The notes under the pieces are model-generated. The model worked only from the letters and a program-made list of their open reading frames with translations. It did no database searches and was not told where the DNA came from. From Polyangiaceae bacterium (GTDB taxonomy: Bacteria; Myxococcota_A; Polyangia; Polyangiales; Polyangiaceae): a stretch of DNA of 64,000 nucleotides. Position numbers and translations under genes: made by a program. Positions 1 to 64,000 of this stretch are shown here, in pieces (the first letter of the stretch is position 1; each line of letters starts with the position of its first letter). Location of the stretch: NCBI GenBank assembly GCA_009780955.1, contig WQZB01000006.1:1-64000 (forward strand), written 5' to 3'.

Positions 1-540
1 GCCCGAAATCCGTGGCTCACGCTCCGCTTCTATTCGAGAGCCACGGCCTTCGGGCTCAACGGAGCGCGACGTGTGCGCATCGCCTTGGATTTTCAAATTC
101 AGCGCAACTGAGTTGCGCTGTAAGGCTGGTGCTTTGCGCAAGATGCGTTTCATCTCTGCATGTGCGCCCGCGCGATCGAACCAGTGGTACGCCTGCGCCG
201 CGGTTACCAGATCGATGCTTGATTCGTCCAACGTGGTTGCCTCGGCGCGACCATTCACACTTCGAAAATTGGCGCGACTACCAAGCCTCTGTTCGGCCGA
301 AGCCCGCATGTCCGCGTTTGGCTCGACTGCGAACACCGTCGCGCCGCACTCAAGCAAGAGCGCCGTAAAGATTCCTGTGCCGGAGCCAAGATCGGCAACG
401 ACCGATTCTGCGCTCAGATTTCCTTTGTGCACGAGCCAATCTAGGACGGCGGGCGGGTAACTCGGACGCGCACTGCCGTACGCTGACGCGCGACCTTTGA
501 AGCGTTGTGTGGAGTCGCTTTCATTCGAGAGGGAACCCAT
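1..540 (-). CDS. Class I SAM-dependent methyltransferase, partial at the window edge
   Basis: The minus strand reads open for 180 codons from the ATG at 540 to the window edge. The first ~135 residues look like a UbiE/Methyltransf_11-type SAM methyltransferase. There is an F-KGRASAYGSARPSYP N-terminus, the SAM-binding motif I VADLGSGTGIFT near residues 48-59, the acidic motif II AVEPNADM near 71-78, and an AQAYHWFD motif near 115-122. The substrate is unknown. After 'MKRILRK' (about residue 136) the family would normally continue with a Gly-rich strand. Here the reading runs instead through a 21-bp palindrome (100-120) and an imperfect 18-bp inverted repeat (1-18 with 41-58). The C-terminal part may therefore be replaced by repeat DNA, or the gene may be decaying. 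The stop is outside the window. It lies 24 bp upstream of the end of the trehalose gene on the same strand. Confidence 0.7.
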   Translation of the reverse strand, partial: MGSLSNESDSTQRFKGRASAYGSARPSYPPAVLDWLVHKGNLSAESVVADLGSGTGIFTALLLECGATVFAVEPNADMRASAEQRLGSRANFRSVNGRAEATTLDESSIDLVTAAQAYHWFDRAGAHAEMKRILRKAPALQRNSVALNLKIQGDAHTSRSVEPEGRGSRIEAEREPRISG

Positions 541-564
541 GAATGCGTTGAGGATACATCAATT

Positions 565-2826
565 CTAGCGGCAGGCTGATAGCGCATCGAGAAAGCCCTC
601 CGCCCATGTGACTGCGTTCGATCGCTGCACCGAAGCGAGGAGCTTTGCGTGCCGTGCCTTTCGCTCCTTGAGGTCGATGCGTAGCGAGCGGTCGAGATCG
701 CGAGCCATGCCGTCGGTGTGGTGCGGGTTGGTTAGAATCGCTTCGCGCATTTCAACTGCTGCACCGGCGAACTGCGACAGCAGGAGCACCCCAGGGCTTT
801 CTGGATCTTGCGCAGCAACGTATTCCTTGGCAACGAGGTTCATGCCGTCGCGAAGTGGCGTGACGTAGCCGACGCTCGCAGCACGGTAAAGTTGCGACAG
901 CTGCGCCTTCGAATACGACCGGTACAAATAGCGGATAGGTACCCACGCAGCCTCTCCGAATTCGCCGTTGACGCGGCCGACGATGCTTTCGATGGTTGCG
1001 CGTTGTTCGGCATAAAGCGGAACGTCGGCGCGCGATGGAACCGATATTTGGATGAGCGATACTTTGCCTCGCCAGTCGGGGAACATCTCGAGCAGGCGCC
1101 CGAATGCAAGGAGCCGCTCGGGGATCCCCTTCGTGTAATCGAGCCGGTCAACGCCAAGCACCAGGCGTGATTCGCCGAGCGAGCGCATGAGGCCTTCGAT
1201 CTCTTCGACGATCGCGGGTTCGGGCGGTTCTTGAAATGTGGCGGGCAGGATGCCGATAGGCATTGCGGTAACGTGCGTAAATCGACCCCGGTGCGAGATG
1301 ACATCGTCGGTGACGCGCGCCGGCAGAAGGGATGACACGCACGCCAAAAAGTTTGCAACGAAACCCTGCGTGTGAAACCCGAGCAGGTCAAAGTCGAGCA
1401 GCGCATCGAGCACTTCACCGGCCCAAGGAAGCATGGAAAAGATGTCGGGCGACGGAAACGGAATATGCAAAAAATGCCCAATTGGCCCATTGTGGCCCTT
1501 TTGGCGCATCACGTGCGCGAACAGCAAAAGGTGATAGTCGTGCGCCCAAATCATTCCGCGGCGGCCGACGTGCTCCGAGGCAACGTCGGCGATGACCTCG
1601 TGGACTTCGCGGTAGGCGTTCCATCCTTTGTCCGAGAGCGACACGCGCGAAGGAAAGGAGTGGAAAAGCGGCCACAGCGTGCCGTTGCAAAAGCCCGAAT
1701 AGTAGTTTTGGTACCAGGCTTCCTTGTAGTCTAGCCAAGCGAATTGAGCGGTTCCGTCATCGATGACGCCGTTCGCAACGGACTCGGCATCGGGCACGGT
1801 CCGCCCGCTCCAACCGAGCCACATGCCGCCACGCGCACGAAGCGCCGGCTCGAGCGCGGAGACCAGGCCGCCAACGTTTTTCCTTCGCAACCCCTCCTCG
1901 CCCTCGACCTGACGGAAATCAGGAAGGCGATTCGACACCACGAGCAGTTCATGATCGAAGGTAATTTGTGGGCTACGCGGTGGTGCAATTTCGCGCGGAA
2001 GTGTGGTGGACGGCGGCGAGTGGCCAGCGCGCATTGCATGAATGTAACGGAGTACAGCGCGCACTTCATTGGGGTTTTCGAGCTCCCAGCGCGCGAAGGT
2101 TCTTCGTGTCTCGGTGACGCGAACCACGATGGATTCGTCTTGCGGTGCGAGCGCCTGGAACATGTGCTCGTCGGTCACGTCGTCGCCAATGGCGATCAAA
2201 CGTGCACCTGGCCCGGCGATTTCGCGCATCCACGGCACGGCCGACGACTTCTTTACCGACGCGGGGCGTATTTCCGTCACGAGGATGCCCTCGAGGCGCT
2301 CGTAGGCGGGCTGGCGCGTCAAGAAGCGATCGATGATACCGTAGGCTTCGACAATGAGCTCGCCACGCCGCCCGCGCCGCACGTTGCGGTAGTGCAGTGC
2401 CACGGTGGTGCCTTTGCGCTCGATGACGGAACCCGGATGCCGAGCTGCGAGTGTAACGAGTTCCTCTGCGAGTGCCGCGAGGGGCGTTGGGTCGAGATTG
2501 AGTACGTTCTCCCAGGCGCCTGCACCGCGCCGCATAGCGCCATGTTCGGCAACGAGACGAATGCTCGGAGTCGGGAAGAAGCGCTCGAGCCACTCGGCGG
2601 GTCGACCACTGACGATGGCAACGACAACGCCTGGTAAGGCAGCGAGATCTTCGATGAGCGAGACCGCGTCGTGGTCGGGCCTTGCCTCTTCTGGTGCGCT
2701 CGCAAAAGGCACCAGCGTTCCATCGAGATCACAGAGGATTCCAAGAGGAGTGTGCCGGGCAATGGCCATCCAATGCTCGACATGATCCATACGTGCGTCT
2801 TGCGTCATGGGTTGACCGGGTACCAC
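565..2826 (-). CDS. Bifunctional trehalose-6-phosphate phosphatase / synthase (OtsB-OtsA fusion)
   Basis: Makes trehalose from UDP-glucose and glucose-6-phosphate in one cytoplasmic polypeptide. The N-terminal ~260 residues form a HAD-type phosphatase: DLDGT with Asp33/Asp35, and GDDVTDEHMF as the late acidic motif. Residues ~295-750 form a GT20 synthase: NRLP, then RRKNVGGLVSAL, WAHDYHLLL, HIPFPSPDIF, RLDYTKGIPERLLAF and LRDGMNLVAKEY. At 753 residues it equals the sum of the two enzymes. The domain order is phosphatase first, the reverse of the usual synthase-phosphatase fusion of eukaryotes. The longest start is a GTG at 2826; ATG codons at residues 7 and 13 are equally possible, and no convincing Shine-Dalgarno separates them. 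Trehalose is an osmoprotectant and, in myxobacteria, a spore-associated solute. Confidence in both activities is high from the conserved motifs. Confidence 0.95.
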   Translation of the reverse strand: MVPGQPMTQDARMDHVEHWMAIARHTPLGILCDLDGTLVPFASAPEEARPDHDAVSLIEDLAALPGVVVAIVSGRPAEWLERFFPTPSIRLVAEHGAMRRGAGAWENVLNLDPTPLAALAEELVTLAARHPGSVIERKGTTVALHYRNVRRGRRGELIVEAYGIIDRFLTRQPAYERLEGILVTEIRPASVKKSSAVPWMREIAGPGARLIAIGDDVTDEHMFQALAPQDESIVVRVTETRRTFARWELENPNEVRAVLRYIHAMRAGHSPPSTTLPREIAPPRSPQITFDHELLVVSNRLPDFRQVEGEEGLRRKNVGGLVSALEPALRARGGMWLGWSGRTVPDAESVANGVIDDGTAQFAWLDYKEAWYQNYYSGFCNGTLWPLFHSFPSRVSLSDKGWNAYREVHEVIADVASEHVGRRGMIWAHDYHLLLFAHVMRQKGHNGPIGHFLHIPFPSPDIFSMLPWAGEVLDALLDFDLLGFHTQGFVANFLACVSSLLPARVTDDVISHRGRFTHVTAMPIGILPATFQEPPEPAIVEEIEGLMRSLGESRLVLGVDRLDYTKGIPERLLAFGRLLEMFPDWRGKVSLIQISVPSRADVPLYAEQRATIESIVGRVNGEFGEAAWVPIRYLYRSYSKAQLSQLYRAASVGYVTPLRDGMNLVAKEYVAAQDPESPGVLLLSQFAGAAVEMREAILTNPHHTDGMARDLDRSLRIDLKERKARHAKLLASVQRSNAVTWAEGFLDALSACR

Positions 2827-2908
2827 GCGCCAACGTAAGGCCTAACAATCCTCGTGTGCGCATGGGACGACGCCTTGGCAAAGGTGCCGCACAAATGTGC
2901 TTCATGTT

Positions 2909-3385
2909 CTAGGCTGCACCACGACTGCTCGAGTCGCACGGCGCGACCCTGGCAAGGGCCGTGACTTTGGCAAGGGCTTTGTGGCGAGAGCCGCTGTGCC
3001 GGGCGCTATTTTGCGACGTTGACAAAAGTGCGCGTAAGAGCTCGTCGACGCGTTCGATTGCTGTGGGCTTGAGCAGCACGGCGTCGAACGCGGCTTTGAC
3101 CTTAGGCCCCACGTTGTCGAAACCGGTGAGCACGATCGCAACGCGAGGTCGCCTGTCGAGCGAGGCGACCAGATCGAGCGCGGTGCCGTCGCCAAGCGCG
3201 AGATCGGACACGAGCACGTCCATCTGCTCGCGTGCGAGCATCGCTCGCGCAGCCGCACAAGACGATGCCGAGCGGGTTTCGTAGCCAAGAGCTGCGAGGC
3301 TCATGGAGACCACGAGGTTGTGGTCATCGTCGTCGTCGACGACGAGCACCGTGGGCGAGTGAAGTTCGTCGAACATCTCTTCCAT
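2909..3385 (-). CDS. Stand-alone response-regulator receiver protein
   Basis: A single REC domain of about 120 residues with a short basic, disordered tail (158 residues in all) and no output domain. The acidic pocket is VDDDDD near residues 17-21, the predicted phospho-acceptor is Asp61 in VSDLALGDGT, the switch Thr is T87 and the conserved Lys is K106 (LLKPT). Such proteins relay phosphate or act by protein contact. It shares the signature D-L-x-L-G-D-G-T-A with the receiver at 5.9 kb, so the two look paralogous. No kinase is adjacent. It is divergent from the small lipoprotein gene that follows, with about 175 bp between the two starts. Confidence 0.9.
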   Translation of the reverse strand: MEEMFDELHSPTVLVVDDDDDHNLVVSMSLAALGYETRSASSCAAARAMLAREQMDVLVSDLALGDGTALDLVASLDRRPRVAIVLTGFDNVGPKVKAAFDAVLLKPTAIERVDELLRALLSTSQNSARHSGSRHKALAKVTALARVAPCDSSSRGAA

Positions 3386-3559
3386 GGACAGCGGGATAGC
3401 GCCGAGCTTCGCTCGAGACCATGTGTCCTTTCGTCACGCGGCCACGCAGGTTGCGTACGCTGCGCACGTTGTAGGTTCGGTGGACGGTCCGTGTGTCGCT
3501 CGGCTGTTCGGTCGCGTACGGGAGCGTATGGGAATGTCGGTTGCAGTCAGAGCCCGACG

Positions 3560-3796
3560 ATGCGAACGGTTCACCAACATGGGTGCTGGTGCTTGCGCCC
3601 GAGTCTCCACGCGGCCGCGTTCGCGAGCCTGTTCGCGAGCCTGTCGGCGTGCCGAGGGACAGAGCCGCCGACCTTGCCTCCGAACTCGCCAATCCCGCAA
3701 GTTGAGCGTCGCGACGAACCAAAACCGCCGTTGCCGAACCCGCTCACGGACGGAGGCACGACAGCCATGCCGGAGGCGTCTTCGCCGCGGCCGTGA
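3560..3796 (+). CDS. Putative small lipoprotein
   Basis: A 78-residue frame starting at ATG 3560. A basic N-terminus (with LRPSLH) is followed by a hydrophobic core and the lipobox-like LSAC, and then a Pro-rich, acidic/basic mixed tail with many PP pairs. This is the layout of a short SPII-processed lipoprotein with a spacer-like mature part. No domain is recognised. The signal core is Ala/Phe/Ser-rich rather than Leu-rich and no clear Shine-Dalgarno precedes the start, so the call is tentative. It is followed after 84 bp by the GlsB-like membrane protein gene on the same strand. Confidence 0.5.
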   Translation: MRTVHQHGCWCLRPSLHAAAFASLFASLSACRGTEPPTLPPNSPIPQVERRDEPKPPLPNPLTDGGTTAMPEASSPRP

Positions 3797-3880
3797 AGCA
3801 TTGGCCCACACCGTGCGTCACTTGCGGGCAGACTCGCGGCCTTCGTCTAGGCCGCCTCAGCCTCAAGGGAGATAGGGGAA

Positions 3881-4150
3881 ATGGGCTTGATAACCTTCAT
3901 TCTGTTCGGTCTCATCGTTGGTCTCATCGCGCGTGCAGTCATGCCTGGCCGACACAGCATGGGGCTTGTGGCGACTGCGCTTCTCGGCATCGCTGGCTCG
4001 TTTGTGGGCGGCCTATTTGGCAGCATCATCCGACACAACAGAAGCGTTTTCGATCTGCAGACGTCGGGCATCATCGGCAGCATTCTTGGGGCACTGCTCG
4101 TCATGTTTCTCGTTGGTATGACGGGACGTGGTCGTCACGCCACGACTTGA
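3881..4150 (+). CDS. GlsB/YeaQ/YmgE-family stress-response membrane protein
   Basis: An 89-residue integral membrane protein with three hydrophobic helices: LITFILFGLIVGLIARAV near the start, LVATALLGIAGSFVGGLFG in the middle, and SGIIGSILGALLVMFLVGM near the end. The G-x-I-A-R-x-x-M-P-G motif after helix one is characteristic of the transglycosylase-associated/YeaQ family, small inner-membrane proteins often induced by envelope or general stress. The start is set by a purine-rich AGGGAGATAGGGGAA immediately upstream. The tail is short and ends in HATT. The exact function of the family is unknown. Confidence 0.9.
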   Translation: MGLITFILFGLIVGLIARAVMPGRHSMGLVATALLGIAGSFVGGLFGSIIRHNRSVFDLQTSGIIGSILGALLVMFLVGMTGRGRHATT

Positions 4151-4151
4151 C

Positions 4152-4232
4152 GGGGCAGGCACGGGGGCCTGCCCCTACGGCAACCAGCAAAACGCATTTT
4201 TTGTAGGGGCGGCCCCCTGTGGCCGCCCCTAC
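4152..4232. repeat. Pair of GC-rich hairpins of the GTAGGGGCG type
   Basis: Two perfect inverted repeats lie in tandem just after the membrane-protein gene. The first has a 9-bp stem (4152-4160 with 4167-4175, 6-nt loop). The second has a 12-bp stem reading GTAGGGGCGGCC (4203-4214 with 4221-4232, 6-nt loop). A second pair of the same type lies at 52.32-52.41 kb. They look like REP-like intergenic elements and could stop transcription or protect 3' ends, but neither is followed by a T-run. Confidence 0.75.
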
Positions 4233-4567
4233 CCAGAGCGTGCTGTCGCTCGCTGCCCCGGGCTTCGTACGCGCCGTGTCTGCCGCCGGCGTAAGTTCGA
4301 ATCAGGCTTCGAGCGATTCGCCGAGCGCCGCGTCGACTTTCGTGAGGGACGAACGAGCGCGTCGCGTGTTGCCGTTGTTGCGCGCTTTGAAGTCCTTGCC
4401 GCGGCAGCGTGTTTCGTCTTCGCGGTCGAGGCGGCAGTGCGTTTGTGCCCCGTCAGTGCGACTGAGCGCTTGCTCGTTGCTTGCAGCGGTCGAGAGGTTG
4501 TGGCCTTGCGCCTCGGACGAGAGCTTTGTGTCTTCGTCGCCCTGCTGGTGGGTGTCTTCGTCGTCAT
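4229..4567 (-). CDS. Putative histone H1-like, Lys/Arg/Ala/Thr-rich basic protein
   Basis: A 112-residue frame with start ATG at 4567, preceded by a GGAG about nine bases upstream. It is almost entirely low complexity: repeated S/T-K/R-R-x-A-T patterns such as RPRRKATTSR, TGHKRTAAST and ARTSKRATTA, with very few acidic residues. This resembles the basic tails of bacterial H1-like or AlgP/HctB-type nucleoid proteins, which bind DNA non-specifically. No globular domain is visible. The opposite strand is also open here and the 3' end touches the GTAGGGGCG hairpin, so a compositional artefact cannot be excluded. The start with Shine-Dalgarno and the coherent composition favour a gene. Confidence 0.5.
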   Translation of the reverse strand: MTTKTPTSRATKTQSSRPRRKATTSRPLQATSKRSVALTGHKRTAASTAKTKHAAAARTSKRATTATRDALVRPSRKSTRRSANRSKPDSNLRRRQTRRVRSPGQRATARSG

Positions 4568-4685
4568 CGAAAAGAACTCCGCATGCTCCGGAGTTGCAAC
4601 GGCTACGCCCGCGCCAGTCCTGCGGCGCACGGGGCACCCGGGTTGCATCGATCACCCATCGAACGATCCGAAAGGAGTGATCGAT

Positions 4686-5228
4686 ATGAGGCAAGAAGGC
4701 CTGCTCGTGACCGACATCAAAGAGATTCGCCGCCGCGCGCGTGAGCATATCGACAAAGGAGCGGTCACGAGCAACTACGGATTGGATCTCGAGACCGCAA
4801 TAAACCTGCTCAACGAGGCAGTCGCAACCGAGCTCGTTTGCGTGCTTCGCTACAAGTACCACGCAATCATGGCTGTCGGCATTGCGAGCGAGTCGGTGAA
4901 AGCCGAGTTCGCTGAGCATGCAAGTGAAGAACTCCAGCACATGGAGTCGCTTGGCGAACGCATCAACCAACTCGGCGGCAAACCGAATCTCGACCCCACG
5001 GGTCTGCTTTCTCGCTCGTCAGCAGAGTACGTCGAAGGCGACACGCTCACCGACATGATTCGTGAGAACCTCATCGCTGAGCGCATCGCCATCGAGAGCT
5101 ATCGCGAGATGATCCGCTTCTTCGGTGACAAGGACCCGACAACACGGGTGCTGCTCGAGCGCATCCTCGAAAAAGAGGAAGAGCACGCGAACGACATGCA
5201 TGATCTACTGCGCGCTCACAGCCAATAG
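4686..5228 (+). CDS. Bacterioferritin-like ferritin-family protein
   Basis: A 180-residue four-helix ferritin-like protein with a complete set of di-iron ligands: Glu49 in helix A (VATELVCVLRYK), Glu82 and His85 in EELQHM, Glu132 in LIAERIAIESYREM, and Glu164/His167 in EKEEEHAND. The spacing matches bacterioferritins/ferritins that oxidise and store iron and protect against peroxide. Length fits the family, plus about 25 extra N-terminal residues. The start at 4686 is chosen because a strong AAAGGAG lies about seven bases upstream; the frame continues open further 5' but without any ferritin homology. Its TAG stop is the first triplet of a palindromic repeat element. No haem-ligand Met was assigned. 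Confidence 0.88.
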   Translation: MRQEGLLVTDIKEIRRRAREHIDKGAVTSNYGLDLETAINLLNEAVATELVCVLRYKYHAIMAVGIASESVKAEFAEHASEELQHMESLGERINQLGGKPNLDPTGLLSRSSAEYVEGDTLTDMIRENLIAERIAIESYREMIRFFGDKDPTTRVLLERILEKEEEHANDMHDLLRAHSQ

Positions 5229-5376
5229 CCCGCTTTCGATTTGGCGCGATCTCTTCGTTGGCGGCTCCGGTGCGGTCCTCTGACGGAGCCGTGCGACGGC
5301 GTGTGCGTGTGCTATACAAGCACACGCACCTCCCGCCGCCTCGATCTCGCGCCAACTTGGCCCACTTGAAGCGGCT
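5229..5376. repeat. Palindromic intergenic repeat, copy A (with internal hairpin)
   Basis: First of the MITE-like repeats. The left end CCGCTTTCGATTTGGCGCGAT directly follows the TAG stop of the ferritin gene. The right end is an inverted, diverged copy finishing in CTTGAAGCGG. Inside is a perfect 11-bp hairpin (GTGCGTGTGCT at 5303-5313, five-base loop, complement at 5319-5329). The same hairpin occurs in copy D. Confidence 0.8.
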
Positions 5377-5384
5377 GCGTTGAC

Positions 5385-5708
5385 TTATGCGTGACGTGGT
5401 TCGAGTGGGGTGTGCGGAGCGTGATGGCGGGGGGCGAGCACTTCGTCCCGAACCGCCGCAGATGGTACGAGCTCCGCGTTGCACTTGGGGCACGACCAGC
5501 TCGACGCACGATGGGTCGCAACGCCTACGGCCCCGGCCATGAAGCACCAGACGGGCACGAGTACAACGTTGAGACCGAGCAAACATCCGAAGAGCATTCC
5601 GGTGGCAAGCAGCGCAATCCAGAAGCCGACATTCACAAGCTTCCACGCGGTCTTTGGCGGACGCGGTACGACCTGTCCTTTGCAAGATCGACAATGCATC
5701 ATTTCCAT
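5385..5708 (-). CDS. Membrane protein with N- and C-terminal zinc-ribbon halves
   Basis: A 107-residue protein. An N-terminal CRSC knuckle is followed by two hydrophobic segments (VNVGFWIALLATGMLF and LNVVLVPVWCFMAGAVGVAT) and then a CPKC knuckle before a His/Pro-rich tail. The two CxxC pairs could form one zinc ribbon on the same face of the membrane, joined by a helical hairpin. The start at 5708 has a clear GGAGG six bases upstream. No family name can be given. It is oriented opposite to the ferritin gene and to the small frame and receiver that follow. Function unknown; a membrane-associated redox or zinc-sensing role is only a guess. Confidence 0.7.
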   Translation of the reverse strand: MEMMHCRSCKGQVVPRPPKTAWKLVNVGFWIALLATGMLFGCLLGLNVVLVPVWCFMAGAVGVATHRASSWSCPKCNAELVPSAAVRDEVLAPRHHAPHTPLEPRHA

Positions 5709-5763
5709 GGGTCAACCTCCGCGCAATCGCGCAATCCATTGCACGACGCGAAAGGAGCAGGCG

Positions 5764-5877
5764 ATGCATCGCGCGATCCGGTGCCCGCGTCTGGTGCGTC
5801 TCGAGGCCGAGCGATCGATCACGTGCACGTGCGAAGCGTTCTTGGTCGCGCTCGCCCGACAACTCGTCGGTGGTTAA
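5764..5877 (+). CDS. Possible small protein of 37 residues
   Basis: A short frame preceded by a strong AAAGGAG six bases before its ATG, ending 12 bases before the start of the downstream receiver gene. It contains a C-T-C-T-C-like segment (ITCTCEAF) and an amphipathic C-terminus. The ribosome-binding site is the main evidence. It may be a leader peptide or a small partner protein of the receiver. No homology is recognised. Confidence 0.35.
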   Translation: MHRAIRCPRLVRLEAERSITCTCEAFLVALARQLVGG

Positions 5878-5889
5878 TGTGCAGTGTGC

Positions 5890-6294
5890 ATGAATAAACC
5901 AAGCGTAGTCGTGCTTGACGACGACGAGGACAATCTCGTCATTCTTGAAGACGCGCTAGCGGCGCGCGGCTTTGAGGTGCGAGGGACCCACTCGTGCGCC
6001 GAAGCACGAGCCCAACTTGCCAGACGAGAGGCCGATGCCCTGGTCACTGATCTGCGACTCGGTGACGGAACCGCCTTCGAGCTGGTGAGCGCGCTCGGTC
6101 CAAAGCGGCCGCGCGTCGTGGTGCTGGTGACTGGCTTTGGCGGCGAGGACGACAGAGAAGCGTCGGCGGCCGCGGGGTTCTCTGCCCACCTCGTCAAGCC
6201 GATTACGTTCGATCAACTCGAGCGCGCGCTGCGCACGGCTCTCGCACGCGCGACATCACCAGCATCACCAACGATGCTCACCCAATCTACTTAA
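5890..6294 (+). CDS. Stand-alone response-regulator receiver protein
   Basis: A 134-residue single REC domain. Acidic pocket LDDDED at residues 9-14, phospho-acceptor Asp54 in VTDLRLGDGTA, switch Thr81, Lys103 (LVKPI). A GTG two codons upstream is an alternative start; ATG at 5890 is preferred. No output domain, only an Ala/Ser/Thr tail. It is closely similar in layout to the receiver at 2.9-3.4 kb and, like it, has no adjacent kinase. The last eight bases overlap the 3' end of the convergent M16-family gene. Confidence 0.88.
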   Translation: MNKPSVVVLDDDEDNLVILEDALAARGFEVRGTHSCAEARAQLARREADALVTDLRLGDGTAFELVSALGPKRPRVVVLVTGFGGEDDREASAAAGFSAHLVKPITFDQLERALRTALARATSPASPTMLTQST

Positions 6295-7885
6295 CCTGGC
6301 TGCCGGAAGGCCGGTCGGCCGTGATGGGGTTGCCGTATGCGTCGCGCTCGTCGAATGCGCCAAGGCCGAACGCGCCGAGTGCGCCCAATTCAGGCGCGAG
6401 CTTCTCTTTGTTGCCAACGATGATCACGGTCATGGCATTGGGCGCGAAAAGCTCACAAGCTTGGCGTTTTACGTCCGCCTTTGTCACGTTCATAATGCGC
6501 GCTGGCTTTTTTTCGTACTCATCGAGCGGAAGATCATAAATGGCCAGATCGGCCATCGCGCCCGCAACGTCCGCCACGGTTTCGAAGCGCCCCGGCATGC
6601 CGAGCACGAGGCTTTCTTTTGCGAGCGCAAGTTCTTCGTCGGTGGCGCCGCCCTGGCACATACCATCGAGTTCAACGAACATCTCTCGAATGGCAGGCAC
6701 GGTCTTGTCTGCAACGACGGAGGCGCCTACGAGCAAGGGGCCCGCGCCATGGCGCATCTGCACCTGCGAGCGTGCGCCGTAGGTGTATGCGTGCTTCTCG
6801 CGCAAGTTTAGGTTGATTCGGCTCGAGAACATTCCGCCGAGGATCGTGCTTGTTACAACGATGGCGTCGCGATCTTTGTTCGAGAACCGAGCGCCCTCCC
6901 GCGCGACGAGTACTTGCGACTGCGCGCCGGGCATGTTGGCAATTACGATGCGTCCGCCCGCGGCCTGCTTGCGCGCTCGCTCTGGGCCTTGGTTCGAGAT
7001 CGGTTTGCTGGCCTTGTCGCGTTGCCGCCCTTTCCACACGCCGAAGGATGCTTCGAGCTTCGGCTGCAACACTTCGCGTGTAACGTCGCCAGCCACTATG
7101 AGAGTCGCGTTCGTAGGTTGGAAAAGCCGATGGTAGGTGCTGACTAGCTCTTGCCGCGTGAGGCTTTTCGCGTCGGCCTCCTCGCCCCCGAGCGTGTGCC
7201 CGTACGGATGCGCGCGCCCGAAAATGGCAGGTGCGAGCACATTCTGGGCAATGGCACCCGGACTGCTTTTTTCAGCTTTGATGCTTGCGATGCGCCTTGC
7301 GCGTGTCCGCTCGATTTCGACCTCCGGGAAGGTCGGCGCGAGCACCACGTCGCTCAGAATGTCGAGGGCGGCGTCGAGCTCGTTTACCAGAACCTTCACG
7401 CTCGCTCCGCCAGAGTCCCAGTCGAACCACGCTGCGTGCGATGCGCCGATGGCCTCGTAGTCATCGCTGATGGCGAGCGCGCTGCGTTTTTTGGTTCCTT
7501 GCTCGAGCATTTGTCCGACGAACGACACGAGCCCAGGACGAGCGCCGCCAGCATCGCCAGCCCCAACCCCGATGACCACGCGCACAGAAACGATGGGCAA
7601 ATCGTGGCGCTCGGCCAACAAAACGCGCACGCCATTTTTCAACTTAAATTCGTTGATTTTCGGCGGCGCGAACGTGATGTGCCCTTCGGGCGGCGGAGCC
7701 TTTTCGCGAAACGGTGCATCGGGTGTATTGCGCAGCGTTGTGCCAGCGAGCGGCGGTGGGGAAGAAGGAGATTCCGGCATTGAGGGGGTTGTGCCCGATT
7801 GTCTGCACGCCGAAGCTGAGATGGCGAACGTTGCAAGCACTGCCAACGCGGTTGGCGAGGCTAACGCGACGTGGGCGAGGCGCAT
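6287..7885 (-). CDS. M16-family peptidase homologue without the zinc motif, lipoprotein
   Basis: A 532-residue M16 (pitrilysin/insulinase) protein with both halves of the fold, exported and lipid-anchored (lipobox SASAC, Cys27, then a Pro/Ser-rich spacer). At the position of HxxEH it has S-F-V-G-Q (about residues 121-125), so it cannot bind zinc. It keeps the C-terminal substrate-binding motif of the inactive partner subunit (LREKHAYTYGARS). In known two-subunit M16 enzymes one chain supplies zinc and the other the Arg/Tyr pair. Here the upstream gene supplies the active chain and the stop and start overlap by one base (TAATG), which indicates translational coupling. Likely works as a periplasmic heterodimer degrading peptides or misfolded envelope proteins. 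Confidence 0.9.
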   Translation of the reverse strand: MRLAHVALASPTALAVLATFAISASACRQSGTTPSMPESPSSPPPLAGTTLRNTPDAPFREKAPPPEGHITFAPPKINEFKLKNGVRVLLAERHDLPIVSVRVVIGVGAGDAGGARPGLVSFVGQMLEQGTKKRSALAISDDYEAIGASHAAWFDWDSGGASVKVLVNELDAALDILSDVVLAPTFPEVEIERTRARRIASIKAEKSSPGAIAQNVLAPAIFGRAHPYGHTLGGEEADAKSLTRQELVSTYHRLFQPTNATLIVAGDVTREVLQPKLEASFGVWKGRQRDKASKPISNQGPERARKQAAGGRIVIANMPGAQSQVLVAREGARFSNKDRDAIVVTSTILGGMFSSRINLNLREKHAYTYGARSQVQMRHGAGPLLVGASVVADKTVPAIREMFVELDGMCQGGATDEELALAKESLVLGMPGRFETVADVAGAMADLAIYDLPLDEYEKKPARIMNVTKADVKRQACELFAPNAMTVIIVGNKEKLAPELGALGAFGLGAFDERDAYGNPITADRPSGSQVK

Positions 7886-9324
7886 TACTTTGTACCTCGC
7901 GTGATGGCGACAACGCGCCCAGCGACCGGCGCTTGCTTATTTGGGGTTACGAGCGTGACCACGCGATCCTTTGGCAGAAGCCATGTGCGCGCGGCATTGA
8001 GCACACTTGCGGTCGTTGCGCGGGTGGTGCGTGCCATGTCTTGCGCGAGGTAGTTCGGATCGCCAACGTAGTGTTCGTACGTGTTGAGGCGGTTTGCGCG
8101 CGACGAATTTCGCTCGAGATCGAAGATGTTGTCGGCTTCGATTGTTACTTTGGCGCGGGCGAGTTCGGCATCGCTCACGCCGCTCGTACGAAGCTTATCG
8201 AGCTCTTCGTCGATCACGCTGGCAAGCTCGTTGGCACTGTGACCTGGGCGCGCCGTGGCTACGATCTCGAAAACGCTTGCAAGCTCACTCGACTGCTGAG
8301 ACGCGCTTGTACTTTGAGCGATTTGCAAATCGTAAACGAGTCGCTTGTAAAGGCGACTCGTTTTGCCTCCCGTAAGCACGTGCGCCACAAGATCGAGATC
8401 GGCGTCGCCAGATTGAAAAAACGCGGGTGTGGGCCATGACACGTAAACGCGCGCGAGCTCCACGGCGGCCTCCATTTCGATACGCGCTTCGCCGGAGTGA
8501 GTGACTACCGCCGGCTTTTGGCGCGTCGCCGCGTCGCCATGCTCACCTCGCGGGATAGGCCCGAAATACTTCTCGACGAGAGCCTTGGCGCTGGCCTTGT
8601 CGATGTCGCCGGAGATCACGAGCGAGCAGTTGTTTGGGACGTAGTGCTTGTGGAAAAACGCCTCTACATCGGCGAGCGTGGCACGATCGAGATCGTTCGG
8701 AGTGCCAATCGTCAGAAGGTGATAGGGGTGGCCTTCAGGGAATAGCGCTGCGCGAATTGCTTCGAGCACAAGGCCGTACGGCGCGTTTTCGTAGTTTTGC
8801 CGCCGCTCGTTCTTCACGACATCGCGCTGGCTCTTGAACGTTGCCTCGTCCACGTGGTCGAGCAAAAATCCCATGCGATCGCTCTCGAGCCAGAGTGCAA
8901 GCGGCAACTCGGTACGGGGCACGGTCTGGAAGTAATTCGTGCGATCGGTGTTCGTCGTGCCATTGATGGATGTTGCACCGGCTTTTTCGAGAAAACGAAA
9001 ATACATGTCTTCGGGGACATGCTTGCTTCCTTGGAACATCAGGTGCTCGAAAAGGTGTGCAAAGCCATTTCGGCCTGGTGGCTCGTCCTTCGAACCAACG
9101 TGGTACCAAAGGTTTACCGTGACGATGGGCGTGCGATGATCCTCGTCGTAAATTACCGTGAGACCGTTCGGCAGTTGCACTTTCTCTGCAGCGAGCGAGA
9201 CCGGCAGCGAGGAAGAAGACGCGGGCTCATCGCTGCCCGACGGAACATCGGCGCCACTGGCGCCACGGCTTGGTGCGATGGCGAGCAACGTTGTCAAAAC
9301 AGCAATCGGATGGCTTGAGCGCAT
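7885..9324 (-). CDS. M16-family zinc metallopeptidase (active chain), exported
   Basis: A 479-residue insulinase-type peptidase with the inverted zinc motif HLFEH (His90, Glu93, His94) and the distal ligand Glu173 in VVKNERRQNYENAPYG, followed by the C-terminal M16_C half. The N-terminus (MRSSHPIAVLTTLLAIAP) is a signal sequence, followed by a Ser-rich linker. First gene of a two-gene operon with the inactive M16 lipoprotein. Together they match the PqqL/YmxG-like paired arrangement. The start at 9324 sits just after a 330-bp gap that probably carries the promoter. Confidence 0.95.
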   Translation of the reverse strand: MRSSHPIAVLTTLLAIAPSRGASGADVPSGSDEPASSSSLPVSLAAEKVQLPNGLTVIYDEDHRTPIVTVNLWYHVGSKDEPPGRNGFAHLFEHLMFQGSKHVPEDMYFRFLEKAGATSINGTTNTDRTNYFQTVPRTELPLALWLESDRMGFLLDHVDEATFKSQRDVVKNERRQNYENAPYGLVLEAIRAALFPEGHPYHLLTIGTPNDLDRATLADVEAFFHKHYVPNNCSLVISGDIDKASAKALVEKYFGPIPRGEHGDAATRQKPAVVTHSGEARIEMEAAVELARVYVSWPTPAFFQSGDADLDLVAHVLTGGKTSRLYKRLVYDLQIAQSTSASQQSSELASVFEIVATARPGHSANELASVIDEELDKLRTSGVSDAELARAKVTIEADNIFDLERNSSRANRLNTYEHYVGDPNYLAQDMARTTRATTASVLNAARTWLLPKDRVVTLVTPNKQAPVAGRVVAITRGTK

Positions 9325-9657
9325 GAGGCGCCGAGTATAGGCAAATGCCGAAGGCGCCGGCGTATACGAAGTAGCTCAGCAGTAAAAGCGCCTCGAAAAA
9401 AATGGATGAAATTCTCGGTGGACGCAACTTCGAGGAAAACCGGTCGATTAAGCCTTCATGAGCAAGAACAGCATTCAAAACTCATGATCGCGACGAGCAT
9501 CTGACCGCAAACTCAACCGATTCCTCTCCATCACAAGGGACGATCACGCCTGCGCCCAGCGCTGACATGCGTAGTCCATTCCGTATAGCAAGATAAAAAA
9601 TCGCGTCCTACTAAACAAAAAACCGAAACATTTCACCAATAAAGACGAGTAATCATC
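9325..9657. other. Non-coding gap between divergent genes
   Basis: About 330 bp, noticeably more AT-rich toward its right end, between the M16 operon (minus) and the NlpC/P60-like gene (plus). It must hold promoters for both directions. No convincing gene, terminator or repeat was seen. A minus-strand frame here has a hydrophobic stretch but runs into the signal peptide of the M16 gene in another frame and was not accepted. Confidence 0.5.
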
Positions 9658-10884
9658 ATGAACATACCAGGCGCCTACCGTCGAGACCTCATCCCCCACA
9701 ATCCGCCGGCATCGGCACAACCCTCAACAACCAACCCCAACAATTCCGCCAAACCGGCGCCGGCTCCAAGACCGCTGCGTGACGTGTCGGAGCTACCTGA
9801 TTCGCCCCCACTCGATATAGTTTTTGCGGACATTACGAACCAAAACCTAAACGATAACCCAATGTACGCCAACAATCCGGTAACGACGGAGGCGACCAAA
9901 CGCGCGACGGAGGCAAAGCGTACGGCTGACACACAAACAAAGCTTAACGTCACGCTTGGACGTTTTTCAGGACCTTACAAAGTCGACGGCGCCACGGTGT
10001 CAGCCACTCCCATGTTCAGGATGAATGGGGATCCCATCCCCAAGTCCGACACCCCTAACACGAGCACTGAAGAGCTCGTGAAGATCTGCACAAAAACCAA
10101 CAAAAACCACGTTCCCGCCAATGAACTAACTAGCGCCGTCACCAATGCACGCATGGGGCGTCCCACCCCCAAACAACTCGTGCTGGTTACCCAGGCTCTT
10201 ATCGACGCCGGGAAGCTTCCGCCTCCCAAGTCTGCCAACGACACCGTGGACATGCGCATTCGTCAAATGCAGCGCAACTGGGGTATTGGTGTCGACTGCG
10301 CCGGATACGTCAGGGAAGGCGCCGTTGCTGTGCACGGCGATGGCGCGCAGCCTCTGGTCAAGGGCACGAATCGCTCTGGTGCCATTCACGACATATTACA
10401 AACTCCCGCATTCAAAAAAGTCGCGTTTAAAGAAGATGTGTCTAAGGAAGGCGCGGACCCTAAAGTTCACAACTTTCACGACATTCGCGCAGGTGACATC
10501 ATCCATCTCGACTCTAAGAAATCTAACGCGGTCGGTCACAACGCGATCGTCTACAGCCACGAGGTCGCTACCGATGCGATGCGCGACGAGCTTTGGAATC
10601 GCGCTGCTCGCACCACTCATGTGTGTGATGTCAATGGCTTCTTTCGTAGTAAAGGTCCTTTTCATGTGCTGAACGTCGATTCGTCGTGGGGCGTGGACCT
10701 TGCTGGGGTGGCACACGGAGGCTTCCGGCGCGACACGTGGATCTACGACGAGAGCACGGGGATGTGGGGTACTTTCCTTCCGGGTACACCGTTTTTTCCG
10801 AACACTGAGGCATTTATTACAGACCAAGAAGGCCCGTATAACCACAAATTCAAGGATGCGTTCCGCCCAGCGAGTGCAAAATGA
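9658..10884 (+). CDS. NlpC/P60-like cysteine hydrolase, possible secreted effector
   Basis: A 408-residue protein without a signal peptide. The first ~60 residues are Pro/Asn/Ala-rich; the C-terminal ~210 contain a papain-like NlpC/P60 pattern: Cys214 in GVDCAGYV, then the structural GD of RAGDIIHL, His294 in GHNAIVYSH, and a third polar position in LNVDSSWG. Family members cleave peptidoglycan stem peptides or act as amidases/acyltransferases. The lack of a Sec signal, the disordered N-terminus, the lower GC than neighbours and the four-base ATGA overlap with a lipoprotein gene are reminiscent of contact-dependent or type VI amidase effector and immunity pairs. That role is inference. Start ATG 9658; only a weak purine stretch lies upstream. 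Confidence 0.65.
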   Translation: MNIPGAYRRDLIPHNPPASAQPSTTNPNNSAKPAPAPRPLRDVSELPDSPPLDIVFADITNQNLNDNPMYANNPVTTEATKRATEAKRTADTQTKLNVTLGRFSGPYKVDGATVSATPMFRMNGDPIPKSDTPNTSTEELVKICTKTNKNHVPANELTSAVTNARMGRPTPKQLVLVTQALIDAGKLPPPKSANDTVDMRIRQMQRNWGIGVDCAGYVREGAVAVHGDGAQPLVKGTNRSGAIHDILQTPAFKKVAFKEDVSKEGADPKVHNFHDIRAGDIIHLDSKKSNAVGHNAIVYSHEVATDAMRDELWNRAARTTHVCDVNGFFRSKGPFHVLNVDSSWGVDLAGVAHGGFRRDTWIYDESTGMWGTFLPGTPFFPNTEAFITDQEGPYNHKFKDAFRPASAK

Positions 10885-12167
10885 AAATGGATCTAGGGCG
10901 CGAATGCAAATCGTGGCAAGCGACACAAGATCGAGGTTTTGTGCATCGTGACGCGCAACAGGTTTGCGCTCGCATCCTAGTTATCGCGGCAATTACGCTT
11001 GCAGCATGCTCGCATCGTGCCGAATCGACATCCACAGTCGCGACGTCACCGCCGCCTTCCGCCGATGTTGCGCCCACACCACCGACGCCTTCGGTTGAGC
11101 CGCTGGCGTCGGCGAGTACTCAGTCACCGCAAGCAGCCGAAGAGCCGCCTTTCGACGTGCCGCCCGGCACTTCGCGCATTGCTTCGACCTTCTGCTACCA
11201 TCATGGCGTTACCGCCGCGCCCGGGAAACCAGCATCTCCGTCGCTTCCAGCAGGCTCAGTTTACATCGGATGCATCGCAATCCGTCCGTCGAACAACAAC
11301 CAATTGGGGAGCGTACCCACGGTCATCGAATGGGATGTCGCGGGAGGCCGTGTTTTGCGATCCGTAGACCTGCCTTTGAATTTGAAAACAGCGGACGATG
11401 TGCGCATCGCAACGTTTCACGACAACGTGTATGTTGCATTAACGACGGGCATAAGGGATGAAACGCTATTGTTCGCACTCGATGCCGACTTGCGCCCTCG
11501 CGAAACGCGCTCGCTCGGCATCAGCACAAACGTTTCGCTCGAGGTAAACGAAAAATATCTCGCTGTCTCCTACAGGCCCTTTATTGATGATACCTGGTGG
11601 CATCCAATCAAAATCGAGCTATTCAACGCCAACAATTTCACCGCCATAGCGACCACGTCCGTCGGCACGGCCGAGTTGTTCTGGAGCTCTGGATACGCGC
11701 TCGAGTTCTTGGGCGATCGGCTTTACGTCGCTGGCGTTCCGGATGACGCGATCTCCCGTGGCAAATACATGCCGTCTAACGTGCCTTTCGTTGGTGTGTT
11801 TGCGATGAGCCTCCCTTCGCTCGAGATTGTCCACACCTACAAAAACGCTAAAAATTCATATATAGAAACGACACTGCAATCTGCAGCCGGACATATCATC
11901 CTCACAGGGGAAGAAGGTTACGAAGAGCTCACGGCAGATCTCAAGCCAATCCGTAATCATAAAGGGTCCTACTACGCCTTGGCGTTCGATCCAAAAACAG
12001 GCCGAGCCTTTTCGTGTCGCGATCTCAACACCGGCTCCGCATGCTGCTGCGGCGGAATCTGCTCTTGCTACACCTTTTGGACTGGGTTCGAGGCAGCCGT
12101 CGTGGCCAATATAAATTGGCGTCTCGTCATCGGTCGCGTGAAAGACTTGCCACGCAGGAAACGCTAA
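10881..12167 (+). CDS. Beta-propeller-like lipoprotein, partner of the NlpC/P60-like protein
   Basis: A 428-residue frame coupled to the upstream gene by ATGA. Hydrophobic ILVIAAITLAAC leads to a lipobox at about Cys43; the true start may be a GTG near codon 21, which would give a normal-length signal. A Pro/Thr/Ser spacer follows, then repeated beta-strand modules (VIEWDVAGGRVLRSV, VYVALTTG, LYVAGVPDD, YYALAFDPKTGRAF) suggesting a six- or seven-bladed propeller. A Cys-rich loop with CCCGGICSC lies near the C-terminus. No family was recognised. Coupling to a predicted cell-wall hydrolase suggests a periplasm-facing immunity or accessory role. Confidence 0.75.
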   Translation: MKMDLGRECKSWQATQDRGFVHRDAQQVCARILVIAAITLAACSHRAESTSTVATSPPPSADVAPTPPTPSVEPLASASTQSPQAAEEPPFDVPPGTSRIASTFCYHHGVTAAPGKPASPSLPAGSVYIGCIAIRPSNNNQLGSVPTVIEWDVAGGRVLRSVDLPLNLKTADDVRIATFHDNVYVALTTGIRDETLLFALDADLRPRETRSLGISTNVSLEVNEKYLAVSYRPFIDDTWWHPIKIELFNANNFTAIATTSVGTAELFWSSGYALEFLGDRLYVAGVPDDAISRGKYMPSNVPFVGVFAMSLPSLEIVHTYKNAKNSYIETTLQSAAGHIILTGEEGYEELTADLKPIRNHKGSYYALAFDPKTGRAFSCRDLNTGSACCCGGICSCYTFWTGFEAAVVANINWRLVIGRVKDLPRRKR

Positions 12168-12184
12168 GAGCTAGAGTTCGGAGG

Positions 12185-12556
12185 TTAGCGCGTAGGTGCA
12201 GGTGCTGAGTGGGCGACCCGTTCGATGAGTCCGACCAGAGTGTCGAGACGAAGCGGCTTAGCGACCACTTCGCACGCGACACGCAATGCGTCTGGTGCGC
12301 CCGACAAAACGACGACACGAGTGTCTGCGAGCTCTGGATCACCTCGGATTGCGCTTAGCATGTGCCGGCCGTCCATCTCAGGCATGTTGAGGTCGAGCAG
12401 GATGAGGTCCGGACGCTTCGAGGACGCGAGCTCGAGTGCTTCTCTGCCGTTCTTCGCACACAAGACCATGTGACCTTCTTCGCTCAAGATGTCTCGCATG
12501 GTCTCGACCGTGTCTTCGTCATCATCGACGACGAGGACCGTGGCGCGATGGCTCAT
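12185..12556 (-). CDS. Stand-alone response-regulator receiver protein
   Basis: A 123-residue CheY-like protein. VDDDED at residues 10-15, phospho-acceptor Asp55 in LLDLNMPEMDG, Ser85 at the switch position and Lys100 (AKP). The start at 12556 is preferred over an in-frame ATG 14 codons upstream, since GGGAGAG lies just before it. No output domain. It is divergent from the histidine kinase gene, separated by 210 bp, and is a plausible cognate receiver. Its DLNMPEMDG signature differs from the DLxLGDGTA type of the other two receivers in the window. Confidence 0.92.
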   Translation of the reverse strand: MSHRATVLVVDDDEDTVETMRDILSEEGHMVLCAKNGREALELASSKRPDLILLDLNMPEMDGRHMLSAIRGDPELADTRVVVLSGAPDALRVACEVVAKPLRLDTLVGLIERVAHSAPAPTR

Positions 12557-12766
12557 GTGGCTCTCCCGTGAGGCGTAGCGTTCGATAGATGAAGGCATGC
12601 GACGCGCTTCGATGAGCGTCTCCCTATTTTGGGTGCAGCGTCAGCAAAGAGTGATCCCGCGTGGCGAAATGCGATTGGCTTCGATTGTTCGCGATGGCTT
12701 GCGCTCCTGCGCCAGCGGCAAGAGCAACCGCGCTGCTACCCGAGCGGGCAGTGACTCCGTGACTCG

Positions 12767-13666
12767 TTGACCGGCTTGGCCAGGGGCTCAAGCATTCGCC
12801 ATCACGTGGCTTCTCCATCGAACAAAGCGGTTTCACAGAACCCAAGCACCATCTCGAGCAGGCGCATCGGCATCGTTTCTGCGTTGCTCGCCCGCGAACG
12901 GCAAGCTCGTGCCGAGGCCGAAGATGCGCGCGCACGGGCCGAAGCCGCCAGCCGCGCCAAGGACGAATTTCTCGCCACGGTAAGCCACGAGCTCCGAAAT
13001 CCGCTCAACGCAATCCTTGGTTGGTCGCGCCTCCTGCAAGAAGGCGGCGAAGAGCTGCCCGTCGAGCGCCGAAGAAAAGGACTCGAGGTCATCGCACGGA
13101 GCGCGTGCGCCCAAGTGCAACTCGTTGACGACATGCTCGATGTCGCACGCATCGTCAGCGGCAAACTCCGCTTGTCGATGGGCAAAGTGAACGTGCGCAC
13201 GGCGGTCGAGTCGTGCGTCGACACAGTGCAATCGGCAGCAAGTGCAAAAGGGGTGGTGCTCGAGGCCGAGATCTGTGGCGAGCCGGGCGACATCGTCGCC
13301 GATGGCGCCCGGCTGCAGCAGATCCTCTGGAACCTCGCCGCGAACGCAGTCAAGTTCACGCCACCGGGCGGGGTTGTCACGATCGGCGCGCAGCGAGGAA
13401 GGAACGCGGTGATCCTAAGGGTGCAAGATACAGGCGATGGAATTGCCCCGGAGTTTTTGCCGTTCGTTTTCGATCGCTTCCGTCAGGCCGACGGAGGAGC
13501 GGCGCGTGCGCACGGTGGTCTTGGCCTCGGGCTTGCCATTGTCCGTCACCTTACCGAGCTTCACGGTGGGACCGTAGCTGCTTGGAGCAAAGGCCTTGGT
13601 GCTGGAGCCTTGTTTACAGTGCAGCTGCCGCTACGGTCCCCGGTCGACAGAGAGAGTGAGCCATGA
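12767..13666 (+). CDS. Soluble sensor histidine kinase (HisKA-HATPase_c)
   Basis: A 299-residue kinase core. A charged coiled coil (RERQARAEAEDARARAEA) leads into the HisKA dimerisation helix with His74 in TVSHELRNPLN. Then come the N-box (LWNLAANAVKF), G1 box (VQDTGDGIAPEF), F-box (FDRFRQAD) and G2 box (HGGLGLGLAIV). There is no transmembrane segment and no recognisable sensory domain. An in-frame stop lies only five codons upstream of the TTG at 12767, so the protein is genuinely short at its N-terminus unless frameshifted; a GTG at 12809 is another candidate start. Probably signals through the divergent receiver gene at 12.2-12.6 kb. Confidence 0.88.
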   Translation: MTGLARGSSIRHHVASPSNKAVSQNPSTISSRRIGIVSALLARERQARAEAEDARARAEAASRAKDEFLATVSHELRNPLNAILGWSRLLQEGGEELPVERRRKGLEVIARSACAQVQLVDDMLDVARIVSGKLRLSMGKVNVRTAVESCVDTVQSAASAKGVVLEAEICGEPGDIVADGARLQQILWNLAANAVKFTPPGGVVTIGAQRGRNAVILRVQDTGDGIAPEFLPFVFDRFRQADGGAARAHGGLGLGLAIVRHLTELHGGTVAAWSKGLGAGALFTVQLPLRSPVDRESEP

Positions 13667-13677
13667 AAAAGCTCACA

Positions 13678-14019
13678 TCAACGACCGTCTCCACCGTGTT
13701 CCGCATGCGGATGGCCCGGGTTTGCAGCGCCTCGGGGCACGCTACTGGGCTCAGAAGAACGTCGCCGGACGCCGCCTCGGCGGACATGCGGAGCCATTCC
13801 TCCCTTGCGTCCTGCGACGCGCGCTTCCTCGCTACTGAATTGGTGCGCGGTGCCCGCAGAATGTGCAGCTTTCCCGCCCTTGCTCGCGATCTCGCGCACG
13901 CGATCGCGATCCATCGCGGCAAAGCCGCGGCGGCGCGGCCGACGCTCGTCCGTCGCGGCGTCGGTCTTCGTCTCGGACGACTGCGAGCCGTCTGGGTTGT
14001 TGTCGTCGCCGTACCACAT
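13678..14019 (-). CDS. KGG-motif (YciG/Con-10-like) stress protein
   Basis: A 113-residue, highly hydrophilic, Arg/Gly/Ser-rich protein. It carries two Con-10/KGG repeats: GFAAMD-x-x-R-V-REIASKGGKAAH and F-SSEEARVAGRKGG. These short repeats occur in small stress-induced and conidiation/sporulation-linked proteins. The start at 14019 is favoured by GCAGGAG about nine bases upstream, in preference to an ATG ten codons earlier. It is convergent with the histidine kinase gene (12 bp apart). The molecular function of KGG proteins is not established. Confidence 0.8.
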   Translation of the reverse strand: MWYGDDNNPDGSQSSETKTDAATDERRPRRRGFAAMDRDRVREIASKGGKAAHSAGTAHQFSSEEARVAGRKGGMAPHVRRGGVRRRSSEPSSVPRGAANPGHPHAEHGGDGR

Positions 14020-14186
14020 ATTGACCACTACTCCTGCGGCTCCGCGCATTTGCGCAGCCCACCGGCTAATTAGGTTGTACGTGGCGGTACGAAGCGACGG
14101 TCGTGCCAGTGGCCGGTGCTATAAACCATGGTTTCATCTGAAGAATTACGTGTCGTTGCGCGACACTCGTGGAGAACTGCCGCCGA

Positions 14187-14558
14187 TCAGTTCGGCAGAT
14201 CTTCCCAAGGGCGCCTAACCCAACCTGCCTGGATAGAGCTGCGGTCGAGCAGCACGAGCAAGCCGGCCGCGAGTAGCTCTTCGACAGCGAGGCAGATCTC
14301 GTCGAGTGCGTCTTTCATCTCCGCCGCGCCGGCGTATCGCTCACGTGCGTGGCAGCGGTTGCGCCATACGAGCTCGACGCTGTCGATGGTCTCGCGCGCC
14401 GTGCTCGAGCATCCGTCGACGAGGCATGCATAGATGAGTCGCGCAGCGTCACTAAGCTGCGCAACGGTGGGATGCGACCACTGAATCGCTTGCACACGCG
14501 CAACGCCCACCTGGTCGGCGGCCGTCCCGCGCTGCACGAGTTCGTTTCGACCCTTCAC
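14187..14558 (-). CDS. Hypothetical protein
   Basis: A 123-residue protein starting at a GTG with an excellent GGAGG six bases upstream, which is the main reason to accept it. It is mostly alpha-helical by composition: VAQLSDAARLIYACLVDGC, then EMKDALDEICLAVEELLAAGLLVLLD. No signal peptide, no membrane segment and no family recognised. It lies downstream of the HicA-like gene on the same strand with about 105 bp between them; its sequence does not resemble HicB. Confidence 0.6.
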   Translation of the reverse strand: MKGRNELVQRGTAADQVGVARVQAIQWSHPTVAQLSDAARLIYACLVDGCSSTARETIDSVELVWRNRCHARERYAGAAEMKDALDEICLAVEELLAAGLLVLLDRSSIQAGWVRRPWEDLPN

Positions 14559-14664
14559 AGTTCACCTCCAGACGGCTCAGTACAGACGGTCCCCCGCCGT
14601 CCGCTTGCAAGCACCGGGCGACGCATAGTTCCACCGGCCGCGGCCGTTTTGTTACCGCTTCAGG

Positions 14665-15048
14665 TCAACGCGGAGCGCTGCGTGCGTGCGGGGTGCGCTG
14701 GCGAGCAGAATTTTCGGTTCGGTGTTCTAGTCGATCGCTTTTAGCGTTGTGGGCGTTGGCGCGCAGTCGGCGCGGCGCCGAGCGAGCAGCCTTGTGCGAC
14801 AGAGCACTCGGCGCTTGGGCGTTGAGAAAATCGAGAGCATCGACTCCGGCGGAGCGAAGGATCGCGGCGACCAGCGCGGGACTGAGCGTCGCGGTTCGTG
14901 GCACGACGACCTGGATTCCCCGACGCACCAGAGTCGTAAGCTCGCCCGCCATGGCTTGCGGCACGAAGCCAAGCTTCTCGAGAACGGCGATGCATTCGGT
15001 TCCTACCAGGTGCGGAAGTGCGAGCATGTTGTCCGCCCGCCGAAGCAA
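14665..15048 (-). CDS. HicA/YcfA-fold protein with long basic tail
   Basis: The N-terminal ~75 residues match the HicA double-stranded-RNA-binding-like fold: L-V-G-T-E-C-I-A-V-L-E-K-L-G-F, then a strand with VVVPRTATLSPALVAAILRSAGVD and DFLNA. HicA toxins are mRNA interferases with a catalytic His in a GSH motif; here the corresponding segment is A-G-E-L-T-T, so the His is missing. About 50 Arg/His-rich residues follow. The longest start is TTG (15048); ATG at 15027 is an alternative. No HicB-like gene is adjacent. Either an inactivated toxin-fold protein or a nucleic-acid-binding protein with another role. Confidence 0.55.
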   Translation of the reverse strand: MLRRADNMLALPHLVGTECIAVLEKLGFVPQAMAGELTTLVRRGIQVVVPRTATLSPALVAAILRSAGVDALDFLNAQAPSALSHKAARSAPRRLRANAHNAKSDRLEHRTENSARQRTPHARSAPR

Positions 15049-15223
15049 GTCAGGTGCCGCTCATGCGCACGAGTCCCCGCCAAGCCAGATTGGCGATCGT
15101 GCGCGTCGTCGCCGATGACGACGTCTCGCACTCGCGGATCGAAGCTGCCAGTCATCGCTGCAACCGGGCGTTGGTCACAACTCGTCGCCGGTACACGTAG
15201 TGCATCGATTGTGGGTCTAACCC

Positions 15224-15502
15224 ATGGCGCAATGCATCGAGCGAGACGCGATCATCGAGCCGCTACTCAACAGCCTCGAAGTCGAACGTCACATGCGCGG
15301 ACCGCTCCTCGTAAGCCTGCTTGCCGAGCTGTCGACGTGCATGAAGCTGTCGCCGGCGTTTGTGCTTGCGTCGAGTATGCTGCGATCCTTCGAGGAAGGG
15401 GCGCTCGATGACATCGCGTTCGGAGGACAACTCGACGCGCTGCGAGCACTAGTGCGAACCTTGTCGCAACAGTTGGTTAGCACGTGCGAGCAGGTTGCGT
15501 AA
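15224..15502 (+). CDS. Hypothetical small helical protein
   Basis: A 92-residue frame with an even amino-acid composition typical of a folded protein: a long helix (IIEPLLNSLEVERHMRG), a Leu-rich helix with LLVSLLAELSTCMKLS, and a C-terminal helix ALRALVRTLSQQL. No clear Shine-Dalgarno was seen and no family recognised. It lies just upstream of the ClC gene on the same strand. Acceptance rests on composition and context only. Confidence 0.4.
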   Translation: MAQCIERDAIIEPLLNSLEVERHMRGPLLVSLLAELSTCMKLSPAFVLASSMLRSFEEGALDDIAFGGQLDALRALVRTLSQQLVSTCEQVA

Positions 15503-15576
15503 GTCACTCGCCGAATCCCCCAACGCGATGCAAACGTCCTAGTATCCTGCTAAGCGGCGTTGTCACGCGCGCCCCA

Positions 15577-17499
15577 ATGACTTCGAAACCACCCAGCATC
15601 GAACCGTCACCTCAAGCTGGCAGGCCGGCGATGCTCCCGGCGCCCGTTCTCAGAAAGCTTGCAAAGCTTGTCGAACTCGGGTTTTCCGCACGCGCCCCGC
15701 TTACGCTTCAACTGCTAGGCCGCCTCTTGCTCCACGCCGCGGCTGTCGGCGCTGCCGTTGGCTTTGTAAGCCTTCTGTTCGTCGTGGGTCTCGAGCTCAC
15801 GCAGCACGTGCTGCTCGAGCGACTTGCTGGATACTTGCCTCTTCGCGCCGCGGGCGAAGCGTCGCCTCGACGCACCTTTGTCACACACTTTCGACCGTGG
15901 CTCATGTTTTTTCTGCCGGCCGTCGGCGGCCTGCTCGCGGGCCTCGTATCCCAGCTTGCCCCCGAAACGCGTGGCGGCGGCGCCGACGCCATCATCGCAG
16001 CCTTTCACGAACGCCATGGCGACGTCCGACGGCGTACACCGTTCGTGAAGATCCTCGCGTCGATCGCGACGCTTGGCTTCGGTGGCTCGGGCGGGCGGGA
16101 AGGTCCGACCATGCAGATCGGCGGATCGATCGGGTCGATCGTTGGCCACTACTTGCGCGTCACCGATCGCGAGCGTCGCATTCTTCTCGTGGCTGGATTG
16201 GCTGCGGGCATGGCTGCTGTTTTCCGCACGCCTCTCGGTGCCGCAATTCTCGCTGTGGAGATCCTTCACAAGAACGACTTCGAGTCCGACGCGCTCGTGC
16301 CATCGGTTCTCGCAAGCGTCGTATCGTACTCCGTTTTTATCTCATTTTTCGGGGAGTCAACGCTCTTTGCGCATGCTGCAAAATACACTTTTTTGCCGGC
16401 GCATCTGCCTTTGTATGCCCTGATGGCTCTTGTCGTGTGCGGTGTGGCTTCGATCTTCGTGCACTCGATGAATGCGACAAAGCGCATCTCGTCGCGATTG
16501 CCCCTGCCAGCGTGGCTCAAGCCCGCCGTTGGCGGCATGGGCCTTGGCCTCGTCGCGACGCCGATCGTCTACATGCGCATAGGCGAAGGGCAGGGGCTTG
16601 GCATTCTCGGCGGAGGCTACGGCGCGGCCCAAGTGGCCATTACCGGAGCAGCCTGGCTGCCCAGTGGGTGGGGCGCCGTCGAGGTCCTGCTCTTGCTCGG
16701 CGCTGTGAAGATCATTGCCACATCGTTTACCGTGGGCAGCGGCGGCAGCGCCGGCGACTTTGGGCCGTCGATCGTCTTGGGCGGCATCTTCGGCGGAGCC
16801 TTTGGACGCGCCGCCCAGTTGCTTTTGCCGAATGCAAATATCGACGCCGGAGCCTTTGCGCTCGTTGGCATGGGCACGTTCTATGGGGGCTTGGCCCACG
16901 TGCCCATTGGGTCGCTCGTTATGACGTGTGAACTTGCGGGAAGCTACGATCTGCTCGTCCCGCTCATGCTCGCCGAAAGCATTGCATTCGTCACGCTTCG
17001 CAACCACTCGCTTTATCACTCGCAGGTGGGGAGCAAGCGTGAGTCTCCTGCACATCGCCACGAGCTTATCTTCGATATGCTCAAGCAGATTCGTGTCGAC
17101 GAGGTGCTCGTCAAAGATCGATCGGTTTCCACCTTTCGCCGCAGCACGCCTGCTTCGGAGGTGATCCAAATCGTTGCCGAGGCCGACGGGCAAGACGCAT
17201 TTCCGGTCATTGACGACGATGGCATGCTCGTTGGTGTGATCACCTCCGAAGTCCTCCGCACCATGACGTCAGATCCCGACATTGGCGCGCTCACGCTCGC
17301 CCACGATCTCATGGCCCCACCCGCTTCGGTCAGCGAAAAAGACGATTTGCACAGTGCACTCGACGTTCTGCTCGAAAGCGGAATGCGCCAGATCTTGATT
17401 ACCGACGACGCAGGGCAGGTGATTGGCCTTCTCGATCTCACCGAGATCACGGCGGCCTATTTGGCGACAGCAGACTCTGATGCGCCAACGATGCGATAG
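15577..17499 (+). CDS. ClC-family chloride channel/antiporter with C-terminal CBS pair
   Basis: A 640-residue inner-membrane ClC protein. After a ~45-residue soluble N-terminus come the ClC helices with the two signature loops. GSGGREGPTMQIGG (about residues 169-182) contains the gating Glu of GREGP. The second loop, GSGGSAGDFGPSIVLGG, is the anion-site loop. The first anion-site loop is R-G-G-G-A-D instead of GSGIP. From about residue 500 a CBS-domain pair follows (VDEVLVKDRSV and FPVIDDDGMLVGVITS, then ALDVLLESGMRQILITDDAGQVIGLLD), which usually binds nucleotides and gates transport. The start at 15577 avoids a 31-residue non-hydrophobic extension. The last 43 bp overlap the convergent DUF2156 gene. 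Confidence 0.93.
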   Translation: MTSKPPSIEPSPQAGRPAMLPAPVLRKLAKLVELGFSARAPLTLQLLGRLLLHAAAVGAAVGFVSLLFVVGLELTQHVLLERLAGYLPLRAAGEASPRRTFVTHFRPWLMFFLPAVGGLLAGLVSQLAPETRGGGADAIIAAFHERHGDVRRRTPFVKILASIATLGFGGSGGREGPTMQIGGSIGSIVGHYLRVTDRERRILLVAGLAAGMAAVFRTPLGAAILAVEILHKNDFESDALVPSVLASVVSYSVFISFFGESTLFAHAAKYTFLPAHLPLYALMALVVCGVASIFVHSMNATKRISSRLPLPAWLKPAVGGMGLGLVATPIVYMRIGEGQGLGILGGGYGAAQVAITGAAWLPSGWGAVEVLLLLGAVKIIATSFTVGSGGSAGDFGPSIVLGGIFGGAFGRAAQLLLPNANIDAGAFALVGMGTFYGGLAHVPIGSLVMTCELAGSYDLLVPLMLAESIAFVTLRNHSLYHSQVGSKRESPAHRHELIFDMLKQIRVDEVLVKDRSVSTFRRSTPASEVIQIVAEADGQDAFPVIDDDGMLVGVITSEVLRTMTSDPDIGALTLAHDLMAPPASVSEKDDLHSALDVLLESGMRQILITDDAGQVIGLLDLTEITAAYLATADSDAPTMR

Positions 17500-18827
17500 C
17501 GTGCGCCCCAAAGGATGACGGCCGCGAGCGCTGGAGCGGCGCACGCAACAGCCACGATGAGCGTATCGAGCACGCCGCGAGTGTGCCTTACATTCCAGAG
17601 CATCGCTTCGAGCAGGGTAAGAGCCGCATCGAACGTTACGGCGATTGCCAGCGCCGTAATCAACGGCGTTCGCGGCCGGCGCACCACGCGGAAAAGGCCG
17701 AACGACAAAAGCACATTGAAGATGACCCATGCCCACTTGATGTGTGTTCCAAAAAACCATGGGTACGTGGGGGCTGCGGCGAGCACGATCGTCCACGGAA
17801 CGAGCAGGGTTGCTAGTGCGCGAAGCGCAAACGTCGGTCCACGCAAGAGCGAACGAATGCCAAAGCGCAAAAAGCCGCCGCGCGTGAATGCAGAAAGAGC
17901 ATCGATGAGCGAGATGGCCGGACTCTGCGAGACGGGGTAGGTGAGGTAAATCACCAACCATTCTTTAGGATTCAACTTTGCTTTGTACGCGCGAAGCCCG
18001 TCGAAATCATAAAGCGGGCTCGCTACGCGACGCAAAAGACGCAAAATGCCCGAGACATTGCCCGCGAGCGGCGCGAGTCCCAAAGTGAGCCAGCGATAGC
18101 CTGCATCGTTTGCCCATCGCATGACGGCGTCGACAAGGAGCTCGCTGGTGCCGTTCGGTGCGCTCGGATCACGAATGAGGTGCTCAATGAACCAACCGGC
18201 GCGTGCAGGTACGGAAATGACGCTCGCGAAACCGCAGATTTCGTCGTCGATTTCGGCGACGAAGCATGTGCGATCAGCCAACGTGCCAAAGGGCCCTACG
18301 CTCACAAGAAATCCCATGGGGGCCATGTGGTGAGTGGCCATCCAGCGGGCTGCAACGCGGTTGAGTGCATTGCGCGTGGGGCCTTGGGCTAGGTCGTCGT
18401 CACGCGTTTCACGAACGGTAACGCCTTTGGCACGCGCGCGGCGCAGTTGCTCACGCAAACTCGGACGAGCCGCGAGAGTCGTGAGCCATTCGTGAGGATC
18501 CCACACGGGTTGCTCGCCCACGGCAAACGACTCGAATTCGCCCGAGACAGCTTTTTGGAAGCGCTCTTCGGTGGCAAAGAAGCAGCAACGCTTGCCGGCT
18601 GCACGCGCGGCGTGAGCAAAGGATTCTGCGACGTCGCCAAGCGCCTCGGTTGCGGCAATGGGGGCGCCGGCAGCAACCCACGCATAGCCCGTATCGACGT
18701 ATGCAACGCACGCGTCGCCGTGAAAAAAGTAGGTGTAACCTGCACCTACGGTCTGAAACGCGGTTGCGTTCCATCCGTGCCTGCGAACAAGTTCGAGCAG
18801 GCGCTGTCGGGAGCTCGCAGGATTCAT
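17457..18827 (-). CDS. DUF2156/LPG-synthetase-C-like acyltransferase with C-terminal membrane helices
   Basis: A 456-residue protein. The N-terminal ~320 residues have the tandem-GNAT look of the MprF catalytic domain/DUF2156: YTYFFHGDACVAYVDTGYAW, then VWDPHEWLTTLAARPSLREQLRRARAKGV, a central GFASVISVPARAGWFIEHLIRDP, and YDFDGLRAYKAKLNPKEW with the KxKFxPxW-like end. Then come roughly four hydrophobic helices (LVPWTIVLAAAPTYPWFF to TLIVAVACAAPALAAVILW). MprF-type enzymes move aminoacyl groups from tRNA to phosphatidylglycerol; here the membrane domain is C-terminal and short, so the substrate is uncertain. Start ATG 18827; a GTG six codons earlier is possible. Divergent from the methyltransferase gene. 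Confidence 0.8.
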   Translation of the reverse strand: MNPASSRQRLLELVRRHGWNATAFQTVGAGYTYFFHGDACVAYVDTGYAWVAAGAPIAATEALGDVAESFAHAARAAGKRCCFFATEERFQKAVSGEFESFAVGEQPVWDPHEWLTTLAARPSLREQLRRARAKGVTVRETRDDDLAQGPTRNALNRVAARWMATHHMAPMGFLVSVGPFGTLADRTCFVAEIDDEICGFASVISVPARAGWFIEHLIRDPSAPNGTSELLVDAVMRWANDAGYRWLTLGLAPLAGNVSGILRLLRRVASPLYDFDGLRAYKAKLNPKEWLVIYLTYPVSQSPAISLIDALSAFTRGGFLRFGIRSLLRGPTFALRALATLLVPWTIVLAAAPTYPWFFGTHIKWAWVIFNVLLSFGLFRVVRRPRTPLITALAIAVTFDAALTLLEAMLWNVRHTRGVLDTLIVAVACAAPALAAVILWGARYRIVGASESAVAK

Positions 18828-18866
18828 CGATACGGCCGACTGCACGCGCGGCTATTCTACAAGCCC

Positions 18867-19490
18867 ATGGGACCTATTTTCGCTTACTTCTACGATTCCT
18901 TCATGCGCAAAACAGAGGAGACTTGTCTTGCACCGTGGCGCAGGGAGCTTTTGTCAGAGGTGGGTGGCCGTGTGCTCGAAATCGGCGCTGGCACTGGAGC
19001 GTGCCTTCGGCACTACCCACGCGCGGTCACGCGGCTCGTCGTCGCGGAGCCCGACCGGTGGATGCGCGCGCGGCTTGCCCGCGGCATTGCAGGCGGCGGA
19101 GGGGCGATCTGCCCATCAGCCATCGAAACGTCTGCGGCCTCTGCCGATGCCCTGCCATTTGATGATGCGTCGTTCGATGCGGTTGTCTCGATGCTTGTAC
19201 TTTGCTCCGTGCCCAATCAAGCCTTAGTACTCGCCGAGATCCGGCGCGTGCTCATCCCGGGCGGCCGGTTCGTCTTCCTCGAGCACGTTGCCTCCGATGA
19301 TCCAAAAAGCTTTGCGTGGCAGCGTTGGCTCGACCCCATGTGGAGCTGCTTTGCTTCGGGGTGCCATATCACGCGCCGCACGCTCGAGGCGATCCGCAGT
19401 GCTGGTTTCGAGCTTGAACGCGAAGAGCACGCGAACATGCAAGGATCTTTTTCGTGCCTGGCTCCCACCGTGCGCGGCATCGCACGGTGA
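18867..19490 (+). CDS. Class I SAM-dependent methyltransferase
   Basis: A 207-residue methyltransferase of the UbiE/METTL7-like kind. Motif I is VLEIGAGTGACLRHYP, motif II VVAEPDRWM, a post-II motif is ASADALPFDDASFDAVVSMLVLCSV, and motif III is IRRVLIPGGRFVFLEHVASDD. The C-terminus (WQRWLDPMWSCFASGCHITR) resembles the lipid/thiol-methylating METTL7 group. Substrate unknown. The start at 18867 is chosen because homology begins there; the frame is open further upstream but overlaps the divergent DUF2156 gene. Its TGA stop merges with the left end of repeat copy B. Confidence 0.9.
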   Translation: MGPIFAYFYDSFMRKTEETCLAPWRRELLSEVGGRVLEIGAGTGACLRHYPRAVTRLVVAEPDRWMRARLARGIAGGGGAICPSAIETSAASADALPFDDASFDAVVSMLVLCSVPNQALVLAEIRRVLIPGGRFVFLEHVASDDPKSFAWQRWLDPMWSCFASGCHITRRTLEAIRSAGFELEREEHANMQGSFSCLAPTVRGIAR

Positions 19491-19611
19491 CCGCTTTCGA
19501 TTTGACGCGATCTCTTCGTTGGCGGCTGCGGTCCGGTCCTCAAAGCCGAAGCAGGCTGTTCCGGTCCGGTCCTCGCCGCCGCCTCGACCTCGCGTCAACT
19601 TGAAAGCGGTC
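19489..19611. repeat. Palindromic intergenic repeat, copy B
   Basis: A 123-bp element. Left end GACCGCTTTCGATTTGACGC begins inside the TGA stop of the methyltransferase gene. Right end GCGTCAACTTGAAAGCGGTC is its imperfect inverted complement. The inner part (GTTGGCGGCTGCGGT, then a CTGTTCCGGTCCGGTCCT stretch) is shared with copies C and D. It lacks the GTGCGTGTGCT hairpin. Confidence 0.85.
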
Positions 19612-19652
19612 CAATCTCATTAATGCATGCATCATGCATTCGCGCGCATGTT

Positions 19653-20555
19653 TCAATCCGTCAGCTTGGTTTTTGCCGGCAAGTAAAACCCTGCGCCAAC
19701 GAAGACCATTTGATTGAACTTGAACGTGCGGTCTTCCGAATTGATTTGATTGTCGGGGAACGACGCGTTGGGACCGCCACCCCGCGTGTCGAAGCCGGAT
19801 CGATTCCACGAGAACGGCAAAGCGCGATACTCGATGTTGAGGCTAATGAAGCTTGCCAAGTAAAAGGTAAGCCCTAAACCAAAGGTTGGCGCAACCGCGA
19901 CGCGCGACTTCGTGTTGAATGCCCCGGGCGTTGCACTCGTACAATGATCTGGGGAGCAGTCTCCGCGCTCGTCAACGCCAATGAACGCAGCACCACCGTG
20001 GATGTAGAGATCTGTGTCGACGAAAAGCTTCTGAAAGAGAGCGAGCTTTCCGCGGAACGGGCTGAAGGTGATCTGGGGAGCGGCCATCCATTTCAACTTA
20101 CCCGTTTGATCGGCAAACGAGCCTTGGCCTTGGCCCGGGAGATTAATCGCCGTGCGCGAATTGCGCGGCGCCGTGGAGTTGATCTTGTCGGTTAGATCGG
20201 TATCCAGATTTGCAGCAGCAACGCCCCCGAACACACCGATACCAAGCCAGTCGAACAAATTGTACTGCAGGCGACCCGACACGAAGATGGTGCGCTGGTA
20301 CTCGTCGAGCAGCGTGAAGCCTGGCCCAACGGCAAGCTCGAGGCGCCCTTCGCGGTACAGGCGCGCCTTTCGCACTGACGGTGCTCCTGCGAGCGGACCG
20401 GTCAACTGGATTTCTTGCGCCTTGGCGGGCTTCGATACGGCTGTCGTGCCGAAAGCCACGCATGCTGCGATCGTGGTAGCGCCAAGACTGCGCCGGATAC
20501 GCAGCAAGAGCGGAGAGCGGTAGGTGTTGGAGGCGAACAAGTGGCGCTTCGGCAT
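19653..20555 (-). CDS. Outer-membrane beta-barrel protein, GltB-like
   Basis: About 300 residues. Signal peptide (SLGATTIAACVAFGTTAV to AKAQ) followed by a barrel built of alternating strands: RLELAVGPGFTLLDEYQRTI, LQYNLFDWLGIGVFGGVAA, AAPQITFSPFRGKLALFQ, FGLGLTFYLASFISLNIEYRAL. It ends in a strand with FVGAGFYLPAKTKLTD. The architecture matches the myxobacterial outer-membrane beta-barrel family that includes Glt/Nfs barrel proteins. It directly follows the larger barrel gene. Start ATG 20555 has GAGGAAAG just upstream; an ATG at 20579 would overlap the upstream stop by four bases. Assignment as GltB rests on pairing and locus context, not on a search. Confidence 0.75.
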   Translation of the reverse strand: MPKRHLFASNTYRSPLLLRIRRSLGATTIAACVAFGTTAVSKPAKAQEIQLTGPLAGAPSVRKARLYREGRLELAVGPGFTLLDEYQRTIFVSGRLQYNLFDWLGIGVFGGVAAANLDTDLTDKINSTAPRNSRTAINLPGQGQGSFADQTGKLKWMAAPQITFSPFRGKLALFQKLFVDTDLYIHGGAAFIGVDERGDCSPDHCTSATPGAFNTKSRVAVAPTFGLGLTFYLASFISLNIEYRALPFSWNRSGFDTRGGGPNASFPDNQINSEDRTFKFNQMVFVGAGFYLPAKTKLTD

Positions 20556-20575
20556 GACTTTCCTCGTCCGGGCAA

Positions 20576-21601
20576 TCACTTGGGAAGCCTATATTCCCAG
20601 CTAAACGGCAAAAACACGCTGATGCCGACCTGGGCCTGAATGTCGTTGGTGAGCTGCTTGTTGCCGTACCACGTACTTTGGTTCGTTTCCTGCCCGGTCA
20701 CCACCTCGGTGTTCTCGAGGCGTTCGACGTAGATGTAGTCGCGCAGTTCAGCGGTCACTGCGAACCAACGATTTAGAAAAACACGCAACCCCAGGCCGAC
20801 CGACATGGCAAGGCGCCAGTCGTAGTCGAACTTGCGGTTGTCGGGATCGATGACTGCAATGGGGCGCGTGCGAAGCGCGCCAACGCCGCCAGTAACGAAC
20901 CCGTCGTAGTGGAAGATAAATTTGCTAAACCCCGAAAATTTTCCGTACATCGGCACGTACGTGAAGTTCACCGTACCGCCGGCCTGGTATTCGTTCAGCG
21001 GAACGGCCAGACGCGTTGCACGCCGATTCTCGAAGTTGAAGTCCGAGTCGTGGTTGAACGGCTGGTAGAAAGTGCCGTTTATGCCGATCGCCAAGACATT
21101 CGTGAGATAATAATTAATCCCCAGGCCTGGGCCCTGGTGAGTGACAAACTGGTCGTTGAAGCTGAAACTCCAGTACGGCAAGAGCTCGAAGCGATGTCGG
21201 CGGAGCGCATAAATCTGCTGCACAGCGTAGACGTCGGCTTGGACCTCTCGTTGTGCCATGTTGCTGATGTCCGCTTGCTTCGGACAGGCACTTGGATCGA
21301 CTTCGCATATGCCCGCTGCAGCGTTGGCAGGCGGAACGCTCCCCTGGTTTGCGTCTGCCGGCGGCTTTTCGCCTTCGGGCTTCGGCTCATCGAGCTCGAT
21401 TTCGCCGGCTGGTGAACCCTGGGCTGGTGGGGCTGGTGATGCGGGTGATCCTGGTGGAGGAGCCGGAGCTGGCGTCGGCGCTGCCGGTGGCGCCGGTCGC
21501 GTAGGCGCGGGCCTCCTTGCTTGCGCAAGGGGCTGCGCAAGGGCCACCTGCGGCAGCAACATCGTTGCCGCCAAAAGAAGCCAATATCGAGCCTGCTTCA
21601 T
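20576..21601 (-). CDS. Outer-membrane beta-barrel protein, GltA-like
   Basis: A 341-residue exported protein starting at ATG 21601 (GGAAGGGG upstream). The signal peptide ends in LPQVALAQ. A ~60-residue Pro/Ala-rich spacer follows and then a short segment with CEVDPSACPKQADIS, which may be disulphide-bonded. The rest is a beta-barrel with FELLPYWSFSFNDQFVTHQG, GLGINYYLTNVLAIGINGTF, AMSVGLGLRVFLNRWFAVTAE and a terminal strand QAQVGISVFLPFSWEYRLPK. In Myxococcus xanthus GltA and GltB are paired barrel proteins at the outer-membrane end of the gliding complex. The two genes here are in the same order and closely linked. Assignment is by architecture and context. Confidence 0.75.
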   Translation of the reverse strand: MKQARYWLLLAATMLLPQVALAQPLAQARRPAPTRPAPPAAPTPAPAPPPGSPASPAPPAQGSPAGEIELDEPKPEGEKPPADANQGSVPPANAAAGICEVDPSACPKQADISNMAQREVQADVYAVQQIYALRRHRFELLPYWSFSFNDQFVTHQGPGLGINYYLTNVLAIGINGTFYQPFNHDSDFNFENRRATRLAVPLNEYQAGGTVNFTYVPMYGKFSGFSKFIFHYDGFVTGGVGALRTRPIAVIDPDNRKFDYDWRLAMSVGLGLRVFLNRWFAVTAELRDYIYVERLENTEVVTGQETNQSTWYGNKQLTNDIQAQVGISVFLPFSWEYRLPK

Positions 21602-21827
21602 CGCGAACCCCTTCCGCTTCGACGTGCGCGAGTGTGCGTAACGCATGAGAAAAATTGGGGATTCAGACAATTAGCCAAACCGCGGCGCACGATATCATGT
21701 TTTTTTTGAGCCGAGCAATCTCTAAAAGGCGCTCTCTTGCTGCAAACGCTGCAAAGCGAAGACGAGGCCCGTGATGTACACGAGATCTGCGCCGCCTGAT
21801 TGACTGTGGGATACATAGGTTTGGAAT

Positions 21828-23069
21828 TCACGCGGCTTCCGATTCGTTGTCGCCCTTGCCAAACAGCGCCTCAACGAAGTCTGCAACGACGAATTCGCGC
21901 AGGTCCTCCGCCCGTTCGCCGAGCCCAATGTATCGGACCGGCACCTTAAGTTCGTCGCAAACGCCAAGAATAACACCACCCTTGGCTGTTCCGTCGAGTT
22001 TCGTAAGGATAATTCCCGTAAGCTCTAACGCCTCTTTGAACAATGCCGCCTGTGTGAGCGCGTTTTGCCCTGTTGTGGCGTCGAGAACAAGCAAAGTCTC
22101 GTGAGGCGCGCCGTTCATCGCTTTTGCGATGGTGCGCTTCACTTTCTTGATCTCGTCCATCAGGTTCACTTTCGTATGAAGGCGCCCCGCGGTGTCAACG
22201 AGCAAGACGTCCGCCGATACCTCTTGAGCCTTTTTCGTGGCCTCGAACGCAACGGAGCCAGGATCTGCCCCTTCCTTGCCTTTGACAATGTCGGCGCCCA
22301 CGCGCTTGCCCCAGACTTCGAGCTGTTGGACGGCAGCTGCGCGGAATGTGTCGCCCGCGGCAAAGATGATCTTTTTGCCATCGGCATTCCACTTTGTTGC
22401 AAGCTTGCCAATCGTCGTTGTTTTGCCTACGCCGTTGACACCTACCACGAGAATGACGTGCGGCTTGTCGCGCTCGTCACGTTTGTCACTCTCGCCGCGG
22501 GAGCCAGAAAACGTGAGAATGCGCGTTGCCTCGGCGCGCAAAGCAGCCCAGACCGCATCGCTGTCGGCGAGTTCGTGCTTTGCCATGCCGTCGCGCAGGC
22601 GTCGAAGGATGGCTTGCGTGGTTTTCACGCCGACGTCGCTCGAGATCATGACCTCCTCCATCTGCTCGAGAAGGGTCGGATCGATCTCTTTGTTGCCAGC
22701 AAAAATAGCTTTGAGGCGTGCCATGAAGCCGCCTCGTGTGGCGGCAAGCCCTTTGCGCAGACCGGCCACGTCTTTCTTCGAAACAACGACAACGGCTGGC
22801 AGGGCACCAGGTTCTACTTGCTCGCCTGCCGCCGCCTCGCTTGTCTCGTTTGCCCCGCTTGGTGCGATCTCCGCGGCGTGGCCGTCGCCGACGGCTTGCG
22901 GTGCAGAAGGCTTTGGCGCAAGTTCCTTGGAAGGGGCTTCACCAAGCTTCTTTTGCGCTTTTTGCGTTTGCGGAAGCGCCTTTTTCCTGAAAAACAGGAC
23001 ATAGGCGACACCGACGGCCAAAACCGCGATGACGATCAAGGCGATCGGCAAAGTGCTCATCGGGCGCAT
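21828..23069 (-). CDS. ftsY: Signal recognition particle receptor FtsY
   Basis: A 413-residue SRP receptor GTPase that docks ribosome-SRP complexes at the membrane. An N-terminal membrane anchor (LPIALIVIAVLAVGVAYVLFF, about residues 7-27) and an acidic/Ala-rich linker precede the NG domain. P-loop GVNGVGKTTT is at 210-219, the G3-type DTAGR at 292-296 and TKLDGTAKGG at 356-365. The anchored form differs from the amphipathic-helix form of E. coli but is seen in other bacteria. It sits in a run of minus-strand genes between an Ig-like membrane protein and the GltA/GltB-like barrels. Confidence 0.97.
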   Translation of the reverse strand: MRPMSTLPIALIVIAVLAVGVAYVLFFRKKALPQTQKAQKKLGEAPSKELAPKPSAPQAVGDGHAAEIAPSGANETSEAAAGEQVEPGALPAVVVVSKKDVAGLRKGLAATRGGFMARLKAIFAGNKEIDPTLLEQMEEVMISSDVGVKTTQAILRRLRDGMAKHELADSDAVWAALRAEATRILTFSGSRGESDKRDERDKPHVILVVGVNGVGKTTTIGKLATKWNADGKKIIFAAGDTFRAAAVQQLEVWGKRVGADIVKGKEGADPGSVAFEATKKAQEVSADVLLVDTAGRLHTKVNLMDEIKKVKRTIAKAMNGAPHETLLVLDATTGQNALTQAALFKEALELTGIILTKLDGTAKGGVILGVCDELKVPVRYIGLGERAEDLREFVVADFVEALFGKGDNESEAA

Positions 23070-23096
23070 CTTTATAGAGACGCGCGCCTCGGTACG

Positions 23097-24911
23097 TCAA
23101 CGACGGTTATCGGTGCACGGGTCTTTTCGGGGTACAGACGGAGACATGTGGTCAACCGCACTTTCCGCGTTGGCGTCGACAATGGCTTGCCCGAAAGCGA
23201 CTTGTTCCACCGCCTCTGCCCAACGCGCAACCTCCGTGCTGCTTCCCGCCGCTTGTCGAATATGGCGGGGCGTTGGTTCCGGCAGGGTGTCGAACGGAAC
23301 GCCCACGCGACGCGCCCACGCGACCATGCGTGCCAAAAGCGCGCGGCGACGCGATACGAGAGCTATCGAAATTTCCCCGGCTCTTGGTGCCTGCTGCTCG
23401 AGCCGCGTGTGCAGCGGCGCCTCGGCAACGAGGCGATCGCCTTGGACGAGCGGTTGCAACACATCGAGACGGAAACGCCCGAACGCGTCTGCTTCGGTTT
23501 GTGCAAGGGTCGTCGTGCCGTCGAAACTTCCTCGCTCGATTCGCACGCGCGCGTGCGCGATTGCAGCGTCGTCGTGGGCGTCGGTGACGCTGCCAACAAG
23601 CCAGGCTTCGCCGCGATTCGCCGCGCGCACAAGCTTGACGTGGGGACGCGCATCTTGCCCGTCTAGCTCGCGCTGTGCGTGCTCCGACTCTGTTGTCGCG
23701 CGCGCTGTCATGGTTCGCTTGATCGCGATGCGGCCACCGAAAAAAAATGCCAGAGTCACAAGGCCTGCGAGAAAAATTGGCACCTTTGCGAGCATGCTAG
23801 GTTTCCGAAGCGGCAAAACCATGGCAACGTCGTCTGTCGGCTCGTAAAAAGGCACGTTTGGCACATAGCGTAGCTGTACGACCGCTTCTCTTGTGTTTTG
23901 CGTTTGCGCGACTTGCGCTGCGAACGTCAGCGTAGGTCGCGCGATGCCTTGCTCGACGGGCGCTCTGCCGACAAGGGCATCGCCGATGCGCGCTTCGACC
24001 GAGCCTTCGAGCACGGGGCCCATGCTCGATGTGACATTGACGGCGATTGGAATGCCCTCGCCCGGGACCATTGCCTCGATGTGGTTTGGCACGGAAAGCG
24101 AGACCTTCACGCGCCGCTCGATGCGCGCGGTTTCATCGGGGAACGAAGCGGCTGCGGTGCCCGCAAACGAAGCGCGGAGCAAACCAATGCCAGGCGCACC
24201 GAATTTCGAGCTTGCTACCTCGAAGCGCGCACGCCCACTCTCGTTGGTGAATGCAGTAGCGATCTCGCTATCGTGTTCGTTCGTGATCCGAATGGGCATC
24301 GGGACGTTGGGCGGCGAAGCAATTGCGCCGTCATCGACGCGTGCCAAAACTTCGATGGTTGTTTGCGGCTCGTCGAGCTCGATGACGTGTGGAACCGGAT
24401 CGAAGCGAAGCACGAGCCCTGCGCGCGACAGATCGAAAAGAAGATCGCGGGTGGATCCATCGATGAAATTGCCGCCTGCCCATGCAAGATGGGCAGAGTA
24501 AAGGTCCACTGGGAGCTTTGCACGAAAGCAGAATCGACCGCCTTCGTTTGTGAGAAGGCCGATGTCCTGATTCGAAGGCGACCGGGCGACACGAACGCTG
24601 CTCGCATTCGGCGTGCGGTCGCTATCCGTCTCGCAGTCGCGTGCAGAGGCGAGGGCGTCGCCAACCGCTGGATCGTGCGGGCTCGATTCGCGAACGATGT
24701 GGACCGTGATCGTCTCGCCTACAAGCGGTTCGTTCGCGTCGTTGACAAGGGATCCGGACAGCAAGAGATCGCCATGATCTTGAGAGGCTTGCGCGGTGAT
24801 GATGGACGTGCCTCGAATGCGGATTCGCACGCCGTCGGCGCGAGCAGATCCGGCGAACGCCAAGAGCGCCAAGAACGCGAACACGGCTACGAGCAAGCAG
24901 GCCCCATGCAT
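23097..24911 (-). CDS. Ig-like/carboxypeptidase-regulatory-like exported membrane protein
   Basis: About 604 residues. Signal peptide (CLLVAVFAFLALLAFAGSARA), then several Ig-like beta modules: LLLSGSLVNDANEPLVGETI, PMPIRITNEHDSEIATAFTNESGRARFEVAS and HIEAMVPGEGIPIAVNVTSS. A single membrane helix (VPIFLAGLVTLAFFFGG) follows near residue 420. Then comes another regulatory-like module (GSVTDAHDDAAIAHARVRIE) and an Arg-rich C-terminus with TPRHIRQAA...VARWAEAVEQVAFG, which weakly recalls DUF4129. Bulk of the protein is periplasmic. A GTG 20 codons earlier would overlap yraN by 40 bp, so ATG 24911 is preferred. The function is unknown; it may be a structural envelope protein. Confidence 0.65.
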   Translation of the reverse strand: MHGACLLVAVFAFLALLAFAGSARADGVRIRIRGTSIITAQASQDHGDLLLSGSLVNDANEPLVGETITVHIVRESSPHDPAVGDALASARDCETDSDRTPNASSVRVARSPSNQDIGLLTNEGGRFCFRAKLPVDLYSAHLAWAGGNFIDGSTRDLLFDLSRAGLVLRFDPVPHVIELDEPQTTIEVLARVDDGAIASPPNVPMPIRITNEHDSEIATAFTNESGRARFEVASSKFGAPGIGLLRASFAGTAAASFPDETARIERRVKVSLSVPNHIEAMVPGEGIPIAVNVTSSMGPVLEGSVEARIGDALVGRAPVEQGIARPTLTFAAQVAQTQNTREAVVQLRYVPNVPFYEPTDDVAMVLPLRKPSMLAKVPIFLAGLVTLAFFFGGRIAIKRTMTARATTESEHAQRELDGQDARPHVKLVRAANRGEAWLVGSVTDAHDDAAIAHARVRIERGSFDGTTTLAQTEADAFGRFRLDVLQPLVQGDRLVAEAPLHTRLEQQAPRAGEISIALVSRRRALLARMVAWARRVGVPFDTLPEPTPRHIRQAAGSSTEVARWAEAVEQVAFGQAIVDANAESAVDHMSPSVPRKDPCTDNRR

Positions 24912-24931
24912 GCGCCGCGACGAGATCGAAG

Positions 24932-25324
24932 TCACATTCGGCCTTGTTCTGTGATCGCGCCTGCGATCCACTCGATTTGAGGTTCCACGGGGCCGAGCGT
25001 GACAGCCGCGACGTCGATGCGAACGCGAGTTACATCGGCCATTTTCGAAAGGTACTTGCGCCAGAGTGCGCGTGCCGCACGCAGCAGCGTGCGTTGCTTG
25101 GTGATCGAGACGCTGGAGAGTGCACTTTCAAACGACCTAGCGCCGCGCGTTCGCACTTCGACAATGACAACGAGGTCGTCTTTCTTCGCAACCAGATCCA
25201 GCTCGAGTGCGCCGATGCGCAAGTTGCGCCAAAGCACACGGAAGCCGCGCTGAGCGATCCAATCCGCGGCTGCCTGCTCGGCAACACGCCCACGCACATG
25301 ACGTAGTGGAAGCTTTGGCGACAC
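24932..25324 (-). CDS. UPF0102/YraN-family protein
   Basis: A 130-residue YraN-family protein with an endonuclease-like fold. It has the family pattern G-x-x-A-E-x-x-A-A-x-x-x-x-x-x-G-F-x-V-L near the start and the conserved ELDLVAKKDDLVVIVEVRTR core, whose Asp, Glu and Lys/Arg line the putative active site. The role of YraN is not established; it is often linked to DNA processing or uptake genes. It follows the Cys-rich lipoprotein gene by three bases on the same strand, suggesting one transcript with the genes downstream. Confidence 0.9.
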   Translation of the reverse strand: MSPKLPLRHVRGRVAEQAAADWIAQRGFRVLWRNLRIGALELDLVAKKDDLVVIVEVRTRGARSFESALSSVSITKQRTLLRAARALWRKYLSKMADVTRVRIDVAAVTLGPVEPQIEWIAGAITEQGRM

Positions 25325-25327
25325 GCC

Positions 25328-25924
25328 CTACGGACACGGCGTTCTGGTCGCGTCGCACGTATCTGGGCACACCGAGTTCGGATCGTACGCGGTGCCATTT
25401 TTGATACAGTATGAACCGGTCAGGCCTTCGTTGCCCACGCCTATCGACGTGACGAGCTGCGTGCACGAAAAGCCGTCGGGACACTTGCAGAAGATCTGGT
25501 CGGAAGGCTTGTTGCCGTTGATGTCGGCGCAGCGGCACGAGCAATAAACTGCCCTGTCGGTTGTGCGATCAACACATTGTGGCTTGACGGTTGCCCCAGT
25601 AGTTGGGTCGTTCGGGGCGCCCGTGATGGGAGTGTCTGTACCTGGAACGGTGCAACCCTGCGTGCCGCTCGTTGGTGTGCCGTCGGCGTTCTGGCCGTAA
25701 GGGCACGAAACACGACCCTGGAAGTGATTGACGAGACACACTCGCGTGCGGCACTGAAAGCTCTTGGACTCGACGTTGACTTCGTTGACGCTAAATCCGT
25801 TGAAGTCCACGTTGTACTCTTGCTCCGGCGTGCACGGATCGCCAACGCCTTGCTCTGAACAACCGGGGCTTGCAACGAAGAGACCAGCCGCGAGGAGGAT
25901 CGCGATCACGAGCGCACGCGTCAT
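25328..25924 (-). CDS. Cys-rich lipoprotein
   Basis: A 198-residue lipoprotein (LVIAILLAAGLFVASPGC, lipobox Cys22). The mature part has about 15 Cys and a turn-rich composition, including CRTRVCLVNHFQGRVSCPYG, YCSCRCADING and FCKCPDGFSC. This resembles the disulphide-rich surface lipoproteins common in myxobacteria. It is the first gene of the minus arm of the locus, divergent from the GltC-like gene with a 242-bp shared upstream region. Its position in a Glt-like cluster is suggestive, but no sequence link to GltK or CglB is claimed. Confidence 0.8.
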   Translation of the reverse strand: MTRALVIAILLAAGLFVASPGCSEQGVGDPCTPEQEYNVDFNGFSVNEVNVESKSFQCRTRVCLVNHFQGRVSCPYGQNADGTPTSGTQGCTVPGTDTPITGAPNDPTTGATVKPQCVDRTTDRAVYCSCRCADINGNKPSDQIFCKCPDGFSCTQLVTSIGVGNEGLTGSYCIKNGTAYDPNSVCPDTCDATRTPCP

Positions 25925-26166
25925 CGTGGTGCGGGACGGTACCTGTCAGCGGCCAAGAGCGTCAAGCATGTTATGCTCGCTGGAGCCGCCATCCCATCGT
26001 ACATTCGACGTCATGTTTCGGCGTGAACCGGTGTTTCGGCGTTGACGCGAAGCCGGCCTTGGCGGCCAATTCGCCTTGACAAATACGAGCTTTAACGTTC
26101 ATCGTTCGCCCGCTTCGCCCACCGCAATCGGTCGACTCACTAAAGCCAAAACGCGAGGGTTTTCGG

Positions 26167-27990
26167 ATGCGTCACATATTTCTGCGCAAGTTCGCTATTG
26201 CGTCCGCTGTAGCCATTCTAGGACTCGCGTTTGCAAATGGTTCCGCGCTCGCGCAGAACCAGACCAGTCAAGCCAACCAGACGGGCCAGACCAGAAGAAG
26301 GCCTCCTCCGGCCCAGAACAATGTTGGCCAGCGGGCCCCCGCGGCACCAGGCCGTGGCGAGGCCATCGAGCTCGATGATACGCCTCCTGCCAAGCCTGCA
26401 CCTGCTAAGCCCGCGCCTGACAAGCCTGCCAAGGCCGCCGACGCGGGACCAGCACCGGTCGTTGGCAGGATGACCCAACAGGCCGAGCAGGCCAAGCGCC
26501 TATTCGACGGCGAAAAGTGGAGCGACGCGGCACTCGCGCTCTACCGTGTTTATAAGGGCGAAACCGGCGACGACGAGGGCAACAAACAGCTCGCCCAGTA
26601 TCATCTCGCGATTTCGCTTTATCGCTTGAAATTTTACCAGTCCGCGTACGGCATCTTTAGCGAGATCGCCGAAAAGCCGAACCACCTCAAGTTCAACGAA
26701 ACGCTGCTTTGGCTTGCGAAGCTTGCAACCGACCTTCCCGAACCGGCCGACATCGTCGAACGCGTCGGCAAGTACAACGACGGACAAATTTCGAAGTTCA
26801 ATAACCAGAACCAACGCGAGTTGTACTGGCAGCTCAATTATTTGCTCGGCCGTTACAAGTACCGAAACCGCCAATACGACGAAGCGCTTCGCCTTTTTGC
26901 CAAGGTCGATCGTAAGTCAAAATACTACCTGAAAAGCCAGTTTTTCAGCGGTATCTCGAATGTGCAGCTCCGTAAATCGGTGCCTTCCGTTCGGTCGTTC
27001 CAGCGTGTTGTGGGCGCCATCGACGAAGGTGGCGTCGTCGAGGTCGAAGACGAAGACCGCATGCGCGACCTTGCGTTTCTCTCGATGGCACGCACGTACT
27101 ACTCGGCGTCGGTGCGCGTCGACGAGAACAATGCGCCAACGATTCAAGCGGACAAATTGTCGGCTGCCGTCAAGTACTGGAACAAGGTCGATTTACGGAG
27201 CGAGTATTGGCTCGATGCGCTCTTCGAAGAGTCGTGGGCATACTTCATGGCCGGCGACTATGCGCACGCGCTCGGCAACATTCACACGATCGAGTCGCCG
27301 TACTTTCCGCAATCGTATTATCCAGAAGCCGAGATTCTCAAGGCTGTCATTTACTTCGTGAACTGCCAGTACAACGACGCGGAAACGATCGTCGCAAAGT
27401 TTCAGTCGAAGTATCAGCCAATTTACGACGACCTCAATAAGGTTCTCGTGAGCTTCAAAGGCGACAGTGCCGACGAGCCATTCTTCAAGTTTCTCAAAGA
27501 CGTTCGCGACGGCAAGGCAAATCTGACTCCGCGTATCAGGAAGGTCGTTGAAAACGCTCTATCCGACCGCCAACTGCTTCGCCATTTGCAGTATGTGCAG
27601 GTGCTCGACGATGAGCAGAGGCGCTTTCAAAGGGCACCTGCAACTTTCCGTGATTCAGCGCTTGGAGCTGACACGAAAGACGCGATGCAGCTCGCTCGTG
27701 ATCTTGCAGTCCGCAACGCCGGCCAGCTCGCTCGCGAGCGCTACCAGCGAAACCTCGACGAGTTGAACGAGCATCTGCGTGACAGCGCGAAGATCCTCAT
27801 CGATGTTACAGCAGCCAGGCGTGGTCAGCTCGAAGCGAGCCTTGCCGGCACCCAGGTTACGGTTCAAGAGTCTGAGCATAACATCGTCAGACCCGACGAA
27901 GAGCACGTCATCTGGCCGTTCGACGGCGAATACTGGCGCGACGAGCTTGGGTTCTACAGACAAACCATCACCTCGAAGTGCGGGAGGTAA
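26167..27990 (+). CDS. Periplasmic TPR protein, GltC-like
   Basis: A 607-residue exported TPR protein. Signal peptide of about 29 residues ending in NGSALAQ; a ~65-residue Pro/Ala/Lys-rich low-complexity linker; then helical repeats (QLAQYHLAISLYRLKFYQSA, QYDEALRLFAKVDRKSKYYL, WLDALFEESWAYFMAGDYAH); then a long helical region and a C-terminal IWPFDGEYWRDELGFYRQ motif. Myxococcus GltC is a periplasmic TPR protein bridging the outer-membrane barrels to inner parts. This protein is first in the plus arm, directly followed by the GltD-like gene whose Shine-Dalgarno lies around its stop. Assignment is by architecture and synteny. Confidence 0.75.
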   Translation: MRHIFLRKFAIASAVAILGLAFANGSALAQNQTSQANQTGQTRRRPPPAQNNVGQRAPAAPGRGEAIELDDTPPAKPAPAKPAPDKPAKAADAGPAPVVGRMTQQAEQAKRLFDGEKWSDAALALYRVYKGETGDDEGNKQLAQYHLAISLYRLKFYQSAYGIFSEIAEKPNHLKFNETLLWLAKLATDLPEPADIVERVGKYNDGQISKFNNQNQRELYWQLNYLLGRYKYRNRQYDEALRLFAKVDRKSKYYLKSQFFSGISNVQLRKSVPSVRSFQRVVGAIDEGGVVEVEDEDRMRDLAFLSMARTYYSASVRVDENNAPTIQADKLSAAVKYWNKVDLRSEYWLDALFEESWAYFMAGDYAHALGNIHTIESPYFPQSYYPEAEILKAVIYFVNCQYNDAETIVAKFQSKYQPIYDDLNKVLVSFKGDSADEPFFKFLKDVRDGKANLTPRIRKVVENALSDRQLLRHLQYVQVLDDEQRRFQRAPATFRDSALGADTKDAMQLARDLAVRNAGQLARERYQRNLDELNEHLRDSAKILIDVTAARRGQLEASLAGTQVTVQESEHNIVRPDEEHVIWPFDGEYWRDELGFYRQTITSKCGR

Positions 27991-27997
27991 GCTCGTG

Positions 27998-30900
27998 ATG
28001 AAGCGTGGCTTTCAAGGAATCATCGTTGGCGCTGCGATCGCCACAAGTGCACCTGCCGCATGGGCCGGCGATGTTTGCATCAGCGAGCAGGCCCAGCAGT
28101 CGCTCAACGCATGCGTCGGCGTTGGCCCCATGGAGTTCGACGTTGGCAAGCATGGCAAGACGCCAACCGTGAATTTCCACTCGGCTCCTCCGCCGGCGGA
28201 CCTGAAGAAGCGCGATCAGCAGGTCAAGCCCAATGCGCCCACTGTGACGGACTCTCCGCGCGACGAGCGCAAGAGCCGTTTGCAAGCGCGCCAGCGAGCC
28301 CTTCTTGTAACCGAGATTCAGCAGACCGAAAGTCTTTTCCGAGCAACGCGAGCGAATTCACCGGACCGTCCGCAGCTCGCGCGTCGTCTTGCGGAACAGT
28401 ACGTTGAGCTCGAGTCCGCTGCTTTCCGTGACAAAACGGAAGCCGAGATCAAACGTGACGACGCAAAAAAGAGAAACCCGCAGCAGGCCGGTCAGCTTCA
28501 GACCAACGCGAACCAGGCCGAAGCGGTAATGAAGGCTGCCCGCAGAAAAGCCATCGATTTCTACACCATAATCATCAAAGACTACCCGAATTACCCGAAC
28601 CTCGACGAGGTTCTCTACTATCTTGCGTACGAGTACGAGCAAGCGAACGACCTGAAAAACGCGCGCACTGCCTACTACGATCTCATCAAGAAGCGCCCCG
28701 ACTCGAAGTACATTCCTCACGCCTATCTCGCGTTCGGCGAGCTGTTTTTCAATGAGGCACAGGGCGATCCATCGAAGTGGGATTACGCCGCGCAGGCATA
28801 CTCGGAAGTCATCAAATACCCGCCGCCGAACAACCGAGTGTACGGCTATGCGTGGTACAAACTTGCTTACGTCTACTGGAACAAGAACGAGCTCGAAAAG
28901 GCGCTCAACGCCTTCAAGAAAACGATCGAATTCGGTTCAACGTTCACGCAGCTGCCGGGAGCCGCGAAGCTCGCCGACGCCGCGCGCCGCGACATCATCC
29001 CAGTGTACGCCGTCAAAGGCGACCCAGCGCAGGCATACAGCTTCATGCGAAGCGTCTCTGGCGACCCTGCCGGCTCGAACGAAAAAACGTTCAAGATGAT
29101 GGACGAACTCGGCACCAACTACCTCGACACGGGTCATTACCCGGAGGCGATCGTCCTTTACCGAGACCTCATCGCGCGCGACAAGTCGGGCCGCCATTGC
29201 GTGTATCAGGCACATATCACCGAGGCCACGATGGCGATGAAGGGCGGCAACAAAGACGCCGTCATCAAAGAAATCGACAACCAGCTCAGGGTCGCGAACC
29301 AATTCAAAAATAGCTCGTACTCGGCCGAGCAAAAAGCAGAGTGTGCCAACACGAGCGCCGCGCTCATCACGGAAACGGCCATGTCGTGGCATCTCGAAGC
29401 CGTTGGATCGCCAGGTCAACACGGTACGCGCGACAAGAGAACCATGGGGCTCGCAGCCGAGCTTTATAGAAGGATCGTCGATACCTGGAGCGCTGAGGAA
29501 TTCCAGACCTTCACGTTCCCGCGCATCCTGAAAGAAGACTGGCCAACGATCTACAAAATCAAATACGCCATGGCCGATCTTTTGTGGGCCGAAGAAAACT
29601 GGGAGAAATGCGGTCCGGCGTTCGACGCGGTCGTTGCCGCCAACCCACAGGGCCCCGAAGCGGCCGAGGCCGCGTTCGCATCAGTGCTTTGCTACCAGAA
29701 ACTTTACGACCAAGCCCACGCAGGCGATGCCGCGAAAAGAGGCGCCGGCAACCTTCCCGGCCAGAAGAAGGACGAAAAGGCAAAAAACGAGTCCGAAAGA
29801 CTGCGGCCAAAGGAGATGTCGGACACCCAAAAGGGTATGGTTCAGGCCTTCAACCGTTACATCTGTTACATCAAGCCCGCGGCGAACGACACGGCCGGCA
29901 AGAACCAGCTCGTTGAGGTGAAGTACGCTCGTGCGCGTACGTACTTCGAAGCGCAGCACTGGGAAGAAGCCGCTGCCGGGTTCCGCGAAATTGCGATGAA
30001 CGACGTGGATCGCGAAGACGGCATTTACGCCGCGCAGCTCTATCTCGAAAGCATCAATGTTCTTGGCTCGCACTTCCAGAAAACGAGCTGCTTCGATGAC
30101 ATGGAGCGGGACGTTCCAAAGTTCATCGAGTTGTACTGCAAGGGTGACAGGGCGCAGAAGAACGCCGAACAGTGCACGCTACTCAACAAGATCGAAGTCG
30201 ACATTCTCCGTCTCAAGGCGCAAAAGCTCGTCGAGCGCGCCGACAAGGAAGGCGGCAAAGAAGCCCTTGGTATGTACGAAAAGGCCGGTGCAGCGTATTT
30301 CGAAACGTTCCGCAAGTATTGTGAGGAACCGGTCAAGAACAACCGGCCGCCGCAGGCCGAACGTTGCGACGAAATCGCTTACAACGCGGCTCGCTCATTT
30401 CAAGCCGCACGCCTCGTGGCAAAGGCCATCTTCGTTCGCCAAGCGCTGATCGACTTCGACAAGAGGCAAAATATGAATTCGCCGCTCGCGAAGAAGGCGG
30501 TCTACGAGATTGGCGCCAACAACCAAGCCATTGCCGTCTACGACTTGGCGGCCGATTGGTACGAGCGCTACGCAAAAATGGACCCCAGGGCCCCCAATGC
30601 CGACCAAGCGCTTTCCGACGCCGTCATTCTTCGCCTTGGCCTGGGTCAAGAAGAGCAAGCCATCGAAAATGCAAAAATTTTCATGAAAAACTACGGCGGT
30701 AGCAAGCCCGCGCAAACCGCGTCAATCGCGTTTGCGGTTGGCGCGCACTACGCCGACAGGGAAGAGTGGGAAAAAGCAAAAAACGCGCTCGTTGGTTCCA
30801 TGGGCGTCATTGGCAAGGCTGCGCCAGACGTTCAGGTCCAGGCTCACGCCACACTTGGTCGCGCCTACTCGCACATTAAACGTTACGAACCGCTCGCCAA

Positions 30901-31786
30901 AACCGAATACGCAAGGGTTCGCGCCTTGTGGTCCGATCCTTTGGGAGCTGCGGCGAAGATTCGAGACGCCTATCCGAACGAAGACACCGCCACGAAAGAT
31001 CGCCGTCTTGCCCGAGCGCTCGACGCGGTTGGTGAAGCGTATTTCTTCGCGGCCGAAGAGCGTCGCCGCGCCGAGGTCGACAAGTTGAAGTTCCCTGTTT
31101 ACACGGGTCCAGGCGACAAGACATCGGTTCTCAGACATGTCGAGAGCAAGGTTCGCGACTGGTATCTCAAGAAGAAGGCGGCCATCGAAAAAGTTGAGCC
31201 GGACTACATCAAGATCCTCGATCTGAAGCCGACCGCGCCACCGAAGTGGGTCATTGCTGCGGGTTCGCGCGCAGGTCTTATGTGGGGCGATTTCGTCGAC
31301 GACTTCCGCCGTGCACCGATTCCTGAAGCGTGGAAGAAAGACGCCGAAATTCGCGGCACGTACTACGAGGCTCTTGATCGCGCAAGCGAGCCTTTCAAGG
31401 TAAATAACGCGAAGCCGGCGCTCAAAAAGTGCCTCGATCTGTCGGTCAGGTTTCAGTACTTCGACGAGTTCAGTCGCAGCTGCGAAGTGTGGCTCGCGAA
31501 GAACTACAAAAGCGAGTTCCACGTCATCGACGAATTGCGCGGGGCACCCACGCTTTCGAACAGCGGCCTCGACGAAAAGGCACCGCCGATCTTGACCGAC
31601 GGCACCTTCTGGCGGCCGACCGCTGCAGCTCCCGAAAAAACCACCGTATCCACGGAGCTTGCGAACGACAGTGGCAGCGCTGCATCGAGTGGGGGTGGCA
31701 ACAGGCCACGTCCTAGAGCGGGCGGCGGTGGCAGACGCCAAGGCGGGCATCCCGGAACGAACAGGCAAGGAGGAGGACTGCCATGA
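27998..31786 (+). CDS. Large periplasmic TPR protein, GltD/AgmU-like
   Basis: A 1,262-residue exported protein. Signal peptide ends in APAAWA. Then come many TPR-like helical hairpins: VLYYLAYEYEQANDLKNART, AWYKLAYVYWNKNELEKAL, LGTNYLDTGHYPEAIVLYRD, ARTYFEAQHWEEAAAGFREI and YDLAADWYERYAKMDPRAPN. The C-terminus is a Gly/Arg-rich disordered tail. The size and domain content match AgmU/GltD, a periplasmic TPR scaffold of the Myxococcus gliding complex. The start ATG 27998 follows GGGAGGT; the frame extends further 5' inside the upstream gene without homology. The stop overlaps the next start by four bases (ATGA), so translation of the GltE-like lipoprotein is coupled. Confidence 0.8.
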   Translation: MKRGFQGIIVGAAIATSAPAAWAGDVCISEQAQQSLNACVGVGPMEFDVGKHGKTPTVNFHSAPPPADLKKRDQQVKPNAPTVTDSPRDERKSRLQARQRALLVTEIQQTESLFRATRANSPDRPQLARRLAEQYVELESAAFRDKTEAEIKRDDAKKRNPQQAGQLQTNANQAEAVMKAARRKAIDFYTIIIKDYPNYPNLDEVLYYLAYEYEQANDLKNARTAYYDLIKKRPDSKYIPHAYLAFGELFFNEAQGDPSKWDYAAQAYSEVIKYPPPNNRVYGYAWYKLAYVYWNKNELEKALNAFKKTIEFGSTFTQLPGAAKLADAARRDIIPVYAVKGDPAQAYSFMRSVSGDPAGSNEKTFKMMDELGTNYLDTGHYPEAIVLYRDLIARDKSGRHCVYQAHITEATMAMKGGNKDAVIKEIDNQLRVANQFKNSSYSAEQKAECANTSAALITETAMSWHLEAVGSPGQHGTRDKRTMGLAAELYRRIVDTWSAEEFQTFTFPRILKEDWPTIYKIKYAMADLLWAEENWEKCGPAFDAVVAANPQGPEAAEAAFASVLCYQKLYDQAHAGDAAKRGAGNLPGQKKDEKAKNESERLRPKEMSDTQKGMVQAFNRYICYIKPAANDTAGKNQLVEVKYARARTYFEAQHWEEAAAGFREIAMNDVDREDGIYAAQLYLESINVLGSHFQKTSCFDDMERDVPKFIELYCKGDRAQKNAEQCTLLNKIEVDILRLKAQKLVERADKEGGKEALGMYEKAGAAYFETFRKYCEEPVKNNRPPQAERCDEIAYNAARSFQAARLVAKAIFVRQALIDFDKRQNMNSPLAKKAVYEIGANNQAIAVYDLAADWYERYAKMDPRAPNADQALSDAVILRLGLGQEEQAIENAKIFMKNYGGSKPAQTASIAFAVGAHYADREEWEKAKNALVGSMGVIGKAAPDVQVQAHATLGRAYSHIKRYEPLAKTEYARVRALWSDPLGAAAKIRDAYPNEDTATKDRRLARALDAVGEAYFFAAEERRRAEVDKLKFPVYTGPGDKTSVLRHVESKVRDWYLKKKAAIEKVEPDYIKILDLKPTAPPKWVIAAGSRAGLMWGDFVDDFRRAPIPEAWKKDAEIRGTYYEALDRASEPFKVNNAKPALKKCLDLSVRFQYFDEFSRSCEVWLAKNYKSEFHVIDELRGAPTLSNSGLDEKAPPILTDGTFWRPTAAAPEKTTVSTELANDSGSAASSGGGNRPRPRAGGGGRRQGGHPGTNRQGGGLP

Positions 31787-33222
31787 AGCGTGTAACGTTC
31801 ATTGCTGTCGGTCTGTTCGCGATGGCTACTGCGTGCGGTGGAGGTGCAGCCACGACGGAGCCGCCAAAGACTGGCCATTCAGTCGCTACGCCGGGCGGTG
31901 GAACCGCGCCGGTCGAAGTGAAGAAGGACGCACAGGCCAAATTCAACACGGCGATCGACGCTTTCGTCGAACACGACAGAGTCAACGATTGGAACGACGC
32001 AAACTGCTCGGCGGTTGCCAAGCAATTCGAAGAGGCCACAGTGGCGCAAGGCGGTAGGTTCGCCCAGGCGGCGTTCAATGCAGGCCTTGCCTACCAACGC
32101 TGCAACGACGACAAGAACGCGCGAGCTCGCTTCGAACAGGCGCTCAAAGACGATCCAAGGTTCCACAACGCCCGCGCGCAGCTGGCGCTCTACCAGTACA
32201 AGCAAGACGGCAACGAAGACCTTGCCATCGCTTCGCTTCAACAAGCTGTCATCGACGCGCAGTTTCAAAATGTGGTGGCGCTCGTCAACCTGGCCATGTT
32301 CCAAATGCAGCGAGACAGCGATGTCGCTGGACAGCGCTGCAAGAACGATTTCGACTGCGCAAAGTTGAACCTGCAGCGCGCGCTTGCGATCGACGATGCT
32401 TACATGCCGGCGTTCAATCAGCTTGCCCTCTACTACTTCCAGCTTGCGAAAAAGCGCGCAGGAGCGGTCAGGTCAACCACGAGAGGGTCGCGTGGTCGTC
32501 AAGTCACAACGAACGCGGCAATGGCGAGGCGGGCCGACGTGCAACAGCTCGAACTCGCAGCCCTTGTTTCGTCTCAAGCCATTCGCAAAAACCCAAACTA
32601 CGCTCCCATTCATAACACTGCGGGTCTCATCCAAAACGAGCTCGGTCAAGTGAACGGTGCAGTCAGTTCGTTTGCAACGGCGGCGAAGCTCGATCCAAAG
32701 CTTTTCGAAGCGCAAATGAACTACGGTGCAGTCAACCTTGGTTTCCGAGGTTTCGAGCAGGCGAAGAACGCCTACGCAAGGGCACTGCAGCTTCGCTCGA
32801 ACGATTACGACGCGCACCTCGGCATGGCGCTGGCGCTTCGCGGACCTATCACCGGTTCGGAGCCCGACGCCGAAGCGCTCGTTGCCGCAGCCCAAGCCGA
32901 GCTCGACGCGGCGAAGAGGATCGACCCCAATCGTCCGGATGCATACTTCAACGAAGGCATTCTCACGATGGAGTTCAAGGCTAAGGCCGGCGGCTCGAAA
33001 GAAAAAACAATCGCGGCCCTTGATCATGCTGCCGCAGTCTTCAAGATTTTCCTCGAAAAAGCTGCGGGCAAACCCGAATACGATGGGGCTGTGCGTCGGG
33101 TGCGCGGCGATGGCACCGACAAAGATCGCGGCCGTCTTGGCGATATCGAAGACACCAAGCAGTTCCTCAATACGGAAGCGCCCATGACTCCATCGGGGGC
33201 TCCGTCTGGCGTAAAACCGTAA
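31783..33222 (+). CDS. TPR lipoprotein, GltE/AglT-like
   Basis: A 479-residue outer-membrane-type lipoprotein. MKRVTFIAVGLFAMATAC gives a lipobox at Cys18, followed by TPR units: AFNAGLAYQRCNDDKNARAR, ARAQLALYQYKQDGNEDLAI, YAPIHNTAGLIQNELGQVNG, MNYGAVNLGFRGFEQAKNAY. In Myxococcus AglT/GltE is a TPR lipoprotein immediately downstream of gltD, as here. Start is coupled to the GltD-like stop by ATGA. The N-terminal MKRVTFI is shared with the TPR lipoprotein at 37.1 kb, suggesting related signal sequences. The TAA stop lies inside a perfect 7-bp hairpin. Confidence 0.8.
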   Translation: MKRVTFIAVGLFAMATACGGGAATTEPPKTGHSVATPGGGTAPVEVKKDAQAKFNTAIDAFVEHDRVNDWNDANCSAVAKQFEEATVAQGGRFAQAAFNAGLAYQRCNDDKNARARFEQALKDDPRFHNARAQLALYQYKQDGNEDLAIASLQQAVIDAQFQNVVALVNLAMFQMQRDSDVAGQRCKNDFDCAKLNLQRALAIDDAYMPAFNQLALYYFQLAKKRAGAVRSTTRGSRGRQVTTNAAMARRADVQQLELAALVSSQAIRKNPNYAPIHNTAGLIQNELGQVNGAVSSFATAAKLDPKLFEAQMNYGAVNLGFRGFEQAKNAYARALQLRSNDYDAHLGMALALRGPITGSEPDAEALVAAAQAELDAAKRIDPNRPDAYFNEGILTMEFKAKAGGSKEKTIAALDHAAAVFKIFLEKAAGKPEYDGAVRRVRGDGTDKDRGRLGDIEDTKQFLNTEAPMTPSGAPSGVKP

Positions 33223-33235
33223 AATTACATTTTAC
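33219..33235 (+). promoter_or_regulatory. AT-rich hairpin spanning the GltE-like stop codon
   Basis: GTAAAAT, three-base loop, ATTTTAC: a perfect 7-bp stem that includes the TAA stop. The following ~100 bp are unusually AT-rich for the region and probably hold a promoter or processing site before the next gene. Too weak and lacking a U-tract to be called a terminator. Confidence 0.35.
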
Positions 33236-33339
33236 CACATGATTCCATCGCAATTTTGGGTGTAAAATTATTGATAAATTGGAACTTTTTGAGGTTCGGC
33301 CCATTGGGGCTATTTTCGAATAATAATGAGGCGCTCATC

Positions 33340-33636
33340 ATGATGGCGAAGCGAGTTGCGTTCGGGTTCGTCGCGGCAGTGTTCTTTTTCACCAGCGCAT
33401 CAGCCTTTGCGCAGGCGCCAACAAGTGGCGGTGGCGGTGGCAGCACCGGCGTAAAAACAACGGGTGGCAACGACAAGGATTACGGCTACGAATTCTCGGA
33501 CGACCCGCTCGCGGCAGGTGGCTTCGGCCCAAACGATGCGACCATCCGCGTGCGCCCAGGGCCGGTTCGCACAACTCTCATCCGTCCCCGCACATCGTTT
33601 GTGCCCGAAATGCTAAAGTCGGTTGAGAATCTTTAA
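33340..33636 (+). CDS. Small exported protein at the GltF position
   Basis: A 98-residue exported protein. It starts at one of two adjacent ATGs, has the signal peptide RVAFGFVAAVFFFTSASAFAQ, then a Gly-rich stretch and a short mature domain (DYGYEFSDDPLAAGGFGP, then a basic RVRPGPVRTTLIRPRTSFVP). It lies between the GltE-like and GltG genes, the position occupied by gltF in Myxococcus xanthus. Sequence resemblance to GltF was not assessed, so only the position and export signal are claimed. GAGG occurs about nine bases upstream of the start. Confidence 0.65.
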   Translation: MMAKRVAFGFVAAVFFFTSASAFAQAPTSGGGGGSTGVKTTGGNDKDYGYEFSDDPLAAGGFGPNDATIRVRPGPVRTTLIRPRTSFVPEMLKSVENL

Positions 33637-33691
33637 TTTTTTTTCTTCTGCAATGCGCGGCACGCAGCAATCGTTTCGAAAGGTTTAGGCC

Positions 33692-35845
33692 ATGGAAGGC
33701 AAAGCAAAGGTCGCGTTAACGTTCGCGCTCTACCAGGGTGAAAAGCTTATTTTTCGCCAAACGGTTGCTCAAGACATCGTGAAGGTCGGAAAGGATCCGC
33801 GGAGCCACCTCCGCGTCGACGACGATCTCGCGTCGCGCATGCATGCCGTCATTGAGGTGGTCGGGATCGTAGACGTCACGCTCATCGATCTTGGCAATGA
33901 GCCAGGCACGATGGTCAATGGTCAACGTGTCAACAAATGCAAGCTGCATCCTGGCGATCAAATCCAGATCGGCTCAACGATGATCGTGCTCGAAAGCGCG
34001 AAATACGCGACTGAAGCGACTGAAGCGACTGGCGCGGCTGTCGTTGACACTCCAGGTCTCGCGGGTCTCCCAAGCCTCGTCGGTGGTGGGCAAAGCACGG
34101 GCAACGAACCTTCGGCAGCCGCCGGTGCAGCGGGCGGCGCACTCGGGGTGGAGGCTGTGGCAGCCAATCCGTTTGCGTCTGTGGAACCAACAGGCGGCAG
34201 TTCATCGTCGAATCCGTTTTCGCCATCGAATCCGTTCGCGCCGTCCGCATTCGCACCAAACCCATTTGTCGCGTCGGCAGCAGATCAGGGCTACGGCATC
34301 AACGCGCCTGGCGGAAGCGACTTCGATCCAAACCAGCCGTACACGTACGCAATGGTCAAAAGCGGCCCGGACGTACGCCCGGAAGACGTCGAAAGCCTCG
34401 ACGCGGCGGTTGAAGTCATCATCAAGTGGGACACGAACACGATCCACGCCTCGCACACGAGCCCGCCAAAAAGCTTTTTCGTTGGTGAGACGGACTGCGA
34501 CTACACCATTCCGCAGAAGGTGATTGGAACAGACCGCGCTCCGATCGTTATCGCGCGCGGTGTTACCGTGGTGCTCATCATGCTTCCGCGCTCGACGGGC
34601 ACCATTGAGATCCCGGAGCAGGGCACCTTCACGTTTCAAGAGATCATTGCGTCGGGGCGCGCGCGTTCGTCGAGCGAGCTTTCCGGAGCGCATGAATTCG
34701 AGCTTCCAACCAACGCGAAGGCGCGCATGGAGCTCGAAGAATTCAGCATCGTGTTCGAGGTAAGTGCCGTCAACGCCGGCAAGCATTTGCCCGTGAGTGC
34801 GTTTTCGAGCATTGAGCCGGCGGCCATTCTCTTTTTCAGTCTGTCGTTTTTGCTCCACGTTGGTGTTCTCGCCTCAATGGCGTTTTTCATGCCCAAGATG
34901 AGCGGCGATGACAGCGAAGCGCTTGACCGCAGCCAGATACTTGCTGCGCGAAAGTTGCTCGACGCATCGGCGGAGCGCGAGCAGGAAGAGAAGCAGAGCG
35001 ATCAAATCTCCAACGAAAACGCCGATCACCGAGAAGGCGGAACAGGCACACGCGCCAAGGGTGAAGAGGGTTCCATGGGCAACCCGAACAGCACCGCAAC
35101 GAATCGGCGCTACGGCATTCAAGGCCCGGCAGACAACGCTGACCCGCACATCGCACGTCAGGCGGCGATTCGGCAAGCGCAGGAATTCGGCATGATTGGC
35201 CTAATCAACGCCGGCGGGGGCGGCGATCCGAATGCCCCAACGGCGCCGTGGGGCCGTGAAGACTCGCTCGGCAACGATCCGCTTAGCGCTCGCGGCAACA
35301 TGTGGGGCGACACGATTGGCGACGCGTTCGGTGCTGGCGGCTTGGGTTTGTCGGGCGTTGGTGAAGGTGGCGGCGGCCGTGGCGAAGGCATCGGTATGGG
35401 CAACATTGGCACGTTTGGTCATGGCGCCGGCACCGGCACGGGTCAGGGCTTCGGCCCAGGCGGCGGTGGCATGGGCGGGGGTCGGGGCCGTGTCACCGGC
35501 ACGCACCAGGGCAAGGCGCCAAGGCTTACGCCGCTCAGCACAGTCGTCAACGGACGCCTGCCGCCAGAAGTCATCCAGCGCATCGTTCGCCAGAACTTCG
35601 GCCGCTTCCGTCTCTGCTACGAGAACGGCATGCGCAATAACCCGAACCTGGAGGGTCGCATCGCGGTCAGATTCGTCATCGACCGTTCCGGCGCCGTTTC
35701 CCTTACACAAGACGGCGGCTCGAGTTTGCCCGATCAAGGTGTTGTGTCGTGCGTTGTTCGCGCTTTCCAAAATCTATCGTTCCCGCAGCCCGAAGGCGGT
35801 ATCGTCACAGTCATATACCCGATCATCTTCTCCCCTGGTGATTAG
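33692..35845 (+). CDS. gltG: GltG: FHA domain, single TM, AgmX/PglI-type C-terminal domain
   Basis: A 717-residue inner-membrane protein linking cytoplasm and periplasm. Residues ~25-98 form an FHA phosphopeptide-binding domain (VGKDPRSHLRVDDDLASRMH and GTMVNGQRV). A disordered linker follows with five N-P-F motifs near residues 165-195, then a second beta-rich domain and a membrane helix at ~375-398 (AAILFFSLSFLLHVGVLASM). After an acidic and a long Gly-rich periplasmic stretch, residues ~610-717 form the TonB-like AgmX/PglI C-terminal domain (QNFGRFRLCYENGM, VRFVIDRSGAVS, CVVRAFQNLSFPQPEGG). This architecture defines GltG/PglI of the gliding machinery. The TAG stop abuts repeat copy C. A tail fragment of a close paralogue lies at 52.4-52.6 kb. 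Confidence 0.88.
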   Translation: MEGKAKVALTFALYQGEKLIFRQTVAQDIVKVGKDPRSHLRVDDDLASRMHAVIEVVGIVDVTLIDLGNEPGTMVNGQRVNKCKLHPGDQIQIGSTMIVLESAKYATEATEATGAAVVDTPGLAGLPSLVGGGQSTGNEPSAAAGAAGGALGVEAVAANPFASVEPTGGSSSSNPFSPSNPFAPSAFAPNPFVASAADQGYGINAPGGSDFDPNQPYTYAMVKSGPDVRPEDVESLDAAVEVIIKWDTNTIHASHTSPPKSFFVGETDCDYTIPQKVIGTDRAPIVIARGVTVVLIMLPRSTGTIEIPEQGTFTFQEIIASGRARSSSELSGAHEFELPTNAKARMELEEFSIVFEVSAVNAGKHLPVSAFSSIEPAAILFFSLSFLLHVGVLASMAFFMPKMSGDDSEALDRSQILAARKLLDASAEREQEEKQSDQISNENADHREGGTGTRAKGEEGSMGNPNSTATNRRYGIQGPADNADPHIARQAAIRQAQEFGMIGLINAGGGGDPNAPTAPWGREDSLGNDPLSARGNMWGDTIGDAFGAGGLGLSGVGEGGGGRGEGIGMGNIGTFGHGAGTGTGQGFGPGGGGMGGGRGRVTGTHQGKAPRLTPLSTVVNGRLPPEVIQRIVRQNFGRFRLCYENGMRNNPNLEGRIAVRFVIDRSGAVSLTQDGGSSLPDQGVVSCVVRAFQNLSFPQPEGGIVTVIYPIIFSPGD

Positions 35846-35967
35846 CCCGCTTTCGATTTGCCGCGATTTCATCGTTGGCGGCTGCGGTGCGGTCCTCAAA
35901 GCCGCAGCAGGCTGTTCCGGTCCGCTCCTCGCCGCCGCCTTGAACTCGCGTCAACTTGAAAGCGGTC
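35845..35967. repeat. Palindromic intergenic repeat, copy C
   Basis: About 123 bp, starting in the TAG stop of gltG (left end GCCCGCTTTCGATTTGCCGC) and ending in ACTTGAAAGCGGTCTAG. Nearly the same inner sequence as copy B; without the GTGCGTGTGCT hairpin. It separates gltG from the esterase gene. Confidence 0.85.
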
Positions 35968-35997
35968 TAGTGTTGGTGCAGGGTTAGCGAGACGCAA

Positions 35998-37038
35998 ATG
36001 CGCAAAACAATCCTCGCCTCGGTAGTGTTGATCGGGTTTATCGCGTGCAACGCGGTCAGCCCGCCCGACGAACCTTTGGCGAGCTCGGCGAAGAGTACTG
36101 GCGCGGCCCAAACAAATCGCGATGCCAACGATGCTAGCGGAGGCGCAGGTGCAAGCGGTGCAAGCTCTGATGCCGCTTCCAACTCCATGCCGAACGGATC
36201 TGTAGATGCCGGTGCAACGGACTCGGGATCCACAGGAAACGACGGGGGAAGAAATCCTGGATCTGCAGACAGTGGTGGAGCGGACTCCGGATCTGACAGC
36301 TCTGACAGCGGCGGCGGAAGCAATCCTGGCCCTTCAGGTCCGTCGATCGATCCTGGTCCCCAGCCCAGCGCACCGTGCACGATCACGAAAGATCAAAATG
36401 GCTTTTTCACACGCAACTCAAGCCAGGGTTCGTACGTTGCGTATGTGCCGGCAAGCTACTCGTCCGACACGCCAATGAGGCTTATCGTGGGGCTGCACGG
36501 CTGCGGCGATAACGCAGCGAATTTTGCGAGCTGGGCCATCAATCCGTATTCAACGCGCGCCACCCAGCAGTACATCGGCATCGCGATAGACGGTGCCACC
36601 GGGGGCAGCAGTTGTTGGAACCAAGGCGCTGACGACCCCAAAGTTCTCGCGGCGATTGACGACATCTCGCAGTGTTTCTGGGTCGACCAGAAAAAAATCA
36701 CGATTGCGGGTTACTCGTCTGGCGGAATCATGGCCTATCGCCTTGGGCTTTCGAATGCATCGTTCTACGCAGGAATTCTCATTGAGAACTCCGATGTCAC
36801 GCAATCTGGCGAGGCCAGTACATTGATCGCAGGGGCGTCGCGCAAAATCCCGATTGCCCATGTCGCGCATCAGGACGACACAGATTTTCCACTCGCGGAA
36901 GTACAGTCCGACTGGACGAAGCTCCAGGCAGCCGGCTTTCCGCTGACGACCAAGGTTGTTGCCGGCGACCACAATGGCACCACGACCGACTGGTCCGATA
37001 CACTCATTCCAGCAGCCGCAGGCTGGGCAGCGCCATAA
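35998..37038 (+). CDS. Lipoprotein esterase, poly(3-hydroxybutyrate) depolymerase/LpqC-like
   Basis: A 346-residue lipoprotein (lipobox IACN, Cys17) with a ~100-residue Gly/Ser/Asp-rich spacer, then an alpha/beta-hydrolase domain. The oxyanion loop is IVGLHGCGDN, the nucleophile elbow GYSSGG near residue 240, and a late acidic/His region contains HVAHQDDTDF and VAGDHNGTT. These are the features of LpqC-type PHB depolymerase/feruloyl-esterase-like enzymes on the cell surface. The substrate is not predictable. It sits between gltG and a TPR lipoprotein inside the Glt-like locus, but repeats C and D flank this pair, so it may not be part of the machine. Confidence 0.85.
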   Translation: MRKTILASVVLIGFIACNAVSPPDEPLASSAKSTGAAQTNRDANDASGGAGASGASSDAASNSMPNGSVDAGATDSGSTGNDGGRNPGSADSGGADSGSDSSDSGGGSNPGPSGPSIDPGPQPSAPCTITKDQNGFFTRNSSQGSYVAYVPASYSSDTPMRLIVGLHGCGDNAANFASWAINPYSTRATQQYIGIAIDGATGGSSCWNQGADDPKVLAAIDDISQCFWVDQKKITIAGYSSGGIMAYRLGLSNASFYAGILIENSDVTQSGEASTLIAGASRKIPIAHVAHQDDTDFPLAEVQSDWTKLQAAGFPLTTKVVAGDHNGTTTDWSDTLIPAAAGWAAP

Positions 37039-37088
37039 AGCGATTTCCTCTTGGTAGACCACGCCCGTTCTCCTACACTCCTGCGGCC

Positions 37089-38057
37089 ATGAAAAGGGTG
37101 ACGTTCATCGGCGCGTTGATTGTGCTCTCGCTCGCAACGCTTGGTGCTGGCTGCAACCGCAACGCAATCGATGCTGTGAACCTCACCAACGAGGCCGACC
37201 AAGAGAAATCCACCAATCTCGACGGCGCCATCTCGAAGTACGATCAGGCAGCCAACCTCGATCCAGACAACCACCGTATCCTTTGGAAGCTCGCGCAGGC
37301 GTACGCAAAAAAGGAAGCGTGGGACAAGGTTGCGTCCACGTGCAGTCGTGCCAAGAAGATTGCCCCAGATTTCGCCAATTTCTTCTTCCTTCACGGCTAT
37401 GCGCTCTCGCAGTTAGCCTCGAAGGGTTCAGTCGCGTACAACGACGCGAAAGTACCCCTTGAAGAATCAATCAGGCTCGATCCGAACGGCCCGAACTACC
37501 CGGCGGCGAACAACGAATGGGACGCGAAGAATGCCGGTGCGGCTCATTTCGAGCTCGCCGAAGTTCTTCTTCACCTCGATAAAGAAGCCGACGCGCTGAA
37601 GTACTATACGCAGGCAATCTATGTTAAGCCTGACACACTCAACTTTTACCCGGTGCTTGCGAAATTGTACCTGGACCTGAACCACACCGCCGAGGCCGAG
37701 CAGGTTCTCAATCAGGCTATCGGCTTTGCGAAAGACGGCGACAAGTCCCTTTTCAATGTTCACACGTTGCTCGGCGAAGTCGCTGGTCGAAGGCACGATC
37801 TTACCAGGGCTGCCAGCGAGTATGAGCTGGCGCGCAAAGCGTGTGGACAATGCAACGAGGCTGGGCAACAAATCGCTTTTTTCAACCTTGGCGCAGTGTA
37901 CGCCACCCAAACGCCGCCGAAGAAAAGCGAGGCAATGTCACAGCTGCAGTCCTTTCATAAGATGATCTGCAAAGGCGCGGCGGCGCAACGTTATGCCGAC
38001 CAATGCGCAACGGCGCAGCAGCTTGCGACCAAGCTTGGTGGAACTCTCCAGCCATAG
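37089..38057 (+). CDS. TPR lipoprotein
   Basis: A 322-residue lipoprotein (MKRVTFIGALIVLSLATLGAGC, Cys22) composed of TPRs: LDGAISKYDQAANLDPDNHR, ILWKLAQAYAKKEAWDKVAS, AALHLDKEAD-type helices, and LAKLYLDLNHTAEAEQVLNQ. A C-terminal region has four spaced Cys. It resembles the GltE-like lipoprotein in signal sequence and repeat type and could be a second outer-membrane TPR component of the same machine. No specific Glt name is assigned. The TAG stop is fused to the left end of repeat copy D. Confidence 0.8.
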   Translation: MKRVTFIGALIVLSLATLGAGCNRNAIDAVNLTNEADQEKSTNLDGAISKYDQAANLDPDNHRILWKLAQAYAKKEAWDKVASTCSRAKKIAPDFANFFFLHGYALSQLASKGSVAYNDAKVPLEESIRLDPNGPNYPAANNEWDAKNAGAAHFELAEVLLHLDKEADALKYYTQAIYVKPDTLNFYPVLAKLYLDLNHTAEAEQVLNQAIGFAKDGDKSLFNVHTLLGEVAGRRHDLTRAASEYELARKACGQCNEAGQQIAFFNLGAVYATQTPPKKSEAMSQLQSFHKMICKGAAAQRYADQCATAQQLATKLGGTLQP

Positions 38058-38288
38058 ACCGCTTTCGATTTGACGCGCCCTTTTCGCGTTTTGGGTCGTT
38101 GGCGGCTGCGGTGCGGTCCTCTGACTTCGCGGTGCGACGGCGTGTGCGTGTGCTATACAAGCACACGCACCAAAGCCAGAAGAGGCTGTTCCGGTCCGCT
38201 CCTGGCCGAGCCGTGCGAGGCCGTGTACGTGTGCTATCAGCACACGTACCTCCCGCCGCCTTGAACTCGCGTCAACTTGAAAGCGGTT
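38057..38288. repeat. Palindromic intergenic repeat, copy D (long form with two hairpins)
   Basis: A 232-bp version with ends GACCGCTTTCGATTTGACGC and CGTCAACTTGAAAGCGG. It contains two hairpin modules. The first is GTGCGTGTGCT (38144-38154) with its perfect complement at 38160-38170. The second is GTACGTGTGCT (38225-38235) with its perfect complement at 38239-38249. The second stem differs from the first by one base pair changed on both arms. Confidence 0.88.
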
Positions 38289-38550
38289 TGGTGTATTTTT
38301 CCGCTTTCGCAGAATCGAACTTGACATAAGGATGCCCCGGAGCAGCAGTGATCACGCTGCCCTCTGTCGTGGATGGCGGGAGTGATTTTATGTTATCGAG
38401 CAACGGCGATCGCAATCGCGCAATCGCGTTGGCATGTGCGTTCGGGCCATAGCCTTGTCGGTGGGCTCTGCGCCTACACTCCTCGCCGGCTTGTGTCATG
38501 CTGGGCTTTAGAGAAAAATCGCTCGCGCAAGCGACGATCAACGCCACCAC
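38272..38550 (-). CDS. Possible small gene ending in repeat D
   Basis: A minus-strand frame of 92 codons from a GTG. It starts with VALIVACAS, which looks like the end of a lipoprotein signal but without a basic N-terminus, followed by a plausible hydrophilic mature part (SMTQAGEECRRRAHRQG, SVITAAPGHPYVKFDSAKAE). The stop codon and last residues come from repeat D. It could be a truncated lipoprotein gene or a chance frame. The rest of the 330-bp gap upstream of gltI shows nothing else. Confidence 0.3.
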   Translation of the reverse strand: MVALIVACASDFSLKPSMTQAGEECRRRAHRQGYGPNAHANAIARLRSPLLDNIKSLPPSTTEGSVITAAPGHPYVKFDSAKAEKYTKPLSS

Positions 38551-38621
38551 AACATCGCCCGCTCTGATAGCTTGGTTGCCTCCGTTTGGGCGTGTCGGTC
38601 TTGGGATAACCGAGGAAATCA

Positions 38622-41600
38622 ATGGACCTGCAGGAACGTCTTACGCAGCTCGAAAACGTTCGTGATTGGCAGGGGCTCGTCGAAGAGCTCGAAAAAGCAA
38701 TTCAGAGTGCCAGTGCCAACGACGCGAAAGCGAGCTTTCATCTGCGACTCGGCCAAGTTCTCGAGCAGAAATTCCTGGCAGTCGTAAAGGCCCTCAAGCA
38801 TTTCAATGACGCATACAAGCTCAATCCTGCACTGATGGTGAGCTTGGACGCGGGGCGTGCCGTCTGCTGGTCACTCGGCAAACTGCCAATGGTGCACAAG
38901 CTGCTCGAGATGGAGTTGCGCACCGTCAAAGAAGGGCCACAAGCAACTGCGTTGCTCATCGAGCTCGGTGACGTGCTCTGTGATCTCGGCGATTACGACA
39001 AGGCTACGAGTACCTACGCACGTGCGCTTTCGACGAGCGGAGGCAAAAGCGCTTCTGCGCGTGCATGCCTTGAAGACGTGCAGGCCGACAGCGAATCGTG
39101 GCAGACGCGTGTATCCGAGCTCACTCGTGCGGCCGATGAAACCGAGTCAGCAGCGGCAAAAAGCCGATTGCTACTGCGTGCGGCGCGCATCATGCGGCGT
39201 TTCGCACCGAACGACACCGTCCCAATGCTCGAGCGCGCGTATACAGCGGAGCCGTCCAACAAAGAGATCGCAACGCTCTACGAAGGAGCCGTCGCCGAGC
39301 TTGGCAAGCTCGGCGAACTTGAAACCCTTCAGACGCAGTTGCTCGAACACGAAAGCGACATCACACGCCGAGCGCGACTGTCGCATATTTTTGGGGCACG
39401 CTGGGTAACGCGTCATCAGAACGTCGACACCGGTTCCAAGTTTCTCGATCAATCGCTTCGTCTCGATCCAGGCAACGTGGCCGCATTTCATTACTTGTGC
39501 GACGCCTATGGTCGAAAGGGCGGCGACTGGGATCGCGTGCTCACGCTCGTGGACGACGCGATTCAACATGCAAGCGATGAACGCAATGCGGCCTTTCTCT
39601 TAGGCCAAGCGGGAACAATCGCCTGGCGTCAGCTCGGCAACCTGATTCGCGCTCGCGCGCTCTTCACGCGTCTCGGCCAAATCGATCCGTCGCATTGGCT
39701 GCTGCGCGCGTTCGAAGCGCAGATCGGCGAGTCGGTTGCGAGCCAACCCGAGGACGAAGCTGTGCAGGCGGTCATACGACGCGCATCAACGGTGCCGCCT
39801 CCACCGAGCACACAGCTCGTACCAGCGCTCGAACGAGCACCCGAACCAAGCAGTGTTATTACGCCCGCAGAGGTGCGCTCGGAGCCACCGCCGCCTGCGA
39901 CCGAAGCCCCGATCACTGCGCCACCAGTTTCCGCGCCGCCAATCACTGTACCCCCAGTTACTGCGCCGCCGCCTATTTCGTCAGGGCCTTCGGCGGCGTC
40001 GGCCTCGGCTGTCAGCGCAAAACCAGTATCGTCTGTTCCGCCCCCGATCTCGAAGCCCTTAGCAGAAGAAGCGCCTCCGTCTGCTGCCGTATCATCGTCT
40101 GCTGACGCCGGCGTCGATCAACTTGCCGAGCTGCGCGCACTTGCCACCAAGCAAGAAGTGAACAAGCGTTACAACGAATATGTCAAAACGCTTCTCAAGC
40201 TTGCGGCGATAGTTCCTGACGCGTCCGAAAAGGTCGATCTCTACACAAAGGCCGCCGAGCTTTACACAGGCAAGTTTGCAAACCAGGCCGAGGCCGTGAA
40301 GGCTTACGAGTCGGTCCTCGCGATCGATCCGGAGAACCGTGGTGCCATCGACTACCTGCGCCACATGTACGAAAAGCGTAGAGATTGGGAGAAGCTTCTC
40401 GGTCTCGAGCGCAAAGAGGCAGAGCGCCTCGAAGGCGACGAGCGCGCTCGCAAGCTTTTTGAGATCGCAAAGCTTGCAAGCGAGCGTGTGAAAAAGCCCG
40501 ACATTTGCATTGAGCTCTGGTCGCAGGTGCTCGATAGCGATCCTTCCAACGCCGAAGCGCTAGGTGCCCTTGGTGGCCTTTACGAGCGAAGCAAAGAGTT
40601 TAATAAGCTTGTTATTGTTCTCGAGAAGCAAGCTGAAGTCACCTACGACTCGTCGGCCAAGATCCAAATTCTCACCAAGCTTGGCACTGTTTATGGCGAT
40701 CGTTTGAACAACGATGAAGGTGCGGTGAGCGCCTGGCGCCAACTCCTCGCGCTCGATCCAAACGATCGTAAGGCGCAGGAGGCGCTCAAGAAGAAGTACC
40801 TTGCGCTCGGTCGTTGGGACGATCTCGAAGTTTTCTATGCCGAAACAGGCAAGTGGGACGAGTTCATTCGGGTTCTCGAGCAGCAAGAAGCAAAAGAAGT
40901 ATCGCCCAGCGCCAAGATTGGCCTTCTGTTCAAGATTGCCGAACTCTGGGCAGATAAAAAAAGCAAGAGCGATCGCGCGGCACGCGCGTACGAGAAAGTT
41001 CTCGAACTCGACGCATCGAGTTTGCGAGCCGCCGAAGCCCTCATTCCAATTTACTCGCATACAGGCAATTCGAAGGCGCTCGCGAACGCCATCGAAGTCA
41101 AACTTGGCCACGAAGAATTCGACCACGGAAAGCTCGCTCTTTTGCGCGAGGTTGCTGCCCTTTACGAGGGCAAAGTCAAAGAACCGCAGAAGGCATTTGC
41201 ACGCTACTTGTCGGCATTCGAACTCTTTCCGTCCGACGAGCAGGCCACCTTGGACGTCGAGCGCGCTGCCAAAGCAACCGGGAGGTGGCCCGAAGTAGAA
41301 GTCGCGTACCGCACCGCAATCGATCAAGCCGCAGATTCGGGCGACACGTCACTCGCCATCACACTACGCCTCAAGCTCGGTCGCGTTCTCGTCGAGGAGA
41401 TGAAACACGTCGATCCAGCGCTTGAAGTGTACCGTGCCGTCTACGACGCAGACAGCGAGAACGTCGTCGCGCTTGCGGCGCTCGAGCGCCTTTACCGTGC
41501 AACCGAGCGCTACGCCGATCTGCTCGGCATCTACGAGAAACGTCGCGATCTGGTGCCTGATCAAGGCGAAAAGAAGCAAATCAGTTACGAGATTGCGAAG

Positions 41601-44600
41601 CTTTACGAAACCGAAGTCAAAGATCTCGATCGCGCCATCGACACGTACCGTGGCGTGCTCGACGACGAACCAACCGACAGCCGCGCACTTTCCGCTCTCG
41701 ATCTGCTCTACGAAAAGCTCGAACGCTGGGAGCCGTACGTCGACACTCTGCGCCGGCGAATCGAGCTCGATGCGACCGAGCAAGAACTCATCGATCTCAA
41801 GTTCCGACTTGGTCGAACGCTCGAGCAGCACATTGGCGACGTTGCTGGCGCCCTCGACAACTACCGCGAGATCCTCTTCCTCGACGCGCAGCACGAAGGT
41901 GCACGCGAGGCTCTCGAGGCTTTGCTTGCGAATGACCAGCTGCGTGGGCAAGCAGCCGCCATTCTCGAGGACATCTACGAAGACCGTGGGGACTGGTCAA
42001 AGCTTCTCACGGCGCTCGACATCCTCAGCGAAAACGAAGTCGATCCAGACAAGCGAGTCGCCCTTTTCCGCAAGATTGCCCGCGTATCGAGCGATATGCT
42101 CACCGACCACGCGCGCGCATTCAAGGCGCTCGCATCCGCGTTGCGCGAGCAGCCGCACCACGCCCAAGCGCGTGCCGAGCTCGAGCGCATCGCGGAGATC
42201 TCGGCTACCTGGAAGGTGCTCACCGAGCTCTACGAGCAGATCGCCGAAAGCCTCACGGACGCCAAGCTTGCGCGTTCCTACTGGATGCGTTCGGCGCAAA
42301 TCGAGGATCAAGAACTTGGTCTGGTCGATGAGGCAGCGACTGGCTACGTCCGCGTCTTGTCACTCGACCCGGCCGATGGCGAAGCCCTCGATGCTCTCGA
42401 GGCGCTCTTCGTTCGCACACAGCGTTGGACCGACCTCATTGGCGTCATGGAACGCCGTATCGATCAAACGACCGATGGTCATCGCCGCGAGGCGCTCTAC
42501 GTGCAAATGGCACGCATCTACGATCAGGAGCTCGGTCGGCCGGACGACGCAGTCAATGCCTACAAGCGCGTCTTGTCACTCGACCCCACGAGCCAGACAG
42601 CACTCGGCGCTCTCGACGCTCTCTTTACGCGTCAGCACATGTGGGCTGATCTCGCTGAAAATCTCGACGCACAGCTCGCGCTCGCAACCGACGACAGCGC
42701 ACAGCTCGCACTCATCCTTCGCCTCGCGTCGCTGCGCGAGACCGAGATGTCGGAGATCGAGCAGGCCATCGAAGGCTACCGCTCGGTGCTCGAGCGCGAC
42801 GTCTCAAACACCCAAGCGCTCACGGCGCTCGAACGTCTGGGCCGCGATCCGAACCACGAGCTCGTCATCGCCGACTTGCTCGAGCCGCTCTACCGCCAAA
42901 TCGGCGACTACGAAAAGCTCATTGGCGTGCACGAAGTGCAGGTGCGTCGAGCAGACGATGCCTCGCGGCGTGTCGAACTCCTGCATCAAATCGCGCAGCT
43001 CTACGAAGACTCCGCGGCCGATCTCGACAGCGCATTCGCAACCATCGCGCGAGCGCTGAAGGAAGACCCAGGCAACGAAGTCACCCAGCGGCAGATCGAC
43101 CGCGTGGCCCGCGCTACGGGCCGTTTCACCGATCTCGCGCAAGTCTATCGCCAGCTTGCAGGCGAGATCTCCGACACCCGACTTGCGAGCCTGCTTTTCA
43201 TGATCAGCGCGCACATCTACGAAGCCGACATTGGCGACGTGGACACGGCGATTGCGCTCTACCGGCGGGTTCTCGAAATTGATTCGGCGCACCTCGCGGC
43301 AGCCGAGTCGCTCGAGCGACTCTTCCGCCAGACCGAGCGCTACGAGGAACTGTCCTTCATTCTGCAGCGCAAAGCCGACATTCTCGACGACTCTGTCGGC
43401 AAGAAAAACGCGCTTTTCCAGGCCGCCGCCATCGAGGAAGACGTTCTCGAACAGCCCGAAGCTGCAATTGCAGTCTACAAGAAAGTGCTCGAGATCGACG
43501 AAGACGAGGTCCGCGCCCTCGATGCTCTCAGCAAGCGCTATCTTGGCTTGTCGCGCTGGCACGATCTGCTCGCGGTCTACTCGAAGAAAGCCGATCTCGT
43601 CGCGGACTCCGCCGAGAAGAAGCGCATCTACTACCAGGTTGGCGGCGTTTACGAGCGCGAGCTCAACGATGTTCCACTCGCGATCGGCACCTACCAAACG
43701 ATCCTCGAACTCGATCCAGACGATCGCAAGGCGCTCTCGCGTCTCGACGTGCTCTACGAGCAGGCGCAGAACTGGCCAGAGCTTCTTGGGATTCTCACGC
43801 GCGAAAGCGAGATGTGCGAGACCCCGAACGAGGCCATCGTTTTTCAGTATCGCATCGCGGAGCTTTACGACAAGCGTCTCGACGACGTTCCACGTGCCAT
43901 CGAGCTCTATCGCGAAATCCTCCAGCGTCAGGATCATGAGCCAACGCTTCGCGCCCTCGAAGATCTGAAAAGCGGCGACAAAGAACCGCTTGGGGCAGCG
44001 GCTGTACTCGAACCCGTGTACGAGGCGGCGAGCGACTGGTCGCGCCTCATCAGCGTGCACGAGGTACAGGTGCGTCATGCGTCGGATGCCTTTGCGCAAG
44101 TCGACCTGTTGCACCGCATCGCGCGTCTCTATGAAGATGCGCTCGACGACCACGCAAGCGCGTTCGATACGTACGCGCGGGCGCTTACGCTCGACAACGG
44201 CAACGAGGCAACACTGCAAAGTCTCGAGCGCCTCGCGATGGTGGTCAACCGTTGGCCCGAGGTTGCCAAACTCTACGACGCGGAGCTCGACAAGTTGACC
44301 GATGCGCCCGAGCGCTTCGTGGAGCTCGCCCTGCGCACAGCGCAGATCTTCGACGTTCAACTCGACGACGTGGGCAGTGCCATCGATCACTACCGCCGTG
44401 TGATCGAAGTCGAGCCCGACAACCAAACGGCAGTTCGTTCGCTCGATCGACTTTACGTGCAAACCGAGCGCTGGTCCGATCTCGTCGTCATTCTCGAGCG
44501 TGAGGCTGAAATTGGCCAAAGTGCCGACGAGATCCTCGAGTTCAAGTATCGGCTTGGTGAGGTGCAGCGCCTCCGCTTGTCGAATCTCGACGGGGCGATC

Positions 44601-47600
44601 AACGCATACCGCGACGTTCTCAACGCCGCGCCGGACCACACCCGCACTCTCGCAGCACTCGAAGGACTCTTCGCTGCCGGGACCAAGCAAGTCGAGATCG
44701 CCGAAATCCTCGAACCTCTCTACCGAGGAGCCGGGGAGTGGGAGAAGCTCGTCAGCGTCTACGAAGCGCAACTCGCGCATACCGAAGGGCAAGACGAACG
44801 CCTCCAGGCATACTTTCGCATTGCCGATCTCTACGAGGACAAGCTCGTCGATCCGGTCCAAACGCTTGCAGTTTACATACGTGCGCTCAAAGAGTTCCCG
44901 CTCGATGAAAAATCGGGGGAAGAGTCGCCGCGGCTTGCCGGTTCCATCGACGGCGGTTGGGAGACGCTCGCGAACGCCTATGCCGACATTCTCGATATGC
45001 GCCACGACGCAACCGTTCAGCGCACGATCGGGCGACGACTTGCCAAGACATTCGAAGACGAGCTCGGGGACATCGACAAGGCAATCGAGACGTATCGCTA
45101 CGTCTTGACCGTCGAGGCTCTTGATTCCGAAGCGCTTGCCAATCTCGACCGCATCTATCTGTCAATCGAAGCATGGGCAGATCTTGCTGCGGTTCTCGAG
45201 ATGCGGGTAAAGGCGGAGTCGGCCGATCTCGATCTCGTCGATCTCTACGCGCGTCTCGGTGAAGTCTACGAGACGCGTCTCGGTGACATTCCGAACGCGA
45301 CGATTGCATACCGCAAGATCTTCGATGGTCTCGACAAAACCCACGACGGAGCCGTGCAGGCACTTGCGCGTATCTATGCCGAGAGCCGCGCGTGGGCGGA
45401 ACTCAACACGGTGTACGAACGAGAGCTCGAAAATGCGTCGGGCGACGTTGCGGAAGCCGAGATTCGAGCGCGTATCGCGAACCTTGCCTCCGAGCACCTG
45501 AACGATCCGGCTCGTGCGATCGACACGTGGAAAGTCGTGCTCGATCTGCGCGGTGAAGATCCAGAAGCTCTCGGGGCCTTGTCGAACCTCTACGAGTCGC
45601 GAGAGGCATGGAGTGAGCTCGTGGACATTCTCGAGCGCCAGTACGACATCGCAGAGGCCGACGAAGATCGCGTGAACATCCTTTCGCGACGCGCTCATAC
45701 GTTCGATCTGCGCTTGTCTCAAGACGACCGTGCGCTCGAGGACTGGACTCGCGTGCTCGACATCGATTTCGCGAACCTCATGGCTCTGCGTGCCGTTGCT
45801 GTCATTCGGCGCCGGCTGGGCGACCCTCACGAGCTCGTTGCGGCGCTCCACCAGATGGTCGACCGCGCGTCATCGCTCTTCGACGGCGAGGAACTCCAAG
45901 AGATCTTCCGCGAGCTAGGCAAGGTCTATGGCGAGGCGCTTGGTCAGCCCTACGACGCGGCCGATGCATGGCGCAAGCTTCTCGAAGTGGGTCCAGACTT
46001 CGAAGCCATGGATGCCCTCGAAGGCATCTACCGCGGTCAGGAGCAGTGGTCGGATGTCGTCGACGTCAAGATGCAACGCGCGGCGGTATTGGGCGATCCG
46101 GCTGCGAAGATCGAGCAATACCGTCAGGTCGCCGAGCTATGGCGCGACACGGTCGAAGAGCCAGACAAGGCGACAACGGCTTGGCAAAAGATCATCGAGG
46201 TTGATGCCTCACACGACGAAGCATTCGACGAACTCGAGAAGCTGCACACGGACGCATCGCGCTGGGAGCCGCTCATCGAGCTTTATCTCGGGCGACTCGA
46301 AACGCGCACGTCAACAGCGGACAGAACGGATCTTCTTCGTCGCATTGCTCGCGTTTACGAAGAAAATCTCGACGACAGGAACCAGGCCTTCGACGCGCTG
46401 ATCATCGCACTCGAGGAGAACTTCCACGATCGCGAAACGGCCAAGTATCTCGAGCGAATGGCGCAGGCGACGGGTCGCTGGGGTGAAGTGATCCAAAAGG
46501 CGAATGCGTGGCTGGCGCAGCAAACCGAGGCCCCGGAGAAGATCCGCCTCTGTCTGCTTCTCGCGAAGTGGTACAGCGAGGACTTGGGGCACCCGGAGTA
46601 CGCGCAGCCCTACTACCGGCAGATCGTCGAGCTCGATCCGAACAACGTCGGTGCGCTGCGCCAGTTCGGGCAGCTTCATCGGAAAAATGGCAGCTGGCGC
46701 GAGCTTTGGGACACGCTTACGCGCGCCCTTGATGTGGCCGTGTTGGACGTCGATCGCAAAGAGCTCCAAACCGAGCTCGGCGAGCTGCTCGACAGCCACT
46801 TGGGCCAGACGGATCAGGCAATCTCATATTTCCAACGTGCCCTTGAAGTCGATCCGCAGTTCATTCCCGCCATAGAAAACCTCGAACGCATCTTCGCGGC
46901 GCGCGGGCAGAACAAAGATCTCGTCGACATCCTCACGCGCAAGGTGCCTGCTCTCACCGAGCCCGCGGACATTGCAGCCACCAAGCTTCGCATCGCAGGT
47001 CTGTACGAGCTCGCGCCTGACGCCCAGCGTGCAGCGCAAACGTATCGCGAAGTCGTCGAGATCGAACCGACCAACATCCAGGGGCTACGTGGCCTGACGC
47101 GCGTGTACCAGACCCTCGAGCAGTGGGTCGATCTCGTTGGTGTTCTCGAAGCGCAGCTCGAGGTCGTTTCCTCCGAGCGTGAGCGCATCGATATTCTGAT
47201 GCAGCTCGCAGGGCTTCACGAAGAGCAATTCCGCAAGCCCGATGTGGCTGCGGCTCGCCTCGAGCAGGTGCTCGAAATCGATCCAAACCACGAGGAAGCG
47301 TACGTTGCGCTCGAACGCTGCTATCGCAAGCTGCGTCAGTGGGACGAGCTCATCAGCGTATACGAGCGTCACATTTCGGCAACGCTCGACCGCAAGACAA
47401 AGACCGATTTGTATGGGGCGATTGCCCAAGTTTACGCCGACGAGATCCAAGACACCGAGCACGCCATCGATGCCTACAAGAACATCGTAGATCTCGACGA
47501 TGCAAACCTGCCTGCGCTCGAAGCGTTGTCGAAGCTTTATGACAAGCTCGACGACGCCGCGCAGTCCATCGACTACATGACGCGCGTCGCCGAGCTGACG

Positions 47601-50129
47601 CAGGACGAAAAGCAGAGGGTTGAAGCCTTTTACAAAATCGGCAAGGCGCTCGACGAAAAACTCGGCGATCGCGTGGCTGCGCAAGAACGCTACGAGTTGG
47701 CGCTCGATCTCGAACCGTCGCACCTGCCAACGTTGGGTGCCCTTCGCCAAATCGCGATCGACAACGCCGACTACGACGAAGCCGCACGCTACGTCGATCA
47801 AGAGCAACGCTACACCGTGGTTCCGCGTCAGCGCGCGCGGTTGCTCGTGGAGCTCGCTCGCTTGCGCGAGGAAATGCTTGGCGATCACGAAAGCGCTGTT
47901 TTGGCGTGGGAAGCAGCGCACGAAGCCGACGGCGAAAACGAGGAAGCGGCTTTGCCTCTCGTCGACGAATACATTGCCAAAGAGGCGTGGGAGCGCGCCG
48001 AGCCTTTGCTCGACATGCTTACGCGCAAGGCGAACAAGCGCGATCGCGCCGAGCAGCACACGCTATGGAACAAGCTCGGAGTCGTTACAGGGGAGCTGAA
48101 GAAGGACGACAAATCCTTCAAAGCATACAGCGCGGCCCACCAGTTCGATCTCACCGACCAAACGACCATCCGCGGTCTTGCAGAAGTAAGTTTCCGCCTA
48201 AAAGACTGGGGGCCAGCGCTCACCAACTTCCAAAAGGTGCTGACCTCTCTCAGCGAGGACGAGAACCTCGAACGCGCCGACGTTTATTACAAGCTTGGGA
48301 GCATCAAGCGCGAACAAGGGCAGGTCAAACAGGCGATCAACAACTTCGAAAAAGCCCTCGGCGTGAACGCCGCGCACGAGCCAACGCTCGAAGCGCTCGT
48401 CGGGATTTATGCGGGCCTCAAAGACTGGAAGCAGGTCGTTGCCTACAAGCGCCAGATGCTCGACTCGATCCTCGACGGTGATCAGCGCTTCGTGCTGCTC
48501 GGCGAGATCGCCGATGTCTGGAACGATCACGACAAAAACCCTGCTCGAGCAATCGAAGCGCTCGAAGAGGCGCGGGACCTCAAACCCGACGACAGGCCGC
48601 TACTTCACAAGATGCTCTCGCTTTACGAAGTGCTGGGCGCTTGGAACGAAGTGGTTGCGACCATCCAGGCCATCGCCGACATGGAGGCGGAACCGCTCCG
48701 CAAGTACAAATTCATTTACGCGATGGCGCAGCTCTATCGCGACCCAGACAAGCTCAATGATCTGGATCGCGCCGTGGAGCTTTTCAATGAAGCGCTCGAT
48801 TTGAATCCGAACCACCTCGAGGCGTTCGAACGCATCAACAAGATTCTCACGGCGCAGAAAAACTGGAAGTCGCTCGAGCGCGCATTCCGGAAAATGATCC
48901 ACAGGCTCAAAACTGCGAACCTAGAGAACGCGGAGCTCAATTTCAACCTTTGGCACAACCTTGGTCTCATCTACCGCGACCGCCTTGGCAATGTGCCCAG
49001 CGCCATCGCAGCGTTCAAAATGGCCGTCTGGCACAAGCCGAACGAATCGGTCGAGCATCAGATCCTCGCCGAGCTGTACGAGAACACCGAGCAGCTCGGA
49101 GATGCCATTGGCGAGCATTCGGTCATCTTGCAGAGCGATCCAATGCGCGCCGAGCCATACCGATCGCTCTACAAGCTCGCGCTGAAAATGCACGACTACG
49201 ACCGTGCATGGTGCATGAGTTCAGCGCTCGTGTTTCTGCAGAAGGCCGACAACGACGAGCAGCACTTCTTCGAAGACTACCGTCCGCGCGTACCGCTCCA
49301 AGTCAAGAGCCGGCTCGTCAACGAGCAGTGGCGAAACCTTTTCTACAAATTCGACGAGAACATCTTCATTGGCAAGATCTTCGAGATGGTAACGACTGCG
49401 GCTATCGTTGCGAGAACGCAGATGCTCGCGAAGGCGAAGCAGCTGCCTGTTCTCGATCGTCGCTACAAGCAAGATCCGCTGACTTCAACGGTCACGTTTG
49501 CGAGAACCTTTGGCTGGGCAGCGCAAGTTCTCGGTATTCCAATGCCGGACTTGTACGTCAACAGCAGCGTGTCAGGCGGCCTCGTTGCCGTGCCTTCGCG
49601 CCCGCCGGCAAGCGTTGCTGGACAAAGCGTGCTCACGGGTTTTACCCCGCAGGAGCTCACGTTCATCGTGGGCAAACACTTGTCATATTACCATGGCCAA
49701 CACTACATCAAGAATCTGATCCCAACGCTCAGCGATCTGAAGGTTGTCTTTTTTGCGGCCATCAAAATTGTTCAACCGACCTTCACCGTGCCGGCCGAAA
49801 TGGAGCAGCCGGTGAGCCAGACAGCAGACGAATTCAAGAAGTACATGCAGCCGCTCGAGCGCGAAAGCTTGCGCCAAGTCGTTCATAGTTTCATTGAAAA
49901 CGGCGCAAAGGCGGATCTGAAGCAATGGATGCGGGCGGTGGACATCACCTCGGCGCGCGCCGGCTTGCTACTTTGTGCAGATCTCGAGATCGCCAAAAAG
50001 ATCATCGGATCGGAACCGCAGCTGCCTGGCGATCTGTCGCCGTCAGACAAGATGAAAGAGCTCATTGTCTTTAGCGTTAGCGATCAGTACTTGGCTCTGC
50101 GCAAGGCGCTAGGCATCGCGATTGGGTAG
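38622..50129 (+). CDS. gltI: Giant cytoplasmic TPR protein, GltI/AgmK-like, with degenerate M48-like C-terminus
   Basis: A 3,835-residue protein without signal peptide or TM segments, made almost entirely of TPR-like helical pairs. N-terminal TPRs (1-~380) are followed by a Pro/Ala/Ser-rich linker (~387-493), then some 3,100 residues of regular repeats of the form A-I-x-x-Y-x-x-V-L-x-x-D-P. A higher-order module (LEPLY-x-x-x-x-x-W-x-x-L-x-x-V-x-E-x-Q) recurs near 42.87, 44.01 and 44.72 kb. The size matches AgmK/GltI of Myxococcus, a cytoplasmic scaffold of the gliding complex. The last ~230 residues are not TPR: GIPMPDLYV, then FTPQELTFIVGKHLSYYHGQHYI, resembles an M48 peptidase domain with HExxH lost. 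GAGGAAATCA precedes the ATG. It is the last gene of the Glt-like run here. Confidence 0.9.
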   Translation: MDLQERLTQLENVRDWQGLVEELEKAIQSASANDAKASFHLRLGQVLEQKFLAVVKALKHFNDAYKLNPALMVSLDAGRAVCWSLGKLPMVHKLLEMELRTVKEGPQATALLIELGDVLCDLGDYDKATSTYARALSTSGGKSASARACLEDVQADSESWQTRVSELTRAADETESAAAKSRLLLRAARIMRRFAPNDTVPMLERAYTAEPSNKEIATLYEGAVAELGKLGELETLQTQLLEHESDITRRARLSHIFGARWVTRHQNVDTGSKFLDQSLRLDPGNVAAFHYLCDAYGRKGGDWDRVLTLVDDAIQHASDERNAAFLLGQAGTIAWRQLGNLIRARALFTRLGQIDPSHWLLRAFEAQIGESVASQPEDEAVQAVIRRASTVPPPPSTQLVPALERAPEPSSVITPAEVRSEPPPPATEAPITAPPVSAPPITVPPVTAPPPISSGPSAASASAVSAKPVSSVPPPISKPLAEEAPPSAAVSSSADAGVDQLAELRALATKQEVNKRYNEYVKTLLKLAAIVPDASEKVDLYTKAAELYTGKFANQAEAVKAYESVLAIDPENRGAIDYLRHMYEKRRDWEKLLGLERKEAERLEGDERARKLFEIAKLASERVKKPDICIELWSQVLDSDPSNAEALGALGGLYERSKEFNKLVIVLEKQAEVTYDSSAKIQILTKLGTVYGDRLNNDEGAVSAWRQLLALDPNDRKAQEALKKKYLALGRWDDLEVFYAETGKWDEFIRVLEQQEAKEVSPSAKIGLLFKIAELWADKKSKSDRAARAYEKVLELDASSLRAAEALIPIYSHTGNSKALANAIEVKLGHEEFDHGKLALLREVAALYEGKVKEPQKAFARYLSAFELFPSDEQATLDVERAAKATGRWPEVEVAYRTAIDQAADSGDTSLAITLRLKLGRVLVEEMKHVDPALEVYRAVYDADSENVVALAALERLYRATERYADLLGIYEKRRDLVPDQGEKKQISYEIAKLYETEVKDLDRAIDTYRGVLDDEPTDSRALSALDLLYEKLERWEPYVDTLRRRIELDATEQELIDLKFRLGRTLEQHIGDVAGALDNYREILFLDAQHEGAREALEALLANDQLRGQAAAILEDIYEDRGDWSKLLTALDILSENEVDPDKRVALFRKIARVSSDMLTDHARAFKALASALREQPHHAQARAELERIAEISATWKVLTELYEQIAESLTDAKLARSYWMRSAQIEDQELGLVDEAATGYVRVLSLDPADGEALDALEALFVRTQRWTDLIGVMERRIDQTTDGHRREALYVQMARIYDQELGRPDDAVNAYKRVLSLDPTSQTALGALDALFTRQHMWADLAENLDAQLALATDDSAQLALILRLASLRETEMSEIEQAIEGYRSVLERDVSNTQALTALERLGRDPNHELVIADLLEPLYRQIGDYEKLIGVHEVQVRRADDASRRVELLHQIAQLYEDSAADLDSAFATIARALKEDPGNEVTQRQIDRVARATGRFTDLAQVYRQLAGEISDTRLASLLFMISAHIYEADIGDVDTAIALYRRVLEIDSAHLAAAESLERLFRQTERYEELSFILQRKADILDDSVGKKNALFQAAAIEEDVLEQPEAAIAVYKKVLEIDEDEVRALDALSKRYLGLSRWHDLLAVYSKKADLVADSAEKKRIYYQVGGVYERELNDVPLAIGTYQTILELDPDDRKALSRLDVLYEQAQNWPELLGILTRESEMCETPNEAIVFQYRIAELYDKRLDDVPRAIELYREILQRQDHEPTLRALEDLKSGDKEPLGAAAVLEPVYEAASDWSRLISVHEVQVRHASDAFAQVDLLHRIARLYEDALDDHASAFDTYARALTLDNGNEATLQSLERLAMVVNRWPEVAKLYDAELDKLTDAPERFVELALRTAQIFDVQLDDVGSAIDHYRRVIEVEPDNQTAVRSLDRLYVQTERWSDLVVILEREAEIGQSADEILEFKYRLGEVQRLRLSNLDGAINAYRDVLNAAPDHTRTLAALEGLFAAGTKQVEIAEILEPLYRGAGEWEKLVSVYEAQLAHTEGQDERLQAYFRIADLYEDKLVDPVQTLAVYIRALKEFPLDEKSGEESPRLAGSIDGGWETLANAYADILDMRHDATVQRTIGRRLAKTFEDELGDIDKAIETYRYVLTVEALDSEALANLDRIYLSIEAWADLAAVLEMRVKAESADLDLVDLYARLGEVYETRLGDIPNATIAYRKIFDGLDKTHDGAVQALARIYAESRAWAELNTVYERELENASGDVAEAEIRARIANLASEHLNDPARAIDTWKVVLDLRGEDPEALGALSNLYESREAWSELVDILERQYDIAEADEDRVNILSRRAHTFDLRLSQDDRALEDWTRVLDIDFANLMALRAVAVIRRRLGDPHELVAALHQMVDRASSLFDGEELQEIFRELGKVYGEALGQPYDAADAWRKLLEVGPDFEAMDALEGIYRGQEQWSDVVDVKMQRAAVLGDPAAKIEQYRQVAELWRDTVEEPDKATTAWQKIIEVDASHDEAFDELEKLHTDASRWEPLIELYLGRLETRTSTADRTDLLRRIARVYEENLDDRNQAFDALIIALEENFHDRETAKYLERMAQATGRWGEVIQKANAWLAQQTEAPEKIRLCLLLAKWYSEDLGHPEYAQPYYRQIVELDPNNVGALRQFGQLHRKNGSWRELWDTLTRALDVAVLDVDRKELQTELGELLDSHLGQTDQAISYFQRALEVDPQFIPAIENLERIFAARGQNKDLVDILTRKVPALTEPADIAATKLRIAGLYELAPDAQRAAQTYREVVEIEPTNIQGLRGLTRVYQTLEQWVDLVGVLEAQLEVVSSERERIDILMQLAGLHEEQFRKPDVAAARLEQVLEIDPNHEEAYVALERCYRKLRQWDELISVYERHISATLDRKTKTDLYGAIAQVYADEIQDTEHAIDAYKNIVDLDDANLPALEALSKLYDKLDDAAQSIDYMTRVAELTQDEKQRVEAFYKIGKALDEKLGDRVAAQERYELALDLEPSHLPTLGALRQIAIDNADYDEAARYVDQEQRYTVVPRQRARLLVELARLREEMLGDHESAVLAWEAAHEADGENEEAALPLVDEYIAKEAWERAEPLLDMLTRKANKRDRAEQHTLWNKLGVVTGELKKDDKSFKAYSAAHQFDLTDQTTIRGLAEVSFRLKDWGPALTNFQKVLTSLSEDENLERADVYYKLGSIKREQGQVKQAINNFEKALGVNAAHEPTLEALVGIYAGLKDWKQVVAYKRQMLDSILDGDQRFVLLGEIADVWNDHDKNPARAIEALEEARDLKPDDRPLLHKMLSLYEVLGAWNEVVATIQAIADMEAEPLRKYKFIYAMAQLYRDPDKLNDLDRAVELFNEALDLNPNHLEAFERINKILTAQKNWKSLERAFRKMIHRLKTANLENAELNFNLWHNLGLIYRDRLGNVPSAIAAFKMAVWHKPNESVEHQILAELYENTEQLGDAIGEHSVILQSDPMRAEPYRSLYKLALKMHDYDRAWCMSSALVFLQKADNDEQHFFEDYRPRVPLQVKSRLVNEQWRNLFYKFDENIFIGKIFEMVTTAAIVARTQMLAKAKQLPVLDRRYKQDPLTSTVTFARTFGWAAQVLGIPMPDLYVNSSVSGGLVAVPSRPPASVAGQSVLTGFTPQELTFIVGKHLSYYHGQHYIKNLIPTLSDLKVVFFAAIKIVQPTFTVPAEMEQPVSQTADEFKKYMQPLERESLRQVVHSFIENGAKADLKQWMRAVDITSARAGLLLCADLEIAKKIIGSEPQLPGDLSPSDKMKELIVFSVSDQYLALRKALGIAIG

Positions 50130-50159
50130 GGCGTGTCCCTTGTGACCATACTCATGACC

Positions 50160-50438
50160 ATGGGCAGCTCAGCGCAAACGGTTAAAGCGGGTGAATTCAA
50201 GGCCAAGTGCCTCGAGCTCATGGACCGTGTGGCCGAGTCCGGTGAGCCGATCGTGATCACGAAACGTGGTAAGCCGGTTGCCATGCTGACTCCCGCACGC
50301 GATCCGTCGCAAACGGTTTTCGGCTATTACAAGGGAAGAATGGAGATCGTCGGAGACATTGTGAGCCCATTGGATACCGATTGGGGTCCTGCCGAGCCAA
50401 AGCCTCGACCCGAACGGAAGAAGCGCCGCGCGCGATGA
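50160..50438 (+). CDS. Type II antitoxin, Phd/YefM family
   Basis: A 92-residue antitoxin. The N-terminal Phd/YefM DNA-binding domain has VKAGEFKAKCLELMDRVAESGEPIVITKRGKPVAML. The C-terminal tail is basic and Pro-rich and would cover the toxin. It represses its own operon in known systems. Start ATG 50160 is chosen because homology begins there; an earlier start nine codons upstream would nearly touch the gltI stop. The stop overlaps the toxin start by four bases (ATGA). Confidence 0.9.
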   Translation: MGSSAQTVKAGEFKAKCLELMDRVAESGEPIVITKRGKPVAMLTPARDPSQTVFGYYKGRMEIVGDIVSPLDTDWGPAEPKPRPERKKRRAR

Positions 50439-50836
50439 TCATCGTCGATACCCATGTCCTCGTTTGGTCTGCGCTCGATGACAAGCGTCTCGGGCGTTCG
50501 GCGAGAAGGCACGTTCAGACTGCTCTTCGAGCGAGCGAACTGAACGTCTCGGCGATCTCGTACTGGGAGATCGCAATGCTCGCTGCAACTGGGAAGCTTC
50601 GACTTGATAGCCCGCCGGAAGCATTCCGCGCCGAATCGCTTGCGCGAGGGATCAACGAAGTTCCGGTCGACGGTAAGATCGCAATCTTAGCAACTCGTCT
50701 CACCGGAATGCATGCCGATCCTGCTGACAGGATCATCGTTGCAAGCGCGCTGGAGCACAATGCGCTGCTCGTCACGGCTGACGCGAAGATCCTTGGGCTC
50801 AAGAGCGGGCCAACTCGCCTCGATGCACAGACGTGA
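50435..50836 (+). CDS. VapC-type PIN-domain ribonuclease toxin
   Basis: A 133-residue PIN-domain protein. The acidic metal-binding residues are in place: Asp5 (IIVDTHVLVW), Glu45 (SYWEIAML), Asp95/Asp98 (HADPADRIIVASA) and Asp116 (LLVTADAKIL). VapC toxins cleave tRNA or rRNA when not held by the antitoxin. Translation is coupled to the Phd-like antitoxin by ATGA overlap. The pair lies directly after gltI and looks like a separate mobile two-gene cassette. Confidence 0.93.
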   Translation: MIIVDTHVLVWSALDDKRLGRSARRHVQTALRASELNVSAISYWEIAMLAATGKLRLDSPPEAFRAESLARGINEVPVDGKIAILATRLTGMHADPADRIIVASALEHNALLVTADAKILGLKSGPTRLDAQT

Positions 50837-50974
50837 GCGTCAACATGCGCTGCGCGGAGCTCGTTAAAAACCTCATCCGATCTTTTTTTGCGCTTCGAAG
50901 TAACTTCGCGGCCGATCCGGTCGACTGGGTCAATAGCGGCCGATTTTGGGGCCGCGTGTTGAAAGGAAATTCCT

Positions 50975-52303
50975 ATGAAAATTTCTTCTATTGCTGGATT
51001 GCTCGCTCTTCTTGGCTGCCTCGCCGCGTGCAGCAGCGGCTCGTCTGGTAACGCGTCGGGTTCAACCGGCGGATCCGGAACCAATGGCGGCTCCGGGGGA
51101 AGCGGCAGCGGGAGTGGCGCTAGCGGCAATCGTGGTTTGCCTGACACCACATTTGCGCCTGACGGTGTTATCGAAAACACGTTAGATTACAATAAGATAG
51201 TTGTGGTCTCTCCACAAAGCGATGGCAAAATCCTTATTGGTGCAATGAACAACGACCAGACCACAAGCGCGGTAATTCGACTGAACGCCGACGGTTCGGT
51301 CGATTCAACGCTTTCCGATCCCGCAATAAAAAATATTCCTAACGGCCTTTACGGCGGCCTCTACGATGTAGCCGCAGACGCCAACGGCCGTATTGTAGTA
51401 ACATTAGGGGAGACGGCGATCCGCCGCTACACGGCCACCGGCGTTCTCGACGACACATTCAATACAGTTGAGTCGAATTTAATCTCCAATTGGACTCCTT
51501 TTTGGTCGTATGCCATCACTGTGGGACAGGATGGCGCCATCTACGCCGGCGGACATGGAACGGTTCAGGGCTTCACCCCTCCCTCCGGCGTGAACCCATA
51601 TGCATTCCTCCAAATCTCAGACTATGGAATGCCACCCGATGGGCACATGCTCGGTTGCTCAAATTATTCAAATTATGTGACTACAGCTGGTTGGCAGAAC
51701 ATTACCCATCTGTCTCTGCTTCCAACTGGCGCGCTTGCTTTTACCATTAATCTTGAAAAAAGCGCGACATCCGGGGGCGGCACAGGTGTTGGTCGGTTCA
51801 GCCAGCCAGCGTCTTGTACTCTTGACGGGACCTATGGAACCAACGGCAGCGGAGTCTGGTCCTCTACGGCCTTTGATGTTGTCGATGCCTTGTTCGAGAC
51901 CACTGGAAGCGTTGATTTGACCACGGGCGAATCGCTCGTTCACATCGACCCAACCGGCAAGTCAATGACCTCTACGGATTTGCCGCTTAGCGGTGGTGGC
52001 ATCACGCGTGCACCCGATGGCCGCTACCTTGTTGCAGGCCAGTATCCGCCGGCAGGCAAAAATTCCATGGCCGTAGTCTATTACAGCTATTCCAATGGGG
52101 GGTTTACGCCAGATATGTCCGTTGGCAAACAAGGCGTCATTACCATACCCGTCTCCACCGCCTTGGGCTATCCCGCTGGAGTTGGTTTGCGCGCCGTATA
52201 CACGCCCGACGGCTCGAGCACAGTGGTTGTGGGCAGTATGCAAGGTTTGAACGCCGACGGCACTGCCGTCGAGCACTTGGTCGTGGCGCGTATTTTGAAT
52301 TAG
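50975..52303 (+). CDS. Lipoprotein with delta-60-repeat-like beta-propeller
   Basis: A 442-residue surface lipoprotein. MKISSIAGLLALLGCLAAC gives a lipobox at Cys19, followed by a Gly/Ser-rich spacer and then repeated beta modules of the delta-60 type: GLPDTTFAPDGVIENT, VVSPQSDGKILIGAMNN, VIRLNADGSVDSTL, DVAADANGRIVVTLG, AITVGQDGAIYAGG and ITRAPDGRYLVAG. Such propellers are common in myxobacterial exported proteins; ligand unknown. GAAAGGAAATTCCT precedes the ATG. Codon use is more AT-rich than in the neighbouring core genes, as for several accessory genes in this part of the window. Confidence 0.85.
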   Translation: MKISSIAGLLALLGCLAACSSGSSGNASGSTGGSGTNGGSGGSGSGSGASGNRGLPDTTFAPDGVIENTLDYNKIVVVSPQSDGKILIGAMNNDQTTSAVIRLNADGSVDSTLSDPAIKNIPNGLYGGLYDVAADANGRIVVTLGETAIRRYTATGVLDDTFNTVESNLISNWTPFWSYAITVGQDGAIYAGGHGTVQGFTPPSGVNPYAFLQISDYGMPPDGHMLGCSNYSNYVTTAGWQNITHLSLLPTGALAFTINLEKSATSGGGTGVGRFSQPASCTLDGTYGTNGSGVWSSTAFDVVDALFETTGSVDLTTGESLVHIDPTGKSMTSTDLPLSGGGITRAPDGRYLVAGQYPPAGKNSMAVVYYSYSNGGFTPDMSVGKQGVITIPVSTALGYPAGVGLRAVYTPDGSSTVVVGSMQGLNADGTAVEHLVVARILN

Positions 52304-52323
52304 CGCATGTTCCTTGGTTGGTT

Positions 52324-52410
52324 GTAGGGGCGCGATTTATCGCGCCCTCGGGATTGGCCAATGGGATGAATTTCAAAATGCCGCGGTGGGGCGCCATGAA
52401 TGGCGCCCCT
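52324..52410. repeat. Second pair of GTAGGGGCG-type hairpins
   Basis: Two stem-loops: GGGCGCGA (52328-52335) with TCGCGCCC (52340-52347), and GGGGCGCCA (52388-52396) with TGGCGCCCC (52401-52409, followed by TAC). They share the GTAGGGGCG...CGCCCCTAC outline with the pair at 4.15-4.23 kb and again lie directly after a plus-strand gene. Confidence 0.7.
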
Positions 52411-52435
52411 ACGGAATGCGTGGTTGTAGCCCTGT

Positions 52436-52580
52436 CTATTCGCCCGGAGTAAAAGTGATCGGATAGGTGACCGTGACGATGCCGCCTTCGGGCTGCGGAA
52501 ACGATAGATTTTGGAAAGCGCGAACAACGCACGACACAACACCCTGGTCGGGCAACTGAGAGCCGCCGTCTTGTGTGGTG
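52436..52580 (-). pseudogene. Relic: C-terminal tail of a GltG-like AgmX/PglI-domain protein
   Basis: The minus strand encodes T-Q-D-G-G-S-Q-L-P-D-Q-G-V-V-S and onward to V-T-Y-P-I-T-F-T-P-G-E and a TAG stop. This is almost the same as the last 47 residues of GltG at 35.7-35.8 kb. By hand count about 120 of 143 bases match, including a 44-base identical run. Upstream of codon 1 of the match the frame reads unrelated Arg/Ser-rich sequence, so the rest of the gene is missing. It is a fragment of a paralogue, not a functional gene. Confidence 0.8.
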
Positions 52581-52687
52581 GAAAACACCTTCGCGCTGGC
52601 CTTACTTTGGCGGCGCCGGATAGCACGACGACCTTCTTCTCGCGAGCCGCTCGCCCTGGGTTTTTCGGCACCCTACTGTCGGCAGCC

Positions 52688-53221
52688 TTATGTAATACGC
52701 AAAGAAGCTAGGCAATCTTTCGCATAGCCAACATAGTATTCCGCCGACTCACGAATGGATGCGAGATCGGCGTCGGAGAGCGTTTTGATGACTTTGCCCG
52801 GGCGCCCCATGACCAGCGAGCGCGAAGGCACGTGCATTCGGGGTGGCACGAGGCTACCAGCCGCGATGAGACATTCGTCTTCCACAACGGCGTTGTCGAG
52901 AATGATGGCGCCCATGCCAACGAGGCATCGGTTTCCCACGGTGCACCCGTGGACGAGCGCGAGATGGCCAACGGTCACTTCGTCGCCAACGGTTGTCCGG
53001 GCTTTGTCGGCCGTAACGTGGACGACCGCATTGTCTTGGATATTCGTTTTTTTCCCAATGCGAATAGGAAAGCAATCGCCGCGCAGCACGGTGCCAAACC
53101 ACACGCTCGATCCGTCGCCAATCTCGACGTCACCAATGACCGATGCGGTTGGCGCGATGAACACGCTTGCGCCGATGCGAGGGCGCACACCATTGAGCTC
53201 GAAGATCCCGGAGGTTGACAT
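52688..53221 (-). CDS. Gamma-class carbonic anhydrase-like hexapeptide-repeat protein (YrdA family)
   Basis: A 177-residue left-handed beta-helix protein with hexapeptide repeats (IAPTASVIGDVEIGDGSSVW, VGHLALVHGCTVGNRCLVG). It has the three zinc-ligand His residues of the gamma-CA/YrdA family: His68, His86 and His91. It ends in the usual C-terminal helix (EYYVGYAKDCLASL). Family members are trimeric zinc proteins, some with CO2 hydration activity. A 37-bp direct repeat begins seven bases upstream of the start. Its last 28 codons occur again, as a relic, 1.4 kb away. Confidence 0.93.
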   Translation of the reverse strand: MSTSGIFELNGVRPRIGASVFIAPTASVIGDVEIGDGSSVWFGTVLRGDCFPIRIGKKTNIQDNAVVHVTADKARTTVGDEVTVGHLALVHGCTVGNRCLVGMGAIILDNAVVEDECLIAAGSLVPPRMHVPSRSLVMGRPGKVIKTLSDADLASIRESAEYYVGYAKDCLASLRIT

Positions 53222-53227
53222 CTTTTT

Positions 53228-53264
53228 ATCGTAGCTTATGACGCCCCGAGTATCGGAAGGAATC
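53228..53264. repeat. 37-bp perfect direct repeat, left copy
   Basis: ATCGTAGCTTATGACGCCCC continuing to GGAAGGAATC, identical over 37 bases to 54262-54298. In the right copy it carries the stop codon of miaB. Here it sits just upstream of the gamma-carbonic anhydrase gene. The two copies frame a 1-kb block of relics and one lipoprotein gene. Confidence 0.9.
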
Positions 53265-53284
53265 TGCGCCGCTCTGGATCGCTT

Positions 53285-53440
53285 TCAGGTTGAGGTGAGC
53301 TCTTCGTCGGGGCCTGCGACCGTGGTAAGGTGCCATTGGTTGTCGTCACTTTTTTGATCTTGGCATTGTCGGCAACGTAGAGATTCTCGCCCGAAGCATC
53401 CAACGCCGGCCCCTGCGGGCTACGGAACCTCGCCGCACCT
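53285..53440 (-). pseudogene. Relic: C-terminal NHL-repeat fragment with a frameshift
   Basis: The minus strand encodes RFRSPQGPALDASGENLYVAD and then KIKKVTTTNGT, a typical NHL beta-propeller blade. One base is then missing: in the adjacent frame it continues L-T-T-V-A-G-P-D-E-E-L-T-S-T and stops. No start or further blades are present. A fragment of an NHL-repeat exported protein. Confidence 0.65.
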
Positions 53441-53589
53441 ACAACTGGGCCGAAGCCGATAGCCTGTCGAGCGTTGCACAGGCGGAGGCTCCCAACTGCT
53501 ACGACGTGGCCTACTCGGCGACCACCGGCTCGTGGCATGACTACATGTACTTCGGCGGTCGAGGCTTTAACACGAACTGTGTGAAGTGA
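53437..53589 (+). pseudogene. Relic: C-terminal tail of an exported protein
   Basis: A 50-codon open stretch ending in TGA reads TYNWAEADSLSSVAQAEA, N-C-Y-D-V-A-Y-S, then HDYMYFGGRGFNTNCVK. This has the aromatic/Gly-rich, two-Cys look of a secreted-protein C-terminus. There is no start codon, signal or upstream homology, and the fragment abuts the NHL relic on the opposite strand. The parent family is not recognised. Confidence 0.5.
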
Positions 53590-53604
53590 CTGGACGGAAG
53601 CGAA

Positions 53605-54102
53605 ATGAATCTTATGGATGGCGCGACCGGACATGGCTGGTGCAGTGCCGCGCTGAGTATTGTGCTTGCGTTGTCGGGGTGCGCTCATAAGAATCACCTT
53701 GAGCCGTCCGCTACGGGGTGCGGTCAGATAAGAGACGCCGGCGGGCGTGTGGCTGCGTACTGCTGCGGCACGGAGCACGAGAACCCCGGCGTCACCTGTA
53801 TCGATCTCAGCCAGGACGGCGGGGAATACGGCATTTACGGTCATTGCATCGAGAACGGTAGCTCCTTCGAGGGTAAGGTGGCGCCGGCACTGTGTTGTGA
53901 TGGCCTCGTGCCCATGCGCCCGGTGATCGTGAGTGCGGGCGCGACCTTTCCAGGCTTGTTGCCAGACTGCGCCCCCGACTTTGAGCACTTCGGGCCGAGT
54001 GACCTCGTATGTCTGCCCTGCGGAAACACGATCTGTGACGCGACTGAGAATCGCTGCAGCTGTCCGGAAGACTGCGATCAAGGCCAGGACGCAGGGCGTT
54101 AG
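53605..54102 (+). CDS. Cys-rich lipoprotein
   Basis: A 165-residue lipoprotein (AALSIVLALSGC, lipobox Cys26). The mature part contains paired Cys motifs and ends in the myxobacterial Cys-rich motif CGNTICDATENRCSCPEDC, often found in surface lipoproteins. GGACGGAAGCG lies just upstream of the ATG. It is the only apparently intact gene within the relic-rich block between the two 37-bp direct repeats. The opposite strand has a longer frame, but only its 3' part (the NHL relic) has recognisable content. Confidence 0.7.
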   Translation: MNLMDGATGHGWCSAALSIVLALSGCAHKNHLEPSATGCGQIRDAGGRVAAYCCGTEHENPGVTCIDLSQDGGEYGIYGHCIENGSSFEGKVAPALCCDGLVPMRPVIVSAGATFPGLLPDCAPDFEHFGPSDLVCLPCGNTICDATENRCSCPEDCDQGQDAGR

Positions 54103-54152
54103 CGGGTGTTCCCTCAGGCTCTTTGTAATGTCCACATACCTTCACGCTAGCT

Positions 54153-54242
54153 TTATGTAATACGAAAAGAAGCAAGGCAATCTTTCGCGTAGCCAACATA
54201 GTATTCCGCCGATGCGCGAATCGATGCGATATCTGCCTCTCG
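54153..54242 (-). pseudogene. Relic: last 28 codons of a second gamma-carbonic anhydrase copy
   Basis: The minus strand encodes ADIASIRASAEYYVGYAKD then C-L-A-S-F-R-I-T and a TAA stop, nearly identical to the C-terminus of the intact gene at 52.7 kb. The start half is absent; the 37-bp direct repeat follows 20 bases beyond. This is the remains of a duplication with an internal deletion of about 430 bases. Confidence 0.85.
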
Positions 54243-54261
54243 GTTGTGTCGTCATCACATC

Positions 54262-54298
54262 ATCGTAGCTTATGACGCCCCGAGTATCGGAAGGAATC
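54262..54298. repeat. 37-bp perfect direct repeat, right copy
   Basis: Identical to 53228-53264. It contains the present TAA stop of miaB and encodes the last residues R-F-L-P-I-L-G-A-S of its extended C-terminus. Confidence 0.9.
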
Positions 54299-55730
54299 GC
54301 CTTTGCTGTTCTGGTTCCAGCCGCCTCGAACTCGCGTCAACTTGAAAGCGCTCTAAAACACCCACGAGCGAGTGCTTGTTGGCGCGCACGATTTCAACTT
54401 CGGCGACTGCACCTGGAACGATTGTGCGATCGTTTGGCTGTGCGATGTGGACAATCTCGTTGCGACCAGTTCGCCCCTCGACCAGCACTTCGCCGCTATC
54501 GCGTGTCGCGCTTGCCTTGCTTGCGCCCTCGACAAGAACCGTTTGCGTGGTGCCGACGAGAGTCGCTAGATGGGCCTGCGTTTGTGCCTCGGCGAGTTCG
54601 AACAAGCGTGCGAGTCGCTCGCTTTTCGTCTCTTCGGGCACGTCGTCGTGGAGCCTCGATGCCGGCGTGAAAGGGCGACGCGAGTACTTGAAGCCAAAAA
54701 GACTAACGAAGCCGATTTCGCGCACGAGATCGAGCGTGGCTTCGAAGTCTGCATTGGTTTCTCCAGGGAAGCCCACGATGATGTCGGTCGATAGGGTCAT
54801 GTCGGAGTGGGCCGATAGCAAAAGGCGCGCGCGTGTTATGTATTCTGCGCGGCTGTAGCGTCGGATCATTCGCTTGAGAATGCGATCGCTGCCGGACTGG
54901 ACCGGCAAGTGCACGTGGTGAGCAAGAATGCTAATTTCGGCATGGGCGCGCGCCAGGGCCTGGCTTGTGTGGCGCGGATGCGGGCTTGCGTAACGGAGCC
55001 TTTTCAGGCCTGGTATATGCCGGGCGATGAGCCGGAGAAGCTCCGGGAACTGGCTTTCGTCGCAGTCGGCTGCAGGTGGTCGTGATGGCCCTTCTAACGC
55101 GCTATCGCGAAAGCTGTTGACGGTTTGGCCGAGCAAGGTCACTTCACGTGTTCCAGAATCGACCAGGCGCGCAATTTCATCGACGATTTCGCGGCTACTG
55201 CGGTAGCGTTCAGGCCCGCGCGTGTGCGGCACGATGCAGAACGAACAGCGTTCGTCGCACCCCTTCATCGTTGTAACGAAAGCGCTGACCGGTGCCTTTC
55301 CCGGGCTTGGTATTGCCGCGAGAAAGCGAGGGGCATCCATGTCAAAGGCCGTGCGCACGCGGGCGGGCGCGCCGAGCCTCTGATCGAAAACAAGTGCGGG
55401 CAGCTCGGCGATGTTGTCGGGGCCGATGACGAGGTCAAGGTGCGGAGCGAAAGCCAGTAGCTTTTCTCCTTCTTGCTGCGCAACGCACCCTGATACAGCA
55501 AGCACAAGGCCAGGGTTGCGTGCCTTTAGCGAAGCAAGCCTTCCGATCTCGCTTCGCAACTTCTGCTCGGCCTTCTCGCGGACGCTGCATGTGTTGATGA
55601 CGATGAGGTCGGCTTCGTCACGATGACGCGCGGCGCTCCACCCATGTGCCTTTAGCGCTTCGGCCATGCGGTCGGAGTCGTGGGCGTTCATCTGGCACCC
55701 AAAGGTGTGCACAAGGTAGCGGAGAGGCAC
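54270..55730 (-). CDS. miaB: tRNA-2-methylthio-N6-dimethylallyladenosine synthase MiaB
   Basis: A 486-residue radical-SAM methylthiotransferase that modifies A37 of tRNAs reading UNN codons. The N-terminal UPF0004 domain has the three cluster-binding Cys12, Cys48 and Cys82 (FGCQMN, NTCSV, SGCVAQQ). The radical-SAM motif KGCDERCSFC (Cys158, 162, 165) follows, then VTLLGQTVNSF and HLPVQSGSDRIL, and a C-terminal TRAM domain ending near HSLVGVLE. The last ~25 residues (RFQVDASSRR to FLPILGAS) are encoded by repeat E and the 37-bp repeat, so the original stop appears to have been lost. Enzymatic parts are intact. Confidence 0.96.
   Translation of the reverse strand: MPLRYLVHTFGCQMNAHDSDRMAEALKAHGWSAARHRDEADLIVINTCSVREKAEQKLRSEIGRLASLKARNPGLVLAVSGCVAQQEGEKLLAFAPHLDLVIGPDNIAELPALVFDQRLGAPARVRTAFDMDAPRFLAAIPSPGKAPVSAFVTTMKGCDERCSFCIVPHTRGPERYRSSREIVDEIARLVDSGTREVTLLGQTVNSFRDSALEGPSRPPAADCDESQFPELLRLIARHIPGLKRLRYASPHPRHTSQALARAHAEISILAHHVHLPVQSGSDRILKRMIRRYSRAEYITRARLLLSAHSDMTLSTDIIVGFPGETNADFEATLDLVREIGFVSLFGFKYSRRPFTPASRLHDDVPEETKSERLARLFELAEAQTQAHLATLVGTTQTVLVEGASKASATRDSGEVLVEGRTGRNEIVHIAQPNDRTIVPGAVAEVEIVRANKHSLVGVLERFQVDASSRRLEPEQQRRFLPILGAS
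54299..54355. repeat. Palindromic intergenic repeat, half copy E
   Basis: The right terminus of the family (CTCGCGTCAACTTGAAAGCG, then CTCTA) fused to a GTTCTGGTTCCAGCCGCC inner part, with the left half missing. On the minus strand it follows miaB coding sequence and is read in frame, giving R-F-Q-V-D-A-S-S-R-R. Confidence 0.75.
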
Positions 55731-55852
55731 GGTTGACTGCTTTTAGCACGTGGGCGCCTGGTGGTTTACCGGCTTCCCGCCGCGTCTGTTTTGCGTCACG
55801 TGCAAGATGCTGGTAGCCGGCGTTTTTCGCGGAGACTATACCTCATGGTCAC

Positions 55853-57664
55853 ATGGCCAAGTTTCAGACTTTAGTCGATATCTACCAGAATGCCACAATT
55901 GCATTCTCCGACTTGCCGCTCTTCGGCACGAAGCGCGATGGTGAGTGGTCGTGGATGACATACCGCGAGTTCGGTCGCAAAACCGATGGCCTCCGCGCAG
56001 GGCTCGCCGCGCTCGGCCTGTCGCGTGGTGATCACGTGGGCATCATTGCAAACAACCGCTACGAGTGGGCCGCTGCTGCGTATGCATGCTTTGGTCTTGG
56101 CATTGCCTTCATCCCAATGTACGAGGCGCAATTGCCAACAGATTGGGAGTTTATCGTCAGAGATTCTGAGATCAAAGCGCTTTTTGTTGCAACCAATGCA
56201 ATCTATAACAAAACACGCAACCTGCTCGAAGTCGTGCCGAGTCTGAAACACATCATCAGCTTCGATGCAGCCACCATGACGAGCCATAAAACTCTATCAT
56301 TTCATGAGCTTGCCGAAACTGCGCCCACTGTGCCCATGATCCCCATCACTTCGACGGATGTAGCATGCATTATTTACACGAGCGGCACGACAGGCAACCC
56401 CAGGGGGGTCATTCTCTCGCACGGCAACATCGCGTCGAACGTAAGCGCAATCCACGAATGCTTTCCCATGGCGACGAATGACCGATCGCTCTCGTTTCTG
56501 CCTTGGGCGCACTCCTTTGGTCAAACCGTCGAGCTTCACGCCTTGTTTTCCATGGGTTCGTCGCTCGCCATTGCCGAGGGCGTCGACAAGATTCTCCAAA
56601 ACCTTGTCGAAACGAAGCCCACACTTCTTTTTAGCGTGCCACGTATCTTCAATAAGCTTTACGCCGCGGTGCAAGCCCAGGTTTCCGAAAAGCCCGGTTT
56701 CGTCCAAGACATGGTGAAAAGTGCACTCGGTACACGCAAGAAACAGCGGAATCACGAAAAGGTTTCGCCCTGGGAACGTCTCGTGCTTGCTTTGACCGAT
56801 AAAGTCGTTTTCTCGAAGGTGCGTGCGCGTTTTGGCGGGCAATTGAAATATGCATTTAGTGGCGGGGCAGCAATCGCCACCGAGGTGGCAGAGTTCATCG
56901 ATGGTCTCGGCATTACCGTTTATGAGGGATACGGTCTGACCGAGACCAGCCCGATTGTCACAGCGAATTGGCCTCACAACCGTAAGATCGGTAGCGTAGG
57001 AAAGGCGTTGCCGGGTGTAACCGTCACGATCAGCGACGAGGGTGAGGTGGTCACCGTGGGGCCCAATGTAATGGTTGGCTATTACAAACGCAAGGAAGAC
57101 ACCGACGCAGTCCTTACCAAAGAAGGTGCATTTCGTACGGGCGACCTGGGCAGGCTCGATGACGAAGGCTACCTTTACATTACAGGCAGATTGAAAGAGC
57201 AATACAAGCTTGAAAACGGCAAATACGTTGTTCCAACGCTGCTCGAAGAGCAACTCAAGCTATCGCCCTACGTTGCCAATGTCATGGTGTATGGCGACAA
57301 CAAGCCGTTCAATGTGGCCATCGTTATTGCCAATATGGAAAAAGTCAAATCGTGGGCCGCGCAGCATGGCGTACCCGACGGCGGCGCGAAGGATATCCTC
57401 GGCAGTACACGCGTGTACAAGCTTTTTCAGGACGAACTCACCCACTATGGCGAAAAATTCAAGGGTTTCGAAAGTGTGAAAGACTTTGCTCTCGTTGCCG
57501 ACGACTTTACCGTCGAAAACGGCATGCTCACACCAAGCCTCAAGGTAAAACGCCGCGAAGTTTATCGAGTGTATCGGCCCATGATCGAGGAGCTTTACGC
57601 CCATTTGCGTAAGCAGCCCGTGGAAAAAATCGATCGAAAAGAAGTCGAAAATTCGGCAGAGTAA
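55853..57664 (+). CDS. Long-chain acyl-CoA synthetase (AMP-forming)
   Basis: A 603-residue ANL-superfamily enzyme activating fatty acids to acyl-CoA via acyl-AMP. P-loop-like A3 motif is IIYTSGTTGNPRGVILSHGN, A5 is YEGYGLTETSP, A7 RTGDLGRLDDEGYLYITGR, and the FadD-type A8 hinge is RLKEQYKLENGKYVVP. The domain order and length fit the FadD15-like long-chain group. It is followed two bases after its stop by the nitrilase-family gene, implying co-translation. The upstream ~120 bp separate it from the divergent miaB. Confidence 0.95.
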   Translation: MAKFQTLVDIYQNATIAFSDLPLFGTKRDGEWSWMTYREFGRKTDGLRAGLAALGLSRGDHVGIIANNRYEWAAAAYACFGLGIAFIPMYEAQLPTDWEFIVRDSEIKALFVATNAIYNKTRNLLEVVPSLKHIISFDAATMTSHKTLSFHELAETAPTVPMIPITSTDVACIIYTSGTTGNPRGVILSHGNIASNVSAIHECFPMATNDRSLSFLPWAHSFGQTVELHALFSMGSSLAIAEGVDKILQNLVETKPTLLFSVPRIFNKLYAAVQAQVSEKPGFVQDMVKSALGTRKKQRNHEKVSPWERLVLALTDKVVFSKVRARFGGQLKYAFSGGAAIATEVAEFIDGLGITVYEGYGLTETSPIVTANWPHNRKIGSVGKALPGVTVTISDEGEVVTVGPNVMVGYYKRKEDTDAVLTKEGAFRTGDLGRLDDEGYLYITGRLKEQYKLENGKYVVPTLLEEQLKLSPYVANVMVYGDNKPFNVAIVIANMEKVKSWAAQHGVPDGGAKDILGSTRVYKLFQDELTHYGEKFKGFESVKDFALVADDFTVENGMLTPSLKVKRREVYRVYRPMIEELYAHLRKQPVEKIDRKEVENSAE

Positions 57665-57666
57665 CG

Positions 57667-58488
57667 ATGAATGCGGCCGTCATCCAGCTCTCGAGCCAAG
57701 ACGACGTCAACGCCAATCTCGCGCGATGCCGCGATCTTGTCATGGACGCCGCCCGCGCGGGCGCCGAGCTCGCCGCATTGCCCGAGAACTTTGCCTTCAT
57801 GGGCGATGAGTCAAAGAAGCGTGAGATTGCCGAGCGCGTGTGCGATGCGCGTGGTCCTATAGCTTCCGCTTTGGTTCGGATGGCAAGCGATGCTCGGTGT
57901 TGGATCGTGGCCGGCGGCATGCCCGAAGCGAGCGACGATCCGAGCCGGCCTTACAACACGTCGATTCTCGTTTCGCCCGAGCGCGGCGTGGTTGCCTGCT
58001 ACCGCAAGATTCACCTCTTCGACGTTGACCTTCCTGACGGCACGAAGCTTCTCGAGAGCGCAGCAACATGTGCGGGTGACAAGCCCATTGTCGCCGAAAT
58101 GCGCAACAAAACAGGCGCGGCGGTCAGGCTCGGTATGACGATTTGTTACGATGTTCGTTTCCCTGAGCTTTACCGAAAGCTCACCATCGACGGGGCGCGC
58201 ATGGTTACCGTACCCGCCGCATTCACGGTGCCAACAGGCAAAGACCACTGGCACGTGCTTCTGCGTGCTCGCGCGGTGGAAAATCAGATCTTTGTTCTCG
58301 CGCCAGCGCAACACGGCAAACATCCGCGTGGGCGGCAAACGTATGGCAAGAGCCTCATCGTCGATCCGTGGGGCGATGTTCTCGCGCAGGCACCGGAAGG
58401 CGAAGGCTTTGCCATGGCGCGCCTCGACTTCGCGGCGCAGGACCGCGTGCGCGCTTCGCTGCCGTGCCTGTCGCATCGGCGGTTGTAA
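57667..58488 (+). CDS. Carbon-nitrogen hydrolase (nitrilase superfamily, Nit1-like amidase)
   Basis: A 273-residue nitrilase-superfamily amidase with the complete catalytic triad: Glu40 (LPENFAFMG), Lys114 (YRKIHLFDVD) and Cys160 (ICYDVRFPELYR). The YRKIHLFDV and CYDVRFPELYR motifs are those of the Nit1/deaminated-glutathione-amidase group, which removes faulty ketoglutaramate-type glutathione by-products. Start ATG 57667 lies two bases beyond the acyl-CoA synthetase stop. The biochemical reason for pairing with an acyl-CoA synthetase is not evident. Confidence 0.94.
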   Translation: MNAAVIQLSSQDDVNANLARCRDLVMDAARAGAELAALPENFAFMGDESKKREIAERVCDARGPIASALVRMASDARCWIVAGGMPEASDDPSRPYNTSILVSPERGVVACYRKIHLFDVDLPDGTKLLESAATCAGDKPIVAEMRNKTGAAVRLGMTICYDVRFPELYRKLTIDGARMVTVPAAFTVPTGKDHWHVLLRARAVENQIFVLAPAQHGKHPRGRQTYGKSLIVDPWGDVLAQAPEGEGFAMARLDFAAQDRVRASLPCLSHRRL

Positions 58489-58558
58489 CTTACATCGCGT
58501 CCTTGAAGGCGTCCTCACGTTCCAATTTCAGCCCTCCGCGGAACACTGCCGGCCGCCG

Positions 58559-59068
58559 TTACAGAGCGCTACACGGACTTATGTACTCGGCATCGGTGGC
58601 CCGCAAAGTACCATCGCTATTCGGGACGATGTAAACTACAGCGATATCGCGCGCGCAATGGTTGAATGGCCCGAAGGTGACTTTCTGCTGAATCAATTGC
58701 GAACCCGTGTCGATCTGCAGCAAAATCCATACGTTCTTGTCGCCAGCAAAGAAGGAAAACGTGCAAGGAAATTTCAAAATTCCCACCGGGCACCCCGGCA
58801 TACCGTCCCAGACGGTGCCATCGTCGTATGTGCCGGTGACTTTCCAATTCTCTGCGCCGGCGTCATCTCCCAACGCACTGCTAACAATCAGGCGAGGCCA
58901 CATCTTTACCTCGCATGCCGATTGACATTGGTCAAAGGGATTTGCCGCAGCGTCGGTGGCATCACTCGCCCGTGTGGACGATTCGCTCTCGCTGCATGCC
59001 AAGAGAATCAATCCAAGAGCAGGCACGAGCGAAGCGGATAGGATGACAATACGACCGTAGAAGCCCAT
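58559..59068 (-). CDS. Lipoprotein of unknown function
   Basis: A 169-residue lipoprotein from ATG 59068 (GGTGAGA upstream). The signal LVPALGLILLAC gives a lipobox Cys, followed by a Ser/Asp/Ala-rich spacer. The mature domain has about five Cys and beta-strand character (WPRLIVSSALGDD, VTGTYDDGTVWDGM, AGDKNVWILLQIDTG, FNHCARDIAVVYIV). No family recognised. It is the last gene of a four-gene minus-strand operon of exported proteins and starts eight bases after the preceding gene ends. Confidence 0.75.
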   Translation of the reverse strand: MGFYGRIVILSASLVPALGLILLACSESESSTRASDATDAAANPFDQCQSACEVKMWPRLIVSSALGDDAGAENWKVTGTYDDGTVWDGMPGCPVGILKFPCTFSFFAGDKNVWILLQIDTGSQLIQQKVTFGPFNHCARDIAVVYIVPNSDGTLRATDAEYISPCSAL

Positions 59069-59076
59069 GGCGAATC

Positions 59077-59889
59077 TCACCGGAGCAGAAGAACACAATA
59101 ATTTGGAATCCCAGGCACAACCCGGCACATGGTAGCGCATGGGGAGGCGTCAATCGTCATTTGCAAACGACGTCGCGGACTGTTCATGTCATAGCAGCAC
59201 GCTCCATATGCCTGCCCGGAAGGCAAGTCGCAGTCGAACGTGGTGCCATTCGAATCACGACATGAACAAAACGAGACAATGGTGCCGCCGTCCGCAGATG
59301 CGCCGCCAGAACAGCTTGTCTGCGTGACGGCGTGGGAGGGAAACCCAGCGTCGATGGTCGCTTCGAGCTTTGCACCTGCCTTTGATTCACTTGGTGTTGG
59401 TGCCGATGAAACGGTGACCGTGCCGTCTAACGCACGGTATCGCTCGACATAGGTGCCGTTTTTGCGATGAAGAATTTCGACGACGGCCTGCATTCCGCCG
59501 GAGCGGCTCATGCCAGATACAACCTCGTACGTGCCCACCTCGTCCGAGGACAATTCAACACCAAAAAACCAAAAATCGTCCGCAAGGGCATCTTCGCTGC
59601 CGGAATAGCGCTGACAAGCGGCGTCTGCGGAAGTATCATGGATATCAAAAGTAAGACGCGTGTTTCCTTCCGGCGGTGCATCAATGAATTCGTACGAGTA
59701 AATTTGACTACCCGATGATGCAAGTTGGTCAAGCTGGTCGGACCAGTCCGTGGATGACTCTATGTTGCTCTTGGCGTTATCGTGAGCGTTGGAGCACCCG
59801 CGCGAAGCTATCGCAATCGCGGAAAACACAATAAGGCTAATCCACCGACCGCGCCACGTGTGTACATTCCGCTTTTTCGTGTAGGGCAT
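59077..59889 (-). CDS. Lipoprotein of unknown function
   Basis: About 270 residues from ATG 59889. Basic N-terminus, hydrophobic ISLIVFSAIAIASRGC with a lipobox-like end, then a mature part with two apparent halves: an N-terminal beta domain (YSYEFIDAPPEGNTRLTFDI) and a Cys-rich C-terminal part (SFCSCRDSNGTTFDCDLPSG, YGACCYDM, CATMCRVVPG). A GTG 27 codons earlier is open but adds no signal-like sequence. Third gene of the exported-protein operon. Function unknown. Confidence 0.75.
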   Translation of the reverse strand: MPYTKKRNVHTWRGRWISLIVFSAIAIASRGCSNAHDNAKSNIESSTDWSDQLDQLASSGSQIYSYEFIDAPPEGNTRLTFDIHDTSADAACQRYSGSEDALADDFWFFGVELSSDEVGTYEVVSGMSRSGGMQAVVEILHRKNGTYVERYRALDGTVTVSSAPTPSESKAGAKLEATIDAGFPSHAVTQTSCSGGASADGGTIVSFCSCRDSNGTTFDCDLPSGQAYGACCYDMNSPRRRLQMTIDASPCATMCRVVPGIPNYCVLLLR

Positions 59890-59992
59890 TGGAAGCTCGC
59901 TCTCGATTCTGCTTAAGGTATTGAAATTTATGGAAATTAAGGAGATGGAGTGGCCCGGGAATCGAGCCACGTCCGTTCCTGCGATCTTGTGG

Positions 59993-61039
59993 TTATTGCG
60001 ATGACGGTGGCGGCGTATAGGTCGGCGCCTGGCCTAAGAGGGCCATTGTTTCCGGCCAGGCCGGATCCGCGCTGAACGACGCAAAAGCGGGGACTGCCCC
60101 AGCAATCCCATAACGAAGGGTACCTTGTGGCCCTGTGGTCGTTGACACAGCCTCATAGGTGCCCCCTGGGCTGATGAATGCTATGTTGGATTGATTAGGG
60201 CCGGGGTCGAAATAGCCACATTCGAATCGCGTCAGGTTGACGTTTGGGGCAAGCGAAGTGGGGAAACCGCGATCCGTAACAATGGGCGATAAGCTGGCCT
60301 TGGTGCCATTGCCGGTGCGTACGACGCCGACCTGCTGAACACGATGCAGTAATTCTGCCTGATCGGCAATGGGCGCGTCGGCCTTGTCAGTCGTGTAGGC
60401 TGGCCAATCGTACTCGAACGATTGAATGGTTCCGTCGCTCGAGAATGTCATGGTGATGGTCGACCCACCTCCGACGACGGGAACGCCATCAATGGTTCGC
60501 CCAAAGAAAATCCGATTTCCAATGACATGCTCTTCAATGGGCTCCCCAGGTTTTGTCTGGCCTCCGAAGATTTCATACTTCGTGGCCAATGCGACGATTT
60601 GCTCGTTGGGTAAAAGGGCAATCACACCTTTGAGGCTGCTTGCGATGAAGCTTCGTCCCGCGCGATCGAGCGCGTCGGCCGTAAGCTTGGTTTTCATTCC
60701 AAGCGCGGGCTTTATATTTCGCGACCCACGCGTAGATGCCCCGCTGCGATCGACCCTGACGGTCCAGTCGCCCCCAATTGCTCTTACCGAGCCGTCGATA
60801 TCTTGTGCAGGGGTCGATGACGCATCGCCCACCAAAGTTTGCATGATGGTTTTGGTGACCATGGTTTTATCTTGTTGAATGCGACGCAAAGCATGACCCT
60901 GGCTAGCACCAAAACCTGTTCGCAGCGAACGGGCCGCGCTGGCTTCGCTTTGCGCGGTTTCTTCGGCATGCACGTGTGTGGAACCCATCAGCCCGCCCAC
61001 GGCAAGGAATGTAGCGACAAATACTCTTGCGGATTTCAT
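59993..61039 (-). CDS. Exported protein of unknown function
   Basis: A 348-residue secreted protein from ATG 61039 with GAGAGG upstream and signal peptide RVFVATFLAVGGLMGSTHVHA. The mature part resembles PepSY/propeptide-like regions of secreted proteins: GVIALLPNEQIVALATKYEI, NRIFFGRTIDGVPVVGGGST, ITMTFSSDGTIQSFEYDW. It ends in a Pro-rich tail (YTPPPSSQ). Second gene of the operon whose first member is the DUF6345-like gene, 41 bp upstream. Possibly a partner or chaperone-like protein for that product; this is inference from adjacency. Confidence 0.75.
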   Translation of the reverse strand: MKSARVFVATFLAVGGLMGSTHVHAEETAQSEASAARSLRTGFGASQGHALRRIQQDKTMVTKTIMQTLVGDASSTPAQDIDGSVRAIGGDWTVRVDRSGASTRGSRNIKPALGMKTKLTADALDRAGRSFIASSLKGVIALLPNEQIVALATKYEIFGGQTKPGEPIEEHVIGNRIFFGRTIDGVPVVGGGSTITMTFSSDGTIQSFEYDWPAYTTDKADAPIADQAELLHRVQQVGVVRTGNGTKASLSPIVTDRGFPTSLAPNVNLTRFECGYFDPGPNQSNIAFISPGGTYEAVSTTTGPQGTLRYGIAGAVPAFASFSADPAWPETMALLGQAPTYTPPPSSQ

Positions 61040-61080
61040 CGTGTACCTCTCGTCGGAATTTTTAATGGTTACAGGAACAA

Positions 61081-61940
61081 CTACTGTGCAGGTGTCCATG
61101 TCGTCCAGCAATACCAAGCGGCGGCGTTATCGCGTAGTCGTGGGAGGGAAGTTACGGTCGACATTGTCGCGCCAAAAAGACGATTATAACAATCGTCGAG
61201 GGTTGTTCCTGCTCCAGTGGCAAATACGCCCGGGTACGAGGAGCTGGAAGCATCGAATGCGGCATTGGCGTATGCGTTGTGGAATGATTCACCCGTTTGG
61301 AGACGGGACGCAAAGTTCTTTCCGAAACCAGCGGCATCATGCATTAAACCATGGCCACCGGTCGCAATTCGAAGGCCGCCACGGAATGCGTTGCGCCAAC
61401 GATTGATCTGATTTCCATCGCCAATGTCTAGTACATCGCATGCCAATGATGCGAAAACACTAAGTCGCTCATCGCCGAGGCGCATGGCGGTGGAATCGGC
61501 GTTTACCCAGTTGTCCCACATAGAAAAAACGGCATTGGACCCCCAATTTCCACCATGGGTCTCAACGAAAAATATATCGACAACATCGGCGCCTCCCCCA
61601 CAGTATCTCCGGTCGTCTCAAACCTAGGTTTTGCGCCAACCAGGGTATAGTAATAAGCCCAGTCATCCGTCGACTGTAGTTGTTTGCCGAAACCATCGCA
61701 GTTGTTCCAAGCGTTGTTGTTTGTATTGCACCAATTGTTTTCGTATGAATCCTGCCCACGAACTCCGAAGAGTAGTCGCGGGTGAGGTACAAGCGGCTCG
61801 CTTACGTGTTCGGTAGATTCTTTGGGTTCGTCGGATCCAGATGGCGTAGCGCAGCCCGCCCCAACTACCGCCAATAAACTCAAACTTCCAACGAGCCCTG
61901 CAGCCAGGCGAGATATGTGCGTGTATTTTCGGTGTCTCAT
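61081..61940 (-). pseudogene. DUF6345-like lipoprotein gene with a frameshift in a G5 run
   Basis: The first part, from ATG 61940, has a lipoprotein signal (LVGSLSLLAVVGAGC) and the start of a DUF6345-like domain (FGVRGQDSYENNWCNTNN, then DDWAYYYTLVGAKPRFETTG). After T-V-G the frame goes wrong and stops 31 codons later. In the adjacent frame the domain continues as VVDIFFVETHGGNWGSNAVF, S-M-W-D-N-W, then ASLACDVLDIGDG, GGLRIATGGHGLMHDAAG and on to 61081. Restoring one base in the C5/G5 run at 61595-61599 rejoins the halves. It may be a sequencing slip, a real mutation or a phase-variable switch. Together the halves give an intact-length protein of about 286 residues. Confidence 0.75.
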
Positions 61941-62236
61941 TTGTTTCCCCTCCAGTCGTGATTCAAGGATGCATGTTACATATCCTCGGGTGCAGCAACG
62001 GCAGAGTATCTGCGGCTGCATCCATTGCAAGGATTTAATCTCGCGTGTGTTCGTGTGGGGCTGACAAAAGACTGATTTGGCGCAATCTGCCTCATTGTCG
62101 CTATGACAGATCACAATCCCTTTCGAGTGCTATCTCTGCCCGCCTCGGCAATCATGTCGGGCAACGCCACGCTGGGCGGCGTTCCTCATGGGGCTGAAAT
62201 TGGAAGCGGGCAGCATGAGATTGTGCGGCGTGCGTT

Positions 62237-63379
62237 CTAAAGATGACCGCGCGCAATGTCGGCCCACGCGCCTGCTGGTTCGACATCGAGGTACACTTTC
62301 CAGTGCACGCGCGCACGGGCCTTGTCGCCAAGCGACTCATAGGCCATCGCAAGATTGTAGTGCGCATCAGCAAAGCGCGGATCGGATTTGATAGCAGCTT
62401 CGAAGTATGAAACGGCCTCTTTTGCCAAACCGCGCTCGAGCAAAACATATCCAAGGTTGTAATGCGCCTCGGGCTGTCGCGTGTCGATCTCGAGGGCGCG
62501 TCGATAAAGCTCCTCGGCGCCGAGTTCGTCGCCCATGCGGAAGCGAACGTTACCGAGGTTGGTGTATGCGATGGCAAGGCTTGGATCGAGCAAAATGGCC
62601 TTTTCGTACAGCGCGACGGCTTGCTCGAAGCTTGCGGGATCTTCGTCGAGCGAGCTTGCGCGCACGTACAAGTCAAAGGCGCAATTGGAGCGAGAAGCGC
62701 TGTTCTGGCGCAAAACGCGGACAACGTCGGTGCGGAGGTTGTCGACTCGGAAGTCGAGCATGATTTGGCCGCTGACGGGCTCGAACACAGTGCCGTCCAC
62801 TTGGACGACTACTTTGCGACCGTCGCTGACGATGCGTAGCTCTTGCAACGGTCGCGTGACGCGCGGCAGAGCGCGACGCAGTGCAAAGATAGCCTCGGCA
62901 ACGTCTTTGATGCGGACACGGCGAGCGAGCAAGTCATGGGCTGCGCGCAGCGCAATGAGGTCCTGAAAGGTGTAGGCGCGACGGCCGTTGCGCATGGCGC
63001 TCGGCGAAACAATTTCGGCCTTGTCGAGCGAGCGAAGGCGCGGCAGCCGAAGACCAAGGAGCTTTTCAACCTCGCGCGGTGAGAAAACGTCGGTGATCGG
63101 TTCGCCGGTTTTCGGAGGTGGCAGCGCCGCAGCATTCGTGTCGTCGCAACGAGCGTTCGCGGCATTCGCGTTTTGCGCGTCGCTTTTCGTGTTGCCTTTC
63201 GCGTTGTTTGCGACCGGCGGAACCAACGGGCTACGCGGAGCTTCGGCTGCGTGCTGGATGCGCCCGCCGCCAGGGCCAAAGGCCACGTGAATGACCTCGC
63301 CTTCGCTTTTCTTCGTGCCGCTGCTGCGGCCGCGTGACTTGCGTGAGTGATTGGGCGGCATGCCTTCGTTGGGCGTCAT
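62237..63379 (-). CDS. MerR-type HTH and TPR regulator
   Basis: A 380-residue cytoplasmic protein. A disordered N-terminus (~90 residues) is followed by a MerR-like winged-helix domain (FSPREVEKLLGLRLPRLRSLDKAEIVSPS, then R-R-A-Y-T-F-Q-D-L-I-A-L-R). A short beta module (ELRIVSDGRKVVVQVDGTVF) and C-terminal TPRs follow: LAIAYTNLGNVRFRMGDELG, PEAHYNLGYVLLERGLAKEA and ADAHYNLAMAYESLGDKARA. Likely a transcription regulator whose TPR part binds a partner. The start overlaps the end of the upstream gene by four bases (ATGA); an ATG six codons later is an alternative. The regulated genes are unknown. Confidence 0.88.
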   Translation of the reverse strand: MTPNEGMPPNHSRKSRGRSSGTKKSEGEVIHVAFGPGGGRIQHAAEAPRSPLVPPVANNAKGNTKSDAQNANAANARCDDTNAAALPPPKTGEPITDVFSPREVEKLLGLRLPRLRSLDKAEIVSPSAMRNGRRAYTFQDLIALRAAHDLLARRVRIKDVAEAIFALRRALPRVTRPLQELRIVSDGRKVVVQVDGTVFEPVSGQIMLDFRVDNLRTDVVRVLRQNSASRSNCAFDLYVRASSLDEDPASFEQAVALYEKAILLDPSLAIAYTNLGNVRFRMGDELGAEELYRRALEIDTRQPEAHYNLGYVLLERGLAKEAVSYFEAAIKSDPRFADAHYNLAMAYESLGDKARARVHWKVYLDVEPAGAWADIARGHL

Positions 63380-63816
63380 CGTCCATACCTTGTGGCGCTT
63401 CTACGCTCTATCAAGGGCGCCTGAACGTCGACGTCAATCCTCAACCCGCGCGGATCATCATAGAACGTGAGTTCACAAAGCGTGCGCCCGAGCAAGGCGG
63501 GTGCGCGGCTCTGCGCTTCGCGGTGGGCGCACCGCAGCGCGTGCACATGCACGTGCATGTCTTTTTCCGCGATGGCTTTGAGCCAAGCGCGGTCTTCTGC
63601 ACGCTGCGGCTCAGGGTAAGTCAAAATCACGCTGGTGGTTCCATACCAGACGGCCTCGTCGTTTTCGTGCTTGACGGCGCCTTCGCTGATGAAGTCTGCC
63701 CTCGCGAACAGATCACGCCAGCGTCCCTCGCTCGTGCGCACAAAGGCTTCCCTTTGCTCAACGAGCGGCGGCGGGCGTGTTTTCGCGAGGCCAGGAGTGT
63801 TTCGACCTCGATCCAC
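63376..63816 (-). CDS. Hypothetical protein coupled to the MerR-TPR regulator
   Basis: A 146-residue soluble protein with mixed alpha/beta composition (FARADFISEGAVKHENDEAV, SVILTYPEPQRAEDRAWLK, DMHVHVHALRCAHREAQSRA, CELTFYDDPRGLRIDVDVQA). The last strand-rich part looks well folded. The likely start is a GTG at 63816 without strong Shine-Dalgarno. Its stop overlaps the regulator start by four bases, so the two are probably made together. No family recognised. Confidence 0.65.
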   Translation of the reverse strand: MDRGRNTPGLAKTRPPPLVEQREAFVRTSEGRWRDLFARADFISEGAVKHENDEAVWYGTTSVILTYPEPQRAEDRAWLKAIAEKDMHVHVHALRCAHREAQSRAPALLGRTLCELTFYDDPRGLRIDVDVQAPLIERRSATRYGR

Positions 63817-63917
63817 GGGCGCGATCGTAGAAAGCTAGAAGGTCTGCGATCAAATTCCTGTGCACGATCGTTCTAAATCCTGCGCCTTTCGCGACAAGTG
63901 CGCGGTCGCGGTTGGAG

Positions 63918-64000
63918 TCAGGGCGCGGCGAGTCGCATGTCGTTTCCTTCGAGCGGCACCTCTATGGGTTCGACAGAAATGCCGCGCGGGGTCGACTCGA
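63918..64000 (-). CDS. 3' end of a gene cut by the window edge
   Basis: The minus strand enters from the right in the frame E-S-T-P-R-G-I-S-V-E-P-I-E-V-P-L-E-G-N-D and stops at TGA (63918-63920) after M-R-L-A-A-P. The residue choice is protein-like and the other two minus frames are not, so this is probably the C-terminus of a gene transcribed leftward. Nothing can be said about function. Confidence 0.45.
   Translation of the reverse strand, partial: ESTPRGISVEPIEVPLEGNDMRLAAP

Follow-up and report, generated by a model that had tools for sequence, protein, structure and literature searches.

Integron attC sites follow a gene's stop codon in a defined orientation, and their bottom strand folds as a hairpin whose structure is kept with little sequence. 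REP and REPIN elements, associated with a RAYT (Y1) transposase, are short palindromes scattered through genomes and believed to move in the form of single-stranded hairpins. Small palindromic repeats are common, but their means of movement and the reason why the two arms remain complementary are largely unsettled. The ERIC (IRU) sequence of enterobacteria is an imperfect palindrome of about 127 bp, present in tens to hundreds of copies that are intergenic and sometimes placed at the 3′ ends of genes (PMC10969869, PMC2229807). The Correia or NEMIS repeats of Neisseria carry terminal inverted repeats with TA at the termini and exist in forms of about 107 and about 155 bp, the difference being an internal insert of about 50 bp (PMC2229807). 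The element described here was found in a window of 64,000 nucleotides from a Polyangiaceae bacterium (contig WQZB01000006.1, positions 1 to 64,000, forward strand). It resembles ERIC in size, copy number and intergenic 3′ position, but its host belongs to an unrelated phylum and it has a conserved core, freely replaced arms, a module with two insertion sites and a strand-asymmetric fold. With Correia it shares an internal insert of about 50 bp; however, Correia ends are conserved terminal repeats, whereas the ends of this element vary between lineages and no target duplication is apparent in the flanks inspected.

The position behind stop codons and the bottom-strand fold liken the element to attC. 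Nevertheless, inspection by eye of the core and the ends found no attC core boxes (GTTRRRY/RYYYAAC), several of the preceding genes are conserved residents rather than cassettes, and no integron integrase scored above the cut-off in the window's genome (G000) or in a congener (G010), where only tyrosine recombinases below the cut-off were seen; attC membership was rejected on the integrase result. The single integrase above the cut-off was in G091. In comparison with REP and REPIN the element is longer and has a conserved core, and the absence of any match to the Y1 transposase (PF01797, RAYT-type) in G000, which is 98.7% complete, led to rejection of a place in the REP/REPIN-RAYT system; G010 gave one such match. 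A relation to retrons or group II introns was set aside because neither G000 nor G010 yielded a reverse transcriptase. Rfam, searched at gathering and relaxed thresholds, gave no covariance-model match that would place this structured element, which extends over the phylum, in a curated RNA family, and no paper describing it was found in the open-licence literature.

The basic form of the element measures 121 nt and is an imperfect hairpin over its whole length, which accepts an accessory module of about 50 nt at site 1 (GTCCTC^AAAGCC) or at site 2 (GCTCC^TCGCC). All copies in the window lie on the + strand, and copies A to D begin, all four, inside the stop codon of the preceding gene. Copy A (5228-5376) starts in the TAG of ORF 4128-5228 and carries at site 1 a module of about 50 nt (5281-5330) fused to the right arm, the apex being missing. 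Copies B (19489-19611, from the TGA of ORF 18447-19490) and C (35845-35967, from the TAG of ORF 33692-35845) represent the basic form without module. The long copy D (38057-38288), which starts in the TAG of ORF 37089-38057, has modules at both sites, located at 38122-38171 (site 1) and 38203-38250 (site 2), while the partial copy E (54316-54353) consists of the right arm only. The predicted fold of copy C reaches -66.6 kcal/mol (z -6.6) and that of copy D -118.8 kcal/mol (z -6.5). Parts of the hairpin are exchanged in other copies. The apex is swapped for CTGCGCACGTACCACAACGTACGCTTACGCG in G000:C2:45608, G000:C8:22321 and G000:C13:21611, a modular exchange of the hairpin tip, and the right half of G010:C3:11142-11328, C4:33608-33760, C4:43657-43842 and C2:112426-112658 carries GCAGTTCGAGTCCGGTCGCATC, which is like a tRNA T-arm. 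The window also contains, at 4203-4232, a perfect 12-bp hairpin, GTAGGGGCGGCC..GGCCGCCCCTAC, that recurs in G000 and G010 at several sites of the element as well as within chimeric copies, and that seems to represent a second family of scattered palindromes. A 149-nt inverted repeat, 85% alike, is formed by 35697-35845 and 52436-52584; one of its arms is the 3′ end of the 717-aa ORF preceding copy C.

The modules of copies A and D contain the small hairpins on which the initial annotation had centred. As it had stated, GTGCGTGTGCT/AGCACACGCAC is perfect at 5303-5329 in copy A and at 38144-38170 in copy D (D1), both in the GTGC form with the five-nucleotide loop ATACA, and GTACGTGTGCT/AGCACACGTAC is perfect at 38225-38249 in copy D (D2), in the GTAC form with the three-nucleotide loop ATC. 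Few short perfect hairpins in the window are as long as these three. They are not due to chance, since a scan of G000 allowing up to 3 mismatches and a 5-nt loop found 21 such hairpins against 0 for the reversed control pattern. Fourteen of the 21 are identical GTGC forms, two are GTAC/GTAC (C42:10185 and C66:231) and the remainder carry one-armed or irregular changes. When other loop lengths are counted as well, the GTAC/GTAC form is present in three copies (D2, G000:C42:10185 and G000:C66:231), all of the site-2 type and similar in the upstream segment. The replacement of a G-C by an A-T pair on both arms of D2, with the stem kept perfect, is real as the initial annotation described it, but it was inherited and did not arise in copy D, the same form being common to the other two copies: D2 is the same module of about 50 nt inserted at the second site of the repeat and not a mutated D1 or A. 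Against this one paired variant of the small hairpin, three copies of one lineage, at least six one-armed changes were counted in other copies (G000:C7:68875, C21:53969, C94:4611, C33:37509, G010:C2:112561 and G010:C2:16210). One-armed changes are hence at least as frequent as paired ones, which is what the initial annotation had named as speaking against its own reading, and the covariation evidence for this small hairpin is weak.

Outside the window the element is widely dispersed. The 1.64 Mb of G000 that were read contain 75 two-ended copies and the 0.77 Mb of G010 contain 40, a density of 45.6 and 52 per Mb in continuous stretches. Extrapolation from these samples, about 40% of the G000 sequence and about 16% of the G010 sequence, both genomes being drafts, gives about 190 and about 250 copies per genome. 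By DNA similarity, this high-copy form occurs in one of 11 congeners tested, namely G010. At 4.2 and 4.8 Mb, G000 and G010 are smaller than every other genome in the genus set (6.6-11.9 Mb). In the sampled genomes the stop codon of a long ORF ends exactly at -1/0 for 49 of 124 left ends, and at 13 further left ends the ORF terminates at an in-element TGA at +15, whereas 2% of random points lie within 8 nt of such a stop. Orthologous sites that are empty in the other genome keep a native stop, for example TTTTGA at G000:C5_48214 and G010:C2_30808 and ACTGA at G010:C5_49810, so that insertion took place behind pre-existing stop codons; several of the preceding genes are conserved at orthologous sites devoid of the element. 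Being non-coding, 100-200 bp long and dispersed, with inverted ends and with filled and empty orthologous sites, the element has the features of a small mobile repeat of the MITE-like type. Its placement at stop codons would reflect a preference for T(G/A)GA targets in compact genomes. The flanks are T- and A-rich at both ends and show a preference for GA..TC and TA. Pairing of the flanks beyond the element ends is, at 9 pairs or more, no more frequent than with shuffled partners, which argues against arms formed in G000 simply by outward copying of the target. The terminal nucleotides pair too and, because the left ones can derive from the target, the pairing at the ends may result in part from the choice of target.

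If the small hairpin offers little, the claim of covariation holds for the whole element that carries it. In 58 aligned copies of G000 and G010, 97.6% of the stem cells are paired and 14 pairs show two-sided change, against 4.9 in shuffles; two-sided cells total 86, against 26.1 in shuffles and 0-5 in slid structures, a total that overstates the number of events since the copies share ancestry and the counts are not independent. Among rare alleles in 86 copies, 21 stem cells changed on both sides, 21 of 21 to Watson-Crick pairs, and 29 on one side; by our own arithmetic the rare-allele counts predict about 0.06 two-sided cells by chance. The covariation of the carrier element is overwhelming. 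Paired changes could also be produced in a single step, and with no selection for a fold, if template switching or quasipalindrome correction copied one arm onto the other. Several copies would fit this process: the paired changes G6T/C120A, C11T/G115A and G20A/C106T are each private to one sampled copy, as is a paired one-base deletion in G010:C6:48806; the outer arm of G010:C8:47262 has been wholly replaced and still pairs (TACATC/GATGTA); and in G010:C3:99169 and G010:C6:63849 the left arm is the inverse of the right. Since such arm conversion occurs in a few copies, template switching contributes something. Copying from arm to arm would, however, erase the mismatches T.C, C.T and T.T, which are unchanged in 84-86 of 86 copies even beside private paired changes. 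The kept mismatches speak against arm-to-arm copying as the general cause, and we consider it quite improbable as the explanation of the covariation.

With a covariance model, copies were detected in further genomes of the family. These relatives, up to about 160 nt long, retain the length and the core, CTTCGTTG...CTGCGGT.CG..CTCA, apex, TTCCGC..CGCTCCTCG...CGCCTCG..CTCG, and have outer arms that are unrelated in sequence and still complementary. For 22 diverse copies the covariation score was 0.518, against 0.141 in shuffled and at most 0.108 in slid controls, with 149 two-sided cells. Of 183 genomes from the order, 46 were matched by a second model at E<=1e-6, as were 28 in a draw of 282 from the phylum, the E-values of short-calibrated models being rough and the match numbers within each genome lower bounds; among viral contigs, one gave a single core match, for which the R1 model provided no confirmation. 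Copies in other classes often begin at a stop codon as well, for example L271, TGAAAACTTGC...GCAAGTTTTCA. Within G412 and within G074 the arms vary from copy to copy; in G041 and in G107 the copies have their arms in common. Across relatives the core is the most conserved part and the ends are the least conserved, a pattern opposite to that of an ordinary DDE-type MITE, whose ends would be bound as double-stranded DNA and whose pairing would simply follow from matching terminal repeats. The hundreds of near-identical copies with inverted ends, the empty sites and the T- and A-rich flanks would all suit such a MITE. Yet the pairing spans the full length, variable middle stems included, the flanks inspected show no clear direct target duplication, and no transposase having such ends was recognised: a search for an autonomous partner gave 17 wider-spaced end pairs in 2.5 Mb sampled, in which the longest ORFs look like ordinary resident genes. 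We regard a DDE-type origin as improbable.

The two strands of the element are not equivalent. Among the arm mismatches of 32 diverse copies, read on the top strand, A.C outnumbers G.T (47 to 9, p=2.6e-7) and Y.Y outnumbers R.R (68 to 18, p=5e-8); read on the bottom strand, these A.C and Y.Y mismatches become G.T/G.U and purine-purine. With DNA parameters the bottom strand gives the better fold in 30 of the 32 copies, with RNA parameters in 27. In G000 and G010 the bottom strand folds better in 78 of 89 copies with DNA parameters, but RNA parameters favour the top strand in 63 of 89, so that the strand argument is not uniform in the window's own family. A double-stranded cruciform or arm copying would be symmetric, and hence the asymmetry favours a bottom strand folding while single-stranded, probably as DNA somewhat more than as RNA. 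The initial annotation had left the choice between selection for a fold, RNA or cruciform, and palindrome-based copying; the kept mismatches and the strand asymmetry separate these in part, in favour of a single-stranded fold and to the disadvantage of cruciform and arm copying. A structured RNA acting in the host transcript, as terminator, decay barrier, RNase site or antisense RNA at 3′ ends, would covary because the RNA fold of each copy is under selection where it lies. Copies directly behind stop codons, strong covariation with a conserved core and, if the bottom strand is the RNA, a tolerance of the G.U type agree with it, and ERIC and Correia repeats do affect mRNA processing (PMC10969869, PMC2229807). 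Nonetheless, the element is oriented with the preceding gene and its favoured fold is on the opposite, antisense strand, the rare one-armed changes in G000 and G010 show no top-strand G.U preference (6 G.T and 11 A.C), the high-copy form detected by DNA similarity occurs in one congener of the 11, and Rfam gave no match. A role as host RNA seems to us rather unlikely.

From what was observed, namely the dispersal and the empty sites, the position at stop codons, the covariation, the conserved core and the asymmetry between strands, we propose, with a confidence just short of even, that the element is a mobile repeat akin to ERIC and Correia that propagates through a step in which its bottom strand, single-stranded, folds into a hairpin. 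In the model, a non-autonomous, MITE-like repeat, an imperfect hairpin of about 120 nt with a conserved core and freely changing complementary arms, would have its bottom strand, antisense to the preceding gene, folded at an obligatory step of propagation. The folding form would most likely be single-stranded DNA, recognised through the core by a putative enzyme. Copies would insert at targets of the T(G/A)GA type, which in compact genomes often are stop codons. Selection would act at propagation rather than in the host, and the covariation would arise because only arms able to pair spread; after insertion, copies would decay through one-armed mutations. The module of about 50 nt with its GTGC/GTAC hairpin would be an accessory insert with two internal sites. 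A stronger version of the proposal, which we find doubtful, is that the element represents a so far undescribed class of mobile DNA in Myxococcota, a strand-specific single-stranded DNA hairpin recognised by its core, with arbitrary arms, and inserted behind stop codons by a host or other putative recombinase. Because its copies run to hundreds in a genome and come with empty sites, diverse relatives and a measurable strand bias, the element makes selection for the fold, copying between arms and RNA function distinguishable.

Some copies in relatives have particular surroundings. The copy at L224 (G005:C566), positions 1501-1621, lies among several tRNA genes that form an array on the opposite strand. 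Head-to-tail tandem pairs occur at G110:C52:25478/25602, G110:C41:32306/32431 and G282:C101:9987/10126.
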